Origin: Anaerobacillus alkalidiazotrophicus
Lineage (GTDB): Bacteria > Bacillota > Bacilli > Bacillales_H > Anaerobacillaceae
Assembly: GCF_001866055.1 (NCBI RefSeq)
Contig: NZ_MLQS01000027.1
Coordinates: 1 to 62,424, forward strand
Direction of reading: 5' to 3'
Length of the DNA: 62,424 bases
Positions 1 to 62,424 of the stretch are shown one piece after another. A program made the position numbers and the translations under genes. The first letter of the stretch is position 1. Every line of letters begins with the position of its first letter. The notes under the pieces were generated by a model, which had not been told where the DNA came from, did no database searches, and was given only the letters and a program-made list of their open reading frames with translations.

Positions 1-83
1 AAAAATCGTATGACATGATCAACCTCTTCAACCTTCTTAATGAGCACATCTTTCAATCCTGGCAAATCTATGATAAAATTCAC
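1..83 (-). CDS. Probable ISL3-like transposase, N-terminal fragment cut by window edge
   Basis: Reading leftward from a GTG at 83, 27 codons stay open to the window edge. The peptide includes DLPGLKDVLIKKVEEVDHV, which resembles the first helix and strand of ISL3-family transposases, where a leucine-proline-rich start precedes the CxxC zinc ribbon. Only the N-terminus is visible, so the DDE domain cannot be checked. The ribosome binding site is weak (GGGG about 12 bases upstream). It could instead be an unrelated small protein. Confidence 0.35.
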   Translation of the reverse strand, partial: MNFIIDLPGLKDVLIKKVEEVDHVIRF

Positions 84-152
84 TCACACGCAACCCCAAT
101 CTTTTACTTGTTTCTCGTCAATTCAAGTATAAAAGAATTGGTAGGTTGCGTG

Positions 153-195
153 TTCTTTTTTGCTTCATGGGCTACGCCCATGAAGCAAAAAAGAA
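153..195. terminator. Bidirectional terminator downstream of pdhD
   Basis: A perfect 20-bp inverted repeat (core GCTTCATGGGC / GCCCATGAAGC, 3-base loop) has T-run and A-run shoulders, so it can terminate in both directions. It lies about 70 bases beyond the pdhD stop. A longer imperfect hairpin at about 87-150 overlaps its left side. Confidence 0.8.
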
Positions 196-261
196 GAATA
201 TCACCACTAACCTAATTGTTTGGATACCCCAACAATTATTATAGAGCCTGTTTTTTTAAAT

Positions 262-1671
262 TTATTTTACAATATGGATTGGCATACCAATTGCAACTTC
301 AGCTGTTTCCATTGTAATTTCCCCTAGAGAAGGGTGAGCATGAATAGTCATTGCAATGTCTTCAGCAGTCATTCCTGCTTCAATAGCTACACACGCTTCT
401 GAAATCATATCTGAAGCATTTGTACCAGCAATTTGGACACCAAGTACTAAGCCATCCTCTTTGCGCGTAACCATTTTCATAAATCCATCAGTTTCATTCA
501 ATGATAGCGCACGGCCATTGGCAGCAAATGGGAATTTAGATACAACAACATCATATCCAGCATCTTTTGCTTCAGCTTCCGTCAAACCAACAGACGCTAA
601 TTCTGGACCAGAGAACACTACTGCTGGGATTGCTAAGTAATCAACTTCTGCCGGATGTCCTGAAATAACTTCAGCAGCTACCTTACCTTCATAAGAAGCT
701 TTATGTGCAAGCGCTGGCCCATCAACAATATCTCCAATAGCGTAAATTCCGCTAATGTTTGTTTTACATTGCTTATCAACTTTTACTAATCCACGCTCTG
801 TCATCTCAATCCCAACTTGTTCAAGACCAAGCTCCTCTGTATTAGGACGACGACCAACCGTTACTAACACATAATCAGCATCGAATGTTTGTACTTCGCC
901 TTTAATTTCTGCAGTTACCTTAACACCATCAGCCTTTTCTTCCACACCTTTTGCTAAAGCTTCAGTGAAAATATTAGCTCCGTTCTTTTTCAAACGGTTA
1001 GATACTAATTGACTCATTTGTTTTTCAAAACCTGGTAAAATTTGTTTACCACCTTCTAAAACTGTGATCTCAGTTCCTAGGTTGGCATAAGCAGCACCCA
1101 ATTCAATCCCTATATAACCGCCACCAATAACAACCATCTTTTTAGGGACTTCCTCTAAAGCTAAAGCTCCAGTAGAAGAAATCACCCGCTTACTCCATTT
1201 GAACACTGGAAGTTCGATCGGACGAGAACCTGTAGCGATAATACAATTATTGAACTTATACGTTTGAGAAGATTTCTCATCCATAATGCGTACAGTAGTC
1301 TCATCAACAAAGTATGCTTCACCTTTAACAATATCAACTTTGTTGCCTTTTAATAACGCTTCTACTCCACCTGTAAGTTTGTTTACAACCGAAGCTTTCC
1401 ATTTTTGCACCTTTGAAAAATCTAATTTCACATCACTGACTGCAATCCCAATATCTTCCGAATGTAGTGCATCGTGATATTTATGACCTGCAGCAATTAA
1501 TGCTTTAGACGGGATACAACCTACATTTAAACAAACCCCACCTAAATTACCTTTTTCAACAATCGTTACCTTTTGCCCAAGCTGTGCTGCTCGAATAGCA
1601 GCAACATATCCACCAGGTCCAGCTCCAATGACAAGAGTATCTACTTCTACCGCAAAATCTCCTACTACCAT
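262..1671 (-). CDS. pdhD: Dihydrolipoyl dehydrogenase, E3 of pyruvate dehydrogenase
   Basis: FAD-dependent E3 subunit that reoxidises the lipoyl groups of E2 and passes electrons to NAD+. The 469-residue length is normal. The FAD fold GAGPGG lies near residue 16, the redox disulfide CLNVGC at 47-52, the NAD-binding GGGYIG near 185, and the catalytic HAHPSLGE near the C-terminus. The ATG at 1671 is preceded by GGAGG, which lies just after the pdhC stop, so E2 and E3 translation are probably coupled. It is the last gene of the leftward pdhABCD operon, followed by a strong terminator. Confidence 0.97.
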
Positions 1672-1674
1672 CTA

Positions 1675-2979
1675 TTACGCCTCCATTACTAATAATTGTG
1701 GATCATTCAGTAAGCGTTTAATATGATTTAACGCATTTTGTGCTGTTGCACCATCGATTAGACGGTGATCAAAACTTAATGATAACGCAAGAACAGGAGC
1801 AACAACTATTTCCCCATCTTTCACAACTGGTTTTTCAGCAATACGCCCAATACCTAAAATCGCTACTTCTGGATGGTTAATAACTGGTGTAAACCACTGT
1901 CCACCTGCAGAACCAATATTTGTAATGGTACAAGAACCGCCTTTCATAGCATCCGGAGCTAACTTACCTTCACGTGCTTTTACAGCTAAATCATTAATCT
2001 CTGATGAAATTTTAAAAATTGATTTACGATCTGCATCTTTCACTACCGGGACTAATAAACCTTTATCAGTATCCGCTGCAATACCGATGTTGTAATAGTG
2101 CTTATAAACAACTTCTTCATTAACATCATCAATAGAAGCGTTTAATGCTGGATACTCACGTAACGCAGATGTTAAAGCTTTTACAACATAAGGTAAGTAC
2201 GTAAGCTTAATCCCTTTATCTGCAGCAACAGTTTTAAACTTACTACGATGTGCTACTAAATCCGTTACATCTACCTCATCCATTAATGTTACATGTGGTG
2301 CAGTATGCTTTGAGTTAACCATTGCATTAGATATTGCTTTACGTATCCCACTCATTTTCTCTCTAGTTTCTAATTCACCATGTACAGGAACATAAGGTTT
2401 TACTTCCTTCTTAACTGCAGCATTTTGTGCTTGACTTGCCTCTACATTTGTTTCAGTTTCTGTTGGCGCTTGTGCCGCTGCCGGAGCTCCATTTCCAAAA
2501 TTATCAATATCAGCTTTCAAAATACGTCCATTATTACCCGAGCCCTGAACTTTACGAATGTCAATACCTTTTTCACGAGCATATTTGCGTACAGAAGGCA
2601 TAGCAATAATACGTCTAGTTTCATCCACTTCGACTTCTACAGATGGTTGTGTAGATTTAGTACTTGTTGCTTCTTGTACAGGCTCAGAAACTTCCGCTTC
2701 TTCTTCATCATGATGTCCATGAGCTGATGCTGGAATTTCCCCATCATAATCAATTGTTACTAGTACATCTCCTACTACAGCTACTGTACCTTCCGATACT
2801 TTTAATTCTAATATCTTTCCTTCAACAGGAGATGGAATTTCCACTACTGCTTTATCATTTTGAACCTCAAGTAAAATATCATCTTCTTTAACCTCGTCAC
2901 CTGGCTTTACAAACCATTTAACGATTTCACCTTCATGAATACCTTCACCGATATCAGGAAGTTTAAATTCGAACGCCAC
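1675..2979 (-). CDS. pdhC: Dihydrolipoamide acetyltransferase, E2 of pyruvate dehydrogenase
   Basis: Core acetyltransferase of the PDH complex. The N-terminal lipoyl domain carries the modified lysine in [13 protein letters not shown] (about K43). A Pro/Ala/Glu linker follows, then the E3-binding domain ([13 protein letters not shown], about 130-165) and the catalytic domain ending in [10 protein letters not shown] near residue 405. I chose the GTG at 2979 because GGAGG lies 8 bases upstream and the protein then begins [13 protein letters not shown] as in relatives; a start at 3009 would add an unsupported leader. The gap to pdhB is enlarged by a dispersed repeat. Confidence 0.96.
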
Positions 2980-3065
2980 AAAAAACGCCTCCCTTTTCCA
3001 ATTCCACACGTAGTTTTTGATTATTTATAATCTGCTTTCTCGTAGATATATATCTAGTTAAGCAA

Positions 3066-3211
3066 GAAAAGCGCAAGCGCCTTGGTCACGAGCGATAGGC
3101 ACTGGAAGACCTTTGACAAAAGCCGCTCTTTGGCTTCCGAAAAGGACTGAAGTGACCGAGCTCGTAGGCGCTGGAGCTAGACAGTTTCTAAGTTAGAATT
3201 TATCAATTCTT
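3066..3211. repeat. Family A dispersed hairpin repeat, copy 1 (inside pdh operon)
   Basis: Begins AAAGCGCAAGCGCCTTGG and ends near CTAGACAGTTTCTAAGTTAG. Internal complementary blocks (GGTCAC with GTGACC, GAGC with GCTC, GCGC with GCGC) fold it into a branched hairpin. Copies sit near 20046, 35758, 50079 and 56576, with a decayed copy near 9818. Here it lies in the pdhB-pdhC spacer. Confidence 0.85.
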
Positions 3212-3245
3212 ATCTTTGAACAAATCAATAAATGAATTCACAAAA

Positions 3246-4223
3246 TTAGAAGTTAATAACTTTTTTCGCTGTATCTACAATCTCTTTATATCCTGGTAAC
3301 CAAACATCTTCAGCTGAAGCAAACGGGAATACAGTGTCTGGTGCAGTCACACGTAGTACCGGTGCTTCTAAACTTAATATAGCTCTGTCATTAATTTCAG
3401 CTACTACATTCGCTGCAATACCAGCTTGCTTTTGTGCTTCTTGCACGACAATAGCGCGATTTGTCTTCTCAACCGAACTGATGATTGTTTCAATATCTAA
3501 TGGACTAATTGTACGAAGGTCAATAACCTCTGCTTCAATTCCTTCTTTGGCAAGTTCTTCAGCGGCCTTTAACGATGAATGAACCATCGCTCCATAAGTT
3601 ATAATAGAGATATCTTTTCCTTCTCGCTTCACATCTGCTTTACCTAACTCAATTGTATATTCCCCTTCAGGGACTTCCCCACGGAATGAACGGTAAAGTT
3701 TCATATGCTCTAAAAATACAACTGGGTCATTATCGCGAATAGCTGAAATTAATAAACCTTTAGCATCATATGGTGTTGATGGAATAACAACTTTAACACC
3801 TGGTGTTTGCGCCATTAATCCTTCTAAGCTATCTGCATGTAATTCCGGAGTCTTAACTCCACCACCAAAAGGTGAACGGATCGTCACTGGTGAATGATAA
3901 ACTCCACCAGAACGATAACGCATTCTTGCCATTTGTGCAGCTATCGAATCAAAAACTTCAAATACAAAGCCAAAGAATTGAATTTCCATAATCGGGCGAA
4001 AACCTGTTAAACCGAGACCAATTGCCAATCCACCAATCCCTGATTCAGCTAATGGTGTATCAAAAACTCGATCTTCCCCAAACTCAGCTTGAAGGCCCTC
4101 AGTCGCACGGAAAACCCCACCGTTTTTCCCTACGTCTTCACCGAATAAGAGAACGTTTTCGTCACGTTTTAACTCTACCCGCATGGCATCTGTTATTGCT
4201 TGGATCATTGTCATTTGTGCCAT
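3246..4223 (-). CDS. pdhB: Pyruvate dehydrogenase E1 beta subunit
   Basis: Beta subunit of the thiamine-diphosphate-dependent E1 heterotetramer that decarboxylates pyruvate. Its 325 residues match the family length. Conserved stretches are visible: [20 protein letters not shown] at the N-terminus, the substrate-binding region RSPFGGG with HADSLE, and the transketolase C-terminal domain with VVQEAQ. It begins two bases after the pdhA stop, so the pair is translationally linked, as expected for 1:1 subunits. Confidence 0.97.
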
Positions 4224-4225
4224 AA

Positions 4226-5353
<1,128 letters not shown>

Positions 5354-5527
5354 TCATCGCTTTTAAACTCTAGTTTATGGTGCCCATTTATTTATTCATT
5401 ACAACTGTAATCAAATCAATAAGATATAGTTAAAACGATTGATTTTAATAAAATTGTTGTTTAAACCTAAATTATCTGTATTAGTTTTCCGTAAACAAAT
5501 ATGAAACAACTCTCTTATTTGATACTA

Positions 5528-5557
5528 ATTCTACAATATGTGAACATTTTTTGTCAA
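5528..5557 (-). promoter_or_regulatory. Sigma-A promoter of the pdh operon
   Basis: On the minus strand a perfect TTGACA (5552-5557) is followed after 18 bases by TAGAAT (5528-5533). It faces pdhA and predicts a leader of about 210 nt. The rest of the 5312-5816 gap holds AT-rich sequence with short inverted repeats; I found no recognisable riboswitch. Confidence 0.6.
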
Positions 5558-5816
5558 CGGTTTAAGACTGATAAATAAACACTTTTTTGAACGCGATCTA
5601 AATTACAGACGAAAAACAACCAAAAACTGTTATAGTCAATACATAAAATCTGTTATACACCTATAGAAAAAACCTTAATTTAACAACATTACAACAGTGT
5701 TAATACACACAAAACTGTTATATTTTCCAACAAAAAAAGAAACCCATGCAGGTAAAGAATTTGGTATTTTACATCACACCTAATTCATTACTTTTTTGAA
5801 TTTCTTTTCTAATTAT

Positions 5817-6470
5817 TCAATTATAAGTAACTTCTAAATCAACTAATTCATAAAATTTCTTTTTTAATTCATTATATTCATTTGTATATTGATTAAAGAG
5901 ATCTTTATATTCATTAACTTTCTGATAAGATCCATTCACTTTCTCATGTTGTACCTCAAGCTCTTCAATTGTTAAGTCTTCCTTTATAATGAGTTCATAA
6001 AGTTCTAAATCATATGCAATGGCACGGTGATATTCTTCATACAGTTTCATGTATGTATTATATCTACTATCCATGACATTAACTAAACCATTTGCCGATT
6101 TAACAAGTTCTTCATCCTCAATAGTTTCAATTATTGGCTTTATCAAAGAAAATTCTTCATATGCTTCTTCAATGCTCGCTTTTTCAATATCAACCATTTC
6201 CTTTCTTGAATCAGCGAACTCTTTAGCTTTCTTTGCCAATGGTTCAATTTCCTCTATATTAGCAAGATTTAAAATTTCGTTGTAAAGTTCATATTCTTCG
6301 CTTTCAACCTTAGATAATGGTACTTGTTGCTCTTCAAAAACCAACTCTAAACTAACCGCTTTTTCTAAATGATTGTAAATTTCTTCACCTGGATTTGACT
6401 TGGCGCACCCTGAAACAAACAATAACAATAAACCGAATATAAATACATATTTCAATTTTTTCTTAACCAA
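5817..6470 (-). CDS. ykyA: YkyA family putative cell-wall lipoprotein
   Basis: Lipoprotein signal peptide: KKK, a hydrophobic stretch and a lipobox ending in SGC at about residue 22. The rest is acidic and mostly helical, consistent with the YkyA family, which sits between the pdh and def genes in Bacillus. The start is a TTG with GGGGG 7 bases upstream. It is read leftward and is divergent from def. The molecular function of the family is poorly known. Exported and membrane-anchored by inference. Confidence 0.85.
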   Translation of the reverse strand: MVKKKLKYVFIFGLLLLFVSGCAKSNPGEEIYNHLEKAVSLELVFEEQQVPLSKVESEEYELYNEILNLANIEEIEPLAKKAKEFADSRKEMVDIEKASIEEAYEEFSLIKPIIETIEDEELVKSANGLVNVMDSRYNTYMKLYEEYHRAIAYDLELYELIIKEDLTIEELEVQHEKVNGSYQKVNEYKDLFNQYTNEYNELKKKFYELVDLEVTYN

Positions 6471-6726
6471 AATATTTCCCCCTTTTACTAAACTTCCATA
6501 TAGGAGTTTATAAAAACACTATAACAAAAATTGACTTTTTACAAAACGAAAAAGAGACACTAAGATATATAATTATTATATTTACCAACTACTTATTTAG
6601 TACAGGTAATATTAATGCTTGCACGTAAATTGAACTATATCTTTCTTTTTTTGGACCATTAGTATACTATAGCAGTATATGTAATTCATTAGAAACACTA
6701 CACATCGGCAAGGGAGATGAAAATAC

Positions 6727-7278
6727 GTGATAACAATGAAAGACGTTATAAAGGAAGGACACCCAACATTACGTAGTGTCGCTAAAGAAGTTGAAATACC
6801 AGCTTCAAAAGAAGATAAAGAAACACTAAGGAAAATGATGGAATTCTTACATAATAGTCAGAACCCCGAAACAGCAGAAAAATATGGATTAAGACCAGGT
6901 ATTGGTCTTGCAGCACCACAAATTAATGTTAACAAACGAATGATTGCTGTTCTTGTAAACGACGAAAACGGCAACTTACACGAATATGCATTATACAATC
7001 CAAAGATTGTAAGTCATTCCGTTGAAATGACACAATTAGAAAATGGTGAAGGGTGCCTATCTGTTGATCGAGACGTCCCTGGACTTGTTCCAAGGTATGC
7101 AAGAATTACTGTCCAAGCTACATCGATAGATGAGGAAGAAATATCAATAAGATTAAAAGGACTAACCGCAATTGTTTTCCAACACGAAATTGATCATTTA
7201 AACGGGATTATGTTCTACGACCGCATTGTAGAAAATAATGATCCATTTAAAAAATCGATCCCTTCTTCTTTTAAATAA
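6727..7278 (+). CDS. def: Peptide deformylase
   Basis: Removes the N-formyl group from nascent proteins at the ribosome. The three metal-site motifs are present: GIGLAAPQI (about 58-66), EGCLSVD and QHEIDHLNG. The 183-residue length fits the type 2 enzymes of Gram-positives. Translation starts at a GTG at 6727 (the peptide then begins MITMKD like relatives), with GGGAG upstream. It forms a single-gene unit ending in the hairpin at 7310. Confidence 0.96.
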
Positions 7279-7309
7279 TAAAAGTACAAGCATACATTAG
7301 AAGACAATG

Positions 7310-7336
7310 ACGTGTAGACTACTTCGGTCTACACGT
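7310..7336 (+). terminator. Terminator of def
   Basis: ACGTGTAGAC and GTCTACACGT form a perfect 10-bp stem followed by a T-rich run. Confidence 0.9.
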
Positions 7337-7384
7337 TTTTACTTTTTCTTAGCCATCACTATAGAAATTTTTCCATTAATGAGA

Positions 7385-7413
7385 TTGCTTATTTAGTACA
7401 TACTAAATATAGA
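7385..7413 (+). promoter_or_regulatory. Promoter with palindromic spacer for the 25-residue ORF
   Basis: TTGCTT (7385-7390), a 17-base spacer, then TATAGA (7408-7413). The spacer and first -10 base form the palindrome ATTTAGTA-CA-TACTAAAT, a shape typical of an operator lying between -35 and -10. The regulator is unknown. Confidence 0.45.
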
Positions 7414-7451
7414 AAAAAATCTATAAGATGAGTAAAGGATAGGTGAAAAAA

Positions 7452-7529
7452 ATGCTTAAAAAATGGCGTGAAAAATTACTCAAACGTTGTCGTGACCTTC
7501 TACCTAAGAAACGCCTATTAGAAAGCTAA
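7452..7529 (+). CDS. Small cationic amphipathic peptide ORF, 25 residues
   Basis: ATG at 7452 lies 6 bases after AGGTG, an excellent ribosome binding site. The peptide begins MLKKWREKLLKRC and has Leu/Trp spaced among Lys/Arg, so it would form a strongly basic amphipathic helix; one cysteine is present. It has its own promoter-like sequence upstream and a terminator at 7624, making a complete small transcription unit between def and rpoY. I do not recognise a family. It may be a small membrane-active, ribosome-binding or regulatory peptide, or an upstream peptide; function unknown. Confidence 0.5.
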   Translation: MLKKWREKLLKRCRDLLPKKRLLES

Positions 7530-7623
7530 ATTTCCTTTCATATTATTGGTTAATTACCCAACTATTTGTGATCTTTTAATAAATCATGTATGATGCTATT
7601 TATGATGTTTTTTTCAATCTCCA

Positions 7624-7652
7624 AAAACATGCTTGTTTAAAAAGCATGTTTT
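7624..7652 (+). terminator. Terminator of the small peptide unit
   Basis: AAAACATGCTT / AAGCATGTTTT forms an 11-bp perfect stem with T-rich 3' side, upstream of rpoY. Confidence 0.8.
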
Positions 7653-7752
7653 CGTTTCATATTTAATTATAAAAAGAAAAACATGAAAAAATAACCAGTA
7701 TCATTTATAATAAATGAAAGATAAATTAACGATTTGCTAAGGAGAGGTTTAT

Positions 7753-7962
7753 ATGATTTACAAAGTATTATTTCAAGAAAAGATTACCGAAGTTCCAGTT
7801 CGAGAAAAAACACAATCCATTTATGTAGAAGCAAGTTCCGAAATGGAAGTTAGGCAAAAGTTAGCTTCAAAAGTATACAATATCGAATTCGTATTACCAG
7901 TAACAGGTGAATACCTTGAGTTTGAAAAACAAAATGAGAATTTCAAAGTGGAGAATATATAA
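7753..7962 (+). CDS. rpoY: RNA polymerase epsilon subunit
   Basis: Small 69-residue accessory subunit of Gram-positive RNA polymerase (formerly YkzG). The sequence begins [18 protein letters not shown] and keeps the conserved YVEA and GEYLEFE segments. Position immediately before rnjA, with a three-base gap, is the conserved Bacillus arrangement. AGGAGAGG lies upstream of the ATG. A TATAAT-like box at about 7708 may be its -10 element. Confidence 0.93.
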
Positions 7963-7965
7963 AAT

Positions 7966-9633
7966 ATGAAACAAGTGAAAAATAATCAAACAGCTATATT
8001 CGCTCTAGGTGGTCTCGGTGAGATCGGAAAAAACACATACGGTGTACAGTTTCAAGATGAAATCATCTTAATAGATGCAGGAATTAAATTTCCAGAAGAT
8101 GAATTACTAGGAATAGATTACGTTATTCCAGATTACACTTATTTAGTGAAAAACGCAGATAGAATTAAAGGGTTATTCATTACGCACGGTCATGAAGATC
8201 ACATTGGAGGGGTTCCTTACCTATTAAGGGAAATCAACATCCCAGTATATGGCGGGAAACTCGCTTTAGGGTTACTTAAAGGGAAATTAGAAGAGCACGG
8301 TTTACTTCGAAAAACGAAAATGATTGAAATCCAAGAAGACGATGTCATTAAGTTCCAAAAGACGTCTGTCACATTCTTTAGAACAACTCACAGTATTCCA
8401 GATTCATATGGGATAGTTGTCAAAACACCTCCAGGAAACATCGTTCATACTGGAGACTTTAAATTTGATTTCACCCCAGTCGGTGAACCAGCTAACTTAA
8501 CAAAAATGGCTCAATTAGGACAAGAAGGAGTACTATGCCTCTTATCCGACAGTACAAATAGCGAAGTGCCTGGTTTTACAATGTCAGAAAGAAAAGTCGG
8601 AGAAAGCATCGACTCAATTTTTCGTAAAGTAGAAGGTCGAGTGATTTTCGCAACTTTTGCATCAAATATCCACCGACTTCAACAGGTAGTGGAATCTGCA
8701 GTAGCGAACAAACGAAAAATTGCTGTTTTCGGAAGAAGTATGGAAAATGCTATTAACATCGGACAAGATTTAGGTTATATTACTGCTCCAAAAGGTACAT
8801 TTATCGACCATAGTCAACTCAATAAACTACCAACAAACGAAGTAACAATATTATGTACCGGAAGTCAGGGAGAACCAATGGCTGCATTATCAAGAATTGC
8901 TTTTGGAACTCACAGACAAATTCAAATTATACCTGGAGATACTGTAGTCTTTTCTTCTTCACCAATTCCAGGAAATACATTAAGTGTAAGTAAAACAATA
9001 AATCAATTATATCGCGCAGGTGCTGAGGTCATTCACGGATCATTAAGCGATATCCATACTTCAGGTCACGGTGGTCAAGAGGAACAAAAACTTATGCTAC
9101 GCTTAATGAAGCCGAAATACTTTTTCCCAATACACGGCGAGTACCGCATGCTAAAAATGCACGTAAAACTTGCTGTTGATTGTGATATTCCAGAAGAAAA
9201 TTGTTTTGTGATGGATAACGGCGAAGTCTTGGCCGTAAGTGAAAATGAAGCTGCTATCGCTGGTAAAATACCGTCTGGTTCTGTTTATGTTGATGGCAAT
9301 GGTATTGGCGATATTGGAAACATCGTTTTACGAGACCGAAGAATATTATCTGAAGAAGGTTTAGTTGTCGTTGTTGTTAGTCTAAATATGAAAGAATTTA
9401 AAGTAACTGCAGGACCTGACATTATTTCAAGAGGTTTTGTATATATGCGCGAATCAGGTGACTTAATAAATGATGCTCAAAAACTTTTAGCTAAACATTT
9501 ACAAGCCATTATGGACCGTAAAACGACTCAATGGTCTGAAATCAAAAATGAAATCACGGACATTTTAGGACCATTTTTATACGAAAAAACAAAACGTAAA
9601 CCAATGATCCTACCTATTATCATGGAAGTTTAA
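7966..9633 (+). CDS. rnjA: Ribonuclease J1
   Basis: Metallo-beta-lactamase/beta-CASP RNase with 5' exonuclease and endonuclease activity, central to mRNA decay and rRNA maturation. The 555-residue length is standard. The zinc motif HGHEDHIGG lies at 74-82, [10 protein letters not shown] and HTGDFKFD follow, the beta-CASP part carries the GSQGEP region, and SGHGG is near 365. Co-transcribed with rpoY. Confidence 0.97.
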
Positions 9634-9651
9634 TAAAAAATTTTCTAATAC

Positions 9652-9692
9652 AAAAGGTTGTCTCAAATCAATGCATTTGACGACAACCTTTT
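9652..9692 (+). terminator. Terminator of rpoY-rnjA
   Basis: AAAAGGTTGTC / GACAACCTTTT stem with an additional TCAAAT/ATTTGA inner stem, then TTATTT. Confidence 0.85.
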
Positions 9693-9817
9693 ATTTATCC
9701 AAAAAGAACTTCTAAAATTCCTACTCATTCGTTATATCAAATAATGCATTTTCCATTTAAACAATCTTAATCTTATAAAAAAGAGAGTTAAATTAACTAG
9801 ACAAAAACGATTGTCGC

Positions 9818-9893
9818 TCTAGAAAAGCGTAAGTGCCTCGAATACTTACATACCCATCGCTTAAAGTCAACTCGAGCTGAGATCTTGGAACTA
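9818..9893. repeat. Decayed family A repeat
   Basis: AGAAAAGCGTAAGTGCCTCG is a mutated version of the family A start, and ACTCGAGCTGAG corresponds to its right half. The central part is missing. It lies in the rnjA-ykuV gap. Confidence 0.5.
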
Positions 9894-9951
9894 AACTACA
9901 AAAATTTTACCCTAACCTTCAAAACTAGCATTCTATTTTTACCTATACAAA

Positions 9952-9982
9952 AGGAACACCGAAACAAGGTGACGGCGTTCTT
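9952..9982 (-). terminator. Terminator of the ykuU-ykuV unit
   Basis: On the minus strand AAGAACGCCG pairs with CGGTGTTCCTT (one G-T pair) and is followed by TTTTG, 28 bases after the ykuV stop. Confidence 0.6.
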
Positions 9983-10010
9983 CATGTATGTGTGTGTTTT
10001 TATAAGTTAA

Positions 10011-10460
10011 TTATTCTTCTTTAATTCCTAATACACGATTAACACGCTTTGTGAGCATTTTCATACCCCCACCACCAGCTTGGTAATGACGTAACTGCCC
10101 TTCACTATCAAATACATAATAAGCAGGAACATATTTGTTTTCAAAGGCATCAGTTAACTTATGTGTGTTATCAATATAAATTGGCTGTGTTATTTCATGC
10201 CCCTCGGCAACTTGATTAATTTCTTCGATATTAAGGTCCTTCTCACTGCGGGGCATATGCACGGCTACGACATTCAGCTGATCTTTATATTTATCTCGTA
10301 ATTCATTAACATTCGGCATCGCATCTTTACATAATTTACAACTAATCGACCAAAAGTGAAATAATGTTGGTTTTTCTCCAACTAGATCTTCTCTTGTTAC
10401 CTCCCCATTTAGCCACTGAGTTGCACCATTAAGTTCTGGCATCGGCGTTCTTAATTTCAT
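10011..10460 (-). CDS. ykuV: YkuV-type thiol-disulfide oxidoreductase
   Basis: Cytosolic thioredoxin-fold protein. The active site CKLC is at residues 41-44 after FHFWSIS, and the cis-proline region is YVPAYYVFD. There is no signal peptide or membrane segment, unlike ResA/TlpA proteins. Length 149 residues. It follows the peroxiredoxin gene, as ykuV follows ykuU in B. subtilis, and probably helps keep it or other thiols reduced. A weak hairpin between the two genes may lower its expression. Confidence 0.9.
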   Translation of the reverse strand: MKLRTPMPELNGATQWLNGEVTREDLVGEKPTLFHFWSISCKLCKDAMPNVNELRDKYKDQLNVVAVHMPRSEKDLNIEEINQVAEGHEITQPIYIDNTHKLTDAFENKYVPAYYVFDSEGQLRHYQAGGGGMKMLTKRVNRVLGIKEE

Positions 10461-10505
10461 TTTTTATGTCCTCCTTATGTAACTCGTAGGTTTAAACCGT
10501 TTAAT

Positions 10506-10535
10506 AAAAGGCCTAACAAAAATGCTAGACCTTTT
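10506..10535 (-). terminator. Attenuator-like hairpin between ykuU and ykuV
   Basis: AAAAGGcCTA pairs with TAGaCCTTTT around a 10-base loop in the 105-base spacer. It could give partial termination after ykuU. Confidence 0.45.
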
Positions 10536-10565
10536 TATTATACAATTTCCTATAGTTTACAACAA

Positions 10566-11111
10566 TTATAATGTTTCTTGACCCGGCTTCCAGTTAGCAG
10601 GACATAGACCACCAGTTTGAAGAGCTTGAAGGACACGTAACGTTTCGTCCACATCACGACCAATATTATTATGGTTAACAACTGAATACATTAATTCACC
10701 ATCTGGGCTGATAATAAATAAACCACGAAGTGCGATACCAGCATCCTCAATTAACACGCCGTAATCTCTAGAAATAGCATGATTAGTATCAGCTGCTAAA
10801 GGATATTTTAATTCCCCTAAGCCATTATCTGTACGGTCTGTGTTAATCCAAGCTAAATGTGTATGAATTGTGTCTGTTGAAACTCCAATTACTTCAGCCT
10901 CTATATCTTCAAACTCATCATAACGATCACTTAAAGCTGTAATTTCAGTTGGACAAACAAAAGTAAAATCCATTGGATAGAAGAAAAGAACTGTCCATTT
11001 GTCATTTTTCATATTTTCTTCTAAGCTCACTTTTCCAAACTCTTTATTAGGCATTACTGCTTCCATTTCAAATCTAGGCGCTTGCTTAGCTACCATTCTT
11101 TTATCACTCAT
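10566..11111 (-). CDS. ykuU: 2-Cys peroxiredoxin
   Basis: Reduces hydrogen and organic peroxides. The peroxidatic cysteine is C53 in FYPMDFTFVCPTEI and the resolving cysteine is in GGLCPANWKPG (about C170), so this is a typical 2-Cys Prx1/AhpC-type enzyme of 181 residues. RBS AGGAGG precedes the ATG. A possible PerR box lies in its leader (11154-11168). First gene of the leftward ykuU-ykuV unit. Confidence 0.95.
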   Translation of the reverse strand: MSDKRMVAKQAPRFEMEAVMPNKEFGKVSLEENMKNDKWTVLFFYPMDFTFVCPTEITALSDRYDEFEDIEAEVIGVSTDTIHTHLAWINTDRTDNGLGELKYPLAADTNHAISRDYGVLIEDAGIALRGLFIISPDGELMYSVVNHNNIGRDVDETLRVLQALQTGGLCPANWKPGQETL

Positions 11112-11153
11112 ATGTAAAACCTCCTAAAATTTTTATGTCCCCGACGGGTTTTT

Positions 11154-11183
11154 TTATAACTATTATTATATAAAAAAGTTATA
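11154..11183 (-). promoter_or_regulatory. ykuU promoter -10 and possible PerR box
   Basis: On the minus strand TTGTAA and TATAAC (11178-11183) are 17 bases apart. Just downstream, 11154-11168 matches 12 of 14 fixed positions of the PerR consensus TTATAATNATTATAA. The region is very AT-rich, so chance matches are likely. PerR control of a peroxiredoxin would make sense. Confidence 0.35.
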
Positions 11184-11431
11184 AATACTCAGTAGTCATT
11201 TTACAATTATTTTAAATTACTAAATTAATCCTTTACATAATAACACTAAAGATATTATAACCATATTTGGGTTAAATACACCAACCCTATGCTTATAGCG
11301 AAGACGTAAATTCTCAATTTAAAAATAAGTTTGTTTATTTTAAGGATGATAAAAATTATGTTAGACTCTTCATTATGATTAGTTTTATCCTGTTACAGGA
11401 ACAATAAAAAGAAAAAAGGAGTTAGATAAAA

Positions 11432-12268
11432 ATGGATTTTGAATGGATTATGCAATACGATTGGTCTGCTTTTATTTTAAACCTTATCATTATTTTGGTT
11501 CAATTATTAGCTATTTTCCTTGTATATTTACTGGCAAAGAAAATAGGATCCGGACTAATAATCAAATCTTTTTCAAAATTACAGGAGCAAAAGGGTATGC
11601 ATCCTGGACGTACAAAAACATTAGAAAAGCTAACCATTAATGTTTTTACATACTTTCTAATTTTTATTTTAATTACCATTGTTATCGGCATTTTCGATTA
11701 TGAAATTGCTCCATTAATTGCCGGAGCTGGTATTATCGGGTTAGCAATTGGGTTTGGGGCGCAAGGATTAGTTAGTGATGTAGTAACTGGTTTTTTCATT
11801 CTACTTGAAAAACAAATTGAAGTAGATGAATATGTATCTATGGCAGGGTTAGATGGTGTTGTCGAAGAGGTAGGTTTACGCACAACAAAACTTAGAGGAT
11901 TTGACGGAACCTTACATTTTATCCCCAATAGACAAATTTCTAATGTAAGTAATCATTCACGTGGTACTATGCGCGCGTTAGTTGATATTAGCATTTCATA
12001 TGATGAAAATATCGATAAAGCTATGGATGTGCTACAACAAGCCTGTGACGAAATCGCAAAAATAGACGAGACTATAAAAGAAGGTCCTAACGTTGTAGGG
12101 GTGCAAAGTTTAGGCGATTCTGATGTCGTAATTAGAATTATCGCAAAAACTGAAAATATGGCACAATGGGCTGTAGAAAGAAGATTAAGAAAAGCATTAA
12201 AAGAAACTCTCGATCAACATGGTATAGAAATTCCATTCCCACATCAAGTATATATAGAAAAGAAATAA
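11432..12268 (+). CDS. ykuT: MscS-family mechanosensitive channel
   Basis: Small-conductance mechanosensitive channel. Three hydrophobic segments fall in the first about 110 residues, the pore-lining helix being GIIGLAIGFGAQGLVSDVVTG (Gly/Ala-rich as in TM3 of MscS). A cytoplasmic beta and alpha-beta domain follows with IPNRQISNVSNHSRG. The 278-residue length and place next to ykuU match YkuT. It protects cells during hypo-osmotic shock. A second paralogue lies at 17582. Confidence 0.93.
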   Translation: MDFEWIMQYDWSAFILNLIIILVQLLAIFLVYLLAKKIGSGLIIKSFSKLQEQKGMHPGRTKTLEKLTINVFTYFLIFILITIVIGIFDYEIAPLIAGAGIIGLAIGFGAQGLVSDVVTGFFILLEKQIEVDEYVSMAGLDGVVEEVGLRTTKLRGFDGTLHFIPNRQISNVSNHSRGTMRALVDISISYDENIDKAMDVLQQACDEIAKIDETIKEGPNVVGVQSLGDSDVVIRIIAKTENMAQWAVERRLRKALKETLDQHGIEIPFPHQVYIEKK

Positions 12269-12330
12269 GGAATGACTTTAGAATGAACTACTGTGCTAGA
12301 CTGCAACAGTAGTTCTTCGTTTGTCATTCC
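12269..12330. terminator. Two-stem terminator after ykuT
   Basis: Outer stem GGAATGAC/GTCATTCC encloses a stem GAACTACTGT/ACAGTAGTTC. It starts at the ykuT stop and also faces the convergent ykuS gene. Confidence 0.7.
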
Positions 12331-12439
12331 TTTCCTTTCCTCTTATACTACTGTCACCTTAAGTGCTAGTAATAATTAATACTGAGTACAACAATTAGCT
12401 AGCTATACACCAAATAAATACCTTCGTTGTCTTTACAAA

Positions 12440-12682
12440 TTAATGAAGCTTGCTTTCCACTTGCTGACAAACTTCGTCTGCACTTAACCCGTGGGCATTA
12501 ATAACAGAACCTTGAGTGATTACATTTTGAATACCCATCATATTTTGATCTTGTCCTGTGATTACGCAGCAATCACAACCTGCCGCATCGTTTTCTTGCT
12601 TTAACTGGATTACATCATACCCTTTTGCTTGTAATGCTTCTTGTACAGCTGTTAAAGATTGTTCAACTCCAATTTTCGGCAT
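12440..12682 (-). CDS. ykuS: YkuS, UPF0180 family protein
   Basis: 80-residue protein starting [17 protein letters not shown], with GYDV and a central cysteine cluster [10 protein letters not shown], as in the UPF0180 family. Function not established. It lies between ykuT and dapL exactly as in B. subtilis. The CxCC motif might bind metal or form a disulfide, which is inference. Confidence 0.9.
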
Positions 12683-12773
12683 GAACTATTCCTCCTTCCA
12701 ATTGTTCCATTAAAATAAGAGATAATTTCTCTACAACGGTAATGTTTCCAAACAAATGGAAGATTATTCTGAT

Positions 12774-13892
12774 TTATACCGATTTTAAATAATCAACTAG
12801 TAAATCAATCGTAAATGGTATAGCATCTTCATCTGGATTTAGTAAACCTGAATGTAAACCATAATCCGAATTTACACCTAACCAAAACATGAACCCAGGA
12901 ATTTCTTCAAGAAAATAGCCGAAATCTTCACCCGTCATAGCTTCATTACATTCCACAAAATTCACATTCGACTTCTTTTTTAAAAACGAAATAAATTCAT
13001 CTGTAACTGCTTCATTATTGTATACTTGGCAATAATTCGACCCATAATCAATCGAAGCACTACATTCAAACCCTTGTTCTATCCCTTTTACTAAAGCGCC
13101 AATTCTATCTTTAATTTTACCCATTGAGTCTAAAGATAACGTCCTTATTGTCCCTTCTACTCTTGCCTTTTCAGCGATAATATTTTGTTTTGTACCTCCT
13201 GTAATCTTACCGATAGTAACAACAGCAGAATCAAGAGGGTCTATATTTCTTGAAACGATCGACTGTAATTGTGTTACGAAATAACTTGAGGCTACTACCA
13301 TATCATTCGCTGTTTGCGGGTAAGCGGCATGTCCACCTTTACCTACGAAATCAATAAACAGTTCTGAAGTATTGGCAAAAAGTAATCCCTTTCTAGTTGC
13401 TACCGTCCCAACTGGATACTCTGGTGCTATGTGTAGTGCAATAATCATATCTGGACGATTGGCTTTTAAATAATCACTATTAAGCATTGGCTGAGCTCCA
13501 CCTGGACCTTCTTCAGCAGGTTGAAAAATAAATAATAAAGTTTCCTTTGGCTGATTATTTGCAAAATATGTTAGCACTCCTAAAGCGATACTCATATGAA
13601 AATCATGACCACAACCGTGCATTTTACCTTCATGCTTGGATTTAAATGTTAGATTCGTTTCCTCTTCCATTGGTAAGCCATCAATATCAGCACGATAAGC
13701 GATAACTTTTGTAGGATCTGAACCCTGTACCTTAACAAAAATACCTGTTTTCCAGGTATCAATAGCTATAAATTGCTGCGGTAAACTCTTTATGTATGAT
13801 AGAAGGTATTCTTGTGTTTTCCACTCTTCAAAACCTAACTCAGGTATTTGGTGTAATTCCCTTCTTATGTCGATAAATTGAGAATTATTCAT
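12774..13892 (-). CDS. dapL: N-acetyldiaminopimelate deacetylase
   Basis: M20-family metallopeptidase (YkuR) that removes the acetyl group from N-acetyl-LL-diaminopimelate, making LL-DAP for lysine and peptidoglycan. Metal-site motifs include GCGHDFHM (about 93-100) and PAEEGPGGA, with [11 protein letters not shown] near the C-terminus. 372 residues. It is downstream of dapH, from which it is separated by a 123-base spacer with a terminator-like hairpin. Confidence 0.94.
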
Positions 13893-13973
13893 AGTAACTA
13901 CCTCTTTTTTATAAGTTTAACGTGCATTTGTTACAAACGGTTATTCGTCTACTTTTCCTTATTAGGTAAAGAA

Positions 13974-14005
13974 ATTGCCTACTGCCTAAAAAGGCTGTAG
14001 GCAAT
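13974..14005 (-). terminator. Hairpin between dapH and dapL
   Basis: ATTGCCTAC / GTAGGCAAT perfect 9-bp stem with a second AGCC/GGCT-type pairing in the loop, then TTTCTTT on the minus strand. It may be a terminator or an mRNA-stabilising processing site. Confidence 0.6.
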
Positions 14006-14015
14006 GATATTATCA

Positions 14016-14738
14016 TTAATTATCTTCGTTTAAGCGACGAAGCTCTTGCTTGATTTCAGTTTTCCCTTTTGTTTTTTCATCGATTTCTTTAATAACGCGT
14101 GCAGGTACGCCAGCTACTACCGTATAAGGAGCAACATCCTCAGTAACGATTGCTCCTGCAGCAACTACTGCTCCCTTACCTACAGTAACTCCTTCAAGAA
14201 TAACTGCATTAGCACCAACAACTACGTCATCTTCAACAACAACCGGCTTAGCAGACGGCGGTTCAATTACCCCAGCTAATACAGAACCAGCACCGATGTG
14301 ACAGTTTTTACCTACTGTCGCTCTTCCACCTAACACTACGTTCATATCTATCATAGTTCCTTCACCAATTACAGAACCAATGTTAATAGAAGCCCCCATC
14401 ATAATTACTGCATTATCACCAATTTCAACTTGATCACGGATTACGGCACCTGGCTCAATTCTTGCTTTAATATTTTTCATATCTAGTAAAGGAATTGCAG
14501 AATTACGACGATCGTTTTCTACTACAAAATCCTCAATTTTACCTTCATTTGCCTTTAGAGCAGCATCAATTTCTGACCACTCACCAAATAAAGTTCCTGT
14601 ATTACCATTGATAAATGTCTTTGTAGCTTCACCAAAGTTAATACCTTCTAGATCACCCTTCACGTATACCTTTACAGGTGTAGACTTCACACTGTTTGAA
14701 ATAAACGAAATAATTTCGTTTGCATCCATCATTTTCAT
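14016..14738 (-). CDS. dapH: Tetrahydrodipicolinate N-acetyltransferase
   Basis: Acetylates tetrahydrodipicolinate with acetyl-CoA, the committed step of the acetyl branch to diaminopimelate. The C-terminal half has left-handed beta-helix hexapeptide repeats (for example [17 protein letters not shown] and [14 protein letters not shown]). 240 residues is typical. ATG at 14738 with AGGAGG 8 bases before. It pairs with dapL. Confidence 0.96.
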
Positions 14739-15215
14739 CTCTTTTTCCTCCTAAATCATATGTACTGTTTTTATTTAAAGATGCAATGAAAACTATGTAT
14801 ACTTTTTATACTAATTAGTACAACTAGCACAACATCAGTTATCTTATATTATCATCTATAAATATTCATACTTTATGTAAGTATAAAACAAATAAATCAT
14901 ATTTACTCTATCAAAAAGTTGAATGAGTGACAAGAAAAATTACTTGTTTTTTTTATTTCATTGTATATTGAATGTATTTCATCATTTGTTATTCTTTCCA
15001 CAAAGATACTATATTTAGTTACTACTTAAGTGCACATAGGTCAATTACAACCAAAAGCTGCACCTTCAATGGTTAGAAAGTGTCCAACAATTGAGGTGCA
15101 ATTCAAATTTCAAAAGAATTCACATTGTTTTATTTAAAATTTCATTTGGATGTTAACAGAAGAAACAATTGAGTGGACGTTTAATTTATATTTTGGGATT
15201 ATATTCATTGCTAAA
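14739..15215. other. Intergenic region upstream of dapH
   Basis: 477 bases without a convincing gene. On the dapH side TTGTAC and TATACA are 16 bases apart (about 14795-14822, minus strand) and could be its promoter. At about 15060-15102 TGCACCTTCAAT and ATTGAGGTGCA form an imperfect hairpin. Otherwise only AT-rich sequence. Confidence 0.4.
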
Positions 15216-15764
15216 TTACAAAAGCCTCCTCATCCAAATATACCTTATAGCATTATTTTTCGTTTCCGATTCAAAAATTAATTGTAAGTCTTTTTTATGG
15301 TATCTTATTGTCCAAAAACCATCCATTGGATCAAGCTCTTCGTTGTCTGGTTCTCCTAATTGGTCAATCACATTAGTGCGTAACAAATCACTCTCTTGTA
15401 GTTTTTTTACTATAGCAACGATTATATCCGTTTCTGGATTTACAATAAACGTTACCTTATCATAATCATAAAAAAAACCACCTTCATAAGAACCTACTTC
15501 ATTCGGTTTACCATACATAGCGAGAATAGATTTTTTTCGATCTCCAATCTTAAGTGCAATATCTGAAAATTCTTTTTTTATAAACAGATCAAATGCATCT
15601 TGATTTACTGCTTGTTTCACAGAATAAATGCTACTTATCCCTAATGTGTTAGTCTTTTCAAAGGTAGCACCAACTCTTTCTTCATAACTATGAATGAAAT
15701 GAATAAAAAATAGTAGAATAAAAATTATAGGAGACAATACAAGTTTTCTGCTCTTTTTAACCAT
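15216..15764 (-). CDS. Membrane-anchored protein with tandem BamE/DUF4309-like segments
   Basis: A basic start (MVKKSRK) and one hydrophobic helix (about 8-25) indicate a signal anchor, leaving the rest outside the cell. The remainder has two similar segments, IGDRKKSILAMYGKPNEVGSY with FIVNPETDIIVAI, and NVIDQLGEPDNEELDP with LIFESETKNNAIRYIWM. This lGxP plus beta-strand pattern is like the small BamE/SmpA- or DUF4309-type repeats of Bacillus secreted proteins. The family assignment is tentative and the function unknown. Single gene. Confidence 0.65.
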   Translation of the reverse strand: MVKKSRKLVLSPIIFILLFFIHFIHSYEERVGATFEKTNTLGISSIYSVKQAVNQDAFDLFIKKEFSDIALKIGDRKKSILAMYGKPNEVGSYEGGFFYDYDKVTFIVNPETDIIVAIVKKLQESDLLRTNVIDQLGEPDNEELDPMDGFWTIRYHKKDLQLIFESETKNNAIRYIWMRRLL

Positions 15765-15840
15765 AGTAAATCACTCCCTAACTTTTACATACCCATATTT
15801 TTTACTTTCTATTCAACTTATGCTAATCATCTTCTACAAA

Positions 15841-15875
15841 AAAACTGAGTGAGGGAAGCCACCTCACTCAGTTTT
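15841..15875. terminator. Bidirectional hairpin between 15216 and glutaredoxin genes
   Basis: AAAACTGAGTGAG / CTCACTCAGTTTT, a perfect 13-bp stem with T runs on both sides. It terminates the glutaredoxin gene reading leftward. Confidence 0.85.
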
Positions 15876-15934
15876 TCTTGCTTTCTACTATAATTTAAAA
15901 TCACTAATACTTTATTATTCCTACACTACTCTTA

Positions 15935-16207
15935 TTACTTTGATACTTCAGGGGTACTTTCATCTTTTTCTTCTATTCCAAAAGCTTTCTTGAATTTCTT
16001 TTCTTGGAATCCTAATATTAACTTACCATTTACATAAGTTGCAGGAGTTCCAGATAACTTTTTAGCACGTAATTCATCAAAATACTCCTTATGTAAAGAT
16101 ACATTTCGTAATTCGTGTTCAATTCCCCAATCATTCAGTTGAGTTTTTACTTTTTCACAATACGGACAACCTGAACTAATATAAACAATTACTTCAAATG
16201 ATGACAC
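15935..16207 (-). CDS. Glutaredoxin-like thiol-disulfide protein
   Basis: Thioredoxin-fold protein of 90 residues. The active site CPYC is at 14-17 after VYISSG, and the cis-proline motif is SGTPATYVNG. The short Lys/Glu-rich tail is variable. The GTG start at 16207 has GGAGGG 6 bases upstream. Probably a cytosolic reductant using bacillithiol or thioredoxin-type partners, which is inference. Single-gene unit. Confidence 0.9.
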   Translation of the reverse strand: MSSFEVIVYISSGCPYCEKVKTQLNDWGIEHELRNVSLHKEYFDELRAKKLSGTPATYVNGKLILGFQEKKFKKAFGIEEKDESTPEVSK

Positions 16208-16500
16208 GTAATTCCCTCCAATTTTTCAATTTATCTATTATGTATATCATATAAAAACATAGTATTATAGTCAATTTTAAATTATAATTACTTTAAACTA
16301 GTGAGAGGATTGTTTATCATAGTCTAGTTAAAATTTTATAGGAATGTATAAAAAAACAACAATGTTTAATCAATTAAAACAACATTATAACGTTATTTAT
16401 AGAGTAATGCACCCCTTTTTAACTAAAGTATGCTATTATTAAATAGAAAGGCCTTCGACTCAAACGATTATTATTCTCAACATTTAAATGAGGTGTAACA

Positions 16501-17457
16501 ATGATTGTACTAAAAAAAACATATCAAGAATTACTTCTAGAAAATGAACGTTTAGCTTCTAAATTAGAAGAAACTGAACAAATCCTTAACGAAAAAAATT
16601 CTTCAATTAATTCATTTCTTCAAACAATGGATAACAATTTAGCTAATATATTAAATCAACATGATTCAGTAAATAACCAACATACTATATTAGCTGAGTT
16701 AGTAGAGAAGCTTAAATACCATTTCGAAAACGTAAATGATATTAGTGTTCGGGCTAACAACAACTCCGTTAATACATCAGAAAAAGGAAATTCCTTAATT
16801 AGGGCTACAAATGAGATGGTAACCAAATCTCAAGAAGGACAAAAAGCTATGGAAAGAGTACAAGCTCTCATTCATAAATTAGGAGATGAAGCAAAACAGA
16901 CTTCATTAAGTATGTCGCAACTTGGGTCTCGTTCTAAAGAAATAGAGGGAATTGTTAATGTAATAAGCGATATTACAGAACAGACTAATTTATTAGCATT
17001 AAATGCCTCTATCGAAGCCGCTAGAGCTGGTGAACACGGAAAAGGCTTCGCGGTTGTAGCAAATGAGGTTCGAAAGTTAGCAGAAAATACTTCATTAAGT
17101 ACTCGTTCAATTACAGAACTAATTAAGCATATGCAACAAGATACCGAAAAAGCTTTACAAGATGCTAATACTAATTTAGAAGCCGTTAATGAAGGAATGA
17201 AACAAAGTAATACAACATCAAAAAGTATCGAAAGTATCTTATCTGCGATTAACCTAGTTCAGGACAACGCACAACAATTAATTGCATCTATCGAAAATCA
17301 ACAAACATATAGTAAGGAAGTAATGGACCAAATCGTTATGACTAAAGAAACTTTTGAAAATGCAAATGAAATGATTGTAAAACACATTGAAGATGCAGAA
17401 ATTGTAGATATTAAACTACAAGAAGGAATTTCTGGTATCAAATCTTTTACTAATTAA
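16501..17457 (+). CDS. Soluble methyl-accepting chemotaxis protein
   Basis: 318 residues without any transmembrane segment. The N-terminal about 50 residues are coiled coil ([20 protein letters not shown]) and no Cache, PAS or globin domain is visible. The signalling domain carries the conserved hairpin tip [20 protein letters not shown] (about 160-180) with [16 protein letters not shown]. It would join CheA/CheW arrays in the cytoplasm, like YfmS-type transducers. GAGGTG lies 5 bases before the ATG. No chemotaxis genes flank it. Confidence 0.9.
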
Positions 17458-17581
17458 ATAACAGACATTAAGAACAAAAGTATTTCACAAAAAACAAGAC
17501 GGTTTACTAGGCTGTCCCTTTTAATTAGAAAAGTATAGCTTAGTGAACCGCCTATCATTAACGAAAATAATCACACTTCGA

Positions 17582-18661
17582 TTATTCTGTGTTTCTTTCA
17601 TTAGCTTCTATATAAATACTTCTACTTGGAAACGCTACAGATACTCCATCACCTTCAAGAATTTCCATAATTTTTAAATTGATATCTTCTTTTACAGCCA
17701 AGAATTCTCCCCACACAGTTGTTTTTGTGAAAAAATATATGAAAATATCTAAGCTACTATCATTAAATACATCAAACTTCACAAAAATAGTTTCTTGATC
17801 AACTTCCGTGTGGTTTTTTAACAGTTCTTCTATATTCCTGATAACTAATTCAAGTTTTTCTTTAGGTGTTGAGTACGTCACACCCAAATGAAATGAAACT
17901 CTCCTTTTCCCCATCTTAGTCCAATTTGTAATAGGTTCATTAGAAAGAACCGAATTAGGAACCGTAACGATTGCTTGAGAAAATGTTCGAACTTTTGTAC
18001 TTCTAAACGTAATATCTTCAACCGTCCCTTCAACACTTGGCGTTTTTATCCAGTCACCAATTGAGAAAGGTTTTTCAGTAATAATTACTACTCCTCCAAA
18101 TAGATTAGCAATCGCATCTTTAGCTGCTAACGCAAATGCAAGTCCACCTAGACCTAACCCCGCTACAAAACCATTCACATCGTAATCCCATTCTCCAGCT
18201 ATGACACTTATGATTAATGCAATAATTATTACTCGAACTATTTTTGATAAAAATGGAAGTAAAATCTCATCTACTTCTAAATCTATTTTTTCACTTATCT
18301 TCTGAAACAATACAGACGAAGATGCCGATAAGTTAAATAAACCGTATCCTATAAGAAATATATTAAAAGAACGATACATTTGTAATATAAAAGCATCTGT
18401 TTGTTGTGTTAACGGCAAATATTTTAATGATAAATATGTACCTAAACCGACGAAAAATAACCGCACAGGACTTTCAAACGCTACAAATATGTTCGTTAGT
18501 AATTCTGTCGGAGTTTTTTTGGCAAACCTTAATAATAGTTTAAAAATATATTTTGTAAAAACTTTTCTAAAAACGTGAAACAAAATAAAAATACCGATGG
18601 CAATCCCAATATCCTCCCATTGGATTAACCAACCTAGTAAGTGTGAATATTCTTCAAACAT
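17582..18661 (-). CDS. MscS-family mechanosensitive channel (second paralogue)
   Basis: About five hydrophobic segments are followed by the MscS pore region GFVAGLGLGGLAFALAAKDA and the beta domain with GDWIKTPSVEGTVEDITFRS and VPNSVLSNEPITNW. Start chosen at the ATG at 18661, where GGGGG lies 7 bases upstream; 359 residues, longer than ykuT and like YbdG/YnaI-type channels with extra N-terminal helices. Confidence 0.9.
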   Translation of the reverse strand: MFEEYSHLLGWLIQWEDIGIAIGIFILFHVFRKVFTKYIFKLLLRFAKKTPTELLTNIFVAFESPVRLFFVGLGTYLSLKYLPLTQQTDAFILQMYRSFNIFLIGYGLFNLSASSSVLFQKISEKIDLEVDEILLPFLSKIVRVIIIALIISVIAGEWDYDVNGFVAGLGLGGLAFALAAKDAIANLFGGVVIITEKPFSIGDWIKTPSVEGTVEDITFRSTKVRTFSQAIVTVPNSVLSNEPITNWTKMGKRRVSFHLGVTYSTPKEKLELVIRNIEELLKNHTEVDQETIFVKFDVFNDSSLDIFIYFFTKTTVWGEFLAVKEDINLKIMEILEGDGVSVAFPSRSIYIEANERNTE

Positions 18662-18905
18662 AATGATCCCCCTTGCGTTACACAAACCTTACTCTAATAA
18701 ATCATATACCTAGGAACTACTTTAATGCAACAAGTTAAATTCAATAACCTTTCTTCTAATTTCAAAAAGCGAAGATCATTAATTTGTTGATTTTTCTTAA
18801 TATAATATTCAAACTTTACTCAATATTCATATATAAAATAAATTTGAATAATGATTAAATAAATATATGGTCAAACTGTGTAAATGCTTGATAGGAGGGT
18901 AGCGC

Positions 18906-19604
18906 ATGTATGCAATAGAAGCAAAGAACGTTTCAAAGAAATATTTCAGAGGGAACCATAAAAATATCTTATTTGAAGACATGTCGTTCCACGTTATAGA
19001 AGGAGAAATTGTCTTTATTAGTGGTGAGAATAAATCCGGGAAATCGACATTACTTAAAATGATTGCAGCTATGACACCGCCCAATCGAGGTAAAATTGAG
19101 GTATTAGGAAAGGATTTATTATTTATTGAAAATCGTTCAGATTGGCGTTTGAAACATATAGGCTTTTTAACAAGTGAAGATTGCTTAATTCCTTACTTAA
19201 CTATTCAGCAACAATTGTTAATGGGCCAAGATGACCAAAAATCGGATTTTGAGATATTTACTGAAGAAGCTAATTATATTTTATCAATTCTTGGTATTAG
19301 GGAAAAACAACTTACACAACTTCCTGATCAATTAAGTAAAACAGAACAATTAAAAATAACATTAGCAAGGGCTTTAATGACCAATCCTCGTATATTATTA
19401 TTAGATGATTTCACTAAATTTTTTAACTCTGATGACCGATTTGATATATACTGTACACTTATACAGTTTGTAAAAAAACAAAATATTACTTTAATAATTA
19501 CAGGAGAAACTGACCAATGTCCTATAGCAGACCGTATATTAAAGCTGGAAAATAAAAATCTGGTGGAATATGTAGATAATAATTATAAAGCGCTACTGCA
19601 TTAA
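18906..19604 (+). CDS. Orphan ABC-type ATPase with degenerate signature
   Basis: 232-residue ATP-binding protein. Walker A GENKSGKST is intact (about 39-47) and Walker B ILLLDD is present, but the usual glutamate after it is not (DDFT) and the signature motif reads LSKTEQ instead of LSGGQ. No permease gene adjoins it. GGAGGG precedes the ATG. It resembles export or cell-division-type ABC subunits in size. Weak hydrolysis or a regulatory role is inferred from the altered motifs. The gene is isolated between repeats and the MscS gene. Confidence 0.8.
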   Translation: MYAIEAKNVSKKYFRGNHKNILFEDMSFHVIEGEIVFISGENKSGKSTLLKMIAAMTPPNRGKIEVLGKDLLFIENRSDWRLKHIGFLTSEDCLIPYLTIQQQLLMGQDDQKSDFEIFTEEANYILSILGIREKQLTQLPDQLSKTEQLKITLARALMTNPRILLLDDFTKFFNSDDRFDIYCTLIQFVKKQNITLIITGETDQCPIADRILKLENKNLVEYVDNNYKALLH

Positions 19605-19738
19605 TAGTATAATTCCAATGCATCGATTATTACGAATAAGCACACTCGGATTGCCCATGAGTGCAAGCGTGTACTTTTTGGTTCTACGAGGAATGCTTTA
19701 TAGTAGTATTACTCAAACACACACACTATGAAACATTT

Positions 19739-19955
19739 AATAAAGCTGAACTTCAATCAGTGGGGGTTTCCCTTCATCCCCCACTGATTGTTAGTTTAAC
19801 TTATTCCACGGGCATAAGAATAACTAATCATCAGCTTTCGCTGATGAAAGTTATTTCTATATCGGACCTTTAGGGGCAGTTAATCCCCCACCTAAACTTT
19901 TCGATTTTCTTCCGTTTTGAGGTGGGGGTCTTACTGCCCCTTAAGAGTGGGATAA
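19739..19955. repeat. Composite hairpin repeat, families C and B, most complete copy
   Basis: Left part (family C): CAATCAGTGGGGG / CCCCCACTGATTG hairpin at about 19752-19790, then ATCATCAGC-TTTC-GCTGATGA. Right part (family B): GGGGCAGT (19873-19880) pairs with ACTGCCCC (19933-19940), enclosing CCCCCACCT / AGGTGGGGG. Similar pieces occur near 23396, 30894, 36160, 37614 and 45588. No coding sequence is supported here. The shape recalls IS200/IS605 end hairpins. Confidence 0.75.
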
Positions 19956-20045
19956 ACAAAGTCTAGTCTACCTTAACTTAGTTAAGAACCTTGTAGAGTT
20001 GGAGCTAGACACCTTTGAAAGTACAGATATCATATTCTTCACGTG

Positions 20046-20232
20046 TTAGAAAAGCGCAAGCGCCTTGGTCACGAGCAGCTGCTCCTGTGCCACTCCGTTT
20101 GCTCAAGAGCAAAGCTGCATGAAGCTAATCAACGAAGGATTTCAAGAGGTAATTGAACTCAGTTGCTTGACTGAAGTGACCGAGCTCGTAGGCTGCTTGC
20201 GCTAGACAGTTTCTAAGTTAGAAATTTTATAC
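20046..20232. repeat. Family A dispersed hairpin repeat, copy 2
   Basis: Starts AGAAAAGCGCAAGCGCCTTG and ends CTAGACAGTTTCTAAGTTAG. The centre differs from copy 1, carrying a segment also seen in the 50079 copy (CTCCTGTGCCACTCCGTTTG). Confidence 0.85.
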
Positions 20233-20336
20233 TTACCTTGTTAGAAAAACCCGGCTTATCGCCAAGTCCTATAGAGATAGCCTCAGTTTTTCTTATACTT
20301 TAATCCTTTAGCGAAGTTAAACTTTCTTAAAGTACA

Positions 20337-20376
20337 AAAAAGACGATACTTATATAAATATAGGTATCGTCTTTTT
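20337..20376 (-). terminator. Terminator of the 20381 membrane-protein gene
   Basis: AAAAAGACGATAC / GTATCGTCTTTTT, a 13-bp perfect stem five bases beyond the stop codon. Confidence 0.9.
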
Positions 20377-20380
20377 ATTA

Positions 20381-21919
20381 CTAGAATACAAATAATGCTA
20401 AAGCAACACCAATTACACCAATTAACATTAAGATATAAACTGGCATTTTCGGCATCTCACCGTTTTTCTCCATAGCTTTACCAAACATAAAAAATACTAA
20501 TGGATGCACTAAAAACGGCATTGAGAAAATAAATGGAATTAAACCGGCAGCTTGATCCCCAAACATTCCTTCCTGAACAGCTGCAAATAATCCAAAGTGT
20601 GATATTGCTGCTGTTTGTGCCATAGCTCCGTATTCCATCGACATTGCACTTAGGCTAAGCAATGTTAGACCACCAAAAACAGCGCAAAGTTGAAAACCAA
20701 ATGAAAATTGCATTAAAGCTTTGACTTCTTTATTATCTTGACCCTTTGCTACACGTAAATTCTTTAATGATAGGACAGTTAATAATACCCCTACAGCTAC
20801 AATTATAAACGCAGGAACCAGCATTAATGAACCTCTTTCTGCACTCATTGCAAGTACAGAGAATACAAAAACGTGGCCGAAAAACGGAATATTGATCATG
20901 ATTGGCGCACGACTTGCAGCATGTTTACCAAGGTCTCCAGCGGTACATGCTCCAGTTAAACCTGAGTGAGAAAGTGCCCCCGCCATCCCCGGAGCTAAAT
21001 TACGAACATTTGATGTTTTCGCAAAATACATTAGTAAAGCAATACCACCAAACATCCAAAATAGTTGTCCGAAAAATCCGTATGCTAGGACCGAATTCAT
21101 TCCTTGAATAGTAAACGCTTCACTTATTCTTGAACCACCAACCATAAAGTTTGCAGCAAGAACAACTGGAATCCCTGCAAACAGTAGGGATTTTACTGTT
21201 GGACCAAAACTGTACTTATAGAAGACAGCCCCAATTCCAGCTGCAATAAGCATTGCAAAGAAGATTTGTGGTAAAGCGATGATCGGTCTAATAAGTGCAG
21301 CAAGATTAAAGGAAAGAAGTAAAATACCAACAATCGCAAAAATTTCTAATACACCTTTACGAATATATAAATGCTTATTACTAATTTTTGCTTTATTATC
21401 TATTAAAATAATAGCGCCTACTATTCCAATATATGCAACAAGCGGATAATAACGACTAAGATCACCAGCATTATTACCTAATAATATTCTCACTAACCCT
21501 TCAATACCAAGTAATAAGAAAAATGAACGAAGGATAAAAACAAATTGTGTTCTCGTCGTACCTAGAAATGATTCTTCCTCTGATGGTACAATCATGTCTT
21601 CCCCTGAAAGTTCTTTACCACCAAGAATTTTCCTTAGTTCTTGGCCCCCAACAAAAAACGAGACAATAAGTGCAATAATTGTTGTTTTTGCGATAAAATC
21701 AACAATAGGAAATTCAGCTAGACCAGGTGAAGCAACACCTGTCGCAACTAAAATATACCCCATGGTCAATCCAAAAATAACAATAATTAAAATTGGTGAA
21801 TACCTAGTACCCGCAACAACAGTACGAGAAATTAAAACCATTGGTATTAACAAAAATAAGGTCAACCAAAAATGGTTGAGCATTTGTAAGCTACCAACTT
21901 GTTCAATTATTCCTTCCAT
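20381..21919 (-). CDS. Polytopic membrane protein, possible ion/solute transporter, family not recognised
   Basis: 512 residues with about 12 hydrophobic segments. The central part carries glycine-rich motifs between helices (VGGSRISEAF, and SHSGLTGACTAGDLGKHAAS), the kind of polar, conserved stretch found at substrate sites of sodium-coupled carriers. Start chosen at the ATG at 21919 with GGGGGAG upstream. There are no neighbouring partner genes, so it probably works as a single-component transporter. I cannot assign a family or substrate. Confidence 0.75.
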   Translation of the reverse strand: MEGIIEQVGSLQMLNHFWLTLFLLIPMVLISRTVVAGTRYSPILIIVIFGLTMGYILVATGVASPGLAEFPIVDFIAKTTIIALIVSFFVGGQELRKILGGKELSGEDMIVPSEEESFLGTTRTQFVFILRSFFLLLGIEGLVRILLGNNAGDLSRYYPLVAYIGIVGAIILIDNKAKISNKHLYIRKGVLEIFAIVGILLLSFNLAALIRPIIALPQIFFAMLIAAGIGAVFYKYSFGPTVKSLLFAGIPVVLAANFMVGGSRISEAFTIQGMNSVLAYGFFGQLFWMFGGIALLMYFAKTSNVRNLAPGMAGALSHSGLTGACTAGDLGKHAASRAPIMINIPFFGHVFVFSVLAMSAERGSLMLVPAFIIVAVGVLLTVLSLKNLRVAKGQDNKEVKALMQFSFGFQLCAVFGGLTLLSLSAMSMEYGAMAQTAAISHFGLFAAVQEGMFGDQAAGLIPFIFSMPFLVHPLVFFMFGKAMEKNGEMPKMPVYILMLIGVIGVALALFVF

Positions 21920-22099
21920 AAAATTAAGTTCTCCCCCTATCATAATATAAAATATTCTCGCAATCTATCATACATGTTTTTTCTCTTTTGGTAAATGGGA
22001 GAACGATGGAAATCTTCGATAGCCGAATGATTTTTTTTGTGAAGTTCTTCAAATAATCCCATTTTCAGGCGTATTACTTAGGTTTTTAGTTGGAAAAAA

Positions 22100-22408
22100 T
22101 TATTTTTTTCTAGTCTTTCTTTTTACGAAAGGATGTGTTCCATTTCCATCTCTTCTAATTGTTTGTTTATATGCTTGATGTGTAGTAATCGCTGCCCCTG
22201 CTGCTATTATACCATTTGCTATTCCATTAACTGTAAACCCTAGAGTAAACCCACTTGCAAGCACCCCTATAAATAATAGTATCCATATAATGAGCCAGTC
22301 TGGGACCTTGGGCGTTCTCTTTAATGCATAACCAATTACCATTAATGCTGGCACAACGAGAGCTAGCTGATCACTAATTTGAATTTGTGTAAATATTTCT
22401 TCAAACAT
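22100..22408 (-). CDS. Holin-like small membrane protein
   Basis: 102 residues, starting MFEEIFTQIQISDQLALVVP, with two to three hydrophobic helices (about 15-32, 42-60 and 66-82) and a basic tail ending VKRKTRKK. This topology and sequence resemble phage-holin families found also as chromosomal genes in spore formers. Start chosen at the ATG at 22408 with GGGAG 8 bases upstream. No lysis partner or other phage gene is nearby, so it is probably a domesticated or sporulation-linked protein. Confidence 0.65.
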   Translation of the reverse strand: MFEEIFTQIQISDQLALVVPALMVIGYALKRTPKVPDWLIIWILLFIGVLASGFTLGFTVNGIANGIIAAGAAITTHQAYKQTIRRDGNGTHPFVKRKTRKK

Positions 22409-22495
22409 CCTCTTCACTCCCTTTTTTATTAGTTTATTCATAGGAAATAAGTATGGAACTGCTATTTGCTTATCTCAATCAAGATAAGCGCCCAA

Positions 22496-22522
22496 ACCAA
22501 TTTTTTAAATTCACATAAAATA
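22496..22522 (+). promoter_or_regulatory. Possible mother-cell sigma (sigK/sigE) promoter for hsp20-yppG
   Basis: CATAAAATA (22514-22522) fits the sporulation -10 consensus CATANNNTA, and an AC dinucleotide lies 16 bases upstream as in sigma-K promoters. It faces the Hsp20 gene 44 bases away. The -10 is embedded in the palindrome CACATA-AAA-TATGTG. Confidence 0.35.
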
Positions 22523-22565
22523 TGTGGAGAATACCATGTAAATATTGACCGAGGTGATAGTTTAG

Positions 22566-22994
22566 ATGAGTAAAAAGAAAGATAACTTGCCAACCCCTTT
22601 TAGTGAAAAACCATTTGCAGATTTCTTGAAGTCTATAGACAATTTTTTCAATGAAGCATTTCGCAATTTCCAATTTGTAAGTGGTTTTCCAATTAAACAA
22701 TATGAAACAAATAAACATTTCATCATCGAAGCAGAATTACCAGGGATTAAAAAAGAACAAATAAAATTAGATATTTATCGTAATCAAATAAAAATTAGCG
22801 TTCAAAACTCTGAAATAATTGAAGAAACAAACGATATTCAACAAACCTATCGCACTAGCCAATCAATTCAAGTAGCAGAAAGGGTAGTTTTGCTTCCATA
22901 TAATATTTCTGAAGGAGAAATAAAAGCTTCATACCGTGATGGACTATTAAAAATAATATTACCTAATAAAAGACGAACTATTGAAATTGAATAA
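22566..22994 (+). CDS. Hsp20/alpha-crystallin family protein, probably sporulation-related
   Basis: 142 residues. The alpha-crystallin domain runs from about 45 to 140 (IEAELPGIKKEQIKLDIYRN through YRDGLLKIILPNKR), ending in a short IEIE tail that could be the IxI-type oligomerisation motif. A 40-residue basic and aromatic N-terminal arm precedes it. In Bacillus such Hsp20-like proteins (CotM, CotP) are often spore coat components. The YppG-like gene follows after 28 bases, supporting a coat role. Generic holdase chaperone is the alternative. Confidence 0.85.
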   Translation: MSKKKDNLPTPFSEKPFADFLKSIDNFFNEAFRNFQFVSGFPIKQYETNKHFIIEAELPGIKKEQIKLDIYRNQIKISVQNSEIIEETNDIQQTYRTSQSIQVAERVVLLPYNISEGEIKASYRDGLLKIILPNKRRTIEIE

Positions 22995-23022
22995 CTAATT
23001 ATTGAAGAGGGAGTGAATTTCA

Positions 23023-23349
23023 ATGTTCATCCGAAACCAACACTATCCGTTCCCTTTATATCCTCACTACCCTATGAACCCTTATCATTATCAAAACCCA
23101 TATCACCATCCGTACGGTTATTACGGTCAACCCCACCCATTTTGGTATCAGCAGAATATGTATCAAGGTCAAAATTCTACACCACAAACTAACCAACCAG
23201 GTTCTAACCCTCCGCAAGGAATGTTAACTGGAGCCGATGGGACTTTTGATTTTCAAAAAGCTATAAAACAGTTTGATGAAATAATGAAAGCCGCAAATCA
23301 AATGAGTCCAATTATGAAACAAATTGGATCGTTGTTTATTAAGAAATAG
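23023..23349 (+). CDS. YppG-like spore coat protein
   Basis: 108 residues. The N-terminal half is extremely rich in Tyr, Pro, His and Asn (YPHYPMNPYHYQNPYHHPYG), typical of Bacillus coat proteins. The C-terminal half (GADGTFDFQKAIKQFDEIMK then MSPIMKQIGSLFIKK) matches the YppG/YqfQ-type helical domain. GAGGGAG lies before the ATG. It is probably co-transcribed with the hsp20 gene. Confidence 0.8.
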   Translation: MFIRNQHYPFPLYPHYPMNPYHYQNPYHHPYGYYGQPHPFWYQQNMYQGQNSTPQTNQPGSNPPQGMLTGADGTFDFQKAIKQFDEIMKAANQMSPIMKQIGSLFIKK

Positions 23350-23380
23350 AAAAAGCTTGGGGAACCCAAGCTTTTTCTAT
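23346..23380 (+). terminator. Terminator of hsp20-yppG
   Basis: ATAGAAAAAGCTTGGG / CCCAAGCTTTTTCTAT, a 16-bp perfect stem overlapping the yppG stop codon. Confidence 0.9.
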
Positions 23381-23395
23381 TTCTATATTATTAAG

Positions 23396-23446
23396 CTCTT
23401 CAATCTGAGTGGTTTTCCATCAAACACCACTGTTGTTAGGTTATCT
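23396..23446. repeat. Decayed family C hairpin
   Basis: CTTCAATCTGAGTGGTTTTC and CACCACTGTTGTTAGGTT are mutated versions of the family C arms and spacer. Confidence 0.45.
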
Positions 23447-23479
23447 TACCCGCCCTTTATGGGATTAAAAATCGATTTA

Positions 23480-24688
23480 CTAAGTTGATGCATTTTCTTT
23501 TTTGCGCATTGCTTCTGGTACATAAACACAAAACGGTTCGCTTTCTAAATAGTCACCCGTTACAGCATATGTCCTTGATCGGGAACCGCCACAAACAAAA
23601 CGGAACTCACATATGCCACACTTTCCTTTATAAAGATCTGGGTTACGTAATTTCTTTAGTACTGGCGATTCTCGATAAATTTCAGCTAAGGATTTTTCTC
23701 TAACGTTACCAACGACTATGGGTAATAATCCACTAGGCATAACATCGCCTGTATGAGAGACAAATATAAACCCATTACCATCGTTCACTCCCTTTGGAGC
23801 ACGTTTTAAACCGTCGATTAAATAAGCAGTATCTGTAATTGAATCTTCATAGCGAATATTTTCTTTATCAACAAGCTTTTCACGATGTTTTTGCTGAATA
23901 ACAACCCTACGATAATGCTGTGCTGCAGTTGTTTTAATGTCGTAAGGAGCCGTTTTTCCTAATTCATATAGCCAACGAAATACTTTTTCATGTTCAGCCG
24001 GGGTTAAGCAATCGTCAATCTGCCCACGCCCAGTTGGCACAAGTAAAAAGATGTACCACATAACCGCTTTTAGCTCCCCAACTAATTTTGCCATTTTCTC
24101 AAGCGAATCATAATTATAACGGGAAATAACCGTATTAATTTGTAATGGCATATTTAATTCATTTAAGTATTTAATTTTTTCAACTGTTAGTTCAAATGAT
24201 CCTGTTGTTCCTCTGAAATGGTCATGGATTTCTGGAGTTGGTCCATCAAGACTAATCCCCCATCTAGAAAGTCCAACATCTTTAGCCTTCTGCATCGCTT
24301 CCTTTGTAACATTATCTGTAGCACTAGGCGTCATAGAAACTCGCATTCCCTTTTTCACAGCATATTCTGCAAGATCGTATAAATCTTTACGCATCATACA
24401 ATCTCCACCAGTGAAAACAAGCATCGGATTATTCATTTCATATATTTCATCAATTAGTTTAATACCCTCTTGATGTGATAACTCATCAGGATGTGGCTTT
24501 GTTTGAGCATCTGCACGGCAATGCACACATTTCAACTCACATGCCCTCGTTACTTCCCAAATAACTATAAAGGGGTCTTTGTTATAATCAATTGCTGCTC
24601 CTATTCCTCCTGGGTGACCTTTACCATGAGGGTGCCCACCACTTCTGTGTGGATGTCCCATTTCTTTTGGATGTCCCATTCCTTGCAT
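23480..24688 (-). CDS. Radical SAM/SPASM protein with His-rich N-terminus
   Basis: 402 residues. After a Gly-His-Pro-rich leader (GHPHRSGGHPHGKGHPGG), the radical SAM cluster motif CELKCVHC appears near residue 50, then TGGDC and ISLDG. The C-terminal SPASM-type region has CGICEFRFVCGGSRSR and a later Cys (EPFCVYVP). This layout and the GGSRSR motif place it with the AhbC/AhbD/NirJ and TIGR04053-like group, whose known members modify haem precursors or peptides. The His-rich leader may bind metal. Start taken at the ATG at 24688; a TTG/ATG four codons upstream is possible. Substrate unknown. Confidence 0.85.
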   Translation of the reverse strand: MQGMGHPKEMGHPHRSGGHPHGKGHPGGIGAAIDYNKDPFIVIWEVTRACELKCVHCRADAQTKPHPDELSHQEGIKLIDEIYEMNNPMLVFTGGDCMMRKDLYDLAEYAVKKGMRVSMTPSATDNVTKEAMQKAKDVGLSRWGISLDGPTPEIHDHFRGTTGSFELTVEKIKYLNELNMPLQINTVISRYNYDSLEKMAKLVGELKAVMWYIFLLVPTGRGQIDDCLTPAEHEKVFRWLYELGKTAPYDIKTTAAQHYRRVVIQQKHREKLVDKENIRYEDSITDTAYLIDGLKRAPKGVNDGNGFIFVSHTGDVMPSGLLPIVVGNVREKSLAEIYRESPVLKKLRNPDLYKGKCGICEFRFVCGGSRSRTYAVTGDYLESEPFCVYVPEAMRKKENAST

Positions 24689-24700
24689 TCTCATCACCAA

Positions 24701-25406
24701 TCTTGTTTTATTTTTTAATCAAATTTTATCATTCATTGTTCTAGCCACTGCGATATTATATCTGGTTACGCCAAACCGTTTCGTAGCTATATATAGATTT
24801 AACAGTTCGCTTTTGCTAATAATGAATTCACTCTATAACTATTATTTAATTTCATATACGAAAATAAAGTCCCACCTAAATCTAATAGAGCTGGTAGTTT
24901 GAAATAGGTGATAGCTGCTTATAAAGTTTCTGTCTAGCAAAAATCTTTTAGCAACTAATAATTAGGTTTATATATACTTTACAGTTTTGATAGTATTTTT
25001 GTGACTACGTATAAAGATTATTATTTATTTAGTTTAATAACTGTGAATTTAATCACATAAATTTCTTGGTTAACACCGGCTTAGTAAAAAACGCCCATAA
25101 CAATAAGGTTTTTAAATTATGTACATTTTATGAACTTAATAACTATAGATATTTCCATGTCTCTTTCAATCAAAGTATAACCTAGACATTATAATGTAAC
25201 CCTCTAAATATATTCTGAAAACATAAAAACTTTGCCCTAGTTACCCTTTCCCACATAGGTAATCGCACTCTATTTTCGCCAAAATTGTTTATTTTCTGAT
25301 TTTTATTTGCAAAATATTTAATTTAATACTCCATTACTATAAAAATGATGCTATATTAAATGCACAGAGAATTATTGCAACATAGAAATTAAGGGGGATT
25401 CATTTC
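24701..25406. other. 706-bp intergenic region
   Basis: Separates two divergent genes. AT-rich, no ORF with a credible ribosome binding site on either strand, no recognisable RNA gene. It must hold both promoters, but I could not identify a clear sigma-A or sigma-D box. Confidence 0.4.
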
Positions 25407-27407
25407 ATGTTTAAAAAGCTTCACACAAAAATGATTGTTACGTTTGCTTTTCTTTTATTAATCTCATTAAGTACTGTTTCTTTCATTAACTTTTACCAAG
25501 TTTCTACTCATATTAATAACGATGTTAGAAACCAAGCACAAGAGTTAGCTTCGGAACTTCAAAAACTATTAGACATGTACTTAAATCAATATAGCCTATC
25601 TATTGAACAGTTTAGTAAAGATCATTCTGTACTTGAATTTGTCGAGTCTATTGAGGCTAACGACAAACAAAATGCTCTTCATAACTTAAATGGAAACTTT
25701 ACTCATTACCTAAGCATCTATCCAGAAATTCAAGCAATTTATGTTGGTGAAATTGATAAATCAATGAATATAGTTCCACACTTTGACCTTCCAAATGATT
25801 ACGATCCAACTAGTCGACCTTGGTATATCGCGGCAACTCAATCACCCGATACTGTGATTTGGACCGAACCATACATTGATGTTTCAACAAACGAGTATGT
25901 AATTACTGCTGCAAAAGCAATAAAGGATAGACAAACCGGAAATATTAATGCTGTTATCGGTATCGACATCTCCCTTGATGAGTTGGAAGCTTTAGTTAGT
26001 GAAGTAAATGTCGCTTACAACGGGTTTCCGTTTTTATTAGACCAACATGGAAAGGCATTAGTTCACCCTACCGATAGAGGAGAAGATTTATCTGAACATT
26101 TCTTCATTCAAGAAATGTACACTTCTAACAACAACGGATTCATTGATTATTCCCAAGATGGCGTTGAACGGGTGTTAATCTATGACACTTTATTAACAAC
26201 AGATTGGAAGGTCGGAACTGTTTATAATGATCGAGATTTAAGAGAAATAGCTACTACGCTTCGTAATACAAATATTATTATTTCGTTAATAATAATTTCT
26301 ATTTCGATCATTATCATTTACATTATTTCTATTAATATCTCCCGTCCAATAAGTGTTCTTAGTAGAGAAGTCAGTAACGTTGCTAATGGTGATTTAACTG
26401 TTATATTTGAAGGGAAATCAAAAGATGAAGTAGGTCAGCTCACAAAAAATCTAAATGTAATGACGAGTAATATACGTCATTTAATTGAAGCAGTTAGTCA
26501 TTCTTCTCATACAATAGGAAATTCATCTGAAGATTTAAGTGCTATTTCTGAGGAAACTTCAGCAACCAATGAGGAAGTTGCTAAAGCTGTTTCTGAAATC
26601 GCAAATGGCACTAGTGGGGTAGCTAGTACTTGTGATGAAACCAATCAACGGACAACAGAGCTCTCAATGCAAATTGAAAATGTAACAAAACAGATTACAA
26701 ATATGAAAAAACTCTCACAACAATCCGGTATCGAAAATGAAAAGGGTATAAAGGAAGTAGAACGATTACGTATAGCAGCCAAAGAGTCAAATGAAATCAT
26801 TCAGTCGGTTGAAACAGTAGTTCATAACTTAACGAATAAAATCAATGAGGTTGAAACAATTATGGATGCTATTACATCAATTTCTGAACAAACTAACTTA
26901 CTAGCATTAAATGCCTCTATAGAAGCTGCGAGAGCAGGAGAACACGGAAAAGGTTTTGCAGTTGTAGCAGATGAAGTACGAAAATTAGCAGATGAGTCAG
27001 CAAAAGCAACCGTACAAGTTCGTCAAACGTTATTAACTATTCAAAACGAAGCTGGTGTTGCCGTTAATGAAATGGAAACGACGAAAGTGATTGCCAATAA
27101 GCAAAATCAATCAGTAGAAAGTACAGAGAAGGCTTTCACTACAATTTCAAATGTCACTAATAAAATGATTAGTGCTATTGATACTATTACAAATGAGGTT
27201 GCTGAAGTAAATAACTTTAAAGATGAGGTAGTGACTTCTATGCATCATATTTCAAGCATGATTCAACAAACTGCAGCATCTAGTGAAGAAGTAAGCGCAT
27301 CTGCTCAAGAACAAATTATTGCTATCCAAACTGTAGCTGAACAAGCACAATCTTTAAGAGAAGCGAGCGAGCAATTAGAGGTATTAATTCGTAAATTTAA
27401 AGTATAA
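25407..27407 (+). CDS. Methyl-accepting chemotaxis protein with extracellular dCache domain
   Basis: Transmembrane chemoreceptor of 666 residues. TM1 lies at about 10-30. A double-Cache sensor follows, with the ligand-site-like stretch [22 protein letters not shown]2 is very Ile-rich (about 290-312), followed by a HAMP domain ([19 protein letters not shown]). The signalling domain has [20 protein letters not shown]. Known dCache_1 receptors often sense amino acids or carboxylates. GGGGG lies 9 bases before the ATG. Confidence 0.95.
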
Positions 27408-27484
27408 TGAATTTGGACTTTTCTTTCGGTTCATTTCTCAAATTAATCCTAATTTAACAGTTATTTATTCACCTTTAAGATTAT

Positions 27485-27516
27485 CAAAGGCACTCTATAT
27501 TTAGAGTGCCTTTGAC
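27485..27516. terminator. Bidirectional terminator between chemoreceptor and ptsG-like genes
   Basis: TCAAAGGCACTCTA / TAGAGTGCCTTTGA stem, followed by T-rich sequence on both strands. Confidence 0.9.
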
Positions 27517-27536
27517 TTTATTTTTCATTTTCTTAA

Positions 27537-29630
27537 CTAATCTTCTTTGTTCAAAGAGATAATTTTATCTTGTTTAATATTTGTTTTGCCTTTACGGTTG
27601 ATTTGGATACTACTGCCTTTTTCTAAGTTTGTAAAAATAATTGGAGTCGCAATCGAAGGTACACGTTGTTTAACAAAATCAAGATCTACCTCTAACAAAA
27701 GCTGACCTTTTTCAACGAAATCATCTTGACTTACTAACGCTTTGAAACCATCACCTTTTAAGTTCACGGTATCTAACCCGAAGTGAATTAAAACTTCTAA
27801 ACCTTCTTTTGATTGGAGACCAATCGCATGTTTCGTCGGGAAAAGGTTAACCACTTTACCAGATATCGGCGATACCACTTTTCCGTTAACAGGAACAACA
27901 GCAAATCCATCACCCATCATCTTCTTAGAAAATACCTGGTCTGGCACATCCGTTAATGAAATAATTTCCCCTTCAATTGGGTTAATTACAGCAGCGACTT
28001 CTTTTACAAAGAACTCACTTCGATCTCCAATTTCTTCATTTTCAAGAACATCAGGGAAAACATCTTCGATTTGTTCTTGATTTTCCAGCTCTGTAGATAC
28101 TTCTTTTGGCATCGGCCTTTTTCCATCCATAATATCTTGCATTTGACCTTTAATCGTATCTGATTTCGGTCCAAAAATTGCTTGAATGTTATTACCTACT
28201 TCCATTACTCCAGCTGCACCTAACTTCTTTAAACGATTCTTATCTACATTTTTAATATCATTGACAGATACACGCAATCTGGTAATACAAGCATCTAGAT
28301 GAGTGATGTTTGCTTTACCCCCCATAGCTTCAAGAACTTCATAGGGTAAGTTATTCTTTTGATTACCACTTTTATCACCTTTATCTTCTACCACTTCTTC
28401 GCGTCCTGGTGTCAACAGATTGAATTTAGTAATCGCAAACCGGAACCCAAAGTAATAAATAACGGCAAACACTAAACCAACTGGAATAACGATCCACCAA
28501 GCTGTACGATTTGGTAATATCCCAAATAAGAAATAGTCAATTACCCCACCTGAAAATGTCATCCCAATTTTAACATCTAACATATGCATGATCATAAACG
28601 ATAATCCAGCAAAAATTGTGTGAATACCAAATAAGATTGGCGCTACAAATAAAAATGAAAATTCAATTGGTTCAGTAATCCCTGTTAAAAAAGATGTGAG
28701 GGCCGCTGAGGCCATTATACCTGCTACAACCTTCTTTTGATCTGGTTTAGCACAGTGATAAATAGCAAGTGCGGCTGCCGGAAGACCAAACATCATAAAT
28801 GGGAACTTACCCGTCATAAATGTACCGGCTGTAAGTTCCACTCCATCTCTAAGTTGTTCAAAGAAGATTCTTTGGTCACCACGGACGATGTCCCCTGCTA
28901 GGTTTGTATAGGAGCCAAACTCAAACCAAAATGGCGCATAAAAGATGTGATGCAATCCAAAAGGGATAAGCGCTCGCTCAATAATACCAAAGATAAATGC
29001 TGATATTGTCCTATTTGCATCTACCATGTTATGTGAAAGAGCATTTAATCCTTGTTGAGCAAATGGCCATATAAATACCATTAATACCCCAACAACAAGT
29101 GCTGATACAGCTGTAATTATTGGCACAAATCGTTTACCTGCAAAGAACCCTAAATAAGAGGGTAGTTCGATTTCATAATATCGATTAAACAAATACGCAG
29201 CTAAAATACCAATAATGATACCACCAAAGACCCCTGTTTGTAAGGTTGGTATACCTAATACGCTAGCATATCCAGGATCTACAGCAACAAGGTCAGGAGT
29301 TACATTTAACAGTACACCCATTGTCACATTCATCACAAGGTAACCGATAATAGCAGCTAATGCAGCAACTCCATCTCCTTTGGCTAACCCAATGGCAACA
29401 CCAACAGCAAACAGCAATGGTAAATTAGCAAAAACGACCCCCCCAGATTCTTCCATAACCGTAGCAATCATAGGGAACCATCCAGTCGTTAATGCAGGTA
29501 TCCTTGCAATTAAATCTGGATTTTGCATTGCATTACCGACGGCTAACAATATACCCGCAGCAGGTAAAATAGCTACTGGAGTCATTAAGGCTTTTCCGAC
29601 TTTTTGCAACACTCCAAAAGCGTTTTTCAA
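27537..29630 (-). CDS. ptsG: PTS glucose-type transporter EIICBA
   Basis: Imports and phosphorylates glucose or a related hexose. EIIC is N-terminal (about 1-400, membrane, with [15 protein letters not shown]). EIIB is centred on the phospho-cysteine in [16 protein letters not shown] is C-terminal with the phospho-histidine in [10 protein letters not shown]. Start taken at the TTG at 29630 because AGGAGG lies 9 bases upstream and the product then begins [16 protein letters not shown] like PtsG; 697 residues. N-acetylglucosamine (NagP) is a possible alternative substrate. Monocistronic. Confidence 0.9.
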
Positions 29631-30094
29631 GTTATCAAACCTCCTAATCATATATATTGAATCAGTATGTATACAAAGATTAAAGTAGACTGATCCTTTC
29701 AAACTTACTATCCCCGAAAACCAAAATTTCACTCATTTGCTATTCAATAAGAAGGAATTTCCAAGTTTTCTTACATGAAATTTTCTATAAAAAATGAAGG
29801 CTTTAAGAGAAAAAATCAATAGTATTTCAAAAAGAGTTTATTAAGTTACACTGTATTATCTTTACCCTCCTTTGAATAGGTAATCGGGAACTTTAAATTT
29901 AATTAATAATTAAGGATGGTTTTAATAATAACCAAAAATTAAAGGCTAGGGATACTCTTTTTCCCTAAGCCTTTTCAATATTATTATTCAGTTACATAGC
30001 TATTAAAGATTTTTGTTAGATTTTTCGTCTGCGACCACTTAAGCCTATCAAAGGTATTAGTTACTTTAATAACTCCTCATAACTCAAACAATAA
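29631..30094. other. Leader region of the PTS gene and end of spoVIF
   Basis: 464 bases. I looked for a GlcT-type antiterminator/terminator pair before ptsG and did not find a convincing one. The only strong structure is the terminator at 29941-29974. Confidence 0.4.
29941..29974 (-). terminator. Terminator of spoVIF
   Basis: AAAGGCTAGGGA pairs with TCCCTAAGCCTTT with one bulge; T-run follows on the minus strand. Confidence 0.75.
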
Positions 30095-30355
30095 CTATTT
30101 ATTATTTTTATCTAACATCTTAGCAATTGTATTCATATTTACTTGTTCTGAATTATTGATAATAGTATTAACTAGTTTATCCTCCACTTCTTTTTTAACT
30201 GGTTTATTAGCAATCTTTCCTACTTGTTTAATCAAATTTCTAACTGTCGCTTCATCTTTTAAGTTCGCATTTTGAATCGAAGCAGCTAACTTAAGAAGCT
30301 CTGCCATATTTACACCAGTTTTCTTTTCTATATTTCCAAAAAATTGGTTACCCAT
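30095..30355 (-). CDS. spoVIF: Stage VI sporulation protein F
   Basis: 86-residue protein starting MGNQFFGNIEKKTGVNMAE, with LIKQVGKIANKPV and a C-terminal NTIAKMLDKNN, matching SpoVIF (YjcC), which is needed for proper spore coat assembly in B. subtilis. Start chosen at the ATG at 30355 with AGGAGGG upstream; the upstream extension has no conserved sequence. Confidence 0.9.
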   Translation of the reverse strand: MGNQFFGNIEKKTGVNMAELLKLAASIQNANLKDEATVRNLIKQVGKIANKPVKKEVEDKLVNTIINNSEQVNMNTIAKMLDKNNK

Positions 30356-30439
30356 CTTACCATTCCCTCCTAATACTTGGTAATTAACTTTATGAAATCC
30401 GTCTAGTTTTTTGTTAAAAACATAACTAAGTAATATCAA

Positions 30440-30893
30440 TATATGTTTTTAATTGAATGATGGTTAGGGTTTTGTATATGGGTGTATGCGGATTTTAAAT
30501 AACAGTTGTTTTAGTCAAGTATTGGATCTTTAAAAATACTAATACAGTGAATTTCATAATTACCAAAATAGAGCTACATAAGCCTAAATATTGTTGAAAA
30601 TGCTTTTCGTCCAACAACATTTAGTATCAGAGCAGCGAAAATAAACAATTATAAAATTCATTAAATAAAAAACATTTATCATAAAAAAAGAATATAATGC
30701 GTTCTTTATCTATACATACCTAATTTAAAGAAGATAGCAACCAAGATAATTTTAACCTTCTTTTTGAAAATAATGAAAAACAAATATTTGAAAATGAATT
30801 TATTATGAAGGAATAAATGAACTCCTTTGCGTTATTTTCTTGCCCGGAATAGTTCAGAATTCTTTCCTTTTGAATAGCTTACAATTTCCAAAC
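30440..30893. other. Intergenic region upstream of spoVIF
   Basis: About 450 bases, AT-rich. AAATATTGTTG and CAACAACATTT form an imperfect hairpin near 30581-30625. No gene is supported. Confidence 0.35.
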
Positions 30894-30946
30894 TTAAAGG
30901 GCAGTAAAACTGCACCTAAGAAAAGGTGAAGGATTAACTGCCCTAA
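30894..30946. repeat. Family B hairpin, inverted and diverged; terminator of the aap operon
   Basis: GGGCAGT / ACTGCCC outer stem enclosing GCACCT / AGGTG, the family B pattern in diverged form. It lies 52 bases after the aapP stop and probably ends the operon. Confidence 0.6.
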
Positions 30947-30997
30947 AGCATTCGAAAAGTTAAATTGTTAGTAAAGCTGATTGGAAGTCCAACCTTT

Positions 30998-31786
30998 TTA
31001 TAAAATTTTCGACAAGAATAGCTTCGTACGTTCGTGTTTAGGATTATCAAACAGCTCTTCTGGAGTACCCATTTCAACAATTTCACCTTGATCAAACAGG
31101 ATAATCCGGTCTGCCACCTCACGTGCAAAATTCATCTCATGTGTAACAACGATCATTGTCATTCCAGTACAACATAGCTCTTTCATAACATCTAAAACTT
31201 CTTTTACCATTTCAGGGTCTAATGCAGAAGTAGGTTCGTCAAAAAGCATGATCTTTGGTTGCATTGCTAGCGCTCTAGCAATAGCCACCCGTTGTTGTTG
31301 TCCACCAGATAATTGGCCAGGATATTTATGAGCTTGTTCAGGAATTCCAACTCGTTCTAATAGCTGCATACCAATTTCTTCTGCTTTTTTCTTTGGCCAT
31401 TTTCTTACCCAAATAGGTGATAACGTAATATTTTTTAATATTGTTAAATGAGGAAACAGGTTAAATGATTGGAATACCATCCCTGTTTCTTTACGAATAT
31501 TTTCAATGTTTGCTTTGTCATTTGATAATTCGATACCGTCTACAACAATCTTTCCTTTTTGAATTTCCTCCAAACCATTGATCGTCCGAATAAATGTTGA
31601 TTTCCCTGAACCAGATGGTCCTAACACTACAACAATTTCACCCTTCTTTATATCTACATTTACATCTTTTAATACATGTAATTCGTTTGAATACCATTTA
31701 TTTAAATTACGGCATGAAATAATATTTTCCCTCTCAGCTAACGGAATATCAGGGTTGAAGTCACTAAATATATTCGTATTTTCCAT
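30998..31786 (-). CDS. aapP: Amino-acid ABC transporter ATP-binding protein (AapP-like)
   Basis: Energises uptake of polar amino acids. Walker [10 protein letters not shown], signature LSGGQQQRV, Walker [13 protein letters not shown] and switch His in VVTHEM are all intact. 262 residues. GGAGGG lies 6 bases before the ATG. Last of four genes encoding a complete Aap-type importer. Confidence 0.93.
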
Positions 31787-31838
31787 TAAAATCCCTCCAA
31801 ATTTTATTTCTCTCTATAGTTCATCTGTACAAATGCTT

Positions 31839-33059
31839 TTAGCGGTGTTCCACACGAACAACTTCTTCTATACGTTTACTCGTCAGTGACATGGTATAAC
31901 TGAAAATCCAGAAAACTACAGCCACAAAGAGAAACACTTCCATTTGAGTCCCTAAAAATTTAGGATTAGATATAATCGTTCTACCAATCCCTAGTAATTC
32001 AACAATACCAACTACAGCAACAAGCGTCGTATCTTTAAAAATTGAAATTGATTGTCCAACCATAGAAGGAATTGTTACTCGTAATGCCTGAGGCAAGATA
32101 ACAAAAGTAGTCATTTTGACCGTACTCAACCCTAAAGCTTGAGCTGCTTCGTATTGACTTTTTGGGATAGATTGAAGTCCCCCACGTACATTTTCTGCTA
32201 TATATGCGGCATTAAAAAGTGTAAAAGCAACCATCGTACGTACTATATTATCAATTGTTACTCCAGCTGGTAAAAAGAGTGGCAACATTATTTGAGCCAT
32301 AAAAATAACGGTGATTAATGGTACCCCACGAATAATTTCAATATAAATAATACTCATCCACCGAATTACTGGAAGCTTACTCGTTCTTCCTAACGCTAAA
32401 AGTACACCAATAGGAAAAGAAAAGAGAATTGCTACTAAGGAAATGAGCAAGGTTAGTAAAAAGCCACCCCAAATATTCGTCTTTACCTCTGGTAATAAAC
32501 CAAATCCATTAAGAAGAAAAACTGTAATTGGAAAACAAAGTACCCAACCTAGCCACGTCCATTTACTTAATCCTTTAAATTTTCGTGCTAAAAACCAACC
32601 ACCAACTACTAAACAAATGTTAGTAAGCACCCATATTTTCGATTGTAATGTGACAAAAGGTAACAATAATGCTATCCCAAATAAAACTAAATAAACAGTA
32701 AAAAAGATTTGGATGATCCCTTTATTTATTCCATATGATAATCCTAATAACAAACTTACTACAGATAAACTTAACCAAACACGCCATAAGTCAGCTAACG
32801 GGTATTGTCCAACTAAAAGTAATTTGAAATTTCCCTCAACAACTGACCAATTAGCAGAAAAAAAGACCCATTCCAATGTAGACTTCACAATTAGAAAGAT
32901 AGCTATGGTAAGAATGATTGTTACAATACCATTTAACCAACTATTAAATAAATTCTCCTTCACCCATTTTAATGGCGTTATTTTCACCTGAGGTGGAAGT
33001 TTAACCTCTGAATTATTATTAATTCGATACTCTGGACTATAATTCGGTCCTACACTCAT
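31839..33059 (-). CDS. aapM: Amino-acid ABC transporter permease (AapM-like)
   Basis: 406-residue permease with about eight membrane segments. The conserved EAA-type loop is QYEAAQALGLSTVKMTTFVI. It is longer than ordinary HisM-type permeases because of extra N-terminal helices, as in rhizobial AapM. Seven bases after aapQ, so co-translated. Confidence 0.9.
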   Translation of the reverse strand: MSVGPNYSPEYRINNNSEVKLPPQVKITPLKWVKENLFNSWLNGIVTIILTIAIFLIVKSTLEWVFFSANWSVVEGNFKLLLVGQYPLADLWRVWLSLSVVSLLLGLSYGINKGIIQIFFTVYLVLFGIALLLPFVTLQSKIWVLTNICLVVGGWFLARKFKGLSKWTWLGWVLCFPITVFLLNGFGLLPEVKTNIWGGFLLTLLISLVAILFSFPIGVLLALGRTSKLPVIRWMSIIYIEIIRGVPLITVIFMAQIMLPLFLPAGVTIDNIVRTMVAFTLFNAAYIAENVRGGLQSIPKSQYEAAQALGLSTVKMTTFVILPQALRVTIPSMVGQSISIFKDTTLVAVVGIVELLGIGRTIISNPKFLGTQMEVFLFVAVVFWIFSYTMSLTSKRIEEVVRVEHR

Positions 33060-33066
33060 TCTTCAA

Positions 33067-34242
33067 TCACCTCTCTACCAATCTAGTTGCATTATTGTAT
33101 ATATTCATAATTAGCGAAGTAATTAAACTAATACTTAAGTAGACAATAAGCATGATTAATATAACTTCTATCGCTTTCCCAGATTGATTTAGTACAGTAT
33201 TACCCACACTAAACAGATCAGGATAACCAACCGCTACGGCTAAACTAGAGTTTTTAGCTAAGTTTAAATACTGACTCGTCACTGGCGGGATAATTGTTCG
33301 AATAGCCTGAGGGAAAGTAATGAAACGTAAAATTTTAAAATCACTTAATCCTAGTGCTTTCGCTGCTTCGATTTGACCCTTTTGAACAGATAGTATTCCT
33401 CCACGTACAATTTCAGTAATATAAGATGCCGTATAAAATACTAAACCAAACAAAATAGCTGCAAACTCTGGAGTAAAACGCAACCCACCGATAAATCTTA
33501 CTCCTTCAATTTCTGGTCTCGAAATCATAACTGGACCTTCTTTTGTGAGAATAAAAGTCAAAAGAGCAAAAATACCAATACATCCTAAAAACCATAGAGT
33601 TGGATACTTATTAATACCTGTTTCAAGTTGTTTATTCATCATTTTCTTCCAAACATATCTACCGACAAAAAGTGCAATTGAAACAACAATTAACCAAGTA
33701 ATTATACTAGCTGTAGTAGAAAACCACGGAAAAACGAGACCACGGTTACTAAAGTACATTCCCATTATCGGAGTTACATCTTGAATTCTTGGGAGTGTTA
33801 AGAAAACAGCAAAGTACCATATGAAAATTTGTACTAAAACAGGTGTATTTCTAAAGATCTCCACATACACACCCGATACCGAACGGGCAAGCCAGTTGTT
33901 AGAGAGTCTTGCAATTCCCATAACAATCCCAAGAATAGTAGAAATAAAAATACCAATTATCGTTACCTTTAATGTATTTGTAAAACCTACAAATAACGCC
34001 CATTGGTAGCTATTGGTTGGTGAGTACTCCAGTATTTTCTCCCCGATTGGAAAGTTAGCACTCGAACTTAAAAAAGAGAAACCAAATTTTAATCCAATTC
34101 TATTTAACCCATTAATCGCATTTTGAATAAAAAAATAAATAACTGCTACAACCAAAATGACAAACAATACTTGCCAAAATATATTTAAGACCTTAATATT
34201 TCTCCAAAAAGGAATTTTCTGCCTTGTTATCTCTTTTTCCAT
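33067..34242 (-). CDS. aapQ: Amino-acid ABC transporter permease (AapQ-like)
   Basis: 391-residue partner permease with the EAA-type motif QIEAAKALGLSDFKILRFIT and a long insertion between helices, typical of AapQ. Start chosen at the ATG at 34242, nine bases after AGGTG; a GTG at 34254 overlaps that site. Forms the heterodimeric channel with aapM. Confidence 0.9.
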   Translation of the reverse strand: MEKEITRQKIPFWRNIKVLNIFWQVLFVILVVAVIYFFIQNAINGLNRIGLKFGFSFLSSSANFPIGEKILEYSPTNSYQWALFVGFTNTLKVTIIGIFISTILGIVMGIARLSNNWLARSVSGVYVEIFRNTPVLVQIFIWYFAVFLTLPRIQDVTPIMGMYFSNRGLVFPWFSTTASIITWLIVVSIALFVGRYVWKKMMNKQLETGINKYPTLWFLGCIGIFALLTFILTKEGPVMISRPEIEGVRFIGGLRFTPEFAAILFGLVFYTASYITEIVRGGILSVQKGQIEAAKALGLSDFKILRFITFPQAIRTIIPPVTSQYLNLAKNSSLAVAVGYPDLFSVGNTVLNQSGKAIEVILIMLIVYLSISLITSLIMNIYNNATRLVER

Positions 34243-34328
34243 CTGTTTTCTCACCTTTCTCTCTCTTTGAACTTAATAATTTTCTTTGTCAATGATCCAT
34301 AAAGTAAAATGCCTCTCAGTAATGAGAA

Positions 34329-34365
34329 AGAGCCTGCCCCTACTGCGCAAAGGTTTGCAGGCTCT
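34329..34365 (-). terminator. Intercistronic hairpin after aapJ
   Basis: AGAGCCTGC / GCAGGCTCT, a 9-bp perfect stem with little T-run. Such hairpins after binding-protein genes usually stabilise the upstream message or cut down readthrough into the permeases. Confidence 0.7.
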
Positions 34366-34383
34366 ATTAATTTCATTACGATA

Positions 34384-35469
34384 TTATCTGAATGGTGGTG
34401 AGTATAATATACCGCCATCTGTGTAAAGCGCGTTGATACCACGCTCTAATTTAAAGGCACTTTCTTGACCTAAATTTCTTTCATAGATTTCTGAGAAGTT
34501 ACCTACTTGTTTAATAATGTTGTATACGAAGTCATTACTTAAACCTAATTGCTCACCATAGTTACTACCAATTCCTAAGAAGCGTTGGATATCAGGATCT
34601 TCTGTATTTAAGAAGTCGTCAACATTACTAGAAGTAATTCCAAATTCTTCTGCTTGCATCGTTGCAAATACAGCCCATTGCATGACATCAAAAAATTTAG
34701 AGTCACCATCTAAAACAGCTGGCCCAAGTGGTTCTTTAGAAAGAACTTCTGATAAGATTAAATGGCCATCAGGATCGACCATCGAAGTTAATCGTGCCAC
34801 TAATGCAGATTGGTCTGTAGTCCAAGCATCGATTGTTCCACTTTCATAAGCAGCGACAAGACTATCTTGATCTGCAAAAACAACTGCTTCAAAATCAATT
34901 CCTCGTTTTCTCATTTGATCCATTAAGTTCAACTCTGTTGTTGTACCTTGCTCTACTCCAATTCTAGTTCCTTCTAGTTCTTCAATTGACGTGATACCAC
35001 TGTCTCTTGGAACCATCATCCCTTGACCATCATAGAAAGTTGTCGGTCCGAAAGCTAAACCAACTTCTACATCACGAGAAAGTGTCCATGTTGTGTTACG
35101 GATAAGTATATCAACTTCACCTGTTTGTAGTGCTGTAAAACGTTCTTGTGCGGATAGCGGTCTATACTCAATCGCATCGGCATCTCCAAAAATCGCCGCT
35201 GCTACAACCTTACCGAAATCTACATCAAATCCTACATAGCTACCGTCAGTATCTACATAACCAAAACCTGGTAATTGGTTATTTGTTCCTAAGATTAAAT
35301 TCCCTCTGTTCTTCACTTCATCTAACTTAGAACCAGTACTTGAAGCGCTAGTTTCAGAAGTTGTATCAGAGTCACTTGGTGTAGCAGCATCTTCGCTAGA
35401 GCAACCTACAGTAACCACTAAGGCTACTAAAATCATACTCAAAAGCATTTTCATTTTTTTCGAAATCAT
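34384..35469 (-). CDS. aapJ: Amino-acid-binding lipoprotein (AapJ-like)
   Basis: Extracellular receptor of the importer. The signal peptide ends in a lipobox (VTVGC, cysteine near residue 23), followed by a Ser/Thr/Asp-rich linker. The SBP_bac_3 domain then begins (LDEVKNRGNLILGTNNQLPG), with RNTTWTLSRDVEVGLAF and YGEQLGLSNDFVYNI. Start chosen at the ATG at 35469 with GGGGGAC upstream; 361 residues. First gene of the operon. An operator-like palindrome lies 116 bases upstream. Confidence 0.93.
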   Translation of the reverse strand: MISKKMKMLLSMILVALVVTVGCSSEDAATPSDSDTTSETSASSTGSKLDEVKNRGNLILGTNNQLPGFGYVDTDGSYVGFDVDFGKVVAAAIFGDADAIEYRPLSAQERFTALQTGEVDILIRNTTWTLSRDVEVGLAFGPTTFYDGQGMMVPRDSGITSIEELEGTRIGVEQGTTTELNLMDQMRKRGIDFEAVVFADQDSLVAAYESGTIDAWTTDQSALVARLTSMVDPDGHLILSEVLSKEPLGPAVLDGDSKFFDVMQWAVFATMQAEEFGITSSNVDDFLNTEDPDIQRFLGIGSNYGEQLGLSNDFVYNIIKQVGNFSEIYERNLGQESAFKLERGINALYTDGGILYSPPFR

Positions 35470-35584
35470 GTAATTGTCCCCCAATCAATTTTTTATATTT
35501 TAATAGGATACATTATTTATAAACTATTTCGAAAATTTTGTTTTAAATTTTGGAAGATAATCTAATATTGTTTTTGACGGGAGA

Positions 35585-35601
35585 TGTAAACTATATTTAC
35601 A
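35585..35601. promoter_or_regulatory. Palindrome upstream of aapJ, possible operator
   Basis: TGTAAA-CTATA-TTTACA is a perfect 6-bp inverted repeat in the aapJ upstream region. The cognate regulator is unknown. Confidence 0.35.
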
Positions 35602-35757
35602 CCATCAGTAAGTTAGTATTCACCTACTCGTGGGACAATGAGGATTTAATTCCCAGCTAAGCCGCTTCTTAAATTATGTAAGATTTTATGCGTTCTGTTT
35701 TTCGGGAGCTATCTAAGAGTATGTTTTAAGAAATAATCTTAAAAGGTGGGAAAATTA

Positions 35758-35940
35758 AGAAAAGCGCAAGCGCCGCAGCTCTAGACGTAATAAGCTGGAC
35801 TGAGTCGAGTGAGATATAGGAGAGTCGAAAGTCGTTAGACTTTCGTCCTCGACTTATCGTAGACGAGACGAAGGAAGCTTTCTAGTCGATAGGGCGCTGA
35901 AGCTAGACAGTTTCCAAGTTAGAAATTTATAAATTCTGAT
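35758..35940. repeat. Family A dispersed hairpin repeat, copy 3 (variant centre)
   Basis: Shares the ends (AAGAAAAGCGCAAGCGCC and GCTAGACAGTTTCCAAGTTAG-type) with other copies but has a different centre with its own stem (GAAAGTC-GTTA-GACTTTC and GAGTCGA pairs). Flanked by AT-rich spacer in the aapJ-36340 gap. Confidence 0.8.
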
Positions 35941-36159
35941 AATGTGATAAAACCTGCCTTTTGCCAAACTTTAAAAACGCAAACACTTATTTTTTTGGGG
36001 ATTCAAGTATATTTATAACTTTTTATGGATATGAAGGGGTTTTTGTCATGTGGCAGAAATTTAATAGAATCGTAAAAGGATACTCTCAAGATAAGCTTTC
36101 AGCGATATATTAGAGTCTATACCATCGATGAAGTATTATAGCTCGTATGCACGTGACCT

Positions 36160-36252
36160 CGACCTTTAGGGCAGTTAATCCCCCACTTAAACTTCTAGAT
36201 TTCTTATGCTTTGAGGTGGGGTCTTACTGCCCCTTTAGAGTGGGATAAAAAA
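36160..36252. repeat. Family B hairpin repeat
   Basis: GGGCAGTTAATCCCCCACTT pairs with AGGTGGGGTCTTACTGCCC in the same nested two-stem form as the copy at 19873, ending GAGTGGGATAAAA. Confidence 0.75.
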
Positions 36253-36339
36253 GGGCTTCTCTGTCTTCGCTTCAAAAAAGAACACTTTTTACCGAAATAA
36301 TCGAACGTTCGTCCACAGAAATAGCCTTACCACTACAGA

Positions 36340-36732
36340 TTATTTACGCTTTTTATTATCATTTACTATTTCCGGTAAATGCTCTTTCTTTATTTGATCA
36401 TCTAATTTTAATCCTTCCTCATATGATCGATACGTTAATACCACATGTTCAGCAGTATGGATATTTAAATAAAGGACATGATCTATTATCCCCTTTCTTA
36501 CTTCCAAATGAAAACTAAGGTTATTTATTTTTAAGCTATAAAATTCAAAAGTTACTCCTAACAAAGTTTTACTTATTTTTCTTGTATACTCATGATTTTT
36601 TATCATATCGGCTATTTCTTTTACAGTAACTCCTTTATGTATAATTTCATCAATTGTTTCAATAACTGAATGTGCTGCTACCGTAAACATATGAAAAATG
36701 GGATTATTTATCGTCATATCTTTTTGTTTCAA
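36340..36732 (-). CDS. Hypothetical protein, 130 residues
   Basis: TTG start with AAGGAG 11 bases upstream. Soluble, mixed alpha/beta by eye, with an N-terminal helix region (HMFTVAAHSVIETIDEII) and a basic, charged tail (DNKKRK). No domain recognised and no signal peptide. It precedes a DUF1540 gene but is separated from it by a terminator. Function unknown. Confidence 0.65.
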   Translation of the reverse strand: MKQKDMTINNPIFHMFTVAAHSVIETIDEIIHKGVTVKEIADMIKNHEYTRKISKTLLGVTFEFYSLKINNLSFHLEVRKGIIDHVLYLNIHTAEHVVLTYRSYEEGLKLDDQIKKEHLPEIVNDNKKRK

Positions 36733-36844
36733 CAGTAACTCAACTCCTTATTTATATTTCTTTTAGTTTCAGAGGGATTTTAAAAAAAGATTATACAAAC
36801 AATGTATATAATTGAAAATAATTATCAATAATACATAAAGAGAA

Positions 36845-36867
36845 GTGGGTAGCTCTGAACTACCCAC
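36845..36867 (-). terminator. Terminator of the DUF1540 gene
   Basis: GTGGGTAG / CTACCCAC perfect 8-bp stem, ten bases after the stop, with TTCTCTTT following on the minus strand. Confidence 0.75.
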
Positions 36868-36876
36868 AACACATTA

Positions 36877-37032
36877 CTACATTCCAGCTTCAAATGTTTT
36901 ACAATCTGTTTCTTCTTGCTTTTCAGCTTCTTTCCCTTTATGGCTTACTACATAAATGGCTTCTGCTGCACACTTGTTCCCTGAAGCCCAGTGTACACAG
37001 TTACTTACTTCACATAATACGTCTTGTGCCAT
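36877..37032 (-). CDS. DUF1540 family small cysteine protein
   Basis: 51 residues, MAQDVLCEVSNCVHWASGNK at the start, with four cysteines: CxxxxC, then C21 in GNKCAAEAIYV, and C44 in TDCKTFEAG. This is the DUF1540 pattern found as short sporulation-associated, probably metal-binding proteins in Firmicutes. GAGGTG precedes the ATG on the minus strand. Too short for many gene finders. Confidence 0.85.
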   Translation of the reverse strand: MAQDVLCEVSNCVHWASGNKCAAEAIYVVSHKGKEAEKQEETDCKTFEAGM

Positions 37033-37195
37033 TTTCACTCACCTCCACTTCTTCTTATAGGATAGACATATACCTATAATTAAATACGACTTTCATTAAA
37101 TAAAATGTTTCCTGTATAAAAAAAACTTACATACAATTTGACTGCATGTAGGTTTTCATTTTTGTTAATTAAATTAATATAAAATTGAAGCCTAG

Positions 37196-37399
37196 CTATA
37201 TTTTCTGCTTCTGAATCATTTCCTGTACATACATTCTATGGCTTCTAGAGACTGGTACAGAGTAAAATAATTTATATTCTGCTAAGTTTTCACAAAAAAC
37301 ACAACATCCTTTGAAATTATTATCTTTTATCGAAATAATGTGTGGCGCTTGAAGATATTGCAATCCATCTTTTATATGATTTTTACAAACTACTATCAA
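37196..37399 (-). CDS. CxxH/CxxC family small protein
   Basis: 67 residues. Residues CKNH near the start and CCVFC in the middle form the CxxH/CxxC zinc-binding pattern of the BA_5709-type family of Bacillus. The TTG start is supported by AAGGAGGT 7 bases upstream. Probably a small zinc-ribbon protein; role unknown. Divides the DUF1540 gene from the COG0523 GTPase. Confidence 0.75.
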   Translation of the reverse strand: MIVVCKNHIKDGLQYLQAPHIISIKDNNFKGCCVFCENLAEYKLFYSVPVSRSHRMYVQEMIQKQKI

Positions 37400-37554
37400 A
37401 CCGCTTACCTCCTTAATCCATTTACTATTACATATTAAAATTCACTATTAATCAATACCAAAGTCAATAAATTCGTAAAATTATTACACATTCTGGTTAC
37501 TTTGTTCATAAAAATATCATTTAATTATATTAACTATAGAAGGAAATAATGATA

Positions 37555-37610
37555 AATAGCCTCTCGGAATAAATCTAGAGATTAATGAGGATTTATTCCG
37601 AGAGGCTATT
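37555..37610. repeat. Long perfect hairpin, 21-bp arms
   Basis: AATAGCCTCTCGGAATAAAT with its exact complement at 37590-37610 around a 14-base loop (one further base pairs in each arm). It lies between two leftward genes next to a family C hairpin and could be an extra terminator or a small mobile palindrome. Confidence 0.7.
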
Positions 37611-37613
37611 ATA

Positions 37614-37672
37614 TAAAGCTAAACTTCAATCAGTGGGGGTTTTCCTTCATCGCCCACTGATTGTTAGCCTGT
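37614..37672. repeat. Family C hairpin; probable terminator of the COG0523 gene
   Basis: CTTCAATCAGTGGGGGTTTT with CGCCCACTGATTGTTAG, the same arms as the copy at 19739. It ends 8 bases before the GTPase stop. Confidence 0.7.
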
Positions 37673-37680
37673 TGATAAAA

Positions 37681-38598
37681 TTAAACGTATAATTGATTTA
37701 CATGCTTTTTTATTTCATCTTGATCTAGATTTTCACCAATAAAAACGAGTGTTGGTGTATATGTTTCTTTTATAGAGTATCTTTCAAACACCGGATCACC
37801 GTATGCATAATTAAATAAAAAAAGGCCCGGTGTTTCTGTTATATAAACGAAGCCTTTTGCACGGTACAATATGCCTTGAAAATGTTCTAACCACTCAACT
37901 AATTTCATTCTTTCTATAGGTCTTTCAAGAGCAACTTTCACTGTTCTTAAATGTAAGTGGTTATGAACATGCGTTGGCTCGGACTGCTCAGTTTTATGCT
38001 CATTAGTTTCGGTCATATACAATAACTTAAGATCTATTTGTGCATAAGTACTTGATATTTTTCTAGCGTTACTATTTATTTGATCTAACTTTCCTAATAA
38101 TTGTTCTACTACAGAATTTTCAAGTTTATCAATTTTATTTAATACTATTATGTCTGCAAACTTGATTTGTTCAACAAGTAATTTTTTTATCTTATTATTC
38201 ATTTTACCTTCATACCACTGCAATGCATTCACAAGCGTTATTACAGCACGTACATTAATATTGGCTACTAACAACGGATGCGTACAGGCATCAATAATTT
38301 CAAGAGGGTGCGCTGCACCTGTAGCTTCGATATAAATAACATCTAGCTGATAATTTTCTAGTAGTCTTTTTATTTGCAAACTTAACTCACCTTGCAAAGT
38401 ACAACAAACACAACCATTTAATAATTCTTTTAAAGGTACCTCATCTGGAACGATGGCTGAATCAATACTAATTGAACCAAGTTCATTCATAATGACGCCT
38501 ACTCTTCTTCCTTGCTTTTGTTCGAATTGTATCAGTTCCTTTAACAGAGTACTTTTGCCACTTCCTAAAAATCCACTTAAAACAAATACATCAACCAT
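37681..38598 (-). CDS. COG0523 (CobW/ZagA-like) GTPase metallochaperone
   Basis: G3E GTPase of 305 residues. Walker A GFLGSGKST is at 9-17, the family signature metal site GCVCC at 62-66, and NKID near 155. A His-rich linker (THVHNHLHLR) precedes the CobW C-terminal domain. COG0523 proteins deliver zinc or other metals; the Bacillus member YciC/ZagA is Zur-controlled. A good Zur-box-like site lies 67-87 bases upstream, supporting a zinc role during zinc starvation. Shorter than ZagA. Confidence 0.92.
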   Translation of the reverse strand: MVDVFVLSGFLGSGKSTLLKELIQFEQKQGRRVGVIMNELGSISIDSAIVPDEVPLKELLNGCVCCTLQGELSLQIKRLLENYQLDVIYIEATGAAHPLEIIDACTHPLLVANINVRAVITLVNALQWYEGKMNNKIKKLLVEQIKFADIIVLNKIDKLENSVVEQLLGKLDQINSNARKISSTYAQIDLKLLYMTETNEHKTEQSEPTHVHNHLHLRTVKVALERPIERMKLVEWLEHFQGILYRAKGFVYITETPGLFLFNYAYGDPVFERYSIKETYTPTLVFIGENLDQDEIKKHVNQLYV

Positions 38599-38664
38599 TG
38601 TTTACCTCATCTTTTCTATTTATTTGTTTTCCTTATAAAAACATTAACTAATCCTCTAGTGTAT

Positions 38665-38685
38665 AAATAGGAATTATTACGTTTT
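38665..38685 (-). promoter_or_regulatory. Zur-box-like operator of the COG0523 gene
   Basis: Compared with the Bacillus Zur core TCGTAATNATTACGA plus AAA/TTT flanks, 17 of 20 fixed positions match (core TAGGAATTATTACGT). It lies just upstream of the GTPase start, where a repressor would act. Confidence 0.6.
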
Positions 38686-38851
38686 ATAAATATACCTCTC
38701 TCACCAGACGATGTAAAGGGCTTTATCCTATTATAAAACCGTACATCGATTTTACCTATAATTTATCCTATAATAATGCATTTAAACTAATCTATTTGAT
38801 TTCAAATCAACGATCTTTCACAATATTTATAAAATTCCTCCGCAGATTCAA

Positions 38852-38881
38852 TTGACAATGATTATCATTAACGATTACAAT
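38852..38881 (+). promoter_or_regulatory. Promoter with Fur box for propeller-flavodoxin genes
   Basis: TTGACA (38852-38857), 18 bases, TACAAT (38876-38881). The Fur box GACAATGATTATCATTAAC (38854-38872) matches the 19-bp consensus GATAATGATTATCATTATC at 17 positions and covers the -35 and spacer, the usual arrangement for repression by iron-loaded Fur. Confidence 0.85.
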
Positions 38882-38945
38882 GGTGTTGTAAATGAAAGAG
38901 ATTATCAATTAGTTTTTTTCCTACATAAGAATAAGGAGGCCTAAA

Positions 38946-39854
38946 ATGCGGATCTCTCAATGTTTTTCAGGTGCAACTGCAGTTACTAAAGGATTAAATG
39001 GTGATTATTTTTTAGCGGTCGATAAAGGGATTTTACTAATTAGAAAGGATGGTACAGAGAAAACACTAATTCAATTAGAAAATCGCATTTTAGACTTAAC
39101 CTTTATTGACTCTATCATTTACGGTGTTGGTGATAATGGAACTTTCATTCGAAGCACTGATTATGGTCACACTTGGGATGTATCAACACTACCTACTACT
39201 GGATCTATGTGGAGTATTTGTTCTAACAAAAATGGAACTGTTGTCACTCATGGGAATACTGTTTTATTCCTTTCTCTCGACTTCGGTAATACTTGGAAAA
39301 CGTTACACCCTTTCCAAGGTCTAATTGGTAGTAAACCATCCATTCGTTCTCTCTTCTTAGAAGGTCCGTACGTTTTTGTTGGAACAAAAGTCCATCGACT
39401 ACATGGTGGAATCTGGCGAGTTGATTTAGAGCACTATGAAACAATTAGAATTAAAAAAGATACAAGAATGATTGCTTCCATCTTAAAACATAAACAATAC
39501 ATTGTTTCAGCTACTGGAACTTGTAAAGGCCACAAAGGAACAATCGAATATTGTCAGGCTACACCAACATTTTCCCAAACGTATGAATGGGAAACCTGTG
39601 AGAGTGATTGTCAAGAGGGCTGTTATTTAGACTTATCTGAAAGTGATGGCTATCTTTATACAACTACCTCACAAGATGAAAAAGGTGTTGGAAAAGTTTT
39701 ACGAGTGTATATTGATGAAAAAAAGGTAGTCCCATGTGCGATTGTTCATGGCCATGGTTGGCGAGTCTCAAATCAACAAAGTGAGTTTCTCGTTGCCGGA
39801 TTGTATACATCGCTTTACACAAATTCGCAATTTCAGCACTTTATAAACCATTAA
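38946..39854 (+). CDS. Fur-controlled cytosolic beta-propeller (BNR/Asp-box) protein
   Basis: 302 residues, no signal peptide. Two Asp-box motifs, STDYGHTW and SLDFGNTW, and regularly spaced YLYTTTSQD / YIVSATGT strands indicate a beta-propeller. The C-terminal third has a Cys/His cluster (GTCKGHKGTIEYC, ETCESDCQEGCY, HGHGWR) that could bind metal or a cofactor. AAGGAGG lies 6 bases before the ATG. It leads a Fur-controlled unit with flavodoxin, so it is probably made in iron starvation. No characterised homologue comes to mind. Confidence 0.8.
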   Translation: MRISQCFSGATAVTKGLNGDYFLAVDKGILLIRKDGTEKTLIQLENRILDLTFIDSIIYGVGDNGTFIRSTDYGHTWDVSTLPTTGSMWSICSNKNGTVVTHGNTVLFLSLDFGNTWKTLHPFQGLIGSKPSIRSLFLEGPYVFVGTKVHRLHGGIWRVDLEHYETIRIKKDTRMIASILKHKQYIVSATGTCKGHKGTIEYCQATPTFSQTYEWETCESDCQEGCYLDLSESDGYLYTTTSQDEKGVGKVLRVYIDEKKVVPCAIVHGHGWRVSNQQSEFLVAGLYTSLYTNSQFQHFINH

Positions 39855-39872
39855 TTTTAGGAGGAGAAGAAA

Positions 39873-40328
39873 ATGAGCAATGTTTTATTAGTTTATGCGA
39901 GCATGACAGGTAACACAGAAGAAATGGCAAATTTAGTAGAGAAAGGCCTGAAATCAGAAGGGATAACTGTCGATAAAAAAGATGTTCTTTCGGTTGATCT
40001 ATCAACACTTGAAGCTTATGACAATATCTTATTTGGAGCATATACTTGGGGTGAGGGAGCATTACCAGATGATTTTCTAGATTTATACGATGACATGGAA
40101 ACAATGGATTTAACAGGGAAAACGTTTGGAGTTTTTGGAACAGGAGATCTCTCCTACTCTATTTATTGTGGGGCAGTAGATATATTAGAAGATTTAATTA
40201 AGGAAAAAGGTGGAAAGATCGCTTTAGAAGGCTTAAAGGTTGAGAATTTCCCTAGCGGAGAAGAGAAACAACTTTCTATCGATTTTGGCATCAAATTTGC
40301 AAAAGCTATCAATTTAAGCCTAACCTAA
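39873..40328 (+). CDS. Flavodoxin
   Basis: FMN electron carrier of 151 residues replacing ferredoxin when iron is scarce. The FMN phosphate loop SMTGNTEE is at 10-17, with the aromatic FMN-stacking regions GAYTWGEGALPDDF and GTGDLSYSIYCGAVD. GGAGGAG precedes the ATG. It lies 18 bases after the propeller gene under the Fur box. B. subtilis flavodoxins YkuN and YkuP are likewise Fur-regulated. Confidence 0.95.
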   Translation: MSNVLLVYASMTGNTEEMANLVEKGLKSEGITVDKKDVLSVDLSTLEAYDNILFGAYTWGEGALPDDFLDLYDDMETMDLTGKTFGVFGTGDLSYSIYCGAVDILEDLIKEKGGKIALEGLKVENFPSGEEKQLSIDFGIKFAKAINLSLT

Positions 40329-40377
40329 CTAACTAAAGAGTGTCCCTTCAAATTGATGGGGCACTCTCTTTAGTTAG
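40329..40377. terminator. Bidirectional terminator between flavodoxin and ABC ATPase genes
   Basis: CTAACTAAAGAGTG pairs with CACTCTCTTTAGTTAG (2-base bulge); serves two convergent units. Confidence 0.8.
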
Positions 40378-40393
40378 TACAGTATAAATTATT

Positions 40394-41413
40394 TTATAAA
40401 TTGCTATTTGGTTTTTCTTCTAAGGTTTCACCTGCTCGAACTAGTTCCCGATAATGAAGCATCATTCGATCTAGAGTCTCTAATCGTTGCAAGTTATTTT
40501 TTTCTTCTTGGCTTGTCTCTATGATTTTATAAATTCCACCATTTTTTATTACAATTCTTCTATGACCGATCAGTGCTAAAATTGGATCATGGGTAGCCAT
40601 TAAGACAATTTTGTCTTTTTGTACTAACAAATCTAATGCTTTTTTTCGATCAATCCCTGCATTTTCGATTTCATCGATTAATACAATCGGTGCTCCACTC
40701 AAAAATGCAGTATCGCTAATCATTAGGGCACGAGATTGCCCACCACTAAGTGCCGTAATCGGTGTATCTTTACGAAAGGTTTCGCCAGCCAATTCATTAG
40801 CATAAGCGATAATTTCCCGTACCTTTTCATCTACATTCTCAACCATTCTACTTTCAGCATGCATTTTAATAAACTCAAAAACCGTTAGATCCATGACAAA
40901 ATTCATATTTTGTGATAGTTGTGCAACTAGCTTATGCTCTATAGAGAAACGCCATTCCATAGGTGGAACTTTTCCATTTATGAGAATTTGTCTTTTGGTA
41001 GGAGTATCTTTTTGAGCCATCCATTCAATATCTGCTAACAATCTACTTTTCCCTGAACCAGTCGGCCCTACGATGGAGATAATTTCTCCAGCTCTCATCT
41101 GGAGTATTAGCTTTTCTGGAATACCTTCTTTATTTTGTCCCCCTAGAATTGTAATTGACTTAACTTGTAAGTCATTCCCTTCCTTCACTAGTCTCATATG
41201 TTCAATAAAAAGTTCAAATTGCTCAAGTAAATCTGCTCGTTCAACGCCTAAATCTTCCATAAGGATAGTATCGATATTTGAAATGTACTGTTGTAATGTA
41301 CAATTCTCTTTGGCAAATGGTAGACCCATTGTCTCAAAAAAATCCTTCCCATATGGATACTCACTGTCGATTTGAGCTAGTTTCATATCTTTTAAACTCT
41401 TTAAATTGCTCAT
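40394..41413 (-). CDS. Soluble ABC ATPase with N-terminal helical domain
   Basis: 339 residues, no membrane segment and no permease in the operon. Residues 1-75 form a small helical domain (YPYGKDFFETMGLPF, TLQQYISNIDT, DLGVERADLLEQF) similar in pattern to DUF1858/DUF542-type metal-enzyme-associated domains but without their cysteines. The ATPase core follows: Walker A GPTGSGKS 116-123, signature LSGGQ 222-226, Walker B VLIDEIE, switch His MATHDP. The start at 41413 follows GGGTG. Last gene of a three-gene operon; probably a conformational motor on a cytosolic partner. Confidence 0.8.
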   Translation of the reverse strand: MSNLKSLKDMKLAQIDSEYPYGKDFFETMGLPFAKENCTLQQYISNIDTILMEDLGVERADLLEQFELFIEHMRLVKEGNDLQVKSITILGGQNKEGIPEKLILQMRAGEIISIVGPTGSGKSRLLADIEWMAQKDTPTKRQILINGKVPPMEWRFSIEHKLVAQLSQNMNFVMDLTVFEFIKMHAESRMVENVDEKVREIIAYANELAGETFRKDTPITALSGGQSRALMISDTAFLSGAPIVLIDEIENAGIDRKKALDLLVQKDKIVLMATHDPILALIGHRRIVIKNGGIYKIIETSQEEKNNLQRLETLDRMMLHYRELVRAGETLEEKPNSNL

Positions 41414-41449
41414 AACGATCGCACCCTTTAATAAATTTTGCACTTCCTA

Positions 41450-42145
41450 CTATTCGAAAGAAATTTTACGAATATTTCCCATTTGAAAATCTTGACCAAT
41501 ATGTGTTTCACCTAGACAATAAGAACACAAAGCTGCCGGCATAACAAATCTCAGTTTTCTTCCTTCAAGAGTTGCTATTTTATTTCCTTTCATTAATATC
41601 GTCATCAATTCTTGCGCACCTTGGCCAGTAATCCCATTAACATGCATGATAATTGCTTTAGGATTTGCTTGTCTTATTTTAAATGTAAAAACTTCTCTCT
41701 CTGCTTGAGAAACAATATCTCCTTTTGTCACGATAACAATGTCGGCCATTTTTAACATTGGACCAACCTTTTTGGGAGTATGAATTCCCATTAGGTTATC
41801 AATTACACAAACTGCTGTAATATCTTTAATGTGAGGAGAACATCGATTACATAACCCAGCACTCTCAGTTATTAAAAAATCAAACGTGTTTTTGAGCCCC
41901 CATTTCACACAGTCTTCTATATTACTAATGAAATAATGATCAGGACATAGATTCCCTGAAAGTCCTACCTTCACAGGGATTTTCTGTTTTTTGTATAAGT
42001 CATCGTCATTGGTCATTAAACAATCAAATTTAACAACCCCGACTTTAGATTGTTTTTGCTTTAAGGCAGCAGCTACCTTTAATATTACCGCTGTTTTTCC
42101 AGATGAAGGGGGTCCCGAGAATGTTATAAGTTTCACTTCTCTCAC
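41450..42145 (-). CDS. HypB/CooC-like GTPase with two CxxC pairs
   Basis: 231 residues. P-loop GPPSSGKT at 11-18, FDCLMTNDD switch region, ESAGLCNRC and a base-recognition-like TKGD. Eight cysteines, including CxxC pairs at 99-102 and 207-210, suggest metal or Fe-S binding. This architecture fits the SIMIBI class (HypB, UreG, CooC, CobW), which loads Ni, Co or clusters into enzymes. Its ATG directly follows the stop of the binding-protein gene. No hydrogenase or CODH gene is nearby. Confidence 0.8.
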   Translation of the reverse strand: MREVKLITFSGPPSSGKTAVILKVAAALKQKQSKVGVVKFDCLMTNDDDLYKKQKIPVKVGLSGNLCPDHYFISNIEDCVKWGLKNTFDFLITESAGLCNRCSPHIKDITAVCVIDNLMGIHTPKKVGPMLKMADIVIVTKGDIVSQAEREVFTFKIRQANPKAIIMHVNGITGQGAQELMTILMKGNKIATLEGRKLRFVMPAALCSYCLGETHIGQDFQMGNIRKISFE

Positions 42146-43132
42146 CTACTTACTCATATAAGATTGTAAGAAAATATCATTTAATTTAGGCTTAAGTTTC
42201 GCCAAGTCATTTTCATGGATAAAATCCCATCCAAGCCATTTGAAAGAGGTGTCATCATTTAATTTATGATTTTTGTTTGAGTGAATAGATGGAAAACCAA
42301 TCTTCACAAACAATTCCCCTACTTCATCACTAAACAAAAAGTCGTTCATAATTTTTGATTGCTTATTACGAATGTCTTTCACTAGAAGAGTAATAGGATT
42401 AACAATTGCTCCATCTTTTGGCCAGACAATTGATATATTCTCGTTACATTTCACCAATTTTGCAAAAGAATACGGAATAGCGCTGATTGAAGGCCCTTCG
42501 CCTCTTTTTCCAGCCATCTTGACCATTTGCGAAGGATGCAAACTCCAGTTCACAGATTTTCCTAATTTATTTATTCCTTCTTCTCCGTGGTCTTTATACG
42601 TATTTAATAAAATCCCTTCACAAAACTCAATTTTCTTTTCTTCTTTTGTAGGGTTACTACCACGAATTGCTAGCTTTTTTTCGAATTCAGGCTCTAATAA
42701 ATCTGACCATTTTTCTGGAAGTGGCAAACTTTTATCGTTCGTTCGATCAACTAATAAGACAGTCGGGTTAAAACCAATGACCGAATATAAATTAAACGGA
42801 TCAATCAAATCAAGGTCAAGCCAAAGTGGATTCATAGATTCTGGTACACTCGCTTGAATACTTTTGCTCTCTTTACATTTATTTATAATATTTTGATAAT
42901 AAAAGGAATTAAAACCTGGAGCCATGATCATATCAGGTAAAACATTAAGGTCATTTTTCTCTTTCAACTCTGTAAAAAATGATAATCCATTATTTGCATT
43001 ACCTACTAGTGAGTAATGAAGTGTAGACACGTCTTCACATTTTTCAAGCTCTTTAACATATGCTCCCAAAGCTTCTTGAAATGGTACTTTTAGTGCACAT
43101 GGTAACAAACCTAAGAAATCAATATTTTCCAT
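42146..43132 (-). CDS. Cytosolic periplasmic-binding-type protein (FbpA/AfuA-like fold)
   Basis: 328 residues resembling class II ABC substrate-binding proteins: SLVGNANNGLSFFTELKE, PDMIMAPGFNSFYY, LPEKWSDLLEPEFEKKLAIR, WPKDGAIVNPITLLV. Relatives bind ferric iron, thiamine, polyamines or oxyanions. There is no signal peptide or lipobox, so it should stay in the cytoplasm, which is unusual. Start chosen at the ATG at 43132, nine bases after GGGG. First gene of the operon; it probably presents a ligand to the GTPase/ATPase pair. Confidence 0.8.
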   Translation of the reverse strand: MENIDFLGLLPCALKVPFQEALGAYVKELEKCEDVSTLHYSLVGNANNGLSFFTELKEKNDLNVLPDMIMAPGFNSFYYQNIINKCKESKSIQASVPESMNPLWLDLDLIDPFNLYSVIGFNPTVLLVDRTNDKSLPLPEKWSDLLEPEFEKKLAIRGSNPTKEEKKIEFCEGILLNTYKDHGEEGINKLGKSVNWSLHPSQMVKMAGKRGEGPSISAIPYSFAKLVKCNENISIVWPKDGAIVNPITLLVKDIRNKQSKIMNDFLFSDEVGELFVKIGFPSIHSNKNHKLNDDTSFKWLGWDFIHENDLAKLKPKLNDIFLQSYMSK

Positions 43133-43333
43133 CGTTATCAACCCCTAACATTCTTTTGAAGAAAGAATATCATATTTTTATAACGATTTTTTTTGAAAAT
43201 ATACTATTCTGATAGACCCTTCCTTATCAACCCCTTGTCAGTACAGTGTTTAACACGTTCGAAAAGTTGTCATGTGAGAAAACATCCCGATTAGTAAACT
43301 TATTACAATCACCCACCTGTTGTAATACAAAAA

Positions 43334-43363
43334 GACGCTACCTAATTAGTAAGGTAACGTCTA
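43334..43363 (-). terminator. Terminator of aguA-aguB
   Basis: AGACGTTACCT / AGGTAGCGTCT on the minus strand with a G-T pair, followed by TTTTTG. The rest of the 43142-43499 gap includes TTGATA...TAGTAT (18-base spacer, minus strand, near 43200-43230) as a possible promoter for the 42146 operon. Confidence 0.65.
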
Positions 43364-43499
43364 ATACAAGAAAAATTTGTTAAACTTAATAATTTAATGA
43401 TTTTATCATTCATTCCCTCACCACTAAGGTACTGTATCTAGTTCCTCTGAACTTTTCGCAACTAAATATAAATTAATAAGCTCGACTTTGGTAACTCAA

Positions 43500-44378
43500 T
43501 TAATCAATCTTTAATTCTCCATCATAAGTGGCAATCACTTTATATAAATCAGGGCGACGATCGCGGAAAATTCCCCATTCAATTCGCTGATTTTCTAGTT
43601 GATTTAATTCAAATTCAGCTACAAGTACTGTCTCTTCAACGCGGTCTGCCTCAACAATTTTGTTTCCTTGTGGACCAGCAATAAATGATGAACCGTAAAA
43701 TGTAATACTTGAATCTTCGTCTGTTTCAACACCTACACGATTAGAAGCGATCACAGGCATTAAATTGGCTGCTGCATGACCGAGCATGCACATTTGCCAG
43801 TGGTCTTTAGAATCAATGCCTGAATCCTGAGGTTCAGAACCGATCGCTGTCGGGTAAAATAATAGCTCAGCACCCATCAACGCCATACATCTTGCTGCTT
43901 CAGGATACCATTGATCCCAACAAATACCGATTCCAATTTTCGCATAACGAGTCTTCCAAACTTTAAAACCTGTATCTCCTGGGTTAAAGTAAAACTTTTC
44001 TTCATAGCCAGGTCCATCCGGTATATGACTTTTGCGATATCTTCCAAGCACTTCTCCATCAGCATCAATAACTGCTAAAGAGTTGTAACGCGCATAGTTT
44101 TTCTTTTCATAAAAACTAATTGGTAAAACAACTTGAAGTTCTCTAGCAATCTTTTTAAAATGGTTAATTGCCTTATTTTCTTCTAATTCAGTTGCATATT
44201 CATAGTAATCTGCCTTTTCTTTTTGACAGAAGTACGGAGTTTCAAATAATTCTTGTAATAAAATGATTTGTGCACCTTGTGAAGCTGCTTCTCTTACTAA
44301 TTTTTCAGCCTTTTGAATGTTTTCTTCAATATTAGTCGAACAGCTCATTTGCGTTGCTGCAACCTTTACTTTTCTCAT
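43500..44378 (-). CDS. aguB: N-carbamoylputrescine amidase
   Basis: Nitrilase-superfamily hydrolase giving putrescine, CO2 and ammonia. The catalytic triad is visible: Glu in LLQELFETPYF, Lys in GRYRKSHIPDG and Cys in GIGICWDQWYPE. 292 residues from the ATG at 44378 (GAGGTG 9 bases upstream). It follows aguA almost without gap, so the two run the agmatine route to putrescine. Confidence 0.95.
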   Translation of the reverse strand: MRKVKVAATQMSCSTNIEENIQKAEKLVREAASQGAQIILLQELFETPYFCQKEKADYYEYATELEENKAINHFKKIARELQVVLPISFYEKKNYARYNSLAVIDADGEVLGRYRKSHIPDGPGYEEKFYFNPGDTGFKVWKTRYAKIGIGICWDQWYPEAARCMALMGAELLFYPTAIGSEPQDSGIDSKDHWQMCMLGHAAANLMPVIASNRVGVETDEDSSITFYGSSFIAGPQGNKIVEADRVEETVLVAEFELNQLENQRIEWGIFRDRRPDLYKVIATYDGELKID

Positions 44379-44391
44379 CACTATATTCACC

Positions 44392-45423
44392 TCATTTTTC
44401 TTCTGCTATCATTTGCTGTGTAGTACAGTGGACATTTCCACCTTCTTTAATGATTGCCATACCATTTACCGTACGAATTCGACGATCTGGAAACGTATTT
44501 GCCAGTACTTCTTCTGCCATTCGATCTGTTTCTTTAGCATCATCACCAAAGATAGGTAAGATAATGCCTCCATTAACAAAATAAAAATTTAAATAACTAA
44601 GTGTTAAACGTTGTTCAGCGAAAACTCGTTTCGGTGGTTGTTGGATTTGAATAATCTCAAAAGGACGTCCTTTTGCATCAGTTGCATTTTTTAAGATTTC
44701 GAGATTTTCAATTGTGATCTCATAATTCTCATCCTCTGGATCTGAACATACTTGTAGAATAACTTTTCCAGGGGCTGCAAAACACGCAATATTATCAACA
44801 TGCCCGTCTGTTTCATCTCCACTTAAACCACGCTTAAGCCAAATAATCTTCTCAACATTTAAAAAATCACATAAGATTTCTTCAATTTGTTCCCGCTTCA
44901 ATTTAGAGTTTCGATTTATATTAAGCAAACATTCTTCCGTTGTAATTAATGTCCCTTCTCCATCAACATGAATAGATCCACCTTCCATGACAACCGGTGC
45001 ATCAAAGCGTTTAATTCCAAAGTGTTCAAGGATTTTAGGTGCAACTTCATTATCTAAATCATATGGAGTATATTTTTCCCCCCACGCATTAAACTGCCAA
45101 TTAACAGCTGCGCGGTTACCCTGTTTATCTATAATAAATGTTGGACCATTATCACGTAACCAAGCATCGCTATGCTCAACTTTTATTAATTGAATATGAT
45201 CTCCAATAACTTTCTTTGTAACAAAATCGTATTGATCATCATTAACTAGTACAGTCACAGGCTCAAATTCAGCCATCGCCTTAATAATTTCTGCATATCC
45301 TTCGCTTACTGTTTCATAATCTTCAGGAAAACACATTGAAGCTTGAACTGGCCAAGAAATCAATGTTCGTTCATGCTTTTCCCACTCAGGTGGCATTTTA
45401 TAACCTAATTGTTTTGGTAACAT
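44392..45423 (-). CDS. aguA: Agmatine deiminase
   Basis: Converts agmatine to N-carbamoylputrescine and ammonia. Pentein-fold motifs are MPPEWEKHERTLISWP at the N-terminus, WLRDNGPTFI, GDETDGHVDN and the catalytic cysteine in GGNVHCTTQQ near the C-terminus. Start at the ATG at 45423 with GAGGG 8 bases upstream gives 343 residues; a longer start at 45468 is less likely. Confidence 0.95.
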   Translation of the reverse strand: MLPKQLGYKMPPEWEKHERTLISWPVQASMCFPEDYETVSEGYAEIIKAMAEFEPVTVLVNDDQYDFVTKKVIGDHIQLIKVEHSDAWLRDNGPTFIIDKQGNRAAVNWQFNAWGEKYTPYDLDNEVAPKILEHFGIKRFDAPVVMEGGSIHVDGEGTLITTEECLLNINRNSKLKREQIEEILCDFLNVEKIIWLKRGLSGDETDGHVDNIACFAAPGKVILQVCSDPEDENYEITIENLEILKNATDAKGRPFEIIQIQQPPKRVFAEQRLTLSYLNFYFVNGGIILPIFGDDAKETDRMAEEVLANTFPDRRIRTVNGMAIIKEGGNVHCTTQQMIAEEK

Positions 45424-45587
45424 ACCCAATACCCTCTTTTTCTTAATATTTCCCATGCTTTCTTGCATGTTTAGCTACTACAATATAATAATAGTTTTTG
45501 TCGAAAAATGATAGTTCTATTTCTCTACTAAAAACGTATTTTCGTACCAATTTTTCTATATAACTACCATTAAGTAAGTTTCAGTTA

Positions 45588-45731
45588 ATAAAGCTGAACT
45601 TCAATCAGTGGGGTTTTCCTCTCTCCCCTCTGAATATTAATTTAACTTATCGGCCACGGCCACCTAACTTTTCAATTTTCATACGTTTTGAAGTGGAGTC
45701 TGACTGGCACTTAAAAGTGGGATAAAAAAAT
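45588..45731. repeat. Composite family C plus B repeat, decayed
   Basis: AATAAAGCTGAACTTCAATC followed by a mutated GTGGGG hairpin, then a degraded family B part ending AAAAGTGGGATAAAAA. Same order and spacing as the intact copy at 19739-19955. Confidence 0.6.
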
Positions 45732-45759
45732 TCGATAAAGATTTTTATTACAGAGGAAA

Positions 45760-45782
45760 ACCCTTACTAAGTAAGGGTTTGG
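45760..45782 (-). terminator. Terminator hairpin of the 45835 gene
   Basis: AAACCCTTACT / AGTAAGGGTTT. About 46 bases around it resemble the tRNA-Val terminator at 49602, including GAxATTTATGTA-type flank. Confidence 0.7.
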
Positions 45783-45834
45783 ACATTTATGTAAAGCATA
45801 TCTGAAAAAAGATTACGCTATCTCCTATTCACCA

Positions 45835-46407
45835 TCAAGATTCCATTGAAAAAAAAGGCTTATCTTTATGAAAAAATAAACAGAAAGGACCTTTAAGAAG
45901 TCTTTTCTTAAGTGGGACGTTAAATTTAATGATAAAAGACACGACAAAGAATATAGAACAAATCCAAGTCTGCAAAGGGTTCTTTGTATGATAGTAACTA
46001 AACGTATACATTTGTAAATAAATTAAACTTGACCAAAGTATATTCCAGCCATGTTTAAATATTAATATTTTATTTTTCACTGCAATATATTCAACTAATG
46101 TAGATCCTATTGTCCACTTAAAGATGTGGATAATTTGTTTATTGATAGAACTAGGAAAGTTAGATAAACAACCAAGTGTTATTAAAGGAGCGACGATGAA
46201 TATATGTACTGCTCTTAAAATTCGCCATTGAAAACCGTGAGCTGTAAACTCCCAAAGTAGGTACCTTTTACAAATATAATAATAAAAACAATTAAAAAAG
46301 CTAACGTAAGCCAAACTTTTGTAGTATTTAGGAAGCTGTCTCCACGATCTTTTTTTGATGTTTATAAATAGTACCAATAGAATAATCATAAGCTGCTTCT
46401 GTTTCAT
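45835..46407 (-). CDS. CBO0543-type multi-pass membrane protein
   Basis: 190 residues, four or five hydrophobic helices, very Phe/Tyr/Ile-rich, basic C-terminus. The pattern STLVEYIAVKNKILIFKHGW followed by WSSLIYLQMYTFSYY resembles CBO0543-family proteins, short membrane proteins common in spore formers. AAGGAG lies 5 bases before the ATG. Function unknown. A second family member lies at 47898. Confidence 0.6.
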   Translation of the reverse strand: MKQKQLMIILLVLFINIKKRSWRQLPKYYKSLAYVSFFNCFYYYICKRYLLWEFTAHGFQWRILRAVHIFIVAPLITLGCLSNFPSSINKQIIHIFKWTIGSTLVEYIAVKNKILIFKHGWNILWSSLIYLQMYTFSYYHTKNPLQTWICSIFFVVSFIIKFNVPLKKRLLKGPFCLFFHKDKPFFSMES

Positions 46408-46995
46408 AGCTTCTCCTTAGTAATAATTGATAAGGTTATCTTACCACCCTTTTTACAGAATATGTAAAAAAAATTAGAGAGGCTAAAAAAATAAAAAAAT
46501 GAAAGGGAGCGATTTAATATGAACGCTCCCTTCTTGATCACTATATTACCTAATTCATTACTATTTAAGTTGTTTTTCTATACTTTAAATTCATATTTTC
46601 CTTTGCAAGGGATATTAACTACTAAAAATAATTCTATAACCGTTTCTCCAGGCTGCATATAATAAATATTCACATTATTCACCCTTAAAAAAGCATGCAT
46701 GAGTCGTTCCATGGTGTGATTAAAAGGGAACTACTCTTCCATGAAAACAATAAAACTCGTAAGCAAGCAAAGCGTGCTAGTTAATGAAAATCACTATTTA
46801 AAGTGTCCATTTTCTTGACATAGTATCAAATAATTTGGCCCACAAAATATATGTTGCACAGGACACCAGCATGATAATAGCCCTTTTTAATAATTAAATA
46901 AAAATCTAGAAATTTCTCTATATGAACTCTTTTCTCTATAATTTATTTCTTATACTATTCCCATTTGGGTAAAAATCTTGAAAGGAAGGAATGTA
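46408..46995. other. Accessory intergenic region with possible gene remnant
   Basis: Contains a terminator-like hairpin (AAGGGAGCG / CGCTCCCTT, 46503-46532). A minus-strand 44-codon reading frame at 46578-46712 has protein-like content (YYMQPGETVIELFLVV) but no ribosome binding site, so it may be the tail of a lost gene. Confidence 0.35.
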
Positions 46996-47538
46996 GTGAA
47001 TTATTATTCTTCGAGTTTTTCTAACCCACATTATTTCCAACAACAGCCTTATAATTATGTCAATAGCTATTATCCACTACAACATCTTAGATATGTCCAT
47101 CCATATGATTTAGTTTATGCAGTTGAATCAAAATATTTAGGAGAAATACAAAGTCGACCTGATGATTTAATTCAAGAGGACGCAACATGCATTGGAGATA
47201 ATAAAGGCCCCTATATAGATGGTGAGGATTGGACTCTAGCTGATTTTGTAAAAGTTAAGATTAGAGCATATGAGTGTCTAATCAATGTTAGAGTTGATGT
47301 TGTTGGATTTAAGACACAAGAATATACTTTAAAACGAGGTCAATCTGATTTTGAATTCAAAGTTAATATTCCACCTTATATGACAACATTTGGGCCTTCT
47401 GGGGTCCATAAAGTTGTTGGGTGGATGGTTGGTAAAAGTTTATGGATGAGATATGAGTACAGGTTTGGTGGACGAGTAAGAGCACAAATTAAACCTTTTA
47501 TTGCAGCTACATTCCCACAACTAAGATTTTCCATTTAA
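46996..47538 (+). CDS. Hypothetical protein with Tyr/Asn-rich N-terminus, possibly spore coat
   Basis: 180 residues from the GTG at 46996 with GGAAGGA upstream. Residues 1-35 are rich in Tyr, Asn, Gln and Pro (FQQQPYNYVNSYYP), as in coat proteins. The rest looks like a compact beta-rich domain (DFVKVKIRAYECLINVRVDV, FEFKVNIPPYMTTFGPSGVH). Two cysteines. Family not recognised. It lies in a decayed, possibly transferred region. Confidence 0.65.
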   Translation: MNYYSSSFSNPHYFQQQPYNYVNSYYPLQHLRYVHPYDLVYAVESKYLGEIQSRPDDLIQEDATCIGDNKGPYIDGEDWTLADFVKVKIRAYECLINVRVDVVGFKTQEYTLKRGQSDFEFKVNIPPYMTTFGPSGVHKVVGWMVGKSLWMRYEYRFGGRVRAQIKPFIAATFPQLRFSI

Positions 47539-47584
47539 ATTTATTAATAATTAATCAAACTGATTTGTACTAAATGATCATAGC

Positions 47585-47674
47585 CCCCCACCTCTAAGCG
47601 TAGCGGAGTTGGGGTTTTCCAATCAGGTGGAGTAGACTCTCCACCTGATTTTTAGATGTTTCAGCTTGCTGAAA
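47585..47674. repeat. Cluster of three hairpins between convergent genes
   Basis: CCCCACCTC with a GGAGTTGGGG partner; AATCAGGTGGAG / CTCCACCTGATT (47621-47650, then TTT, a good terminator); and TTTCAGC-TT-GCTGAAA (47659-47674). Like families B/C they recall IS200/IS605-type ends. Confidence 0.6.
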
Positions 47675-47897
47675 CGAGTTCACTGTTATTTCATAGGGAA
47701 AATCTGTTAAATCACTTGTCACATTTATGTACCCTTTCTATTTTGCTATAGAGATCATTAAAAAACAAAAACACCTATACATATAGGTGCTTATAACGAT
47801 TTTTTATAAATCTGTATTTCCAAAAATTAAATTATTAACCCGATACCCATATCTTCAGAATACTAAAACGGCTTTAATTCCAAAGAGTGTTCCTTAT

Positions 47898-48458
47898 TCA
47901 AATTTTTTCCCAACTACTTCTTTTGCTTATATAATCGGCAATTAGAAAAATAACAATATATATAGGAAATGAATAAATGTGTTCCCATTTTTTAGGTTGA
48001 TACATTCCGATCCATATGAAAAAAGGTTCTGCAACAAAAGAGGCTAATAGTGAAAAAAAAATCGCTTTAATATATCTGTTACTGTTTGGCTTGAATTGTA
48101 TTAAAAACATAATTGTTACCGGAAGTAGAGTAAAATCCCAAGGAAAGTAATTTGGTATTATGTAGATGACATCATATATGTAATACCAAAGACCTAAAGA
48201 AATACCGAAAAAATCTAACCAAGAACTAATTAAAATCACAAATAGTCCTGCACTTAATAATCTTATTGTACTATCTTTTTTTCTAAACTTAATCCAGAAA
48301 ATCCACGGCAAAATAGTTAGAGCTACACTTAGCCACCATTGCCATGTGAAAAGAATATTTTCTTTCCACACATAAAACATTTTTTCATTTGCTTCAGCAA
48401 CTAGGTTGTAAATATTTTCGACTTGCTCTTGTAGAGATTTATTCATTTCTATAGACAC
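47898..48458 (-). CDS. CBO0543 family membrane protein
   Basis: 186 residues with five hydrophobic helices. Motifs typical of the family: WLDFFGISLGLWYYIYDVIY, PNYFPWDFTLLPVTIMF, and FVAEPFFIWIGMYQPKKW. The GTG at 48458 follows AAGGGAA closely; an ATG four codons later is possible. Function unknown; common in endospore formers. Confidence 0.75.
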   Translation of the reverse strand: MSIEMNKSLQEQVENIYNLVAEANEKMFYVWKENILFTWQWWLSVALTILPWIFWIKFRKKDSTIRLLSAGLFVILISSWLDFFGISLGLWYYIYDVIYIIPNYFPWDFTLLPVTIMFLIQFKPNSNRYIKAIFFSLLASFVAEPFFIWIGMYQPKKWEHIYSFPIYIVIFLIADYISKRSSWEKI

Positions 48459-48535
48459 GCTTCCCTTATAAAGTCCTATTCCATTTATACTATTATCAAC
48501 ATGTTAGATCAAAAAATACATTTACCTCTTTCAAG

Positions 48536-48969
48536 ATGAAGAAAGGATGATAATATCTGACGTTTGCTCAATCGATCCACGTTCTCGTAACTGTGAAATG
48601 GATGGAGTTGAATTTATTTCACCAATCAGTAAAGCAGTAAATTTTACTTTCCTCATGAATATGCTCCTTTAGACTATATCCCAAAATCAAAAGAGGAACA
48701 TATATCATCCACGCCTTATGTTACTCTATCAAGGTTAGGTAAGAAAAATATTGATAAAATTTTAAAATTCACATCTGAATGGGGGATTCTTGGTCTAGGA
48801 ACTTACCGATTACATGTATGAGGCGTTTGGTTCACCTGAAAAATACACATTTGATGTAAAGCAAATATTTGAAAATCCTAATAAAACTGGTAGAGTAGCT
48901 AAAAGAACGAAATCGATAGACTTCTCGACAAGGGGCTATCTCGAAGGAAACGAATTGAGAAAGAAATAA
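48536..48969 (+). pseudogene. Frameshifted gene remnant, product unknown
   Basis: Protein-like stretches occur in different frames: SRNCEMDGVEFISPISKAVN, then HEYAPLDYIPKSKEEHISST to FTSEWGILGLGTYR, then YEAFGSPEKYTFDVKQIFEN to the TAA at about 48969. At least two frameshifts separate them. There is no intact ORF. I do not recognise the family. It directly precedes the integrase remnant. Confidence 0.55.
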
Positions 48970-48983
48970 TACATTTAATTAAT

Positions 48984-49345
48984 ATGGGAGAGATTTCGCA
49001 TGTAGAAAAACGTGGAAAAGAATCTTTTCGACTTGTCGTTCCATTAGGGTACGATGCAGAAGGTAAACGGATTAGAAAAACTAAAACAATAAAATGTAAA
49101 AACAAAACCGAAGCTCAACAAGAATTAGCAAAATTTGTAGTTGAAGTGGAAACTGGGAAGAATATTACCCCAAGTAAAATGACATTTGCTCAATTTGTTA
49201 AAGAGTGGAAAGAAAAGTATGCTAAAAAACATTTAGGAGCTACTCCTATGAGATGTACCTAATTTTTATAAAAAATCGAATACTACCTAAGTTTGGTCAT
49301 TTTCTTTGGCACGTAAATGATCGAATAGGGTCCGAACTTGCTATT
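48984..49345 (+). pseudogene. Truncated phage-type tyrosine integrase
   Basis: The 92-codon reading frame (KRGKESFRLVVPLGYDAEGK, TKTIKCKNKTEAQQELAKFV, MTFAQFVKEWKEKYAKKHLG) is the arm-binding domain and start of the core-binding SAM-like domain of an ICE/phage integrase. The frame breaks near 49240 and continues in another frame as YLIFIKNRILPKFGHF, typical of the next part of this domain. The catalytic domain is missing. It lies about 300 bases from tRNA-Val, the classical integration site. Confidence 0.75.
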
Positions 49346-49601
49346 CTGTGTATACTTGTCCTTTCTTTGAAACAACTTTAGGTTTATAACCTTCTATTCA
49401 ACTGCTCGTGAAAATATATGAAAATGCGATGGTGTTTTTCTATCGTTGAAGATGATAAGGTTCCAGGCTTACCATCTCCTCTATTACGCTCTTTCTGAAG
49501 TTTATCTAAAAAGTCAAACTCCACATAAATCAAATAAGAATTCTAAATTTGCCACCAATTTATCTGTATTACTGCAAATTAAATATTCTGTTACAACAGA
49601 A
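49346..49601. other. Degenerate sequence between integrase remnant and tRNA terminator
   Basis: Multiple stops in all plus frames. Short protein-like bits (EDDKVPGLPSPLLRSF, KSNKNSKFATNL) suggest further eroded mobile DNA. Confidence 0.35.
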
Positions 49602-49624
49602 AAACCCTTACAGAATAAGGGTTT
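49602..49624 (-). terminator. Terminator of tRNA-Val
   Basis: AAACCCTTA / TAAGGGTTT 9-bp stem with TTCTG following on the minus strand, 14 bases beyond the tRNA CCA end. Confidence 0.8.
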
Positions 49625-49637
49625 GAGCATTTATGTA

Positions 49638-49712
49638 TGGTGACTCGTATTGGACTTGAACCAACGACCCCTTGCCTGTCAAGCAAGTGCTCTCCCACTG
49701 AGCTAACGAGTC
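49638..49712 (-). tRNA. tRNA-Val (anticodon GAC)
   Basis: 75 nt including encoded CCA. Acceptor stem GACTCGT/ACGAGTC, D-arm GCTC AGTGGGA GAGC, anticodon stem CTTGC/GCAAG with loop TTGACAG giving anticodon GAC, T-arm GTTGG TTCAAGT CCAAT. Isolated tRNA gene next to integrase debris. Confidence 0.95.
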
Positions 49713-49778
49713 AAATTAGATTGGCATTTTTTTAATATACTATTATTTTATACTTTTTTCTACCTGGTTGTCAATAAC

Positions 49779-49810
49779 GTTCTCCCAAAACCGTACGATT
49801 TTGGGAGAAC
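49779..49810. terminator. Hairpin terminator near the 49835 gene
   Basis: GTTCTCCCAAAA / TTTTGGGAGAAC, 12-bp perfect stem; the T run is on the plus-strand side, but the stem also sits just beyond the 49835 stop on the minus strand. Confidence 0.7.
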
Positions 49811-49834
49811 ATTTTTTTACTCATATATGTTAAA

Positions 49835-50011
49835 CTACTCATCATATGTATAACGAACGATGTATTTTTCATCAGCTAACTTTCGAATTTCGACCCATGG
49901 AGGAATTTCATACCCGTTACGCCAATTTTCCTCGATCTTTGCTTTCGTGCAGCTTGCTTGAAATTTCGAGCTAAATATTTGCTTCCAATAAATCCAATGT
50001 GTTTTTTTCAT
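49835..50011 (-). CDS. Hypothetical small protein, 58 residues
   Basis: ATG at 50011 with GGGGGA 7 bases upstream. Charged and aromatic (starts MKKTHWIYWKQIF, contains NGYEIPPWVEIRKLADEKYI). No membrane segment or known motif. A good ribosome binding site and terminator support a real gene. Function unknown. Confidence 0.6.
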   Translation of the reverse strand: MKKTHWIYWKQIFSSKFQASCTKAKIEENWRNGYEIPPWVEIRKLADEKYIVRYTYDE

Positions 50012-50078
50012 AACATATTCCCCCATCTGAAAAATATAAGCATATTATTACCAAAGTTATTACTCTTTTGCAAATTAA

Positions 50079-50420
50079 GAAAAGCGCAAGCGCCTTGGTC
50101 ACGAGTAGCTTCTCCTGTGCCACCCCGTTTGCTCGTCGCAAAGCCGCTTCGAAGTAATCCAAGTAGTAGCTTCACTGGGGCGGCCTTTGACAGAAGCCGC
50201 TCTTTGGCTTCCTACGTGCTTCTGCGTCTTCTAGTATTGCTTCGTAGTAAGCTTCCTCGAAGCAGTGTTTTGTGCGACGAGTAATCGCAGGAGCAAAGCT
50301 ACATGTAGCTATCCAGAGACGTTATTCATGTATTTATTGAAGTCAGTTGACTGAAGTGACCGAGCTCGTAGGCTGCTTGCGCTAGACAGTTTCCAATTTA
50401 GAAATTTATAAACTCTGATA
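50079..50420. repeat. Family A dispersed hairpin repeat, copy 4 (longest)
   Basis: Same ends as other copies, but with a long centre that includes both the CTCCTGTGCCACCCCGTTTG segment of copy 2 and the GCCGCTCTTTGGCTTCC segment of copies 1 and 5. It looks like a fusion of modules. Confidence 0.85.
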
Positions 50421-50441
50421 CTGTAAAAAAGAAAGTAACCT

Positions 50442-51103
50442 TCATTTGTCTAACGGGTTCCGTTTGCTATCGCAAAACCATAAATGGCAAAAGAAAGTGC
50501 AGCCAAAAACGTATAACTAATTGCACCGCATTTGCGGTGCTTTTTTGTATCCTAATTTTAAAAGATAGATCAATCATTAATTCGATTGAACATTCCAGAT
50601 TTTTTTGGCTGTTTTCGTATACTTTGTTGTAGGTACTTTTCCTCTTTTTCCCGCAGGAGTCAAGTGCTGCCTTCAGCTCCAGTCCACTATAGTCCTGGCA
50701 ACTCAATCACAACAACCCTTGTGAAAACATCCTATTTTGGATATCTGATTGATGTATCGCCGCGTTAGTTAGTGCAATCCTTCAGCGGCTTTATGAAGGA
50801 CACTTAGCATTCGTTTCAGCCTAGTTTTGGCCTTCATCGGCTTTATACAACTTTTTTATAAGTAAATTTCTGTATGGATTAATGTATATGAAATTGGATT
50901 TAGGAATGTAAATATATACTGGCTGGTGTCTATGGCCAATTGGTATAGCATTTCGTGATACATATTTTGTATAAATTTATTAGTAAATCCTTTTATATCA
51001 ACAAAAATTGACCGTCAAATTAGCATAAAATTTGACGGTCAATTAATAATACATTTTTAATGTTTGCGATAGGTAACGGAACCCGTTACCGTTATCATTT
51101 GTC
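50442..51103. mobile_element. MITE-like element (644 bp) with 9-bp target duplication
   Basis: The element spans 50451-51094. Its ends are inverted: 50451-50476 and 51063-51088 match at 24 of 26 positions (start TAACGGGTTCCGTT), the right end having six extra bases (a TAACGG duplication in reverse orientation). Directly outside lie identical TCATTTGTC repeats at 50442-50450 and 51095-51103. Inside are a GCACCGCA/TGCGGTGC hairpin (50523-50540) and a 16-bp perfect hairpin at 51006-51044, but no transposase. Non-autonomous transposition is strongly indicated. Confidence 0.8.
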
Positions 51104-51134
51104 ACTTCCTTTTTATCATCATATGATATGCTAT

Positions 51135-51692
51135 TTATCCTATTCGTTCTTCCTGATCCCGAATATGGATTTTTTCATCACGAAGTCTTTCTTCGCGATC
51201 TCGAATTCGATGAGCTAAACGACTCGATGCGTTAGCTGCGATACTACACACTAAGTCATCTAAAAATGTATTGGTTTGAGTCCCTTTTTTGTCTAACTCT
51301 TTAATAATCCCTGTTTTTTCTTTATCTAAAAATCCGAATGTTGTAACTGCAATACTTCCATAGCCAAATACACTCCCTAATGCTATGGTCTCATCTACCC
51401 CAAAAAGACCTTCATCTGAAGAGACGATCGATTGTAATGGCTCAGACAATTTTCCTTGCTCTGCTAATTTATCTAATTCAATCCCCACTAAAATAGCATG
51501 TTGTATTTCTCGTTTTTCTAGTACTCTATCAACACTTTCTATACATTCTGCTAACGTTAATACTGGTGTATACTTTACTTGCATTTCATAAACGATTTTT
51601 GCAATATCTTGAATTTTTACACCTCGTCCTTTTAACAGATCTCTAGCTGCTTTTTCAACGATATCAGAATGTACAGATTCTTTCTTACTCAT
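51135..51692 (-). CDS. yutG: Phosphatidylglycerophosphatase A family protein (YutG)
   Basis: 185 residues. Segments GRGVKIQDIAKIVYEMQVKY, GSVFGYGSIAVTTFGFLDK and KGTQTNTFLDDLVCSIAANA fit the YutG/PgpA-like family of Bacillus. The proteins are soluble and the phosphatase role is inferred from the family name. The last 20 residues are a highly charged repeat-like RD.EER tail. GGAGAGG precedes the ATG. Confidence 0.85.
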   Translation of the reverse strand: MSKKESVHSDIVEKAARDLLKGRGVKIQDIAKIVYEMQVKYTPVLTLAECIESVDRVLEKREIQHAILVGIELDKLAEQGKLSEPLQSIVSSDEGLFGVDETIALGSVFGYGSIAVTTFGFLDKEKTGIIKELDKKGTQTNTFLDDLVCSIAANASSRLAHRIRDREERLRDEKIHIRDQEERIG

Positions 51693-51907
51693 ACTACCTC
51701 TCCTCTATCTGTTTCTGTAAACCTAGTCCTTATTTTAACATACTTTTATTCCTACTACATTTTATGTACAAACAAACTAAAAGTTTCGTTTTTCAAAACA
51801 GAACGTGATATAGTAGTATCATCATTTTCTCACGTACTATTATTATATAGTTAACGAATAATTATTATTGTTTTCATTTATCAGAGTTAGGAAAGGAAGA
51901 ATAAATA

Positions 51908-52336
51908 ATGAATGTAACAATCGTAAAAAATGAAGAGCAATTAAAAGATGCTTATGAAGTCCGAATGAAAGTTTTCGTAGATGAACAAAAGGTACCCGCT
52001 GAAGAAGAAATTGATCAATTTGAAGAGACTGCTACTCATTTTGTTGTTTATGACCTAGAAAAGCCTATAGGTGCAGGACGTCTCCGACAGTTAGACGGAT
52101 TCGGAAAAATAGAAAGAATTTGTATTGAAGCGGACTACCGTGATAAAGGAGTCGGAAAGCTGCTTATGGAAGCAATTGAAATAGAAGGGAAGGAACTAGG
52201 GTTTACGGATTTTAAATTGAATGCGCAAATTCAAGCAACAGGATTTTATAAAAAACTTGGTTATGAAGTTACTTCTGGTGAGTTTCTTGATGCTGGAATA
52301 CCTCACGTTACAATGAAAAAAAGTGAAAAGAGTTAG
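51908..52336 (+). CDS. yjcF: GNAT family N-acetyltransferase (YjcF-like)
   Basis: 142 residues with the acetyl-CoA site: RICIEADYRDKGVGKLLMEA, followed by LNAQIQATGFYKKLGYEV. The N-terminus (VRMKVFVDEQKVPAEEEIDQ) is characteristic of the YjcF/ElaA group. GGAAAGGAAG upstream of the ATG. Substrate unknown. A short T-rich stem follows at the stop. Confidence 0.88.
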   Translation: MNVTIVKNEEQLKDAYEVRMKVFVDEQKVPAEEEIDQFEETATHFVVYDLEKPIGAGRLRQLDGFGKIERICIEADYRDKGVGKLLMEAIEIEGKELGFTDFKLNAQIQATGFYKKLGYEVTSGEFLDAGIPHVTMKKSEKS

Positions 52337-52492
52337 CTTTTCGCTTTTTTCATGCTTACATTTCACTAAGTAAATCATATCATTCCAATATCTACTCAAT
52401 TCATGCATGATTTTCTTGAAAGTCCGTAATAATAAGGATAATTAATCATGGACAAGGCCACTCTAAATCCTCGTAATGAAAGGATTTTACTC

Positions 52493-53632
52493 ATGGATAA
52501 AAAGAAAATAATCATTTTTTCAGTATCATTTGGAAATGGACATAATCAAGTATCAAATGTATTACGCAACCATTTAAAACGAAAAGAATTTGATGTTGAG
52601 GTTATCGATACGTTTGATGTCATTAACAAATTATTCCACAAAGTAGTTCTAGATAGTTATTTAAAATTGATTCGTTTTCGACCAAGTTTATGGGGAAAGC
52701 TTTATCAGTATTCTGAGGAAAATCCCAATTCAATTTTTTTAAAACAATTTAATGCTTTCTTAACAAACAAACTATATCGTACTTTAGAAGAGAAAAAAGC
52801 AGATACGATCATTACAACACACCCAATAGCAACAACCTTACTCGCTAATGTTATTAGAAAAAGGAAAGTACCTGTTCAACTATTTGCTTTACTCACTGAT
52901 TTTGCTGTTCATCCAATGTCTGTACACCCAGAGGTACATGGATATTTTATTGCTTCAGAACATTTACGCTATTATGCTAAATTGTACAAGCTTAATGAAC
53001 AACTGTTTTATCCTACTGGAATCCCTACATTAAAAGAAAATTTACTACAGATTTCCAAAAAACGATTACGTAAGAAATTGCATTTAGATGATAATAAAAA
53101 AACAGTCTTAATAGCGGGCGGTGGGGTTGGATTAGCTAAGTTTACGAAGATTTTATCAGGTTTAGAAGCATTTGATGAACAGTTACAAATTATCTGTGTT
53201 ACTGGAGTTAATAAGCGTGCGATGCAAAAGGTTAAAAGGCATGAGAGTAAACACCAAATTCGCGTCCTAGGTTTTACTAATTTATTTATGGAATACTTAA
53301 AGGCAAGCGACGTTATTTTAACAAAGGCAGGTGGAGTCACGATGTCTGAGGCCTTAGTTTGTGAAACACCTATCCTTATTTTCCAACCACTTCCAGGACA
53401 AGAGGAACAAAATAGTCAGTTTTTAATGAACTACGGAGCCGCAATAAAAGCTGAAGTAGTTGAGGAAATTCCAGTATTACTTGAACGTATCGTATTTAAT
53501 GATCATTACCATAGTATTATGACGGAAAATGCAAAAAAATTGAAACAACCTAATGCCGCAAAAGAAATAACTGAAATAATTACTACAAGTGCCGAGAAAA
53601 TTCAAGAAATGGAAAACAGTTTTGGTGTATAG
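52493..53632 (+). CDS. Diacylglycerol glucosyltransferase family protein (UgtP-like)
   Basis: GT28/MGDG-synthase-type enzyme of 379 residues. N-terminal donor/acceptor loop VSFGNGHNQVSNVL, central HPEVHGYFIASEHLR, and C-terminal UDP-sugar site GGVTMSEALVCETPILIFQP with PGQEEQN. It probably makes glycolipids for membrane or lipoteichoic acid anchor. Start: an upstream in-frame ATG at 52448 also has a weak Shine-Dalgarno; I prefer 52493, which has AAAGGA 8 bases before and matches the family N-terminus. Confidence 0.85.
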   Translation: MDKKKIIIFSVSFGNGHNQVSNVLRNHLKRKEFDVEVIDTFDVINKLFHKVVLDSYLKLIRFRPSLWGKLYQYSEENPNSIFLKQFNAFLTNKLYRTLEEKKADTIITTHPIATTLLANVIRKRKVPVQLFALLTDFAVHPMSVHPEVHGYFIASEHLRYYAKLYKLNEQLFYPTGIPTLKENLLQISKKRLRKKLHLDDNKKTVLIAGGGVGLAKFTKILSGLEAFDEQLQIICVTGVNKRAMQKVKRHESKHQIRVLGFTNLFMEYLKASDVILTKAGGVTMSEALVCETPILIFQPLPGQEEQNSQFLMNYGAAIKAEVVEEIPVLLERIVFNDHYHSIMTENAKKLKQPNAAKEITEIITTSAEKIQEMENSFGV

Positions 53633-53652
53633 AGGGGTTTCCCTCTATACAC
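53625..53652. terminator. Hairpin shared by two convergent genes
   Basis: GTGTATAGAGGG / CCCTCTATACAC perfect 12-bp stem containing the UgtP-like stop codon on one side and the final codons of the 53645 gene on the other. No T run. Confidence 0.6.
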
Positions 53653-53893
53653 TCGCATCAATAATATACCCTTTTCCCGTAAGTTCACAAATCAATTTTC
53701 GATTCGTAAATTTTCTTCGATTATACTCATTTTTTAGAATGGTATGATTTATCTGTTTTTGTTGTTCATTCAATACTTCATGAAACTTACTCTTTGCAAC
53801 TGCTGAAATTGGTTTAATACTTGGCTGATCATAAGGGATTCGGTTTCCATACTGAAATAGTTGTTCGTTACGGATTGGTGGAATATACCCCAT
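53645..53893 (-). CDS. Conserved small hypothetical protein, 82 residues
   Basis: Starts MGYIPPIRNEQLFQYGNRIP at the ATG at 53893 with AGAGGTG 6 bases upstream. Soluble, basic, with a helical middle (HEVLNEQQKQINHTILKNEY) and a C-terminal LICELTGKGYIIDASV. Similar short proteins are frequent in Bacillus; no function known to me. Confidence 0.7.
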   Translation of the reverse strand: MGYIPPIRNEQLFQYGNRIPYDQPSIKPISAVAKSKFHEVLNEQQKQINHTILKNEYNRRKFTNRKLICELTGKGYIIDASV

Positions 53894-54129
53894 AATTATC
53901 ACCTCTGAATTCGTTTTTTAAAACAAATTCTTATTCTTCTATACCCCATTTCCTGAACATAGTAGTAATAAAATTCGAAATTTTTATATGAGTTATTTCT
54001 ATTAATATGCGTCCTTCCCTTACATGTTTCTTATTTTTTTGCTATAGTTGTTTAGTAGTTTTTTTATGTTTAGAAAATGTTTTTCAGCTGAGTGAGTTTC
54101 ATCATGACCAAAACCAATCTGCATAAATC

Positions 54130-54167
54130 TATAACTAGTTGCCAACGGTTTATCGCAACTAGTTATA
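54130..54167. terminator. Hairpin upstream of the helicase gene
   Basis: TATAACTAGTTGC / GCAACTAGTTATA, 13-bp perfect stem, about 60 bases before the helicase ATG. It may be an attenuator or an isolated palindrome. The rest of the 53894-54225 gap shows nothing else. Confidence 0.5.
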
Positions 54168-54225
54168 GTATCTTAGTGGAGTGAATTATGAATGTTGAAA
54201 TTCATTAATCTAGTGGAGGTATTCC

Positions 54226-56502
54226 ATGCAAGTAGCTTTTTATCAAGATAGCATCATTAACTTAACGAAGATTAATCGATCACAATTACAAAAACTTTAT
54301 TTATCGAGCCAAAGGGGCGAACTGACTTGTCCTTGTTGTCGCCAAAATGTAAAACTAAGTGTAAGTATTCATAAGCAACCTTATTTCATCCATCCAGCTC
54401 AAATGTTTCAATGTCTTGATACAATCGCAGCTTTAGAAAAAAATTCAGTAGAAGAGTCCCTAAAATCAGTTGGTAGCTTTACGCTTCCTAGTAAACGAGA
54501 AATAAATAGTAATGTAGCTACTGCAACTAAAGCGAGTATCGATAGTTGGCAAGATCCTTATGTCGTCCGTAGTATACCTCCGTTTCAAAGTAGGCCACCA
54601 CAAAATGAAAAAAGTCACCCTGACTATCTTTTAGATCAAAATCAATTGGAAGCTGTTTCTACAACTGAAGGTCCTCTTCTTGTATTAGCTGGTGCTGGTA
54701 GTGGGAAAACTCGTGTGCTGACGACTCGAACCGCCTATATGTTGACGGAAAAAGAGATTCCTTCAAACCGCTTACTGCTTGTGACATTTACAACAAAAGC
54801 CGCTAAAGAGATGAAAAGTCGAATGGCTGCCTTCAAAGGAATTAACAAAAGTGACTTAGCCTCACTTGTAGTTGGTACGTTTCACAGCATTTTTTATAAG
54901 ATGCTAATGCATCATCAAGGCCCTCAATGGCAACCTAGCAAACTGTTAAAGTGGGATTGGCAACGAGAGCAAATCATTAAAGAAGCTTCTAAAGAACTAG
55001 GCATTGATGAAAAGGAATTCCCTTTTGACCAAGCTCTTTCTCAAATTAGCTTCTGGAAAAACAGTATAATACTTCCTACCCATGTAAAACCTGAAACCGA
55101 TTGGGAGGAAAAAGTAAAATTTTTATACGAGCGATATGAAGACACAAAACGTAAAAACGTTCACTTTGATTTTGATGATATGTTACTAGGTTGCTTTCAA
55201 CTACTAACTGAAAATGAGACTTTATTACGAAAATACCAAGAACGTTTTTCTTATATTTTGGTTGATGAGTTTCAGGATATTAATAAAGTTCAATATGAAA
55301 TTATTGCACTTCTTAGTAAACAATCGAAAAATTTATGTGCGGTAGGTGACGACGATCAGTCGATCTATAGTTTTAGAGGAAGTGACCCTTCTTATATCTT
55401 AAACTTTGAAAATGATTTTCCAGGTGCCAAAGTAATCACACTAAATTGTAACTACCGTTCGCATCACTCAATTGTATCGAGTGCAGGAAACGTAATATTT
55501 CAAAATAAAAAAAGAAGAGACAAAACAATTTTTGCAGCACGTGATAGCGAAAATCGACCAATTCAGTTTTTCCCTTATGATGAAGAAGAAGAAGCGACCA
55601 TGATTGTTACTGATATTAAAGAAAAAATTGAAAACGGGGCAAAACCGGGAGATTTTTGCATTTTGTATCGGACAAACTCATCTTCTCGTGCAATCTTCGA
55701 ACGACTTGTAGCTTCAAGCCTTCCTTTTCATATTGAACAAGAAGGCGATTCATTCTACGTTAGAAGAACCGTACGAAAGGCATTGGCTTACTTAAAGCTT
55801 AGCTATAATCCTGATGATCAAGAGGCGATAAAAGAATTATTAGGGGCAATGTTTATCAAACAATCTAGTTTAAGAGATTTAAAAGCATTATCAATTTTAA
55901 ACGATTGTTCTTTGTTGGAAGCAATGACAAAGCTTACTGATATTCAGCCTTTCCAACAGAAGAAATTAAAAAAAATGATCCCTCTATTTAAGCAACTTCA
56001 CAAGTTTACAACGGTAGAAGCTCTAGAATGGGTCGAAAAAGAAATGGGGTTAAGTGATTATATTAAAAAGCATGGCAATGAAGGAAATGTCATTGATAAA
56101 GGATCCGATGATTTACGCGACCTTAAAGTAGCAGCAAATAGCCACGATCGGATAAGTGATTTTCTAAGTCATGTTGATCATATGATTGCAAAAACAAAAG
56201 AATTAAAAGATCATTCCGGAAACAAAAATAGTATTCAACTTATGACAATACATCGCGCAAAGGGATTAGAATATAAAACAGTCTATGTTTTAAGTGTCGT
56301 TGAAGGAGCATTACCACATGATTATGCACTAGAGGCGTTTCGTGAAGGTAACATGGCACCAATAGAAGAAGAACGGCGATTAATGTATGTCGCTGTTACA
56401 CGAGCTATGGATGGTTTATACCTTTCAGTTCCTCAAAAAAGACGCGGAAAAAAGACTCACTCATCTCGATTTATACGAGATATGAATACGATTAAACTAT
56501 AG
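54226..56502 (+). CDS. yjcD: UvrD/PcrA-type helicase with N-terminal zinc-finger-like domain (YjcD-like)
   Basis: 758 residues. Residues 30-65 contain CPCC and a later HPAQMFQC, resembling the zinc-ribbon start of CoiA-like proteins. The superfamily 1 motor follows: AGAGSGKT (motif I), TFTTKAAKEM, VDEFQD (motif II), GDDDQSIYSFRG, NYRSH, QLMTIHRAKGLEY and YVAVTRAMDG. The length matches B. subtilis YjcD. It probably unwinds DNA in repair or recombination. Monocistronic with its own terminator. Confidence 0.92.
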   Translation: MQVAFYQDSIINLTKINRSQLQKLYLSSQRGELTCPCCRQNVKLSVSIHKQPYFIHPAQMFQCLDTIAALEKNSVEESLKSVGSFTLPSKREINSNVATATKASIDSWQDPYVVRSIPPFQSRPPQNEKSHPDYLLDQNQLEAVSTTEGPLLVLAGAGSGKTRVLTTRTAYMLTEKEIPSNRLLLVTFTTKAAKEMKSRMAAFKGINKSDLASLVVGTFHSIFYKMLMHHQGPQWQPSKLLKWDWQREQIIKEASKELGIDEKEFPFDQALSQISFWKNSIILPTHVKPETDWEEKVKFLYERYEDTKRKNVHFDFDDMLLGCFQLLTENETLLRKYQERFSYILVDEFQDINKVQYEIIALLSKQSKNLCAVGDDDQSIYSFRGSDPSYILNFENDFPGAKVITLNCNYRSHHSIVSSAGNVIFQNKKRRDKTIFAARDSENRPIQFFPYDEEEEATMIVTDIKEKIENGAKPGDFCILYRTNSSSRAIFERLVASSLPFHIEQEGDSFYVRRTVRKALAYLKLSYNPDDQEAIKELLGAMFIKQSSLRDLKALSILNDCSLLEAMTKLTDIQPFQQKKLKKMIPLFKQLHKFTTVEALEWVEKEMGLSDYIKKHGNEGNVIDKGSDDLRDLKVAANSHDRISDFLSHVDHMIAKTKELKDHSGNKNSIQLMTIHRAKGLEYKTVYVLSVVEGALPHDYALEAFREGNMAPIEEERRLMYVAVTRAMDGLYLSVPQKRRGKKTHSSRFIRDMNTIKL

Positions 56503-56533
56503 GCATACAGTTTTTGGTGCGTTGCCTTTTAAT

Positions 56534-56574
56534 GAAACAACCATCAGGTATATAGCGGTCCTGATGGTTGTTTC
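56534..56574 (+). terminator. Terminator of the helicase gene
   Basis: GAAACAACCATCAGG / CCTGATGGTTGTTTC perfect 15-bp stem, adjoining a family A repeat. Confidence 0.85.
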
Positions 56575-56575
56575 T

Positions 56576-56727
56576 AGAAGGAAAGCGCAAGCGCCTTGGT
56601 CACGAGCGAAAGGCACTGGAAGGCCTTTTCGGAAGCCGCTCTTTGGCTTCCGAAAAGGACTGAAGTGACCGAGCTCGTAGGCGCTGAAGCTAGACAGTTT
56701 CAAAGTTAGAAATTTATAAATTCTGAT
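56576..56727. repeat. Family A dispersed hairpin repeat, copy 5
   Basis: Closest to copy 1: AAGCGCAAGCGCCTTGGTCA, then GGAAGCCGCTCTTTGGCTTC and GAAGTGACCGAGCTCGTAGG, ending GCTAGACAGTTTCAAAG. Confidence 0.85.
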
Positions 56728-56816
56728 ACTAGAAGATAAGCAAATTCACTCTCTTTAGGAAATATAAATTAGGCTTAATATCTTTTAGAACATACTAAAG
56801 CCAACTTAGCTCAGAT

Positions 56817-57095
56817 TTATATCCATGACCACCCTTGTTTTTTTTCATTTGTAGATGGTTGGTCCTTTTTCTCATCTGTAGCCTTTGGTTCTTCTGAACT
56901 AGTAAGTGCTTGTTTTTCCACCTCTGTTGGTTGAGCTTTCACTTGTGGTCTTCTTATAAATACTAGATCATTCCAAGCTGCAAAAGGATTTCTCGGTTGA
57001 GCAATTTGCGTTGCTTCTTCCTTTACTTCTTCTGTAACTTCAGGCTTTATTTCTTGCTTTTGCTTTTCAACCTTTTTTGTTCGTTTCTTTTTCAC
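56817..57095 (-). CDS. Low-complexity charged small protein, 92 residues
   Basis: GTG start with GGAGG 10 bases upstream. Lys/Glu/Gln/Pro-rich throughout (KKKRTKKVEKQKQEIKPEV), with a short more conserved centre (NPFAAWNDLVFIRRPQV) and the tail KKQGWSWI. Probably disordered and soluble. Not recognised beyond similar short Bacillus proteins. Confidence 0.65.
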   Translation of the reverse strand: MKKKRTKKVEKQKQEIKPEVTEEVKEEATQIAQPRNPFAAWNDLVFIRRPQVKAQPTEVEKQALTSSEEPKATDEKKDQPSTNEKKQGWSWI

Positions 57096-57227
57096 CTTTC
57101 AATTCCTCCTTACACGAATAATTCTTCTTTGCCACAGTGATGTTTTTTTACCTTCGAAGATAAAAAAACAATTTAATAAAGAAACCTATATTAACTTATG
57201 CAAACTCGTTTTTAGTGTGCAAAATTT

Positions 57228-58040
57228 CTATATCCTCCCTATCATTCTATTAATCAATTTTACATACTCTTTTTCCGAACCAATGTCATAGCGTTCACCG
57301 TAGATTTCGACACCATAACATTTCTCTTCCATGACTAAAGCCTTAATTGCATCGGTTAGTTGTATTTCCCCACCTGCTCCCTTCCTTACTGTATCTAGAA
57401 AAGAAAAAATCGATGGTTCAAAAATATATCTACCACTAACTGCCAAGTTCGAAGGGGGAGAGCTTTTAGGCTTTTCAACAATATCAACAACTTCATACAA
57501 TTTCTCCGCTAGCTTCTTCTCTTTAATGACCCCATAATTGACTAAGAGATCTTTCCTTACTTTTTTCAAAGCAACTAATGAAGACTGATAAGTATGATAA
57601 GCTTCAACTAACTGTTCTAATGCCCCTTGTTTCGGACAAACAAAAATATCGTCAGGAAGTAAAACCGCAAAAGGTTCTGACCCGACAAAATGCTTTCCAA
57701 GCTTAATAGCATCACCTAATCCTTCAGCATATGGTTGACGAACATATTGTATATGAATATTAGGAATGGCACCTCTCTTTAATAAATATTGCTTATTCTT
57801 TTTTTCTAAAAATGCTTCTAGTTCAAGTGAACGATCAAAATAATCTAAAATCATATTTTTGTTACGCGAAACAACAATTAAAATCTCTTCTATTCCCGCT
57901 CTTATCGCTTCTTCAACTATATAGTGAATGGCTGGTTTCCCAGCGATTGGAAACATTTCTTTCGGGATTACTTTCGTTATTGGTAAGCTTCTAGTACCAT
58001 AACCAGCTGCGGGAATGATTGCTTTTGTTATTTTTTTCAT
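57228..58040 (-). CDS. galU: UTP-glucose-1-phosphate uridylyltransferase
   Basis: Makes UDP-glucose. The nucleotide-binding start IIPAAGYGTRSLPITKVIPK is diagnostic; VRQPYAEGLGDAIKLGKHFV, LPDDIFVCP and VEKPKSSPPSNLAVSGRYIF follow. 270 residues. Start ATG at 58040. It is divergent from ugd, whose substrate it supplies. YtdA-type paralogues in B. subtilis serve the ytc coat glycan genes. Confidence 0.93.
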   Translation of the reverse strand: MKKITKAIIPAAGYGTRSLPITKVIPKEMFPIAGKPAIHYIVEEAIRAGIEEILIVVSRNKNMILDYFDRSLELEAFLEKKNKQYLLKRGAIPNIHIQYVRQPYAEGLGDAIKLGKHFVGSEPFAVLLPDDIFVCPKQGALEQLVEAYHTYQSSLVALKKVRKDLLVNYGVIKEKKLAEKLYEVVDIVEKPKSSPPSNLAVSGRYIFEPSIFSFLDTVRKGAGGEIQLTDAIKALVMEEKCYGVEIYGERYDIGSEKEYVKLINRMIGRI

Positions 58041-58373
58041 TTCAACTACCTTCCCTCTTTACCTTGTCACTACTATATATTTATTCGTTAGATACCTGTC
58101 CGAAACTTGTCTATATAGAATAAATAAGGTTTATTCATTCGCTCATTAGGGATTAACCCATTTTTCTTCCTTTCCTTTATGATTCAAGCACGGTTTTGAT
58201 AAATTCTAATACGATATAACAGCCCTATTTATTTACCTAGAAAAACATGACTTGTAATCGAATAGCAATGCCAAATTCTTTTTTAAACTTTAGTGAATTT
58301 CACTCACTTAATAAAGTTTTGATAACAATAGATAGTTCGAATGTAATACCGATCGAATGGAAAGGGGATTAAG
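58041..58373. other. Divergent promoter region galU-ugd
   Basis: 333 bases between two start codons. I found no clear sigma-A box or sporulation -10 match; AT-rich with a GGAAAGGGG ribosome binding site for ugd. Confidence 0.35.
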
Positions 58374-59654
58374 ATGAAAGTATGTGTGATAGGAACTGGG
58401 TATGTAGGCCTTACAACCGGAACAGTACTCGCTGATTATGGCCATGACGTGTACTGCATTGATAAAGACCAACATAAACTTTCCTTGTTAAACAAAGGAA
58501 AAATCCCAATTTATGAACCTGGTTTACAAGAGATGGTTAATCATAATAAAGTTGAGGGTAGACTCCACTTTTCTAATAACCTTAAACAATCCGTTAATGA
58601 ATGTTCAGTTATCGTTATAACAGTTGGAACGCCCCCAAACGAAGATGGCAGTCCAAATTTGACCTTTTTCCAGGAGGTAATTAACGATCTTAGCGAGTAT
58701 TTGACTAGTCATAAAACAATTATTGTCAAAAGCACTGTTCCACCAGGAACAAATGAATGGGTTGAACAAATGTTGCTTGAAAAAGGCTTACAGCCTCAAT
58801 TATTTGATATTGTATCAAACCCCGAATTTTTAAGAGAAGGTTCAGCTGTTCACGATATGCTCTATCCAGATAAAATTGTCATTGGAATCAAACGACCCGA
58901 ACCGATAAAAACGTTACAAACTCTTTACTATAATGTAAATGCTCCTTTTATTATTACATCATTAACAGGCGCAGAATTAATCAAATATGCCTCAAATGCT
59001 TTTTTAGCTACGAAAATTTCGTTTATTAATGAAATTGCTCGGATTTGCGATGCGTACCATGTTGACATTAAAGACATTTCATTAGGGCTAGGAACTGATC
59101 CACGTATCGGACCACTTTTTCTTAATGCTGGTTTAGGGTACGGTGGTTCCTGTTTCCCAAAAGACGTTCAAGCACTCCAACATGCAGCGCTAAAAAAGAA
59201 TATTGTCCCAGAGATTTTAAAGGCTGTTCAACAAGTCAATGATACACAAATTGATTTATACTTTGAAAAACTAGTCAATGAACTATCAACTGTGAAAAAT
59301 AAGAAAATAACCGTTTGGGGTTTAGCCTTTAAACCAGAAACTGATGATACTAGATTCTCAAGATCCCTTCGTTTCATTGATAAGCTTGTATCTGCAGGAG
59401 CAATTGTCCACGCCTATGATCCAATCGTCCATTTCACTAACCAATCCCTTACATGTCATACAAATATTTACGAATCAATTGTAGATGCTGATGCTGTCAT
59501 TGTGGCCACAGAATGGAGTGAATTCAAAAACATCAATTGGAAAAAAGTAAAAGACATCATGAAAGGAAACGTAGTTATTGATGGAAGGAATTTCTTAGAA
59601 CCGCAAGCATTGAGAAAGTATAATATTAAGTATATTGGGGTGGCGCGCCCATGA
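58374..59654 (+). CDS. ytcA: UDP-glucose 6-dehydrogenase
   Basis: Oxidises UDP-glucose to UDP-glucuronate with 2 NAD+. Rossmann start VIGTGYVGLTTGTVLADYGH, then TVGTPPNEDGSPNL, NPEFLREGSA, and the catalytic cysteine in GYGGSCFPKD. 426 residues. The stop overlaps the epimerase start by four bases (ATGA). The operon order ugd-epimerase-glycosyltransferase equals ytcA-ytcB-ytcC of B. subtilis. Confidence 0.93.
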   Translation: MKVCVIGTGYVGLTTGTVLADYGHDVYCIDKDQHKLSLLNKGKIPIYEPGLQEMVNHNKVEGRLHFSNNLKQSVNECSVIVITVGTPPNEDGSPNLTFFQEVINDLSEYLTSHKTIIVKSTVPPGTNEWVEQMLLEKGLQPQLFDIVSNPEFLREGSAVHDMLYPDKIVIGIKRPEPIKTLQTLYYNVNAPFIITSLTGAELIKYASNAFLATKISFINEIARICDAYHVDIKDISLGLGTDPRIGPLFLNAGLGYGGSCFPKDVQALQHAALKKNIVPEILKAVQQVNDTQIDLYFEKLVNELSTVKNKKITVWGLAFKPETDDTRFSRSLRFIDKLVSAGAIVHAYDPIVHFTNQSLTCHTNIYESIVDADAVIVATEWSEFKNINWKKVKDIMKGNVVIDGRNFLEPQALRKYNIKYIGVARP

Positions 59655-60604
59655 AAATAATTGTAACAGGAGCTGCTGGATTTATTGGCTCTCATTTATG
59701 TGAGAGACTATTAGCTGAAGAACAACATCAAGTCATTGGAATTGATGGGTTTATCAACCCTCTTTTAAAGTCTATTAAACAAAGAAATCTAACCGCATTA
59801 CTTCAACATCCAAGGTTTACATTTGTCAATGAAAACCTATTAACCATCGACTGGAAAAAAATCCTCATAAATGTTGATGTTATTTACCACCTAGCAGCAA
59901 TGCCAGGTGTTCGTTCAAGTTGGGGGAAAGATTTTGATCCGTATGTTTCAAACAATATATCGGTTACGCAAAGGTTACTAGAATCTTGTAGAAACGTCCA
60001 AATAAAAAAATTAATCTATATCTCTACTTCATCTATTTACGGAGAAGTCCATGGTAAAGTAACTGAAGATCGCAAACCTTCACCCTTATCTCCGTATGGA
60101 GTAACCAAACTAACCGGGGAATATTTGTGCAAAGTTTATCAGAAAACAGACAACATTCCGGTTACCATCCTTCGCTACTTTACGGTGTATGGACCTAGAC
60201 AACGTGGTGACATGGCTTTTCACCGTTTTATTTTGCATAAACTGCAAAACAAACCGATCCCAATCTATGGAAGCGGAAAACAAACGCGTGACTTTACGTA
60301 TGTATCAGATTGTGTTGAAGCAACTGCTCAAGTACTTCATGCAAACAACGTCATTGGAGAAACGATTAACATTGGCGGGAAAGAACGGGCATCAATTTTG
60401 GATATTATCTCCATACTTGAAGACATCTTAGGCGAAACAGTAGAAGTAGAGTTCAAAGAAAAGCCACGCGGCGAGCCAATGCATACTTGGGCAGACGTCA
60501 CGAAAGCTGAAAAACTACTTCACTACAAACCGAAGATTTCTTTAGAAATAGGCTTGCAACATGAGCTAGAAGATCTTAAGAGATTGTATCAGGGGGGAGG
60601 GTAA
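59651..60604 (+). CDS. ytcB: NAD-dependent nucleotide-sugar epimerase (YtcB-like)
   Basis: Extended short-chain dehydrogenase of 317 residues: GAAGFIGSHLCERLL at the N-terminus, STSSIYGE, and the catalytic YxxxK in SPYGVTKLTGEYL; VYGPRQRGDMAFHRFI later. Acts on a UDP-sugar, probably UDP-glucuronate 4-epimerisation since it follows ugd. Overlaps ugd by four bases and the next gene by one. Confidence 0.9.
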   Translation: MKIIVTGAAGFIGSHLCERLLAEEQHQVIGIDGFINPLLKSIKQRNLTALLQHPRFTFVNENLLTIDWKKILINVDVIYHLAAMPGVRSSWGKDFDPYVSNNISVTQRLLESCRNVQIKKLIYISTSSIYGEVHGKVTEDRKPSPLSPYGVTKLTGEYLCKVYQKTDNIPVTILRYFTVYGPRQRGDMAFHRFILHKLQNKPIPIYGSGKQTRDFTYVSDCVEATAQVLHANNVIGETINIGGKERASILDIISILEDILGETVEVEFKEKPRGEPMHTWADVTKAEKLLHYKPKISLEIGLQHELEDLKRLYQGGG

Positions 60605-61773
60605 TGAAACTTGCCTTCATATGTACGGAAAGTCTCCCCTCCCCCGCCATAAAGGGTGGCGCGATTCAAATGATGATTGATGGAGTCACACCATTTCTTA
60701 AAAAAAAGTTCCAACTAACAATTTATTCTGTTACCGACCCTGAATTACCTAAATATGAGATGAAGGATGGTGTCGAATATATTCGATACCCTCTTGATCA
60801 ATATGTAGAAAAGATAGCTGAAAATCTTAAAAAGCAACAGTTTGACATCATCCATGTGTTTAATCGCCCAAAAAATGTCCCCATTTATAAAAAATCATCT
60901 CCGACTAGTAAAATCATCTTAGGTCTTCACAATGATATGTTCTCAGAGGTGAAAATTTCAACCCAACTCGGAAAAGAAGTTGTTGAAACAGTTAATCAGA
61001 TTGTTACTATAAGTAATTATATTAAAGAAACGATTGTATCTCGTTTTGGCGAAGCGAACCAAAAAACCAAAGTCGTATATTCAGGTGTAAATTTAGATGA
61101 TTATCCACCATTATGGTCCGATAAAGGAAAAGAAATTAGAAACATTTATCAAAATAGATTTAATGTTGAAGATAAAAAGATCATCTTTTTCTCTGGAAGA
61201 CTGACAAAAAATAAAGGGGCTCACTTGTTAATCAAAGCAATGAAAAAAATTGTGAGAAAATATCCCGACACATTCCTAATTATAACAGGTGGAAAGTGGT
61301 TTAGTGATGATGTGCCAAATCGTTATATCGAGTATTTATATCGTCTAGCTAAACCTATTGAAAACAAAGTCCTTTTCACAAAATTTATCCCAGCCCATGA
61401 AATTCCAAACTTATTTTTAATGAGCGATATATTTGTATGTAGTTCCCAATGGCAAGAGCCATTAGCACGTGTCCATTATGAAGCGATGGCTGCTGGCTTA
61501 CCAGTTATTACAACGAACCGTGGTGGTAATGCAGAAGTCATTTCACATTTGTTTAACGGGTATTTAGTGAAGGAATTCAATAAAGTCAATTCATACGTTA
61601 AAGCCATTGATTATTTTTTAGAAAACCAAGAGTTTTCTTCTTGGATAGCCAGAAATGGAAGAGCCTTTGTAGAGGCGAATTTTCAATTCCATCATGTTGC
61701 AGATCGCCTTGAAACAGTTTATCTTACTTGTTTAGAAGAAAAAAATAATTCTAATAACTTGAACAAGGTGTAA
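60604..61773 (+). CDS. ytcC: GT4 glycosyltransferase, CotSA/YtcC-like spore coat enzyme
   Basis: 389 residues, GT-B fold. N-terminal KLAFICTESLPSPAIKGGAI closely recalls CotSA. The donor-site motif SSQWQEPLARVHYEAMAAGL with PVITTNRGGNAEV is almost identical to that of CotSA/YtcC. Expected to build coat or crust polysaccharide from UDP-sugars made by the two upstream genes. The ATG overlaps the epimerase stop, so translation is coupled. Confidence 0.92.
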   Translation: MKLAFICTESLPSPAIKGGAIQMMIDGVTPFLKKKFQLTIYSVTDPELPKYEMKDGVEYIRYPLDQYVEKIAENLKKQQFDIIHVFNRPKNVPIYKKSSPTSKIILGLHNDMFSEVKISTQLGKEVVETVNQIVTISNYIKETIVSRFGEANQKTKVVYSGVNLDDYPPLWSDKGKEIRNIYQNRFNVEDKKIIFFSGRLTKNKGAHLLIKAMKKIVRKYPDTFLIITGGKWFSDDVPNRYIEYLYRLAKPIENKVLFTKFIPAHEIPNLFLMSDIFVCSSQWQEPLARVHYEAMAAGLPVITTNRGGNAEVISHLFNGYLVKEFNKVNSYVKAIDYFLENQEFSSWIARNGRAFVEANFQFHHVADRLETVYLTCLEEKNNSNNLNKV

Positions 61774-61797
61774 GACCTGATTATCTTACACCTTGTT
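61762..61797 (+). terminator. Terminator of the coat glycan operon
   Basis: AACAAGGTGTAAGA / TCTTACACCTTGTT perfect 14-bp stem overlapping the stop codon and followed by seven or more Ts. Confidence 0.92.
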
Positions 61798-61961
61798 TTT
61801 TTATTCAATTCTTTAAGTTGGGACAACTTTGTGGAAACTTAAACGACCACCCGCTAAAGCAGGTGGATTTGGACATAAAATGTCGACGACTAAAGTCGTT
61901 TCTTAAGACTGAAGTCCTCTCAAAGTCCAACATGCTTAAGCAAACTAAAATTTGACTAAAC

Positions 61962-62393
61962 TCATTCTTCAATCCTAAATATGTCGTTCTTTTCTTCATT
62001 AAACTGGTTTGCAATATAATTTCTAATTGTTTCTTCATCCACATTTCCTACTGTGGCACAAAAATAACCTCTTGCCCATAAATGTTGTCCCCAATATTTC
62101 TTTTTCAGTTCAGGAAATTGATCCTGGAGTAGCCTAGAGGATCTTCCTTTTAGGTACTGCATAATTTTACTTGGGGCAAGACTTGGTGGACATGATAACA
62201 ATAAGTGGATGTGATCTTTTCCAACACTTCCTTGTAAAATGGTGATGCCTCTCGCTTCGCATCCTTGCCTGATTAGCTCTCGTGTTCTTATGGCAATCGG
62301 ACCATATAATACTTTATATCTGTATTTTGTTACCCAGATTACATGATATTTGATATCATAAACTGCATGACTATTCTTTTTATAGCCGTCCAT
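61962..62393 (-). CDS. tnpA: IS200/IS605-family Y1 transposase TnpA
   Basis: HUH-type single-strand transposase. The HUH motif is HIHLLLSCPPSL (metal-binding H-x-H), KYHVIWVTKYR is the family N-terminal strand, and the catalytic tyrosine should be in EETIRNYIANQ. I chose the ATG at 62393, 6 bases after AGGTG; an upstream GTG lies in the loop. 143 residues, full length for IS200 TnpA. Confidence 0.93.
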   Translation of the reverse strand: MDGYKKNSHAVYDIKYHVIWVTKYRYKVLYGPIAIRTRELIRQGCEARGITILQGSVGKDHIHLLLSCPPSLAPSKIMQYLKGRSSRLLQDQFPELKKKYWGQHLWARGYFCATVGNVDEETIRNYIANQFNEEKNDIFRIEE

Positions 62394-62422
62394 ACTTTTC
62401 ACCTCACAACTTAAGTATGGAC
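62388..62422 (-). promoter_or_regulatory. Hairpin sequestering the tnpA start codon
   Basis: In the mRNA, GTCCATACTT pairs with AAGTATGGAC. The tnpA ATG lies in the 3' arm and the AGGTG ribosome binding site in the 15-base loop. A similar arrangement limits translation of IS200 tnpA in enterobacteria. Confidence 0.6.
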
Positions 62423-62424
62423 AT

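What the first reader, a model, noticed from the sequence alone, without database searches (positions are those of the whole stretch)
40394..43132. Three-gene cytosolic module: binding protein + HypB/CooC-like GTPase + ABC ATPase without a membrane component
The sequence shows three tightly spaced leftward genes. The first looks like a periplasmic ligand-binding protein but has no signal peptide. The second is a SIMIBI-type GTPase with two CxxC pairs. The third is a full ABC ATPase with intact motifs and an extra N-terminal helical domain, but no permease. In known families, GTPases like HypB/CooC and UreG load metals, FbpA-type folds bind metal ions or oxyanions, and soluble ABC ATPases act as mechanical switches. 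Inference: a cytosolic metal- or cofactor-insertion machine, with the binding protein as carrier. I know no characterised system with this composition.
Basis: partly seen in the sequence, partly recalled or inferred. Interest (0 to 1): 0.82.

Follow-up and report, generated by a model that had tools for sequence, protein, structure and literature searches.

The report
Cytosolic GTPase–ABC ATPase metal-handling module
Three neighbouring genes encode a binding protein that stays inside the cell, a nickel-chaperone-like GTPase and an ABC ATPase with no membrane partner; the set recurs across many anaerobic microbes and probably handles metals or metal centres, but its job is not yet known.

Summary
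Observation confirmed: an intact, tightly spaced SBP_bac_6 protein without signal peptide, a HypB/UreG-like GTPase and a soluble ABC ATPase with an N-terminal helical domain. The set is conserved: among 136 GTPase genes compared (window included) the ABC gene adjoins in 128; the third gene is an SBP (100), a PF04060 Fe-S protein (23) or DUF364 (4). Three contexts: clade A, beside Hcp, nrfHA and a small zinc-ribbon protein; group B (with the window), FecCD/Peripla_BP_2 importer genes in 30 of 48; group C, coenzyme M genes in 7 of 23. The four nearest of the loci held sit directly downstream of a FecBCD-type importer; the window's copy has none beside it. The family was not found in 299 genomes of the nearest genome's order, so horizontal acquisition is likely. 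The GTPase keeps a CPDH motif aligned with HypB's metal site and two invariant CxxC pairs. Best reading: a cytosolic NTP-driven metal or metallocentre delivery machine with a swappable third subunit; metal and client unknown. What looks like the Fe-S version is noted in print, role unknown; my searches found no description of the SBP version.

The parts
42146..43132 (-). Cytosolic SBP_bac_6 (type II periplasmic-binding fold) protein, 328 aa, no signal peptide, no DUF1858 domain
   Evidence: PF13343 200.8 bits, no other Pfam family at E 0.1; AlphaFold2 mean pLDDT 91.8; hydrophobicity check; start chosen by RBS, the ORF extends to TTG 43141
41450..42136 (-). HypB/UreG-like SIMIBI GTPase, 228 aa
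   Evidence: PF02492 46.1 bits; profile hits to HypB 2hf8/2wsm and UreG; AlphaFold2 mean pLDDT 88.0
41936..41947 (-). C64-P-D-H67 motif of the GTPase, aligned with the Cys-His region of HypB
   Evidence: 100% in groups A, B and C; alignment to 2hf8
41840..41851 (-). CxxC pair 1 (C96-x-R-C99) of the GTPase, switch II region
   Evidence: 100% in groups A, B and C
41516..41527 (-). CxxC pair 2 (C204-x-x-C207) of the GTPase, C-terminal
   Evidence: 100% in groups A, B and C
40394..41413 (-). Soluble ABC-type ATPase, 339 aa
   Evidence: PF00005 58.6 bits; motifs; the ORF extends to GTG 41443
41156..41413 (-). N-terminal helical extension of the ABC ATPase, probably DUF1858-like
   Evidence: profile comparison of 38 ABC N-termini with 62 N-termini of long SBPs: probability 92 local, 75 global, pairwise E 7e-7 and 3e-6; no Pfam hit on its own
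43333..43362 (-). Terminator-like hairpin between aguB and the trio, suggesting that the trio is its own transcription unit
   Evidence: consensus scan, 11-pair stem followed by TTTT; 4 such sites found against 2.1 expected

Best explanation
The trio is a membrane-free, nucleotide-driven metal or metallocentre delivery machine. The GTPase is a HypB/UreG-type metal-gated switch (shown: fold, motif and profile kinship; inferred: metal binding). The ABC ATPase, presumably a dimer, drives hand-over or remodelling (shown: intact motifs, no permease in the unit; inferred: action). The third subunit presents the ligand and can be swapped: SBP, DUF364 protein or Fe-S protein (shown: exchange between loci; inferred: role). 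In the window's group the SBP would receive a metal or metal complex that a FecBCD-type importer has brought into the cell and pass it via the GTPase to a client. Related copies would serve metal centres in nitrite/NO metabolism (clade A) and coenzyme M synthesis (part of group C).
For: Core conserved: ABC beside GTPase in 128 of 136; third gene SBP 100, Fe-S protein 23, DUF364 4, none seen 9. GTPase C64, H67, C96, C99, C204 and C207 at 100% in all three groups, with the first motif aligned to HypB. FecCD or Peripla_BP_2 within 10 kb in 30 of 48 B against 0 of 65 A. The four nearest relatives among the loci held (L202, L168, L203, L204) all have FecE-like, Peripla_BP_2 and FecCD genes directly upstream (Pfam for L202, in-house HMM for L168 and for L021, the same contig as L204, by reading for L203); three of the binding proteins were scored and are nearest to IsdE, below its cut-off. 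Metal-linked neighbours in B: ModE domain in L023 and L127 (80.8 and 50.5 bits, below the cut-off of 98.5), AnfO PF09582 in L025 and 4 loci by in-house HMM, three of them close relatives, DUF364 'putative heavy-metal chelation' in L148 and 4 of 48 B. No export signals. SBP profile matches PLP-, aminoethylphosphonate- and iron-binding proteins.
Against: In the window no FecCD/Peripla_BP_2 importer, Hcp, nitrite reductase or molybdenum enzyme was seen in 38 of the 47 ORFs of 120 aa or more that were scanned; its own genome is not held. Nearer or equal relatives listed (P0123, P0124, P0125) could not be fetched, so their context is unseen. No metal has been measured. ModA/ModB alone is not significantly enriched in B over A (6/48 against 2/65, p 0.07). 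Loci are related, so p-values overstate independence. Metal identity is unclear and may differ between contexts. Whether the FbpA iron ligands are kept was not tested.
Confidence: 0.5

Rival explanations
1. The module repairs or matures metal centres under nitrosative stress, with the hybrid cluster protein (Hcp) or nitrite reductase as client; the window's copy is a relative of that function.
For: Hcp within 10 kb in 21 of 65 clade A loci against 1 of 48 B; Hcp, NrfA, NrfH or Rrf2 in 33 of 65 against 1 of 48. In 249 genomes of one phylum, 33 of 35 with the GTPase family (groups not separated) have Hcp at E 1e-100 or better against 145 of 214 without (counted by hand from the lists; p 9e-4). 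DUF1858 in the clade A SBP that was tested.
Against: 145 Hcp-bearing genomes of that sample lack the GTPase, so Hcp does not need it. The genome of clade A locus L063 gave no Hcp match (a draft assembly). The window is not in clade A. Passages seen of two papers on Hcp regulation do not mention the trio.
Confidence: 0.15
2. The cargo is not a metal but sulfur or an oxyanion, and the NTPases power a reductive or sulfur-transfer step, as suggested by part of group C.
For: Seven of 23 C loci carry HcyBio (PF01837, 'sulfur-incorporation'), cysteate synthase-like or sulfopyruvate decarboxylase-like genes within 10 kb. The third subunit there is a PF04060 Fe-S protein. PMC12068725 notes an ATPase, a Ni2+ binding GTPase and a COG2000 Fe-S protein beside coenzyme M genes, role unknown.
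Against: None of the 48 B or 65 A loci has these genes within 10 kb, and 16 of 23 C loci do not either; the SBP and importer context of B is unexplained by it.
Confidence: 0.15
3. It is an ordinary ABC importer whose permease lies elsewhere or was lost, and the GTPase is a bystander.
For: SBP and ABC ATPase resemble importer parts; FecCD permeases lie within 10 kb of 20 of 48 B copies.
Against: No signal peptide in the SBP family. FecCD importers beside B copies come with Peripla_BP_2 proteins, and 18 of 20 have a FecE-like ATPase. No FecCD within 10 kb of 65 clade A copies. The GTPase adjoins the ABC gene in 128 of 136.
Confidence: 0.07
4. It is a sensor or regulatory switch that reports cytosolic metal or ligand level to partner proteins, not a delivery machine.
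For: Regulators are frequent neighbours (CRP family in 11 of 65 A and 7 of 48 B, Rrf2 in 7 of 65 A; ModE-like in 2 B); the soluble composition fits a switch.
Against: Two separate NTPases with full catalytic motifs and invariant metal-type cysteines suit work rather than sensing (inference); no output domain was found.
Confidence: 0.08

Closest known systems
HypB / UreG nickel-chaperone GTPases
   Same: SIMIBI GTPase core; a Cys-(Pro-Asp)-His motif aligned to the HypB Cys-His region; small soluble protein
   Different: 53.3 and 32.1 bits against curated cut-offs of 121.2 and 204.2; two invariant CxxC pairs; partnered by an ABC ATPase and an SBP, not by HypA or UreE/F/H (partners recalled)
ATPase + Ni2+ binding GTPase + COG2000 Fe-S protein beside coenzyme M genes in methanogens (PMC12068725; figure legend and passages seen)
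   Same: Probably the same GTPase and ABC families: six loci of the archaeal sample with coenzyme M genes (L152, L153, L158, L159, L161, L165) match profile A1 at E 5.7e-56 or better. Role unknown in print
   Different: Third gene is an Fe-S protein, no SBP; the ABC ATPases seen there are about 250-265 aa and lack the N-terminal extension. That these loci hold the very genes of the paper is inferred from gene descriptions
FbpABC/AfuABC-type ferric importers (SBP_bac_6)
   Same: Binding-protein fold; ABC ATPase
   Different: No signal peptide, no permease, an added GTPase
FecBCD/BtuCDF-type metal-complex importers
   Same: Neighbours of 30 of 48 group B copies
   Different: Have their own binding protein and ATPase; the trio is an extra set
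SUF system (soluble ABC ATPase SufC; recalled)
   Same: ABC ATPase working without a membrane domain in metallocluster biology
   Different: No SufB/SufD in the unit; GTPase and SBP instead

Membership tests
HypB | Score above the NCBIfam TIGR00073 cut-off (121.2 bits) | tested here: not met
   53.3 bits
HypB | Dimer-interface metal site: Cys-His pair and a switch II Cys (site recalled) | tested here: inconclusive
   CPDH aligns with the Cys-His region of 2hf8 and C96/C99 lie near its switch II Cys in the profile alignment; metal binding not testable here
HypB | Hydrogenase or HypA genes nearby | tested here: not met
   None in the 38 of 47 window ORFs of 120 aa or more that were scanned; relatives not scored for this
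UreG | Score above the TIGR00101 cut-off (204.2 bits) | tested here: not met
   32.1 bits
CooC (taken here as a CbiA/ParA-type NTPase) | CbiA domain at gathering score | tested here: not met
   PF01656 17.7 bits against 25.4
SBP-dependent ABC importer (FbpABC type) | SBP_bac_6 domain | tested here: met
   200.8 bits
SBP-dependent ABC importer (FbpABC type) | Export signal on the binding protein | tested here: not met
   None in the window by hydrophobicity and lipobox check; 2 of 87 family members over threshold. No dedicated signal-peptide predictor was run
SBP-dependent ABC importer (FbpABC type) | Permease in the unit | tested here: not met
   None in the three-gene unit; FecCD within 10 kb in 0 of 65 A and 20 of 48 B, with a FecE-like ATPase in 18 of those 20
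SUF Fe-S assembly | SufB/SufD scaffold | tested here: not met
   No such domain among Pfam hits of the trio and five neighbours
GTPase-ABC core family of anaerobes | GTPase with C64PDH67 and two CxxC pairs beside an ABC ATPase of the same subfamily | tested here: met
CoM-linked set of PMC12068725 | COG2000/PF04060 Fe-S third gene | tested here: not met
   The window has an SBP instead

The most novel reading that the evidence does not exclude
A previously undescribed class of cytosolic machine in anaerobic bacteria and archaea: a fixed GTPase plus soluble ABC ATPase engine that takes interchangeable ligand subunits (cytosolic binding protein, DUF364 protein, or Fe-S protein) and so serves different metal or cofactor clients, from metal-complex import to nitrite/NO metabolism and coenzyme M synthesis.
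Probability: 0.35. Interest if true: 0.88.

Novelty: new variant of a known kind. Interest (0 to 1): 0.7.

Why it matters
The GTPase has 7435 database relatives at E 1e-3 or better; the best 80 genome loci, from many bacterial phyla and two archaeal records, are 66-72% identical to the query. Source names seen are 'GTP-binding protein', 'hypothetical protein' or a HypB-derived 'Ni2+-binding GTPase', none of them tested. If the reading holds, anaerobes share an energy-driven cytosolic metal or cofactor delivery machine that touches metal import, nitrosative defence and coenzyme M biosynthesis, and the swap of the third subunit gives a direct handle for finding clients. It would also show a binding-protein fold and an ABC ATPase repurposed for work inside the cell.

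Tried and rejected
Ideas dropped. (1) Hcp maturase as the general function: Hcp occurs in 145 of 214 genomes without the GTPase. (2) Ni-CODH or double-cubane client: an HGD-D protein and activase were seen near one locus only (L202), and the other loci were not searched for them; the passages of PMC6344411 concern NitT/TauT transporters. (3) Riboswitch beside the trio: at gathering scores Rfam finds only a tRNA at 49641-49712 in the window; relatives were not scanned. (4) The window's transporter at 30998-35484 as partner: it is of the polar amino-acid type; its parts match a like transporter in L128 (25-44%) and, for the ATPase, other ABC ATPases at 35-50%. (5) Empty site in G002: aguAB is there without the trio, but the left flank differs, so no clean empty site was shown. 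(6) Print: ten searches with the terms MJ0120; double-cubane and GTPase; HcpR regulon; DUF1858 with Hcp; HypB with hydroxylamine reductase; AnfO with molybdate; coenzyme M with DUF39; cysteate synthase; COG1840/COG0378/COG2000/DUF1858; Ni2+-binding GTPase/solute-binding protein/Hcp/FecCD. Of the five papers opened (PMC12915319, PMC5701242, PMC6344411, PMC12068725, PMC12713407) I saw found passages only, and only PMC12068725 names what looks like the SBP-less version; for all other papers I saw the search listing.

Limits of the counts. Class A is a tree clade, C means a PF04060-like gene within 10 kb, B is the rest (it includes a few methanogen copies with long SBPs that fall just outside clade A). 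152 GTPase ORFs were found; rows from 17 short loci repeating longer ones were dropped, leaving 136, window included. Several loci come from one genome or close relatives, loci differ in length, and some ORFs were masked by antisense ORFs in high-GC DNA, so 'no ABC' (8) and 'none' (9) are upper bounds. Neighbour families were called by in-house HMMs from seeds, most but not all of the seeds checked in Pfam. The FecE-like and FecCD genes of L203 and the DUF1858-like extension of most long SBPs were named by reading, not by a family search. In one search the top three rows are engineered RecA fusions whose single stretches are not significant.
Full report
What is there. Three minus-strand ORFs lie in tight succession: 42146-43141, 41450-42145 and 40394-41443. 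A terminator-like hairpin lies between them and the upstream aguA/aguB genes. The first gene is SBP_bac_6, the second a cobW/HypB/UreG-type GTPase, the third an ABC_tran ATPase. The window's ATPase has Walker A, LSGGQ, Walker B and H-loop motifs; in 117 family members these patterns match in 114, 117, 105 and 115. The binding protein shows no export signal, nor do its relatives: 2 of 87 pass a hydrophobicity threshold that 36 of 42 periplasmic neighbours pass.

The unit is conserved. A protein search with the GTPase returned 7435 relatives at E 1e-3 or better. The ABC gene adjoins the GTPase in 128 of 136, with a gap of at most 60 bp in 116 of 125 measured. The third gene is an SBP in 100, a PF04060-type Fe-S protein in 23, a DUF364 protein in 4 and not seen in 9. 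A search with the window's SBP returned 83 proteins; besides the window's own, ten of their contig lengths equal those of GTPase hits (for example 4201318, 437775, 247831 and 238634 bases). In whole-genome samples the GTPase family occurs in 35 of 249 genomes of the phylum of Clostridium magnum and 37 of 148 of that of Methanospirillum stamsii.

Three contexts. Clade A (65 rows; support 100/98 in the IQ-TREE tree, 0.87 in the FastTree tree) mostly has SBPs of about 410 aa whose N-terminal part is DUF1858 in the one tested (PF08984 in L069) and in many of the long hits. A small protein with a strongly conserved cysteine pattern was found in 36 loci, near 35 of 65 A rows. Hcp lies within 10 kb in 21 of 65, NrfA or NrfH in 12 of 65. 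Group B (48 rows, including the window) has FecCD or Peripla_BP_2 genes within 10 kb in 30 of 48, against 0 of 65 in A (p 3.4e-15, not corrected for kinship). B loci also include a ModE domain (L023 and L127, below the curated cut-off), AnfO (L025; 4 loci by in-house HMM, three closely related), ModA/ModB (6 of 48, against 2 of 65 in A, p 0.07) and DUF364 (4 of 48). Group C (23 rows) has the Fe-S protein; 7 of 23 lie within 10 kb of HcyBio, cysteate synthase-like or sulfopyruvate decarboxylase-like genes, the coenzyme M pathway of methanogens; the other 16 do not. A 2025 paper notes genes for an ATPase, a Ni2+ binding GTPase and a COG2000 domain Fe-S protein often colocalised with coenzyme M genes, with unknown role (PMC12068725, figure legend); I take these to be group C, by description.

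Where the window belongs. In the 118-row tree the window's GTPase groups with B rows (96/75, a weak fork). Among the loci held its nearest trio is L202 (SBP 55%, GTPase 77%, ABC 69%). L202 lies on a 4201318-base contig, the size listed for the Clostridium aceticum record. L168, L203 and L204 come next; L204 is the same contig as L021. All four place the SBP directly after a FecCD permease preceded by Peripla_BP_2 and FecE-like genes (Pfam for FecCD and Peripla_BP_2 of L202). The Peripla_BP_2 proteins of L202, L168 and L203 score 81-94 bits to IsdE, far below its cut-off of 298.65. Other near relatives (P0123; Natranaerovirga, P0124; Niallia, P0125) could not be fetched. The window has no such importer beside the trio; its transporter at 30998-35484 is of the polar amino-acid type. 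Flanking genes (pyruvate dehydrogenase, YkyA, RNase J1, DapH) suggest a Bacillaceae-type chromosome (gene order recalled). The GTPase family was found in 0 of 299 genomes of the nearest genome's order at E 1e-40, a null without a positive control inside that sample; weaker hits in 14 of 101 relatives (best E 1.3e-8) look like other GTPases of the superfamily. A genome of the same genus, G002, has aguAB without the trio. The SBP occurs in Niallia sp. 01092 (44%), so the window is not the only Bacillus-like host. Horizontal acquisition is the likely history.

How it may work. The GTPase profile matches HypB (2hf8, E 1.8e-12) and UreG; C64-P-D-H67 falls on HypB's Cys-His region and C96/C99 near its switch II cysteine. 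These residues and C204/C207 are at 100% in groups A, B and C. That HypB uses these residues for metal is recalled. The SBP profile matches PLP-, aminoethylphosphonate- and iron-binding proteins, so its ligand cannot be read from kinship. The ABC N-terminal extension resembles the N-terminal DUF1858-type domain of long SBPs (probability 92 local, 75 global). The best-supported reading is a fixed GTPase-ABC engine with a swappable ligand subunit, delivering metal or building or repairing metal centres; in the window's group probably downstream of metal-complex import. Metal binding, complex formation, direction and client are inferred.

Against. No metal or activity is known. Contexts differ enough that metal may be wrong for group C, where sulfur incorporation is the neighbouring chemistry. 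Hcp does not depend on the module: among 249 genomes, Hcp (E 1e-100 or better) was found in 33 of 35 with the GTPase family and 145 of 214 without, and the genome of A locus L063 gave no Hcp match. Enrichments are not phylogenetically corrected, and many loci show none of the scored neighbours (for example 25 A loci lack Hcp, Nrf, CRP and Rrf2 genes).

Verdict. Observation confirmed; interpretation partly supported. I file the trio as a new variant of GTPase-driven metallochaperone-like systems, not as HypB, UreG, an ABC importer or SUF, each of which fails a tested defining feature.

Noticed in passing
window 37681-38598 (-): A CobW-type GTPase with a CobW_C domain (PF02492, PF07683) and a GCVCC motif lies about 2 kb from the trio; only superfamily kin of the trio GTPase.
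   Followed up: partly
window 23480-24700 (-): Radical SAM/SPASM protein of family TIGR04053 (504.2 bits against a cut-off of 395); next best family is haem b synthase AhbD, below its cut-off (369.4 against 500).
   Followed up: no
window 37601-37667 and about 45571-45730: Two short stretches that match many dispersed places in genome G001, with a perfect 21-bp inverted repeat at 37555-37610: possible dispersed repeats of the genus.
   Followed up: partly
L066:5941-6189 and 35 other loci: An uncharacterised ~80-aa protein with a strongly conserved pattern GC..C..C..C..C..VTPC beside clade A trios; zinc-ribbon and HypA hits below cut-off.
   Followed up: partly
L168:2745-5157, L203:14541-17097, L204:12724-15047: A second, divergent GTPase-ABC-SBP set (GTPase 46% and 38% identical to the window's in L203 and L204) sits in the same locus as the classic trio.
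   Followed up: partly
L202:1209-3081 and 17775-19799: An HGD-D (2-hydroxyglutaryl-CoA dehydratase type) protein, a BcrAD activase and a DUF2229 protein lie within about 10 kb of the window's nearest relative trio.
   Followed up: partly
window 38946-39854 (+): A BNR/Ycf48-like beta-propeller protein below all curated cut-offs, beside a flavodoxin gene.
   Followed up: no
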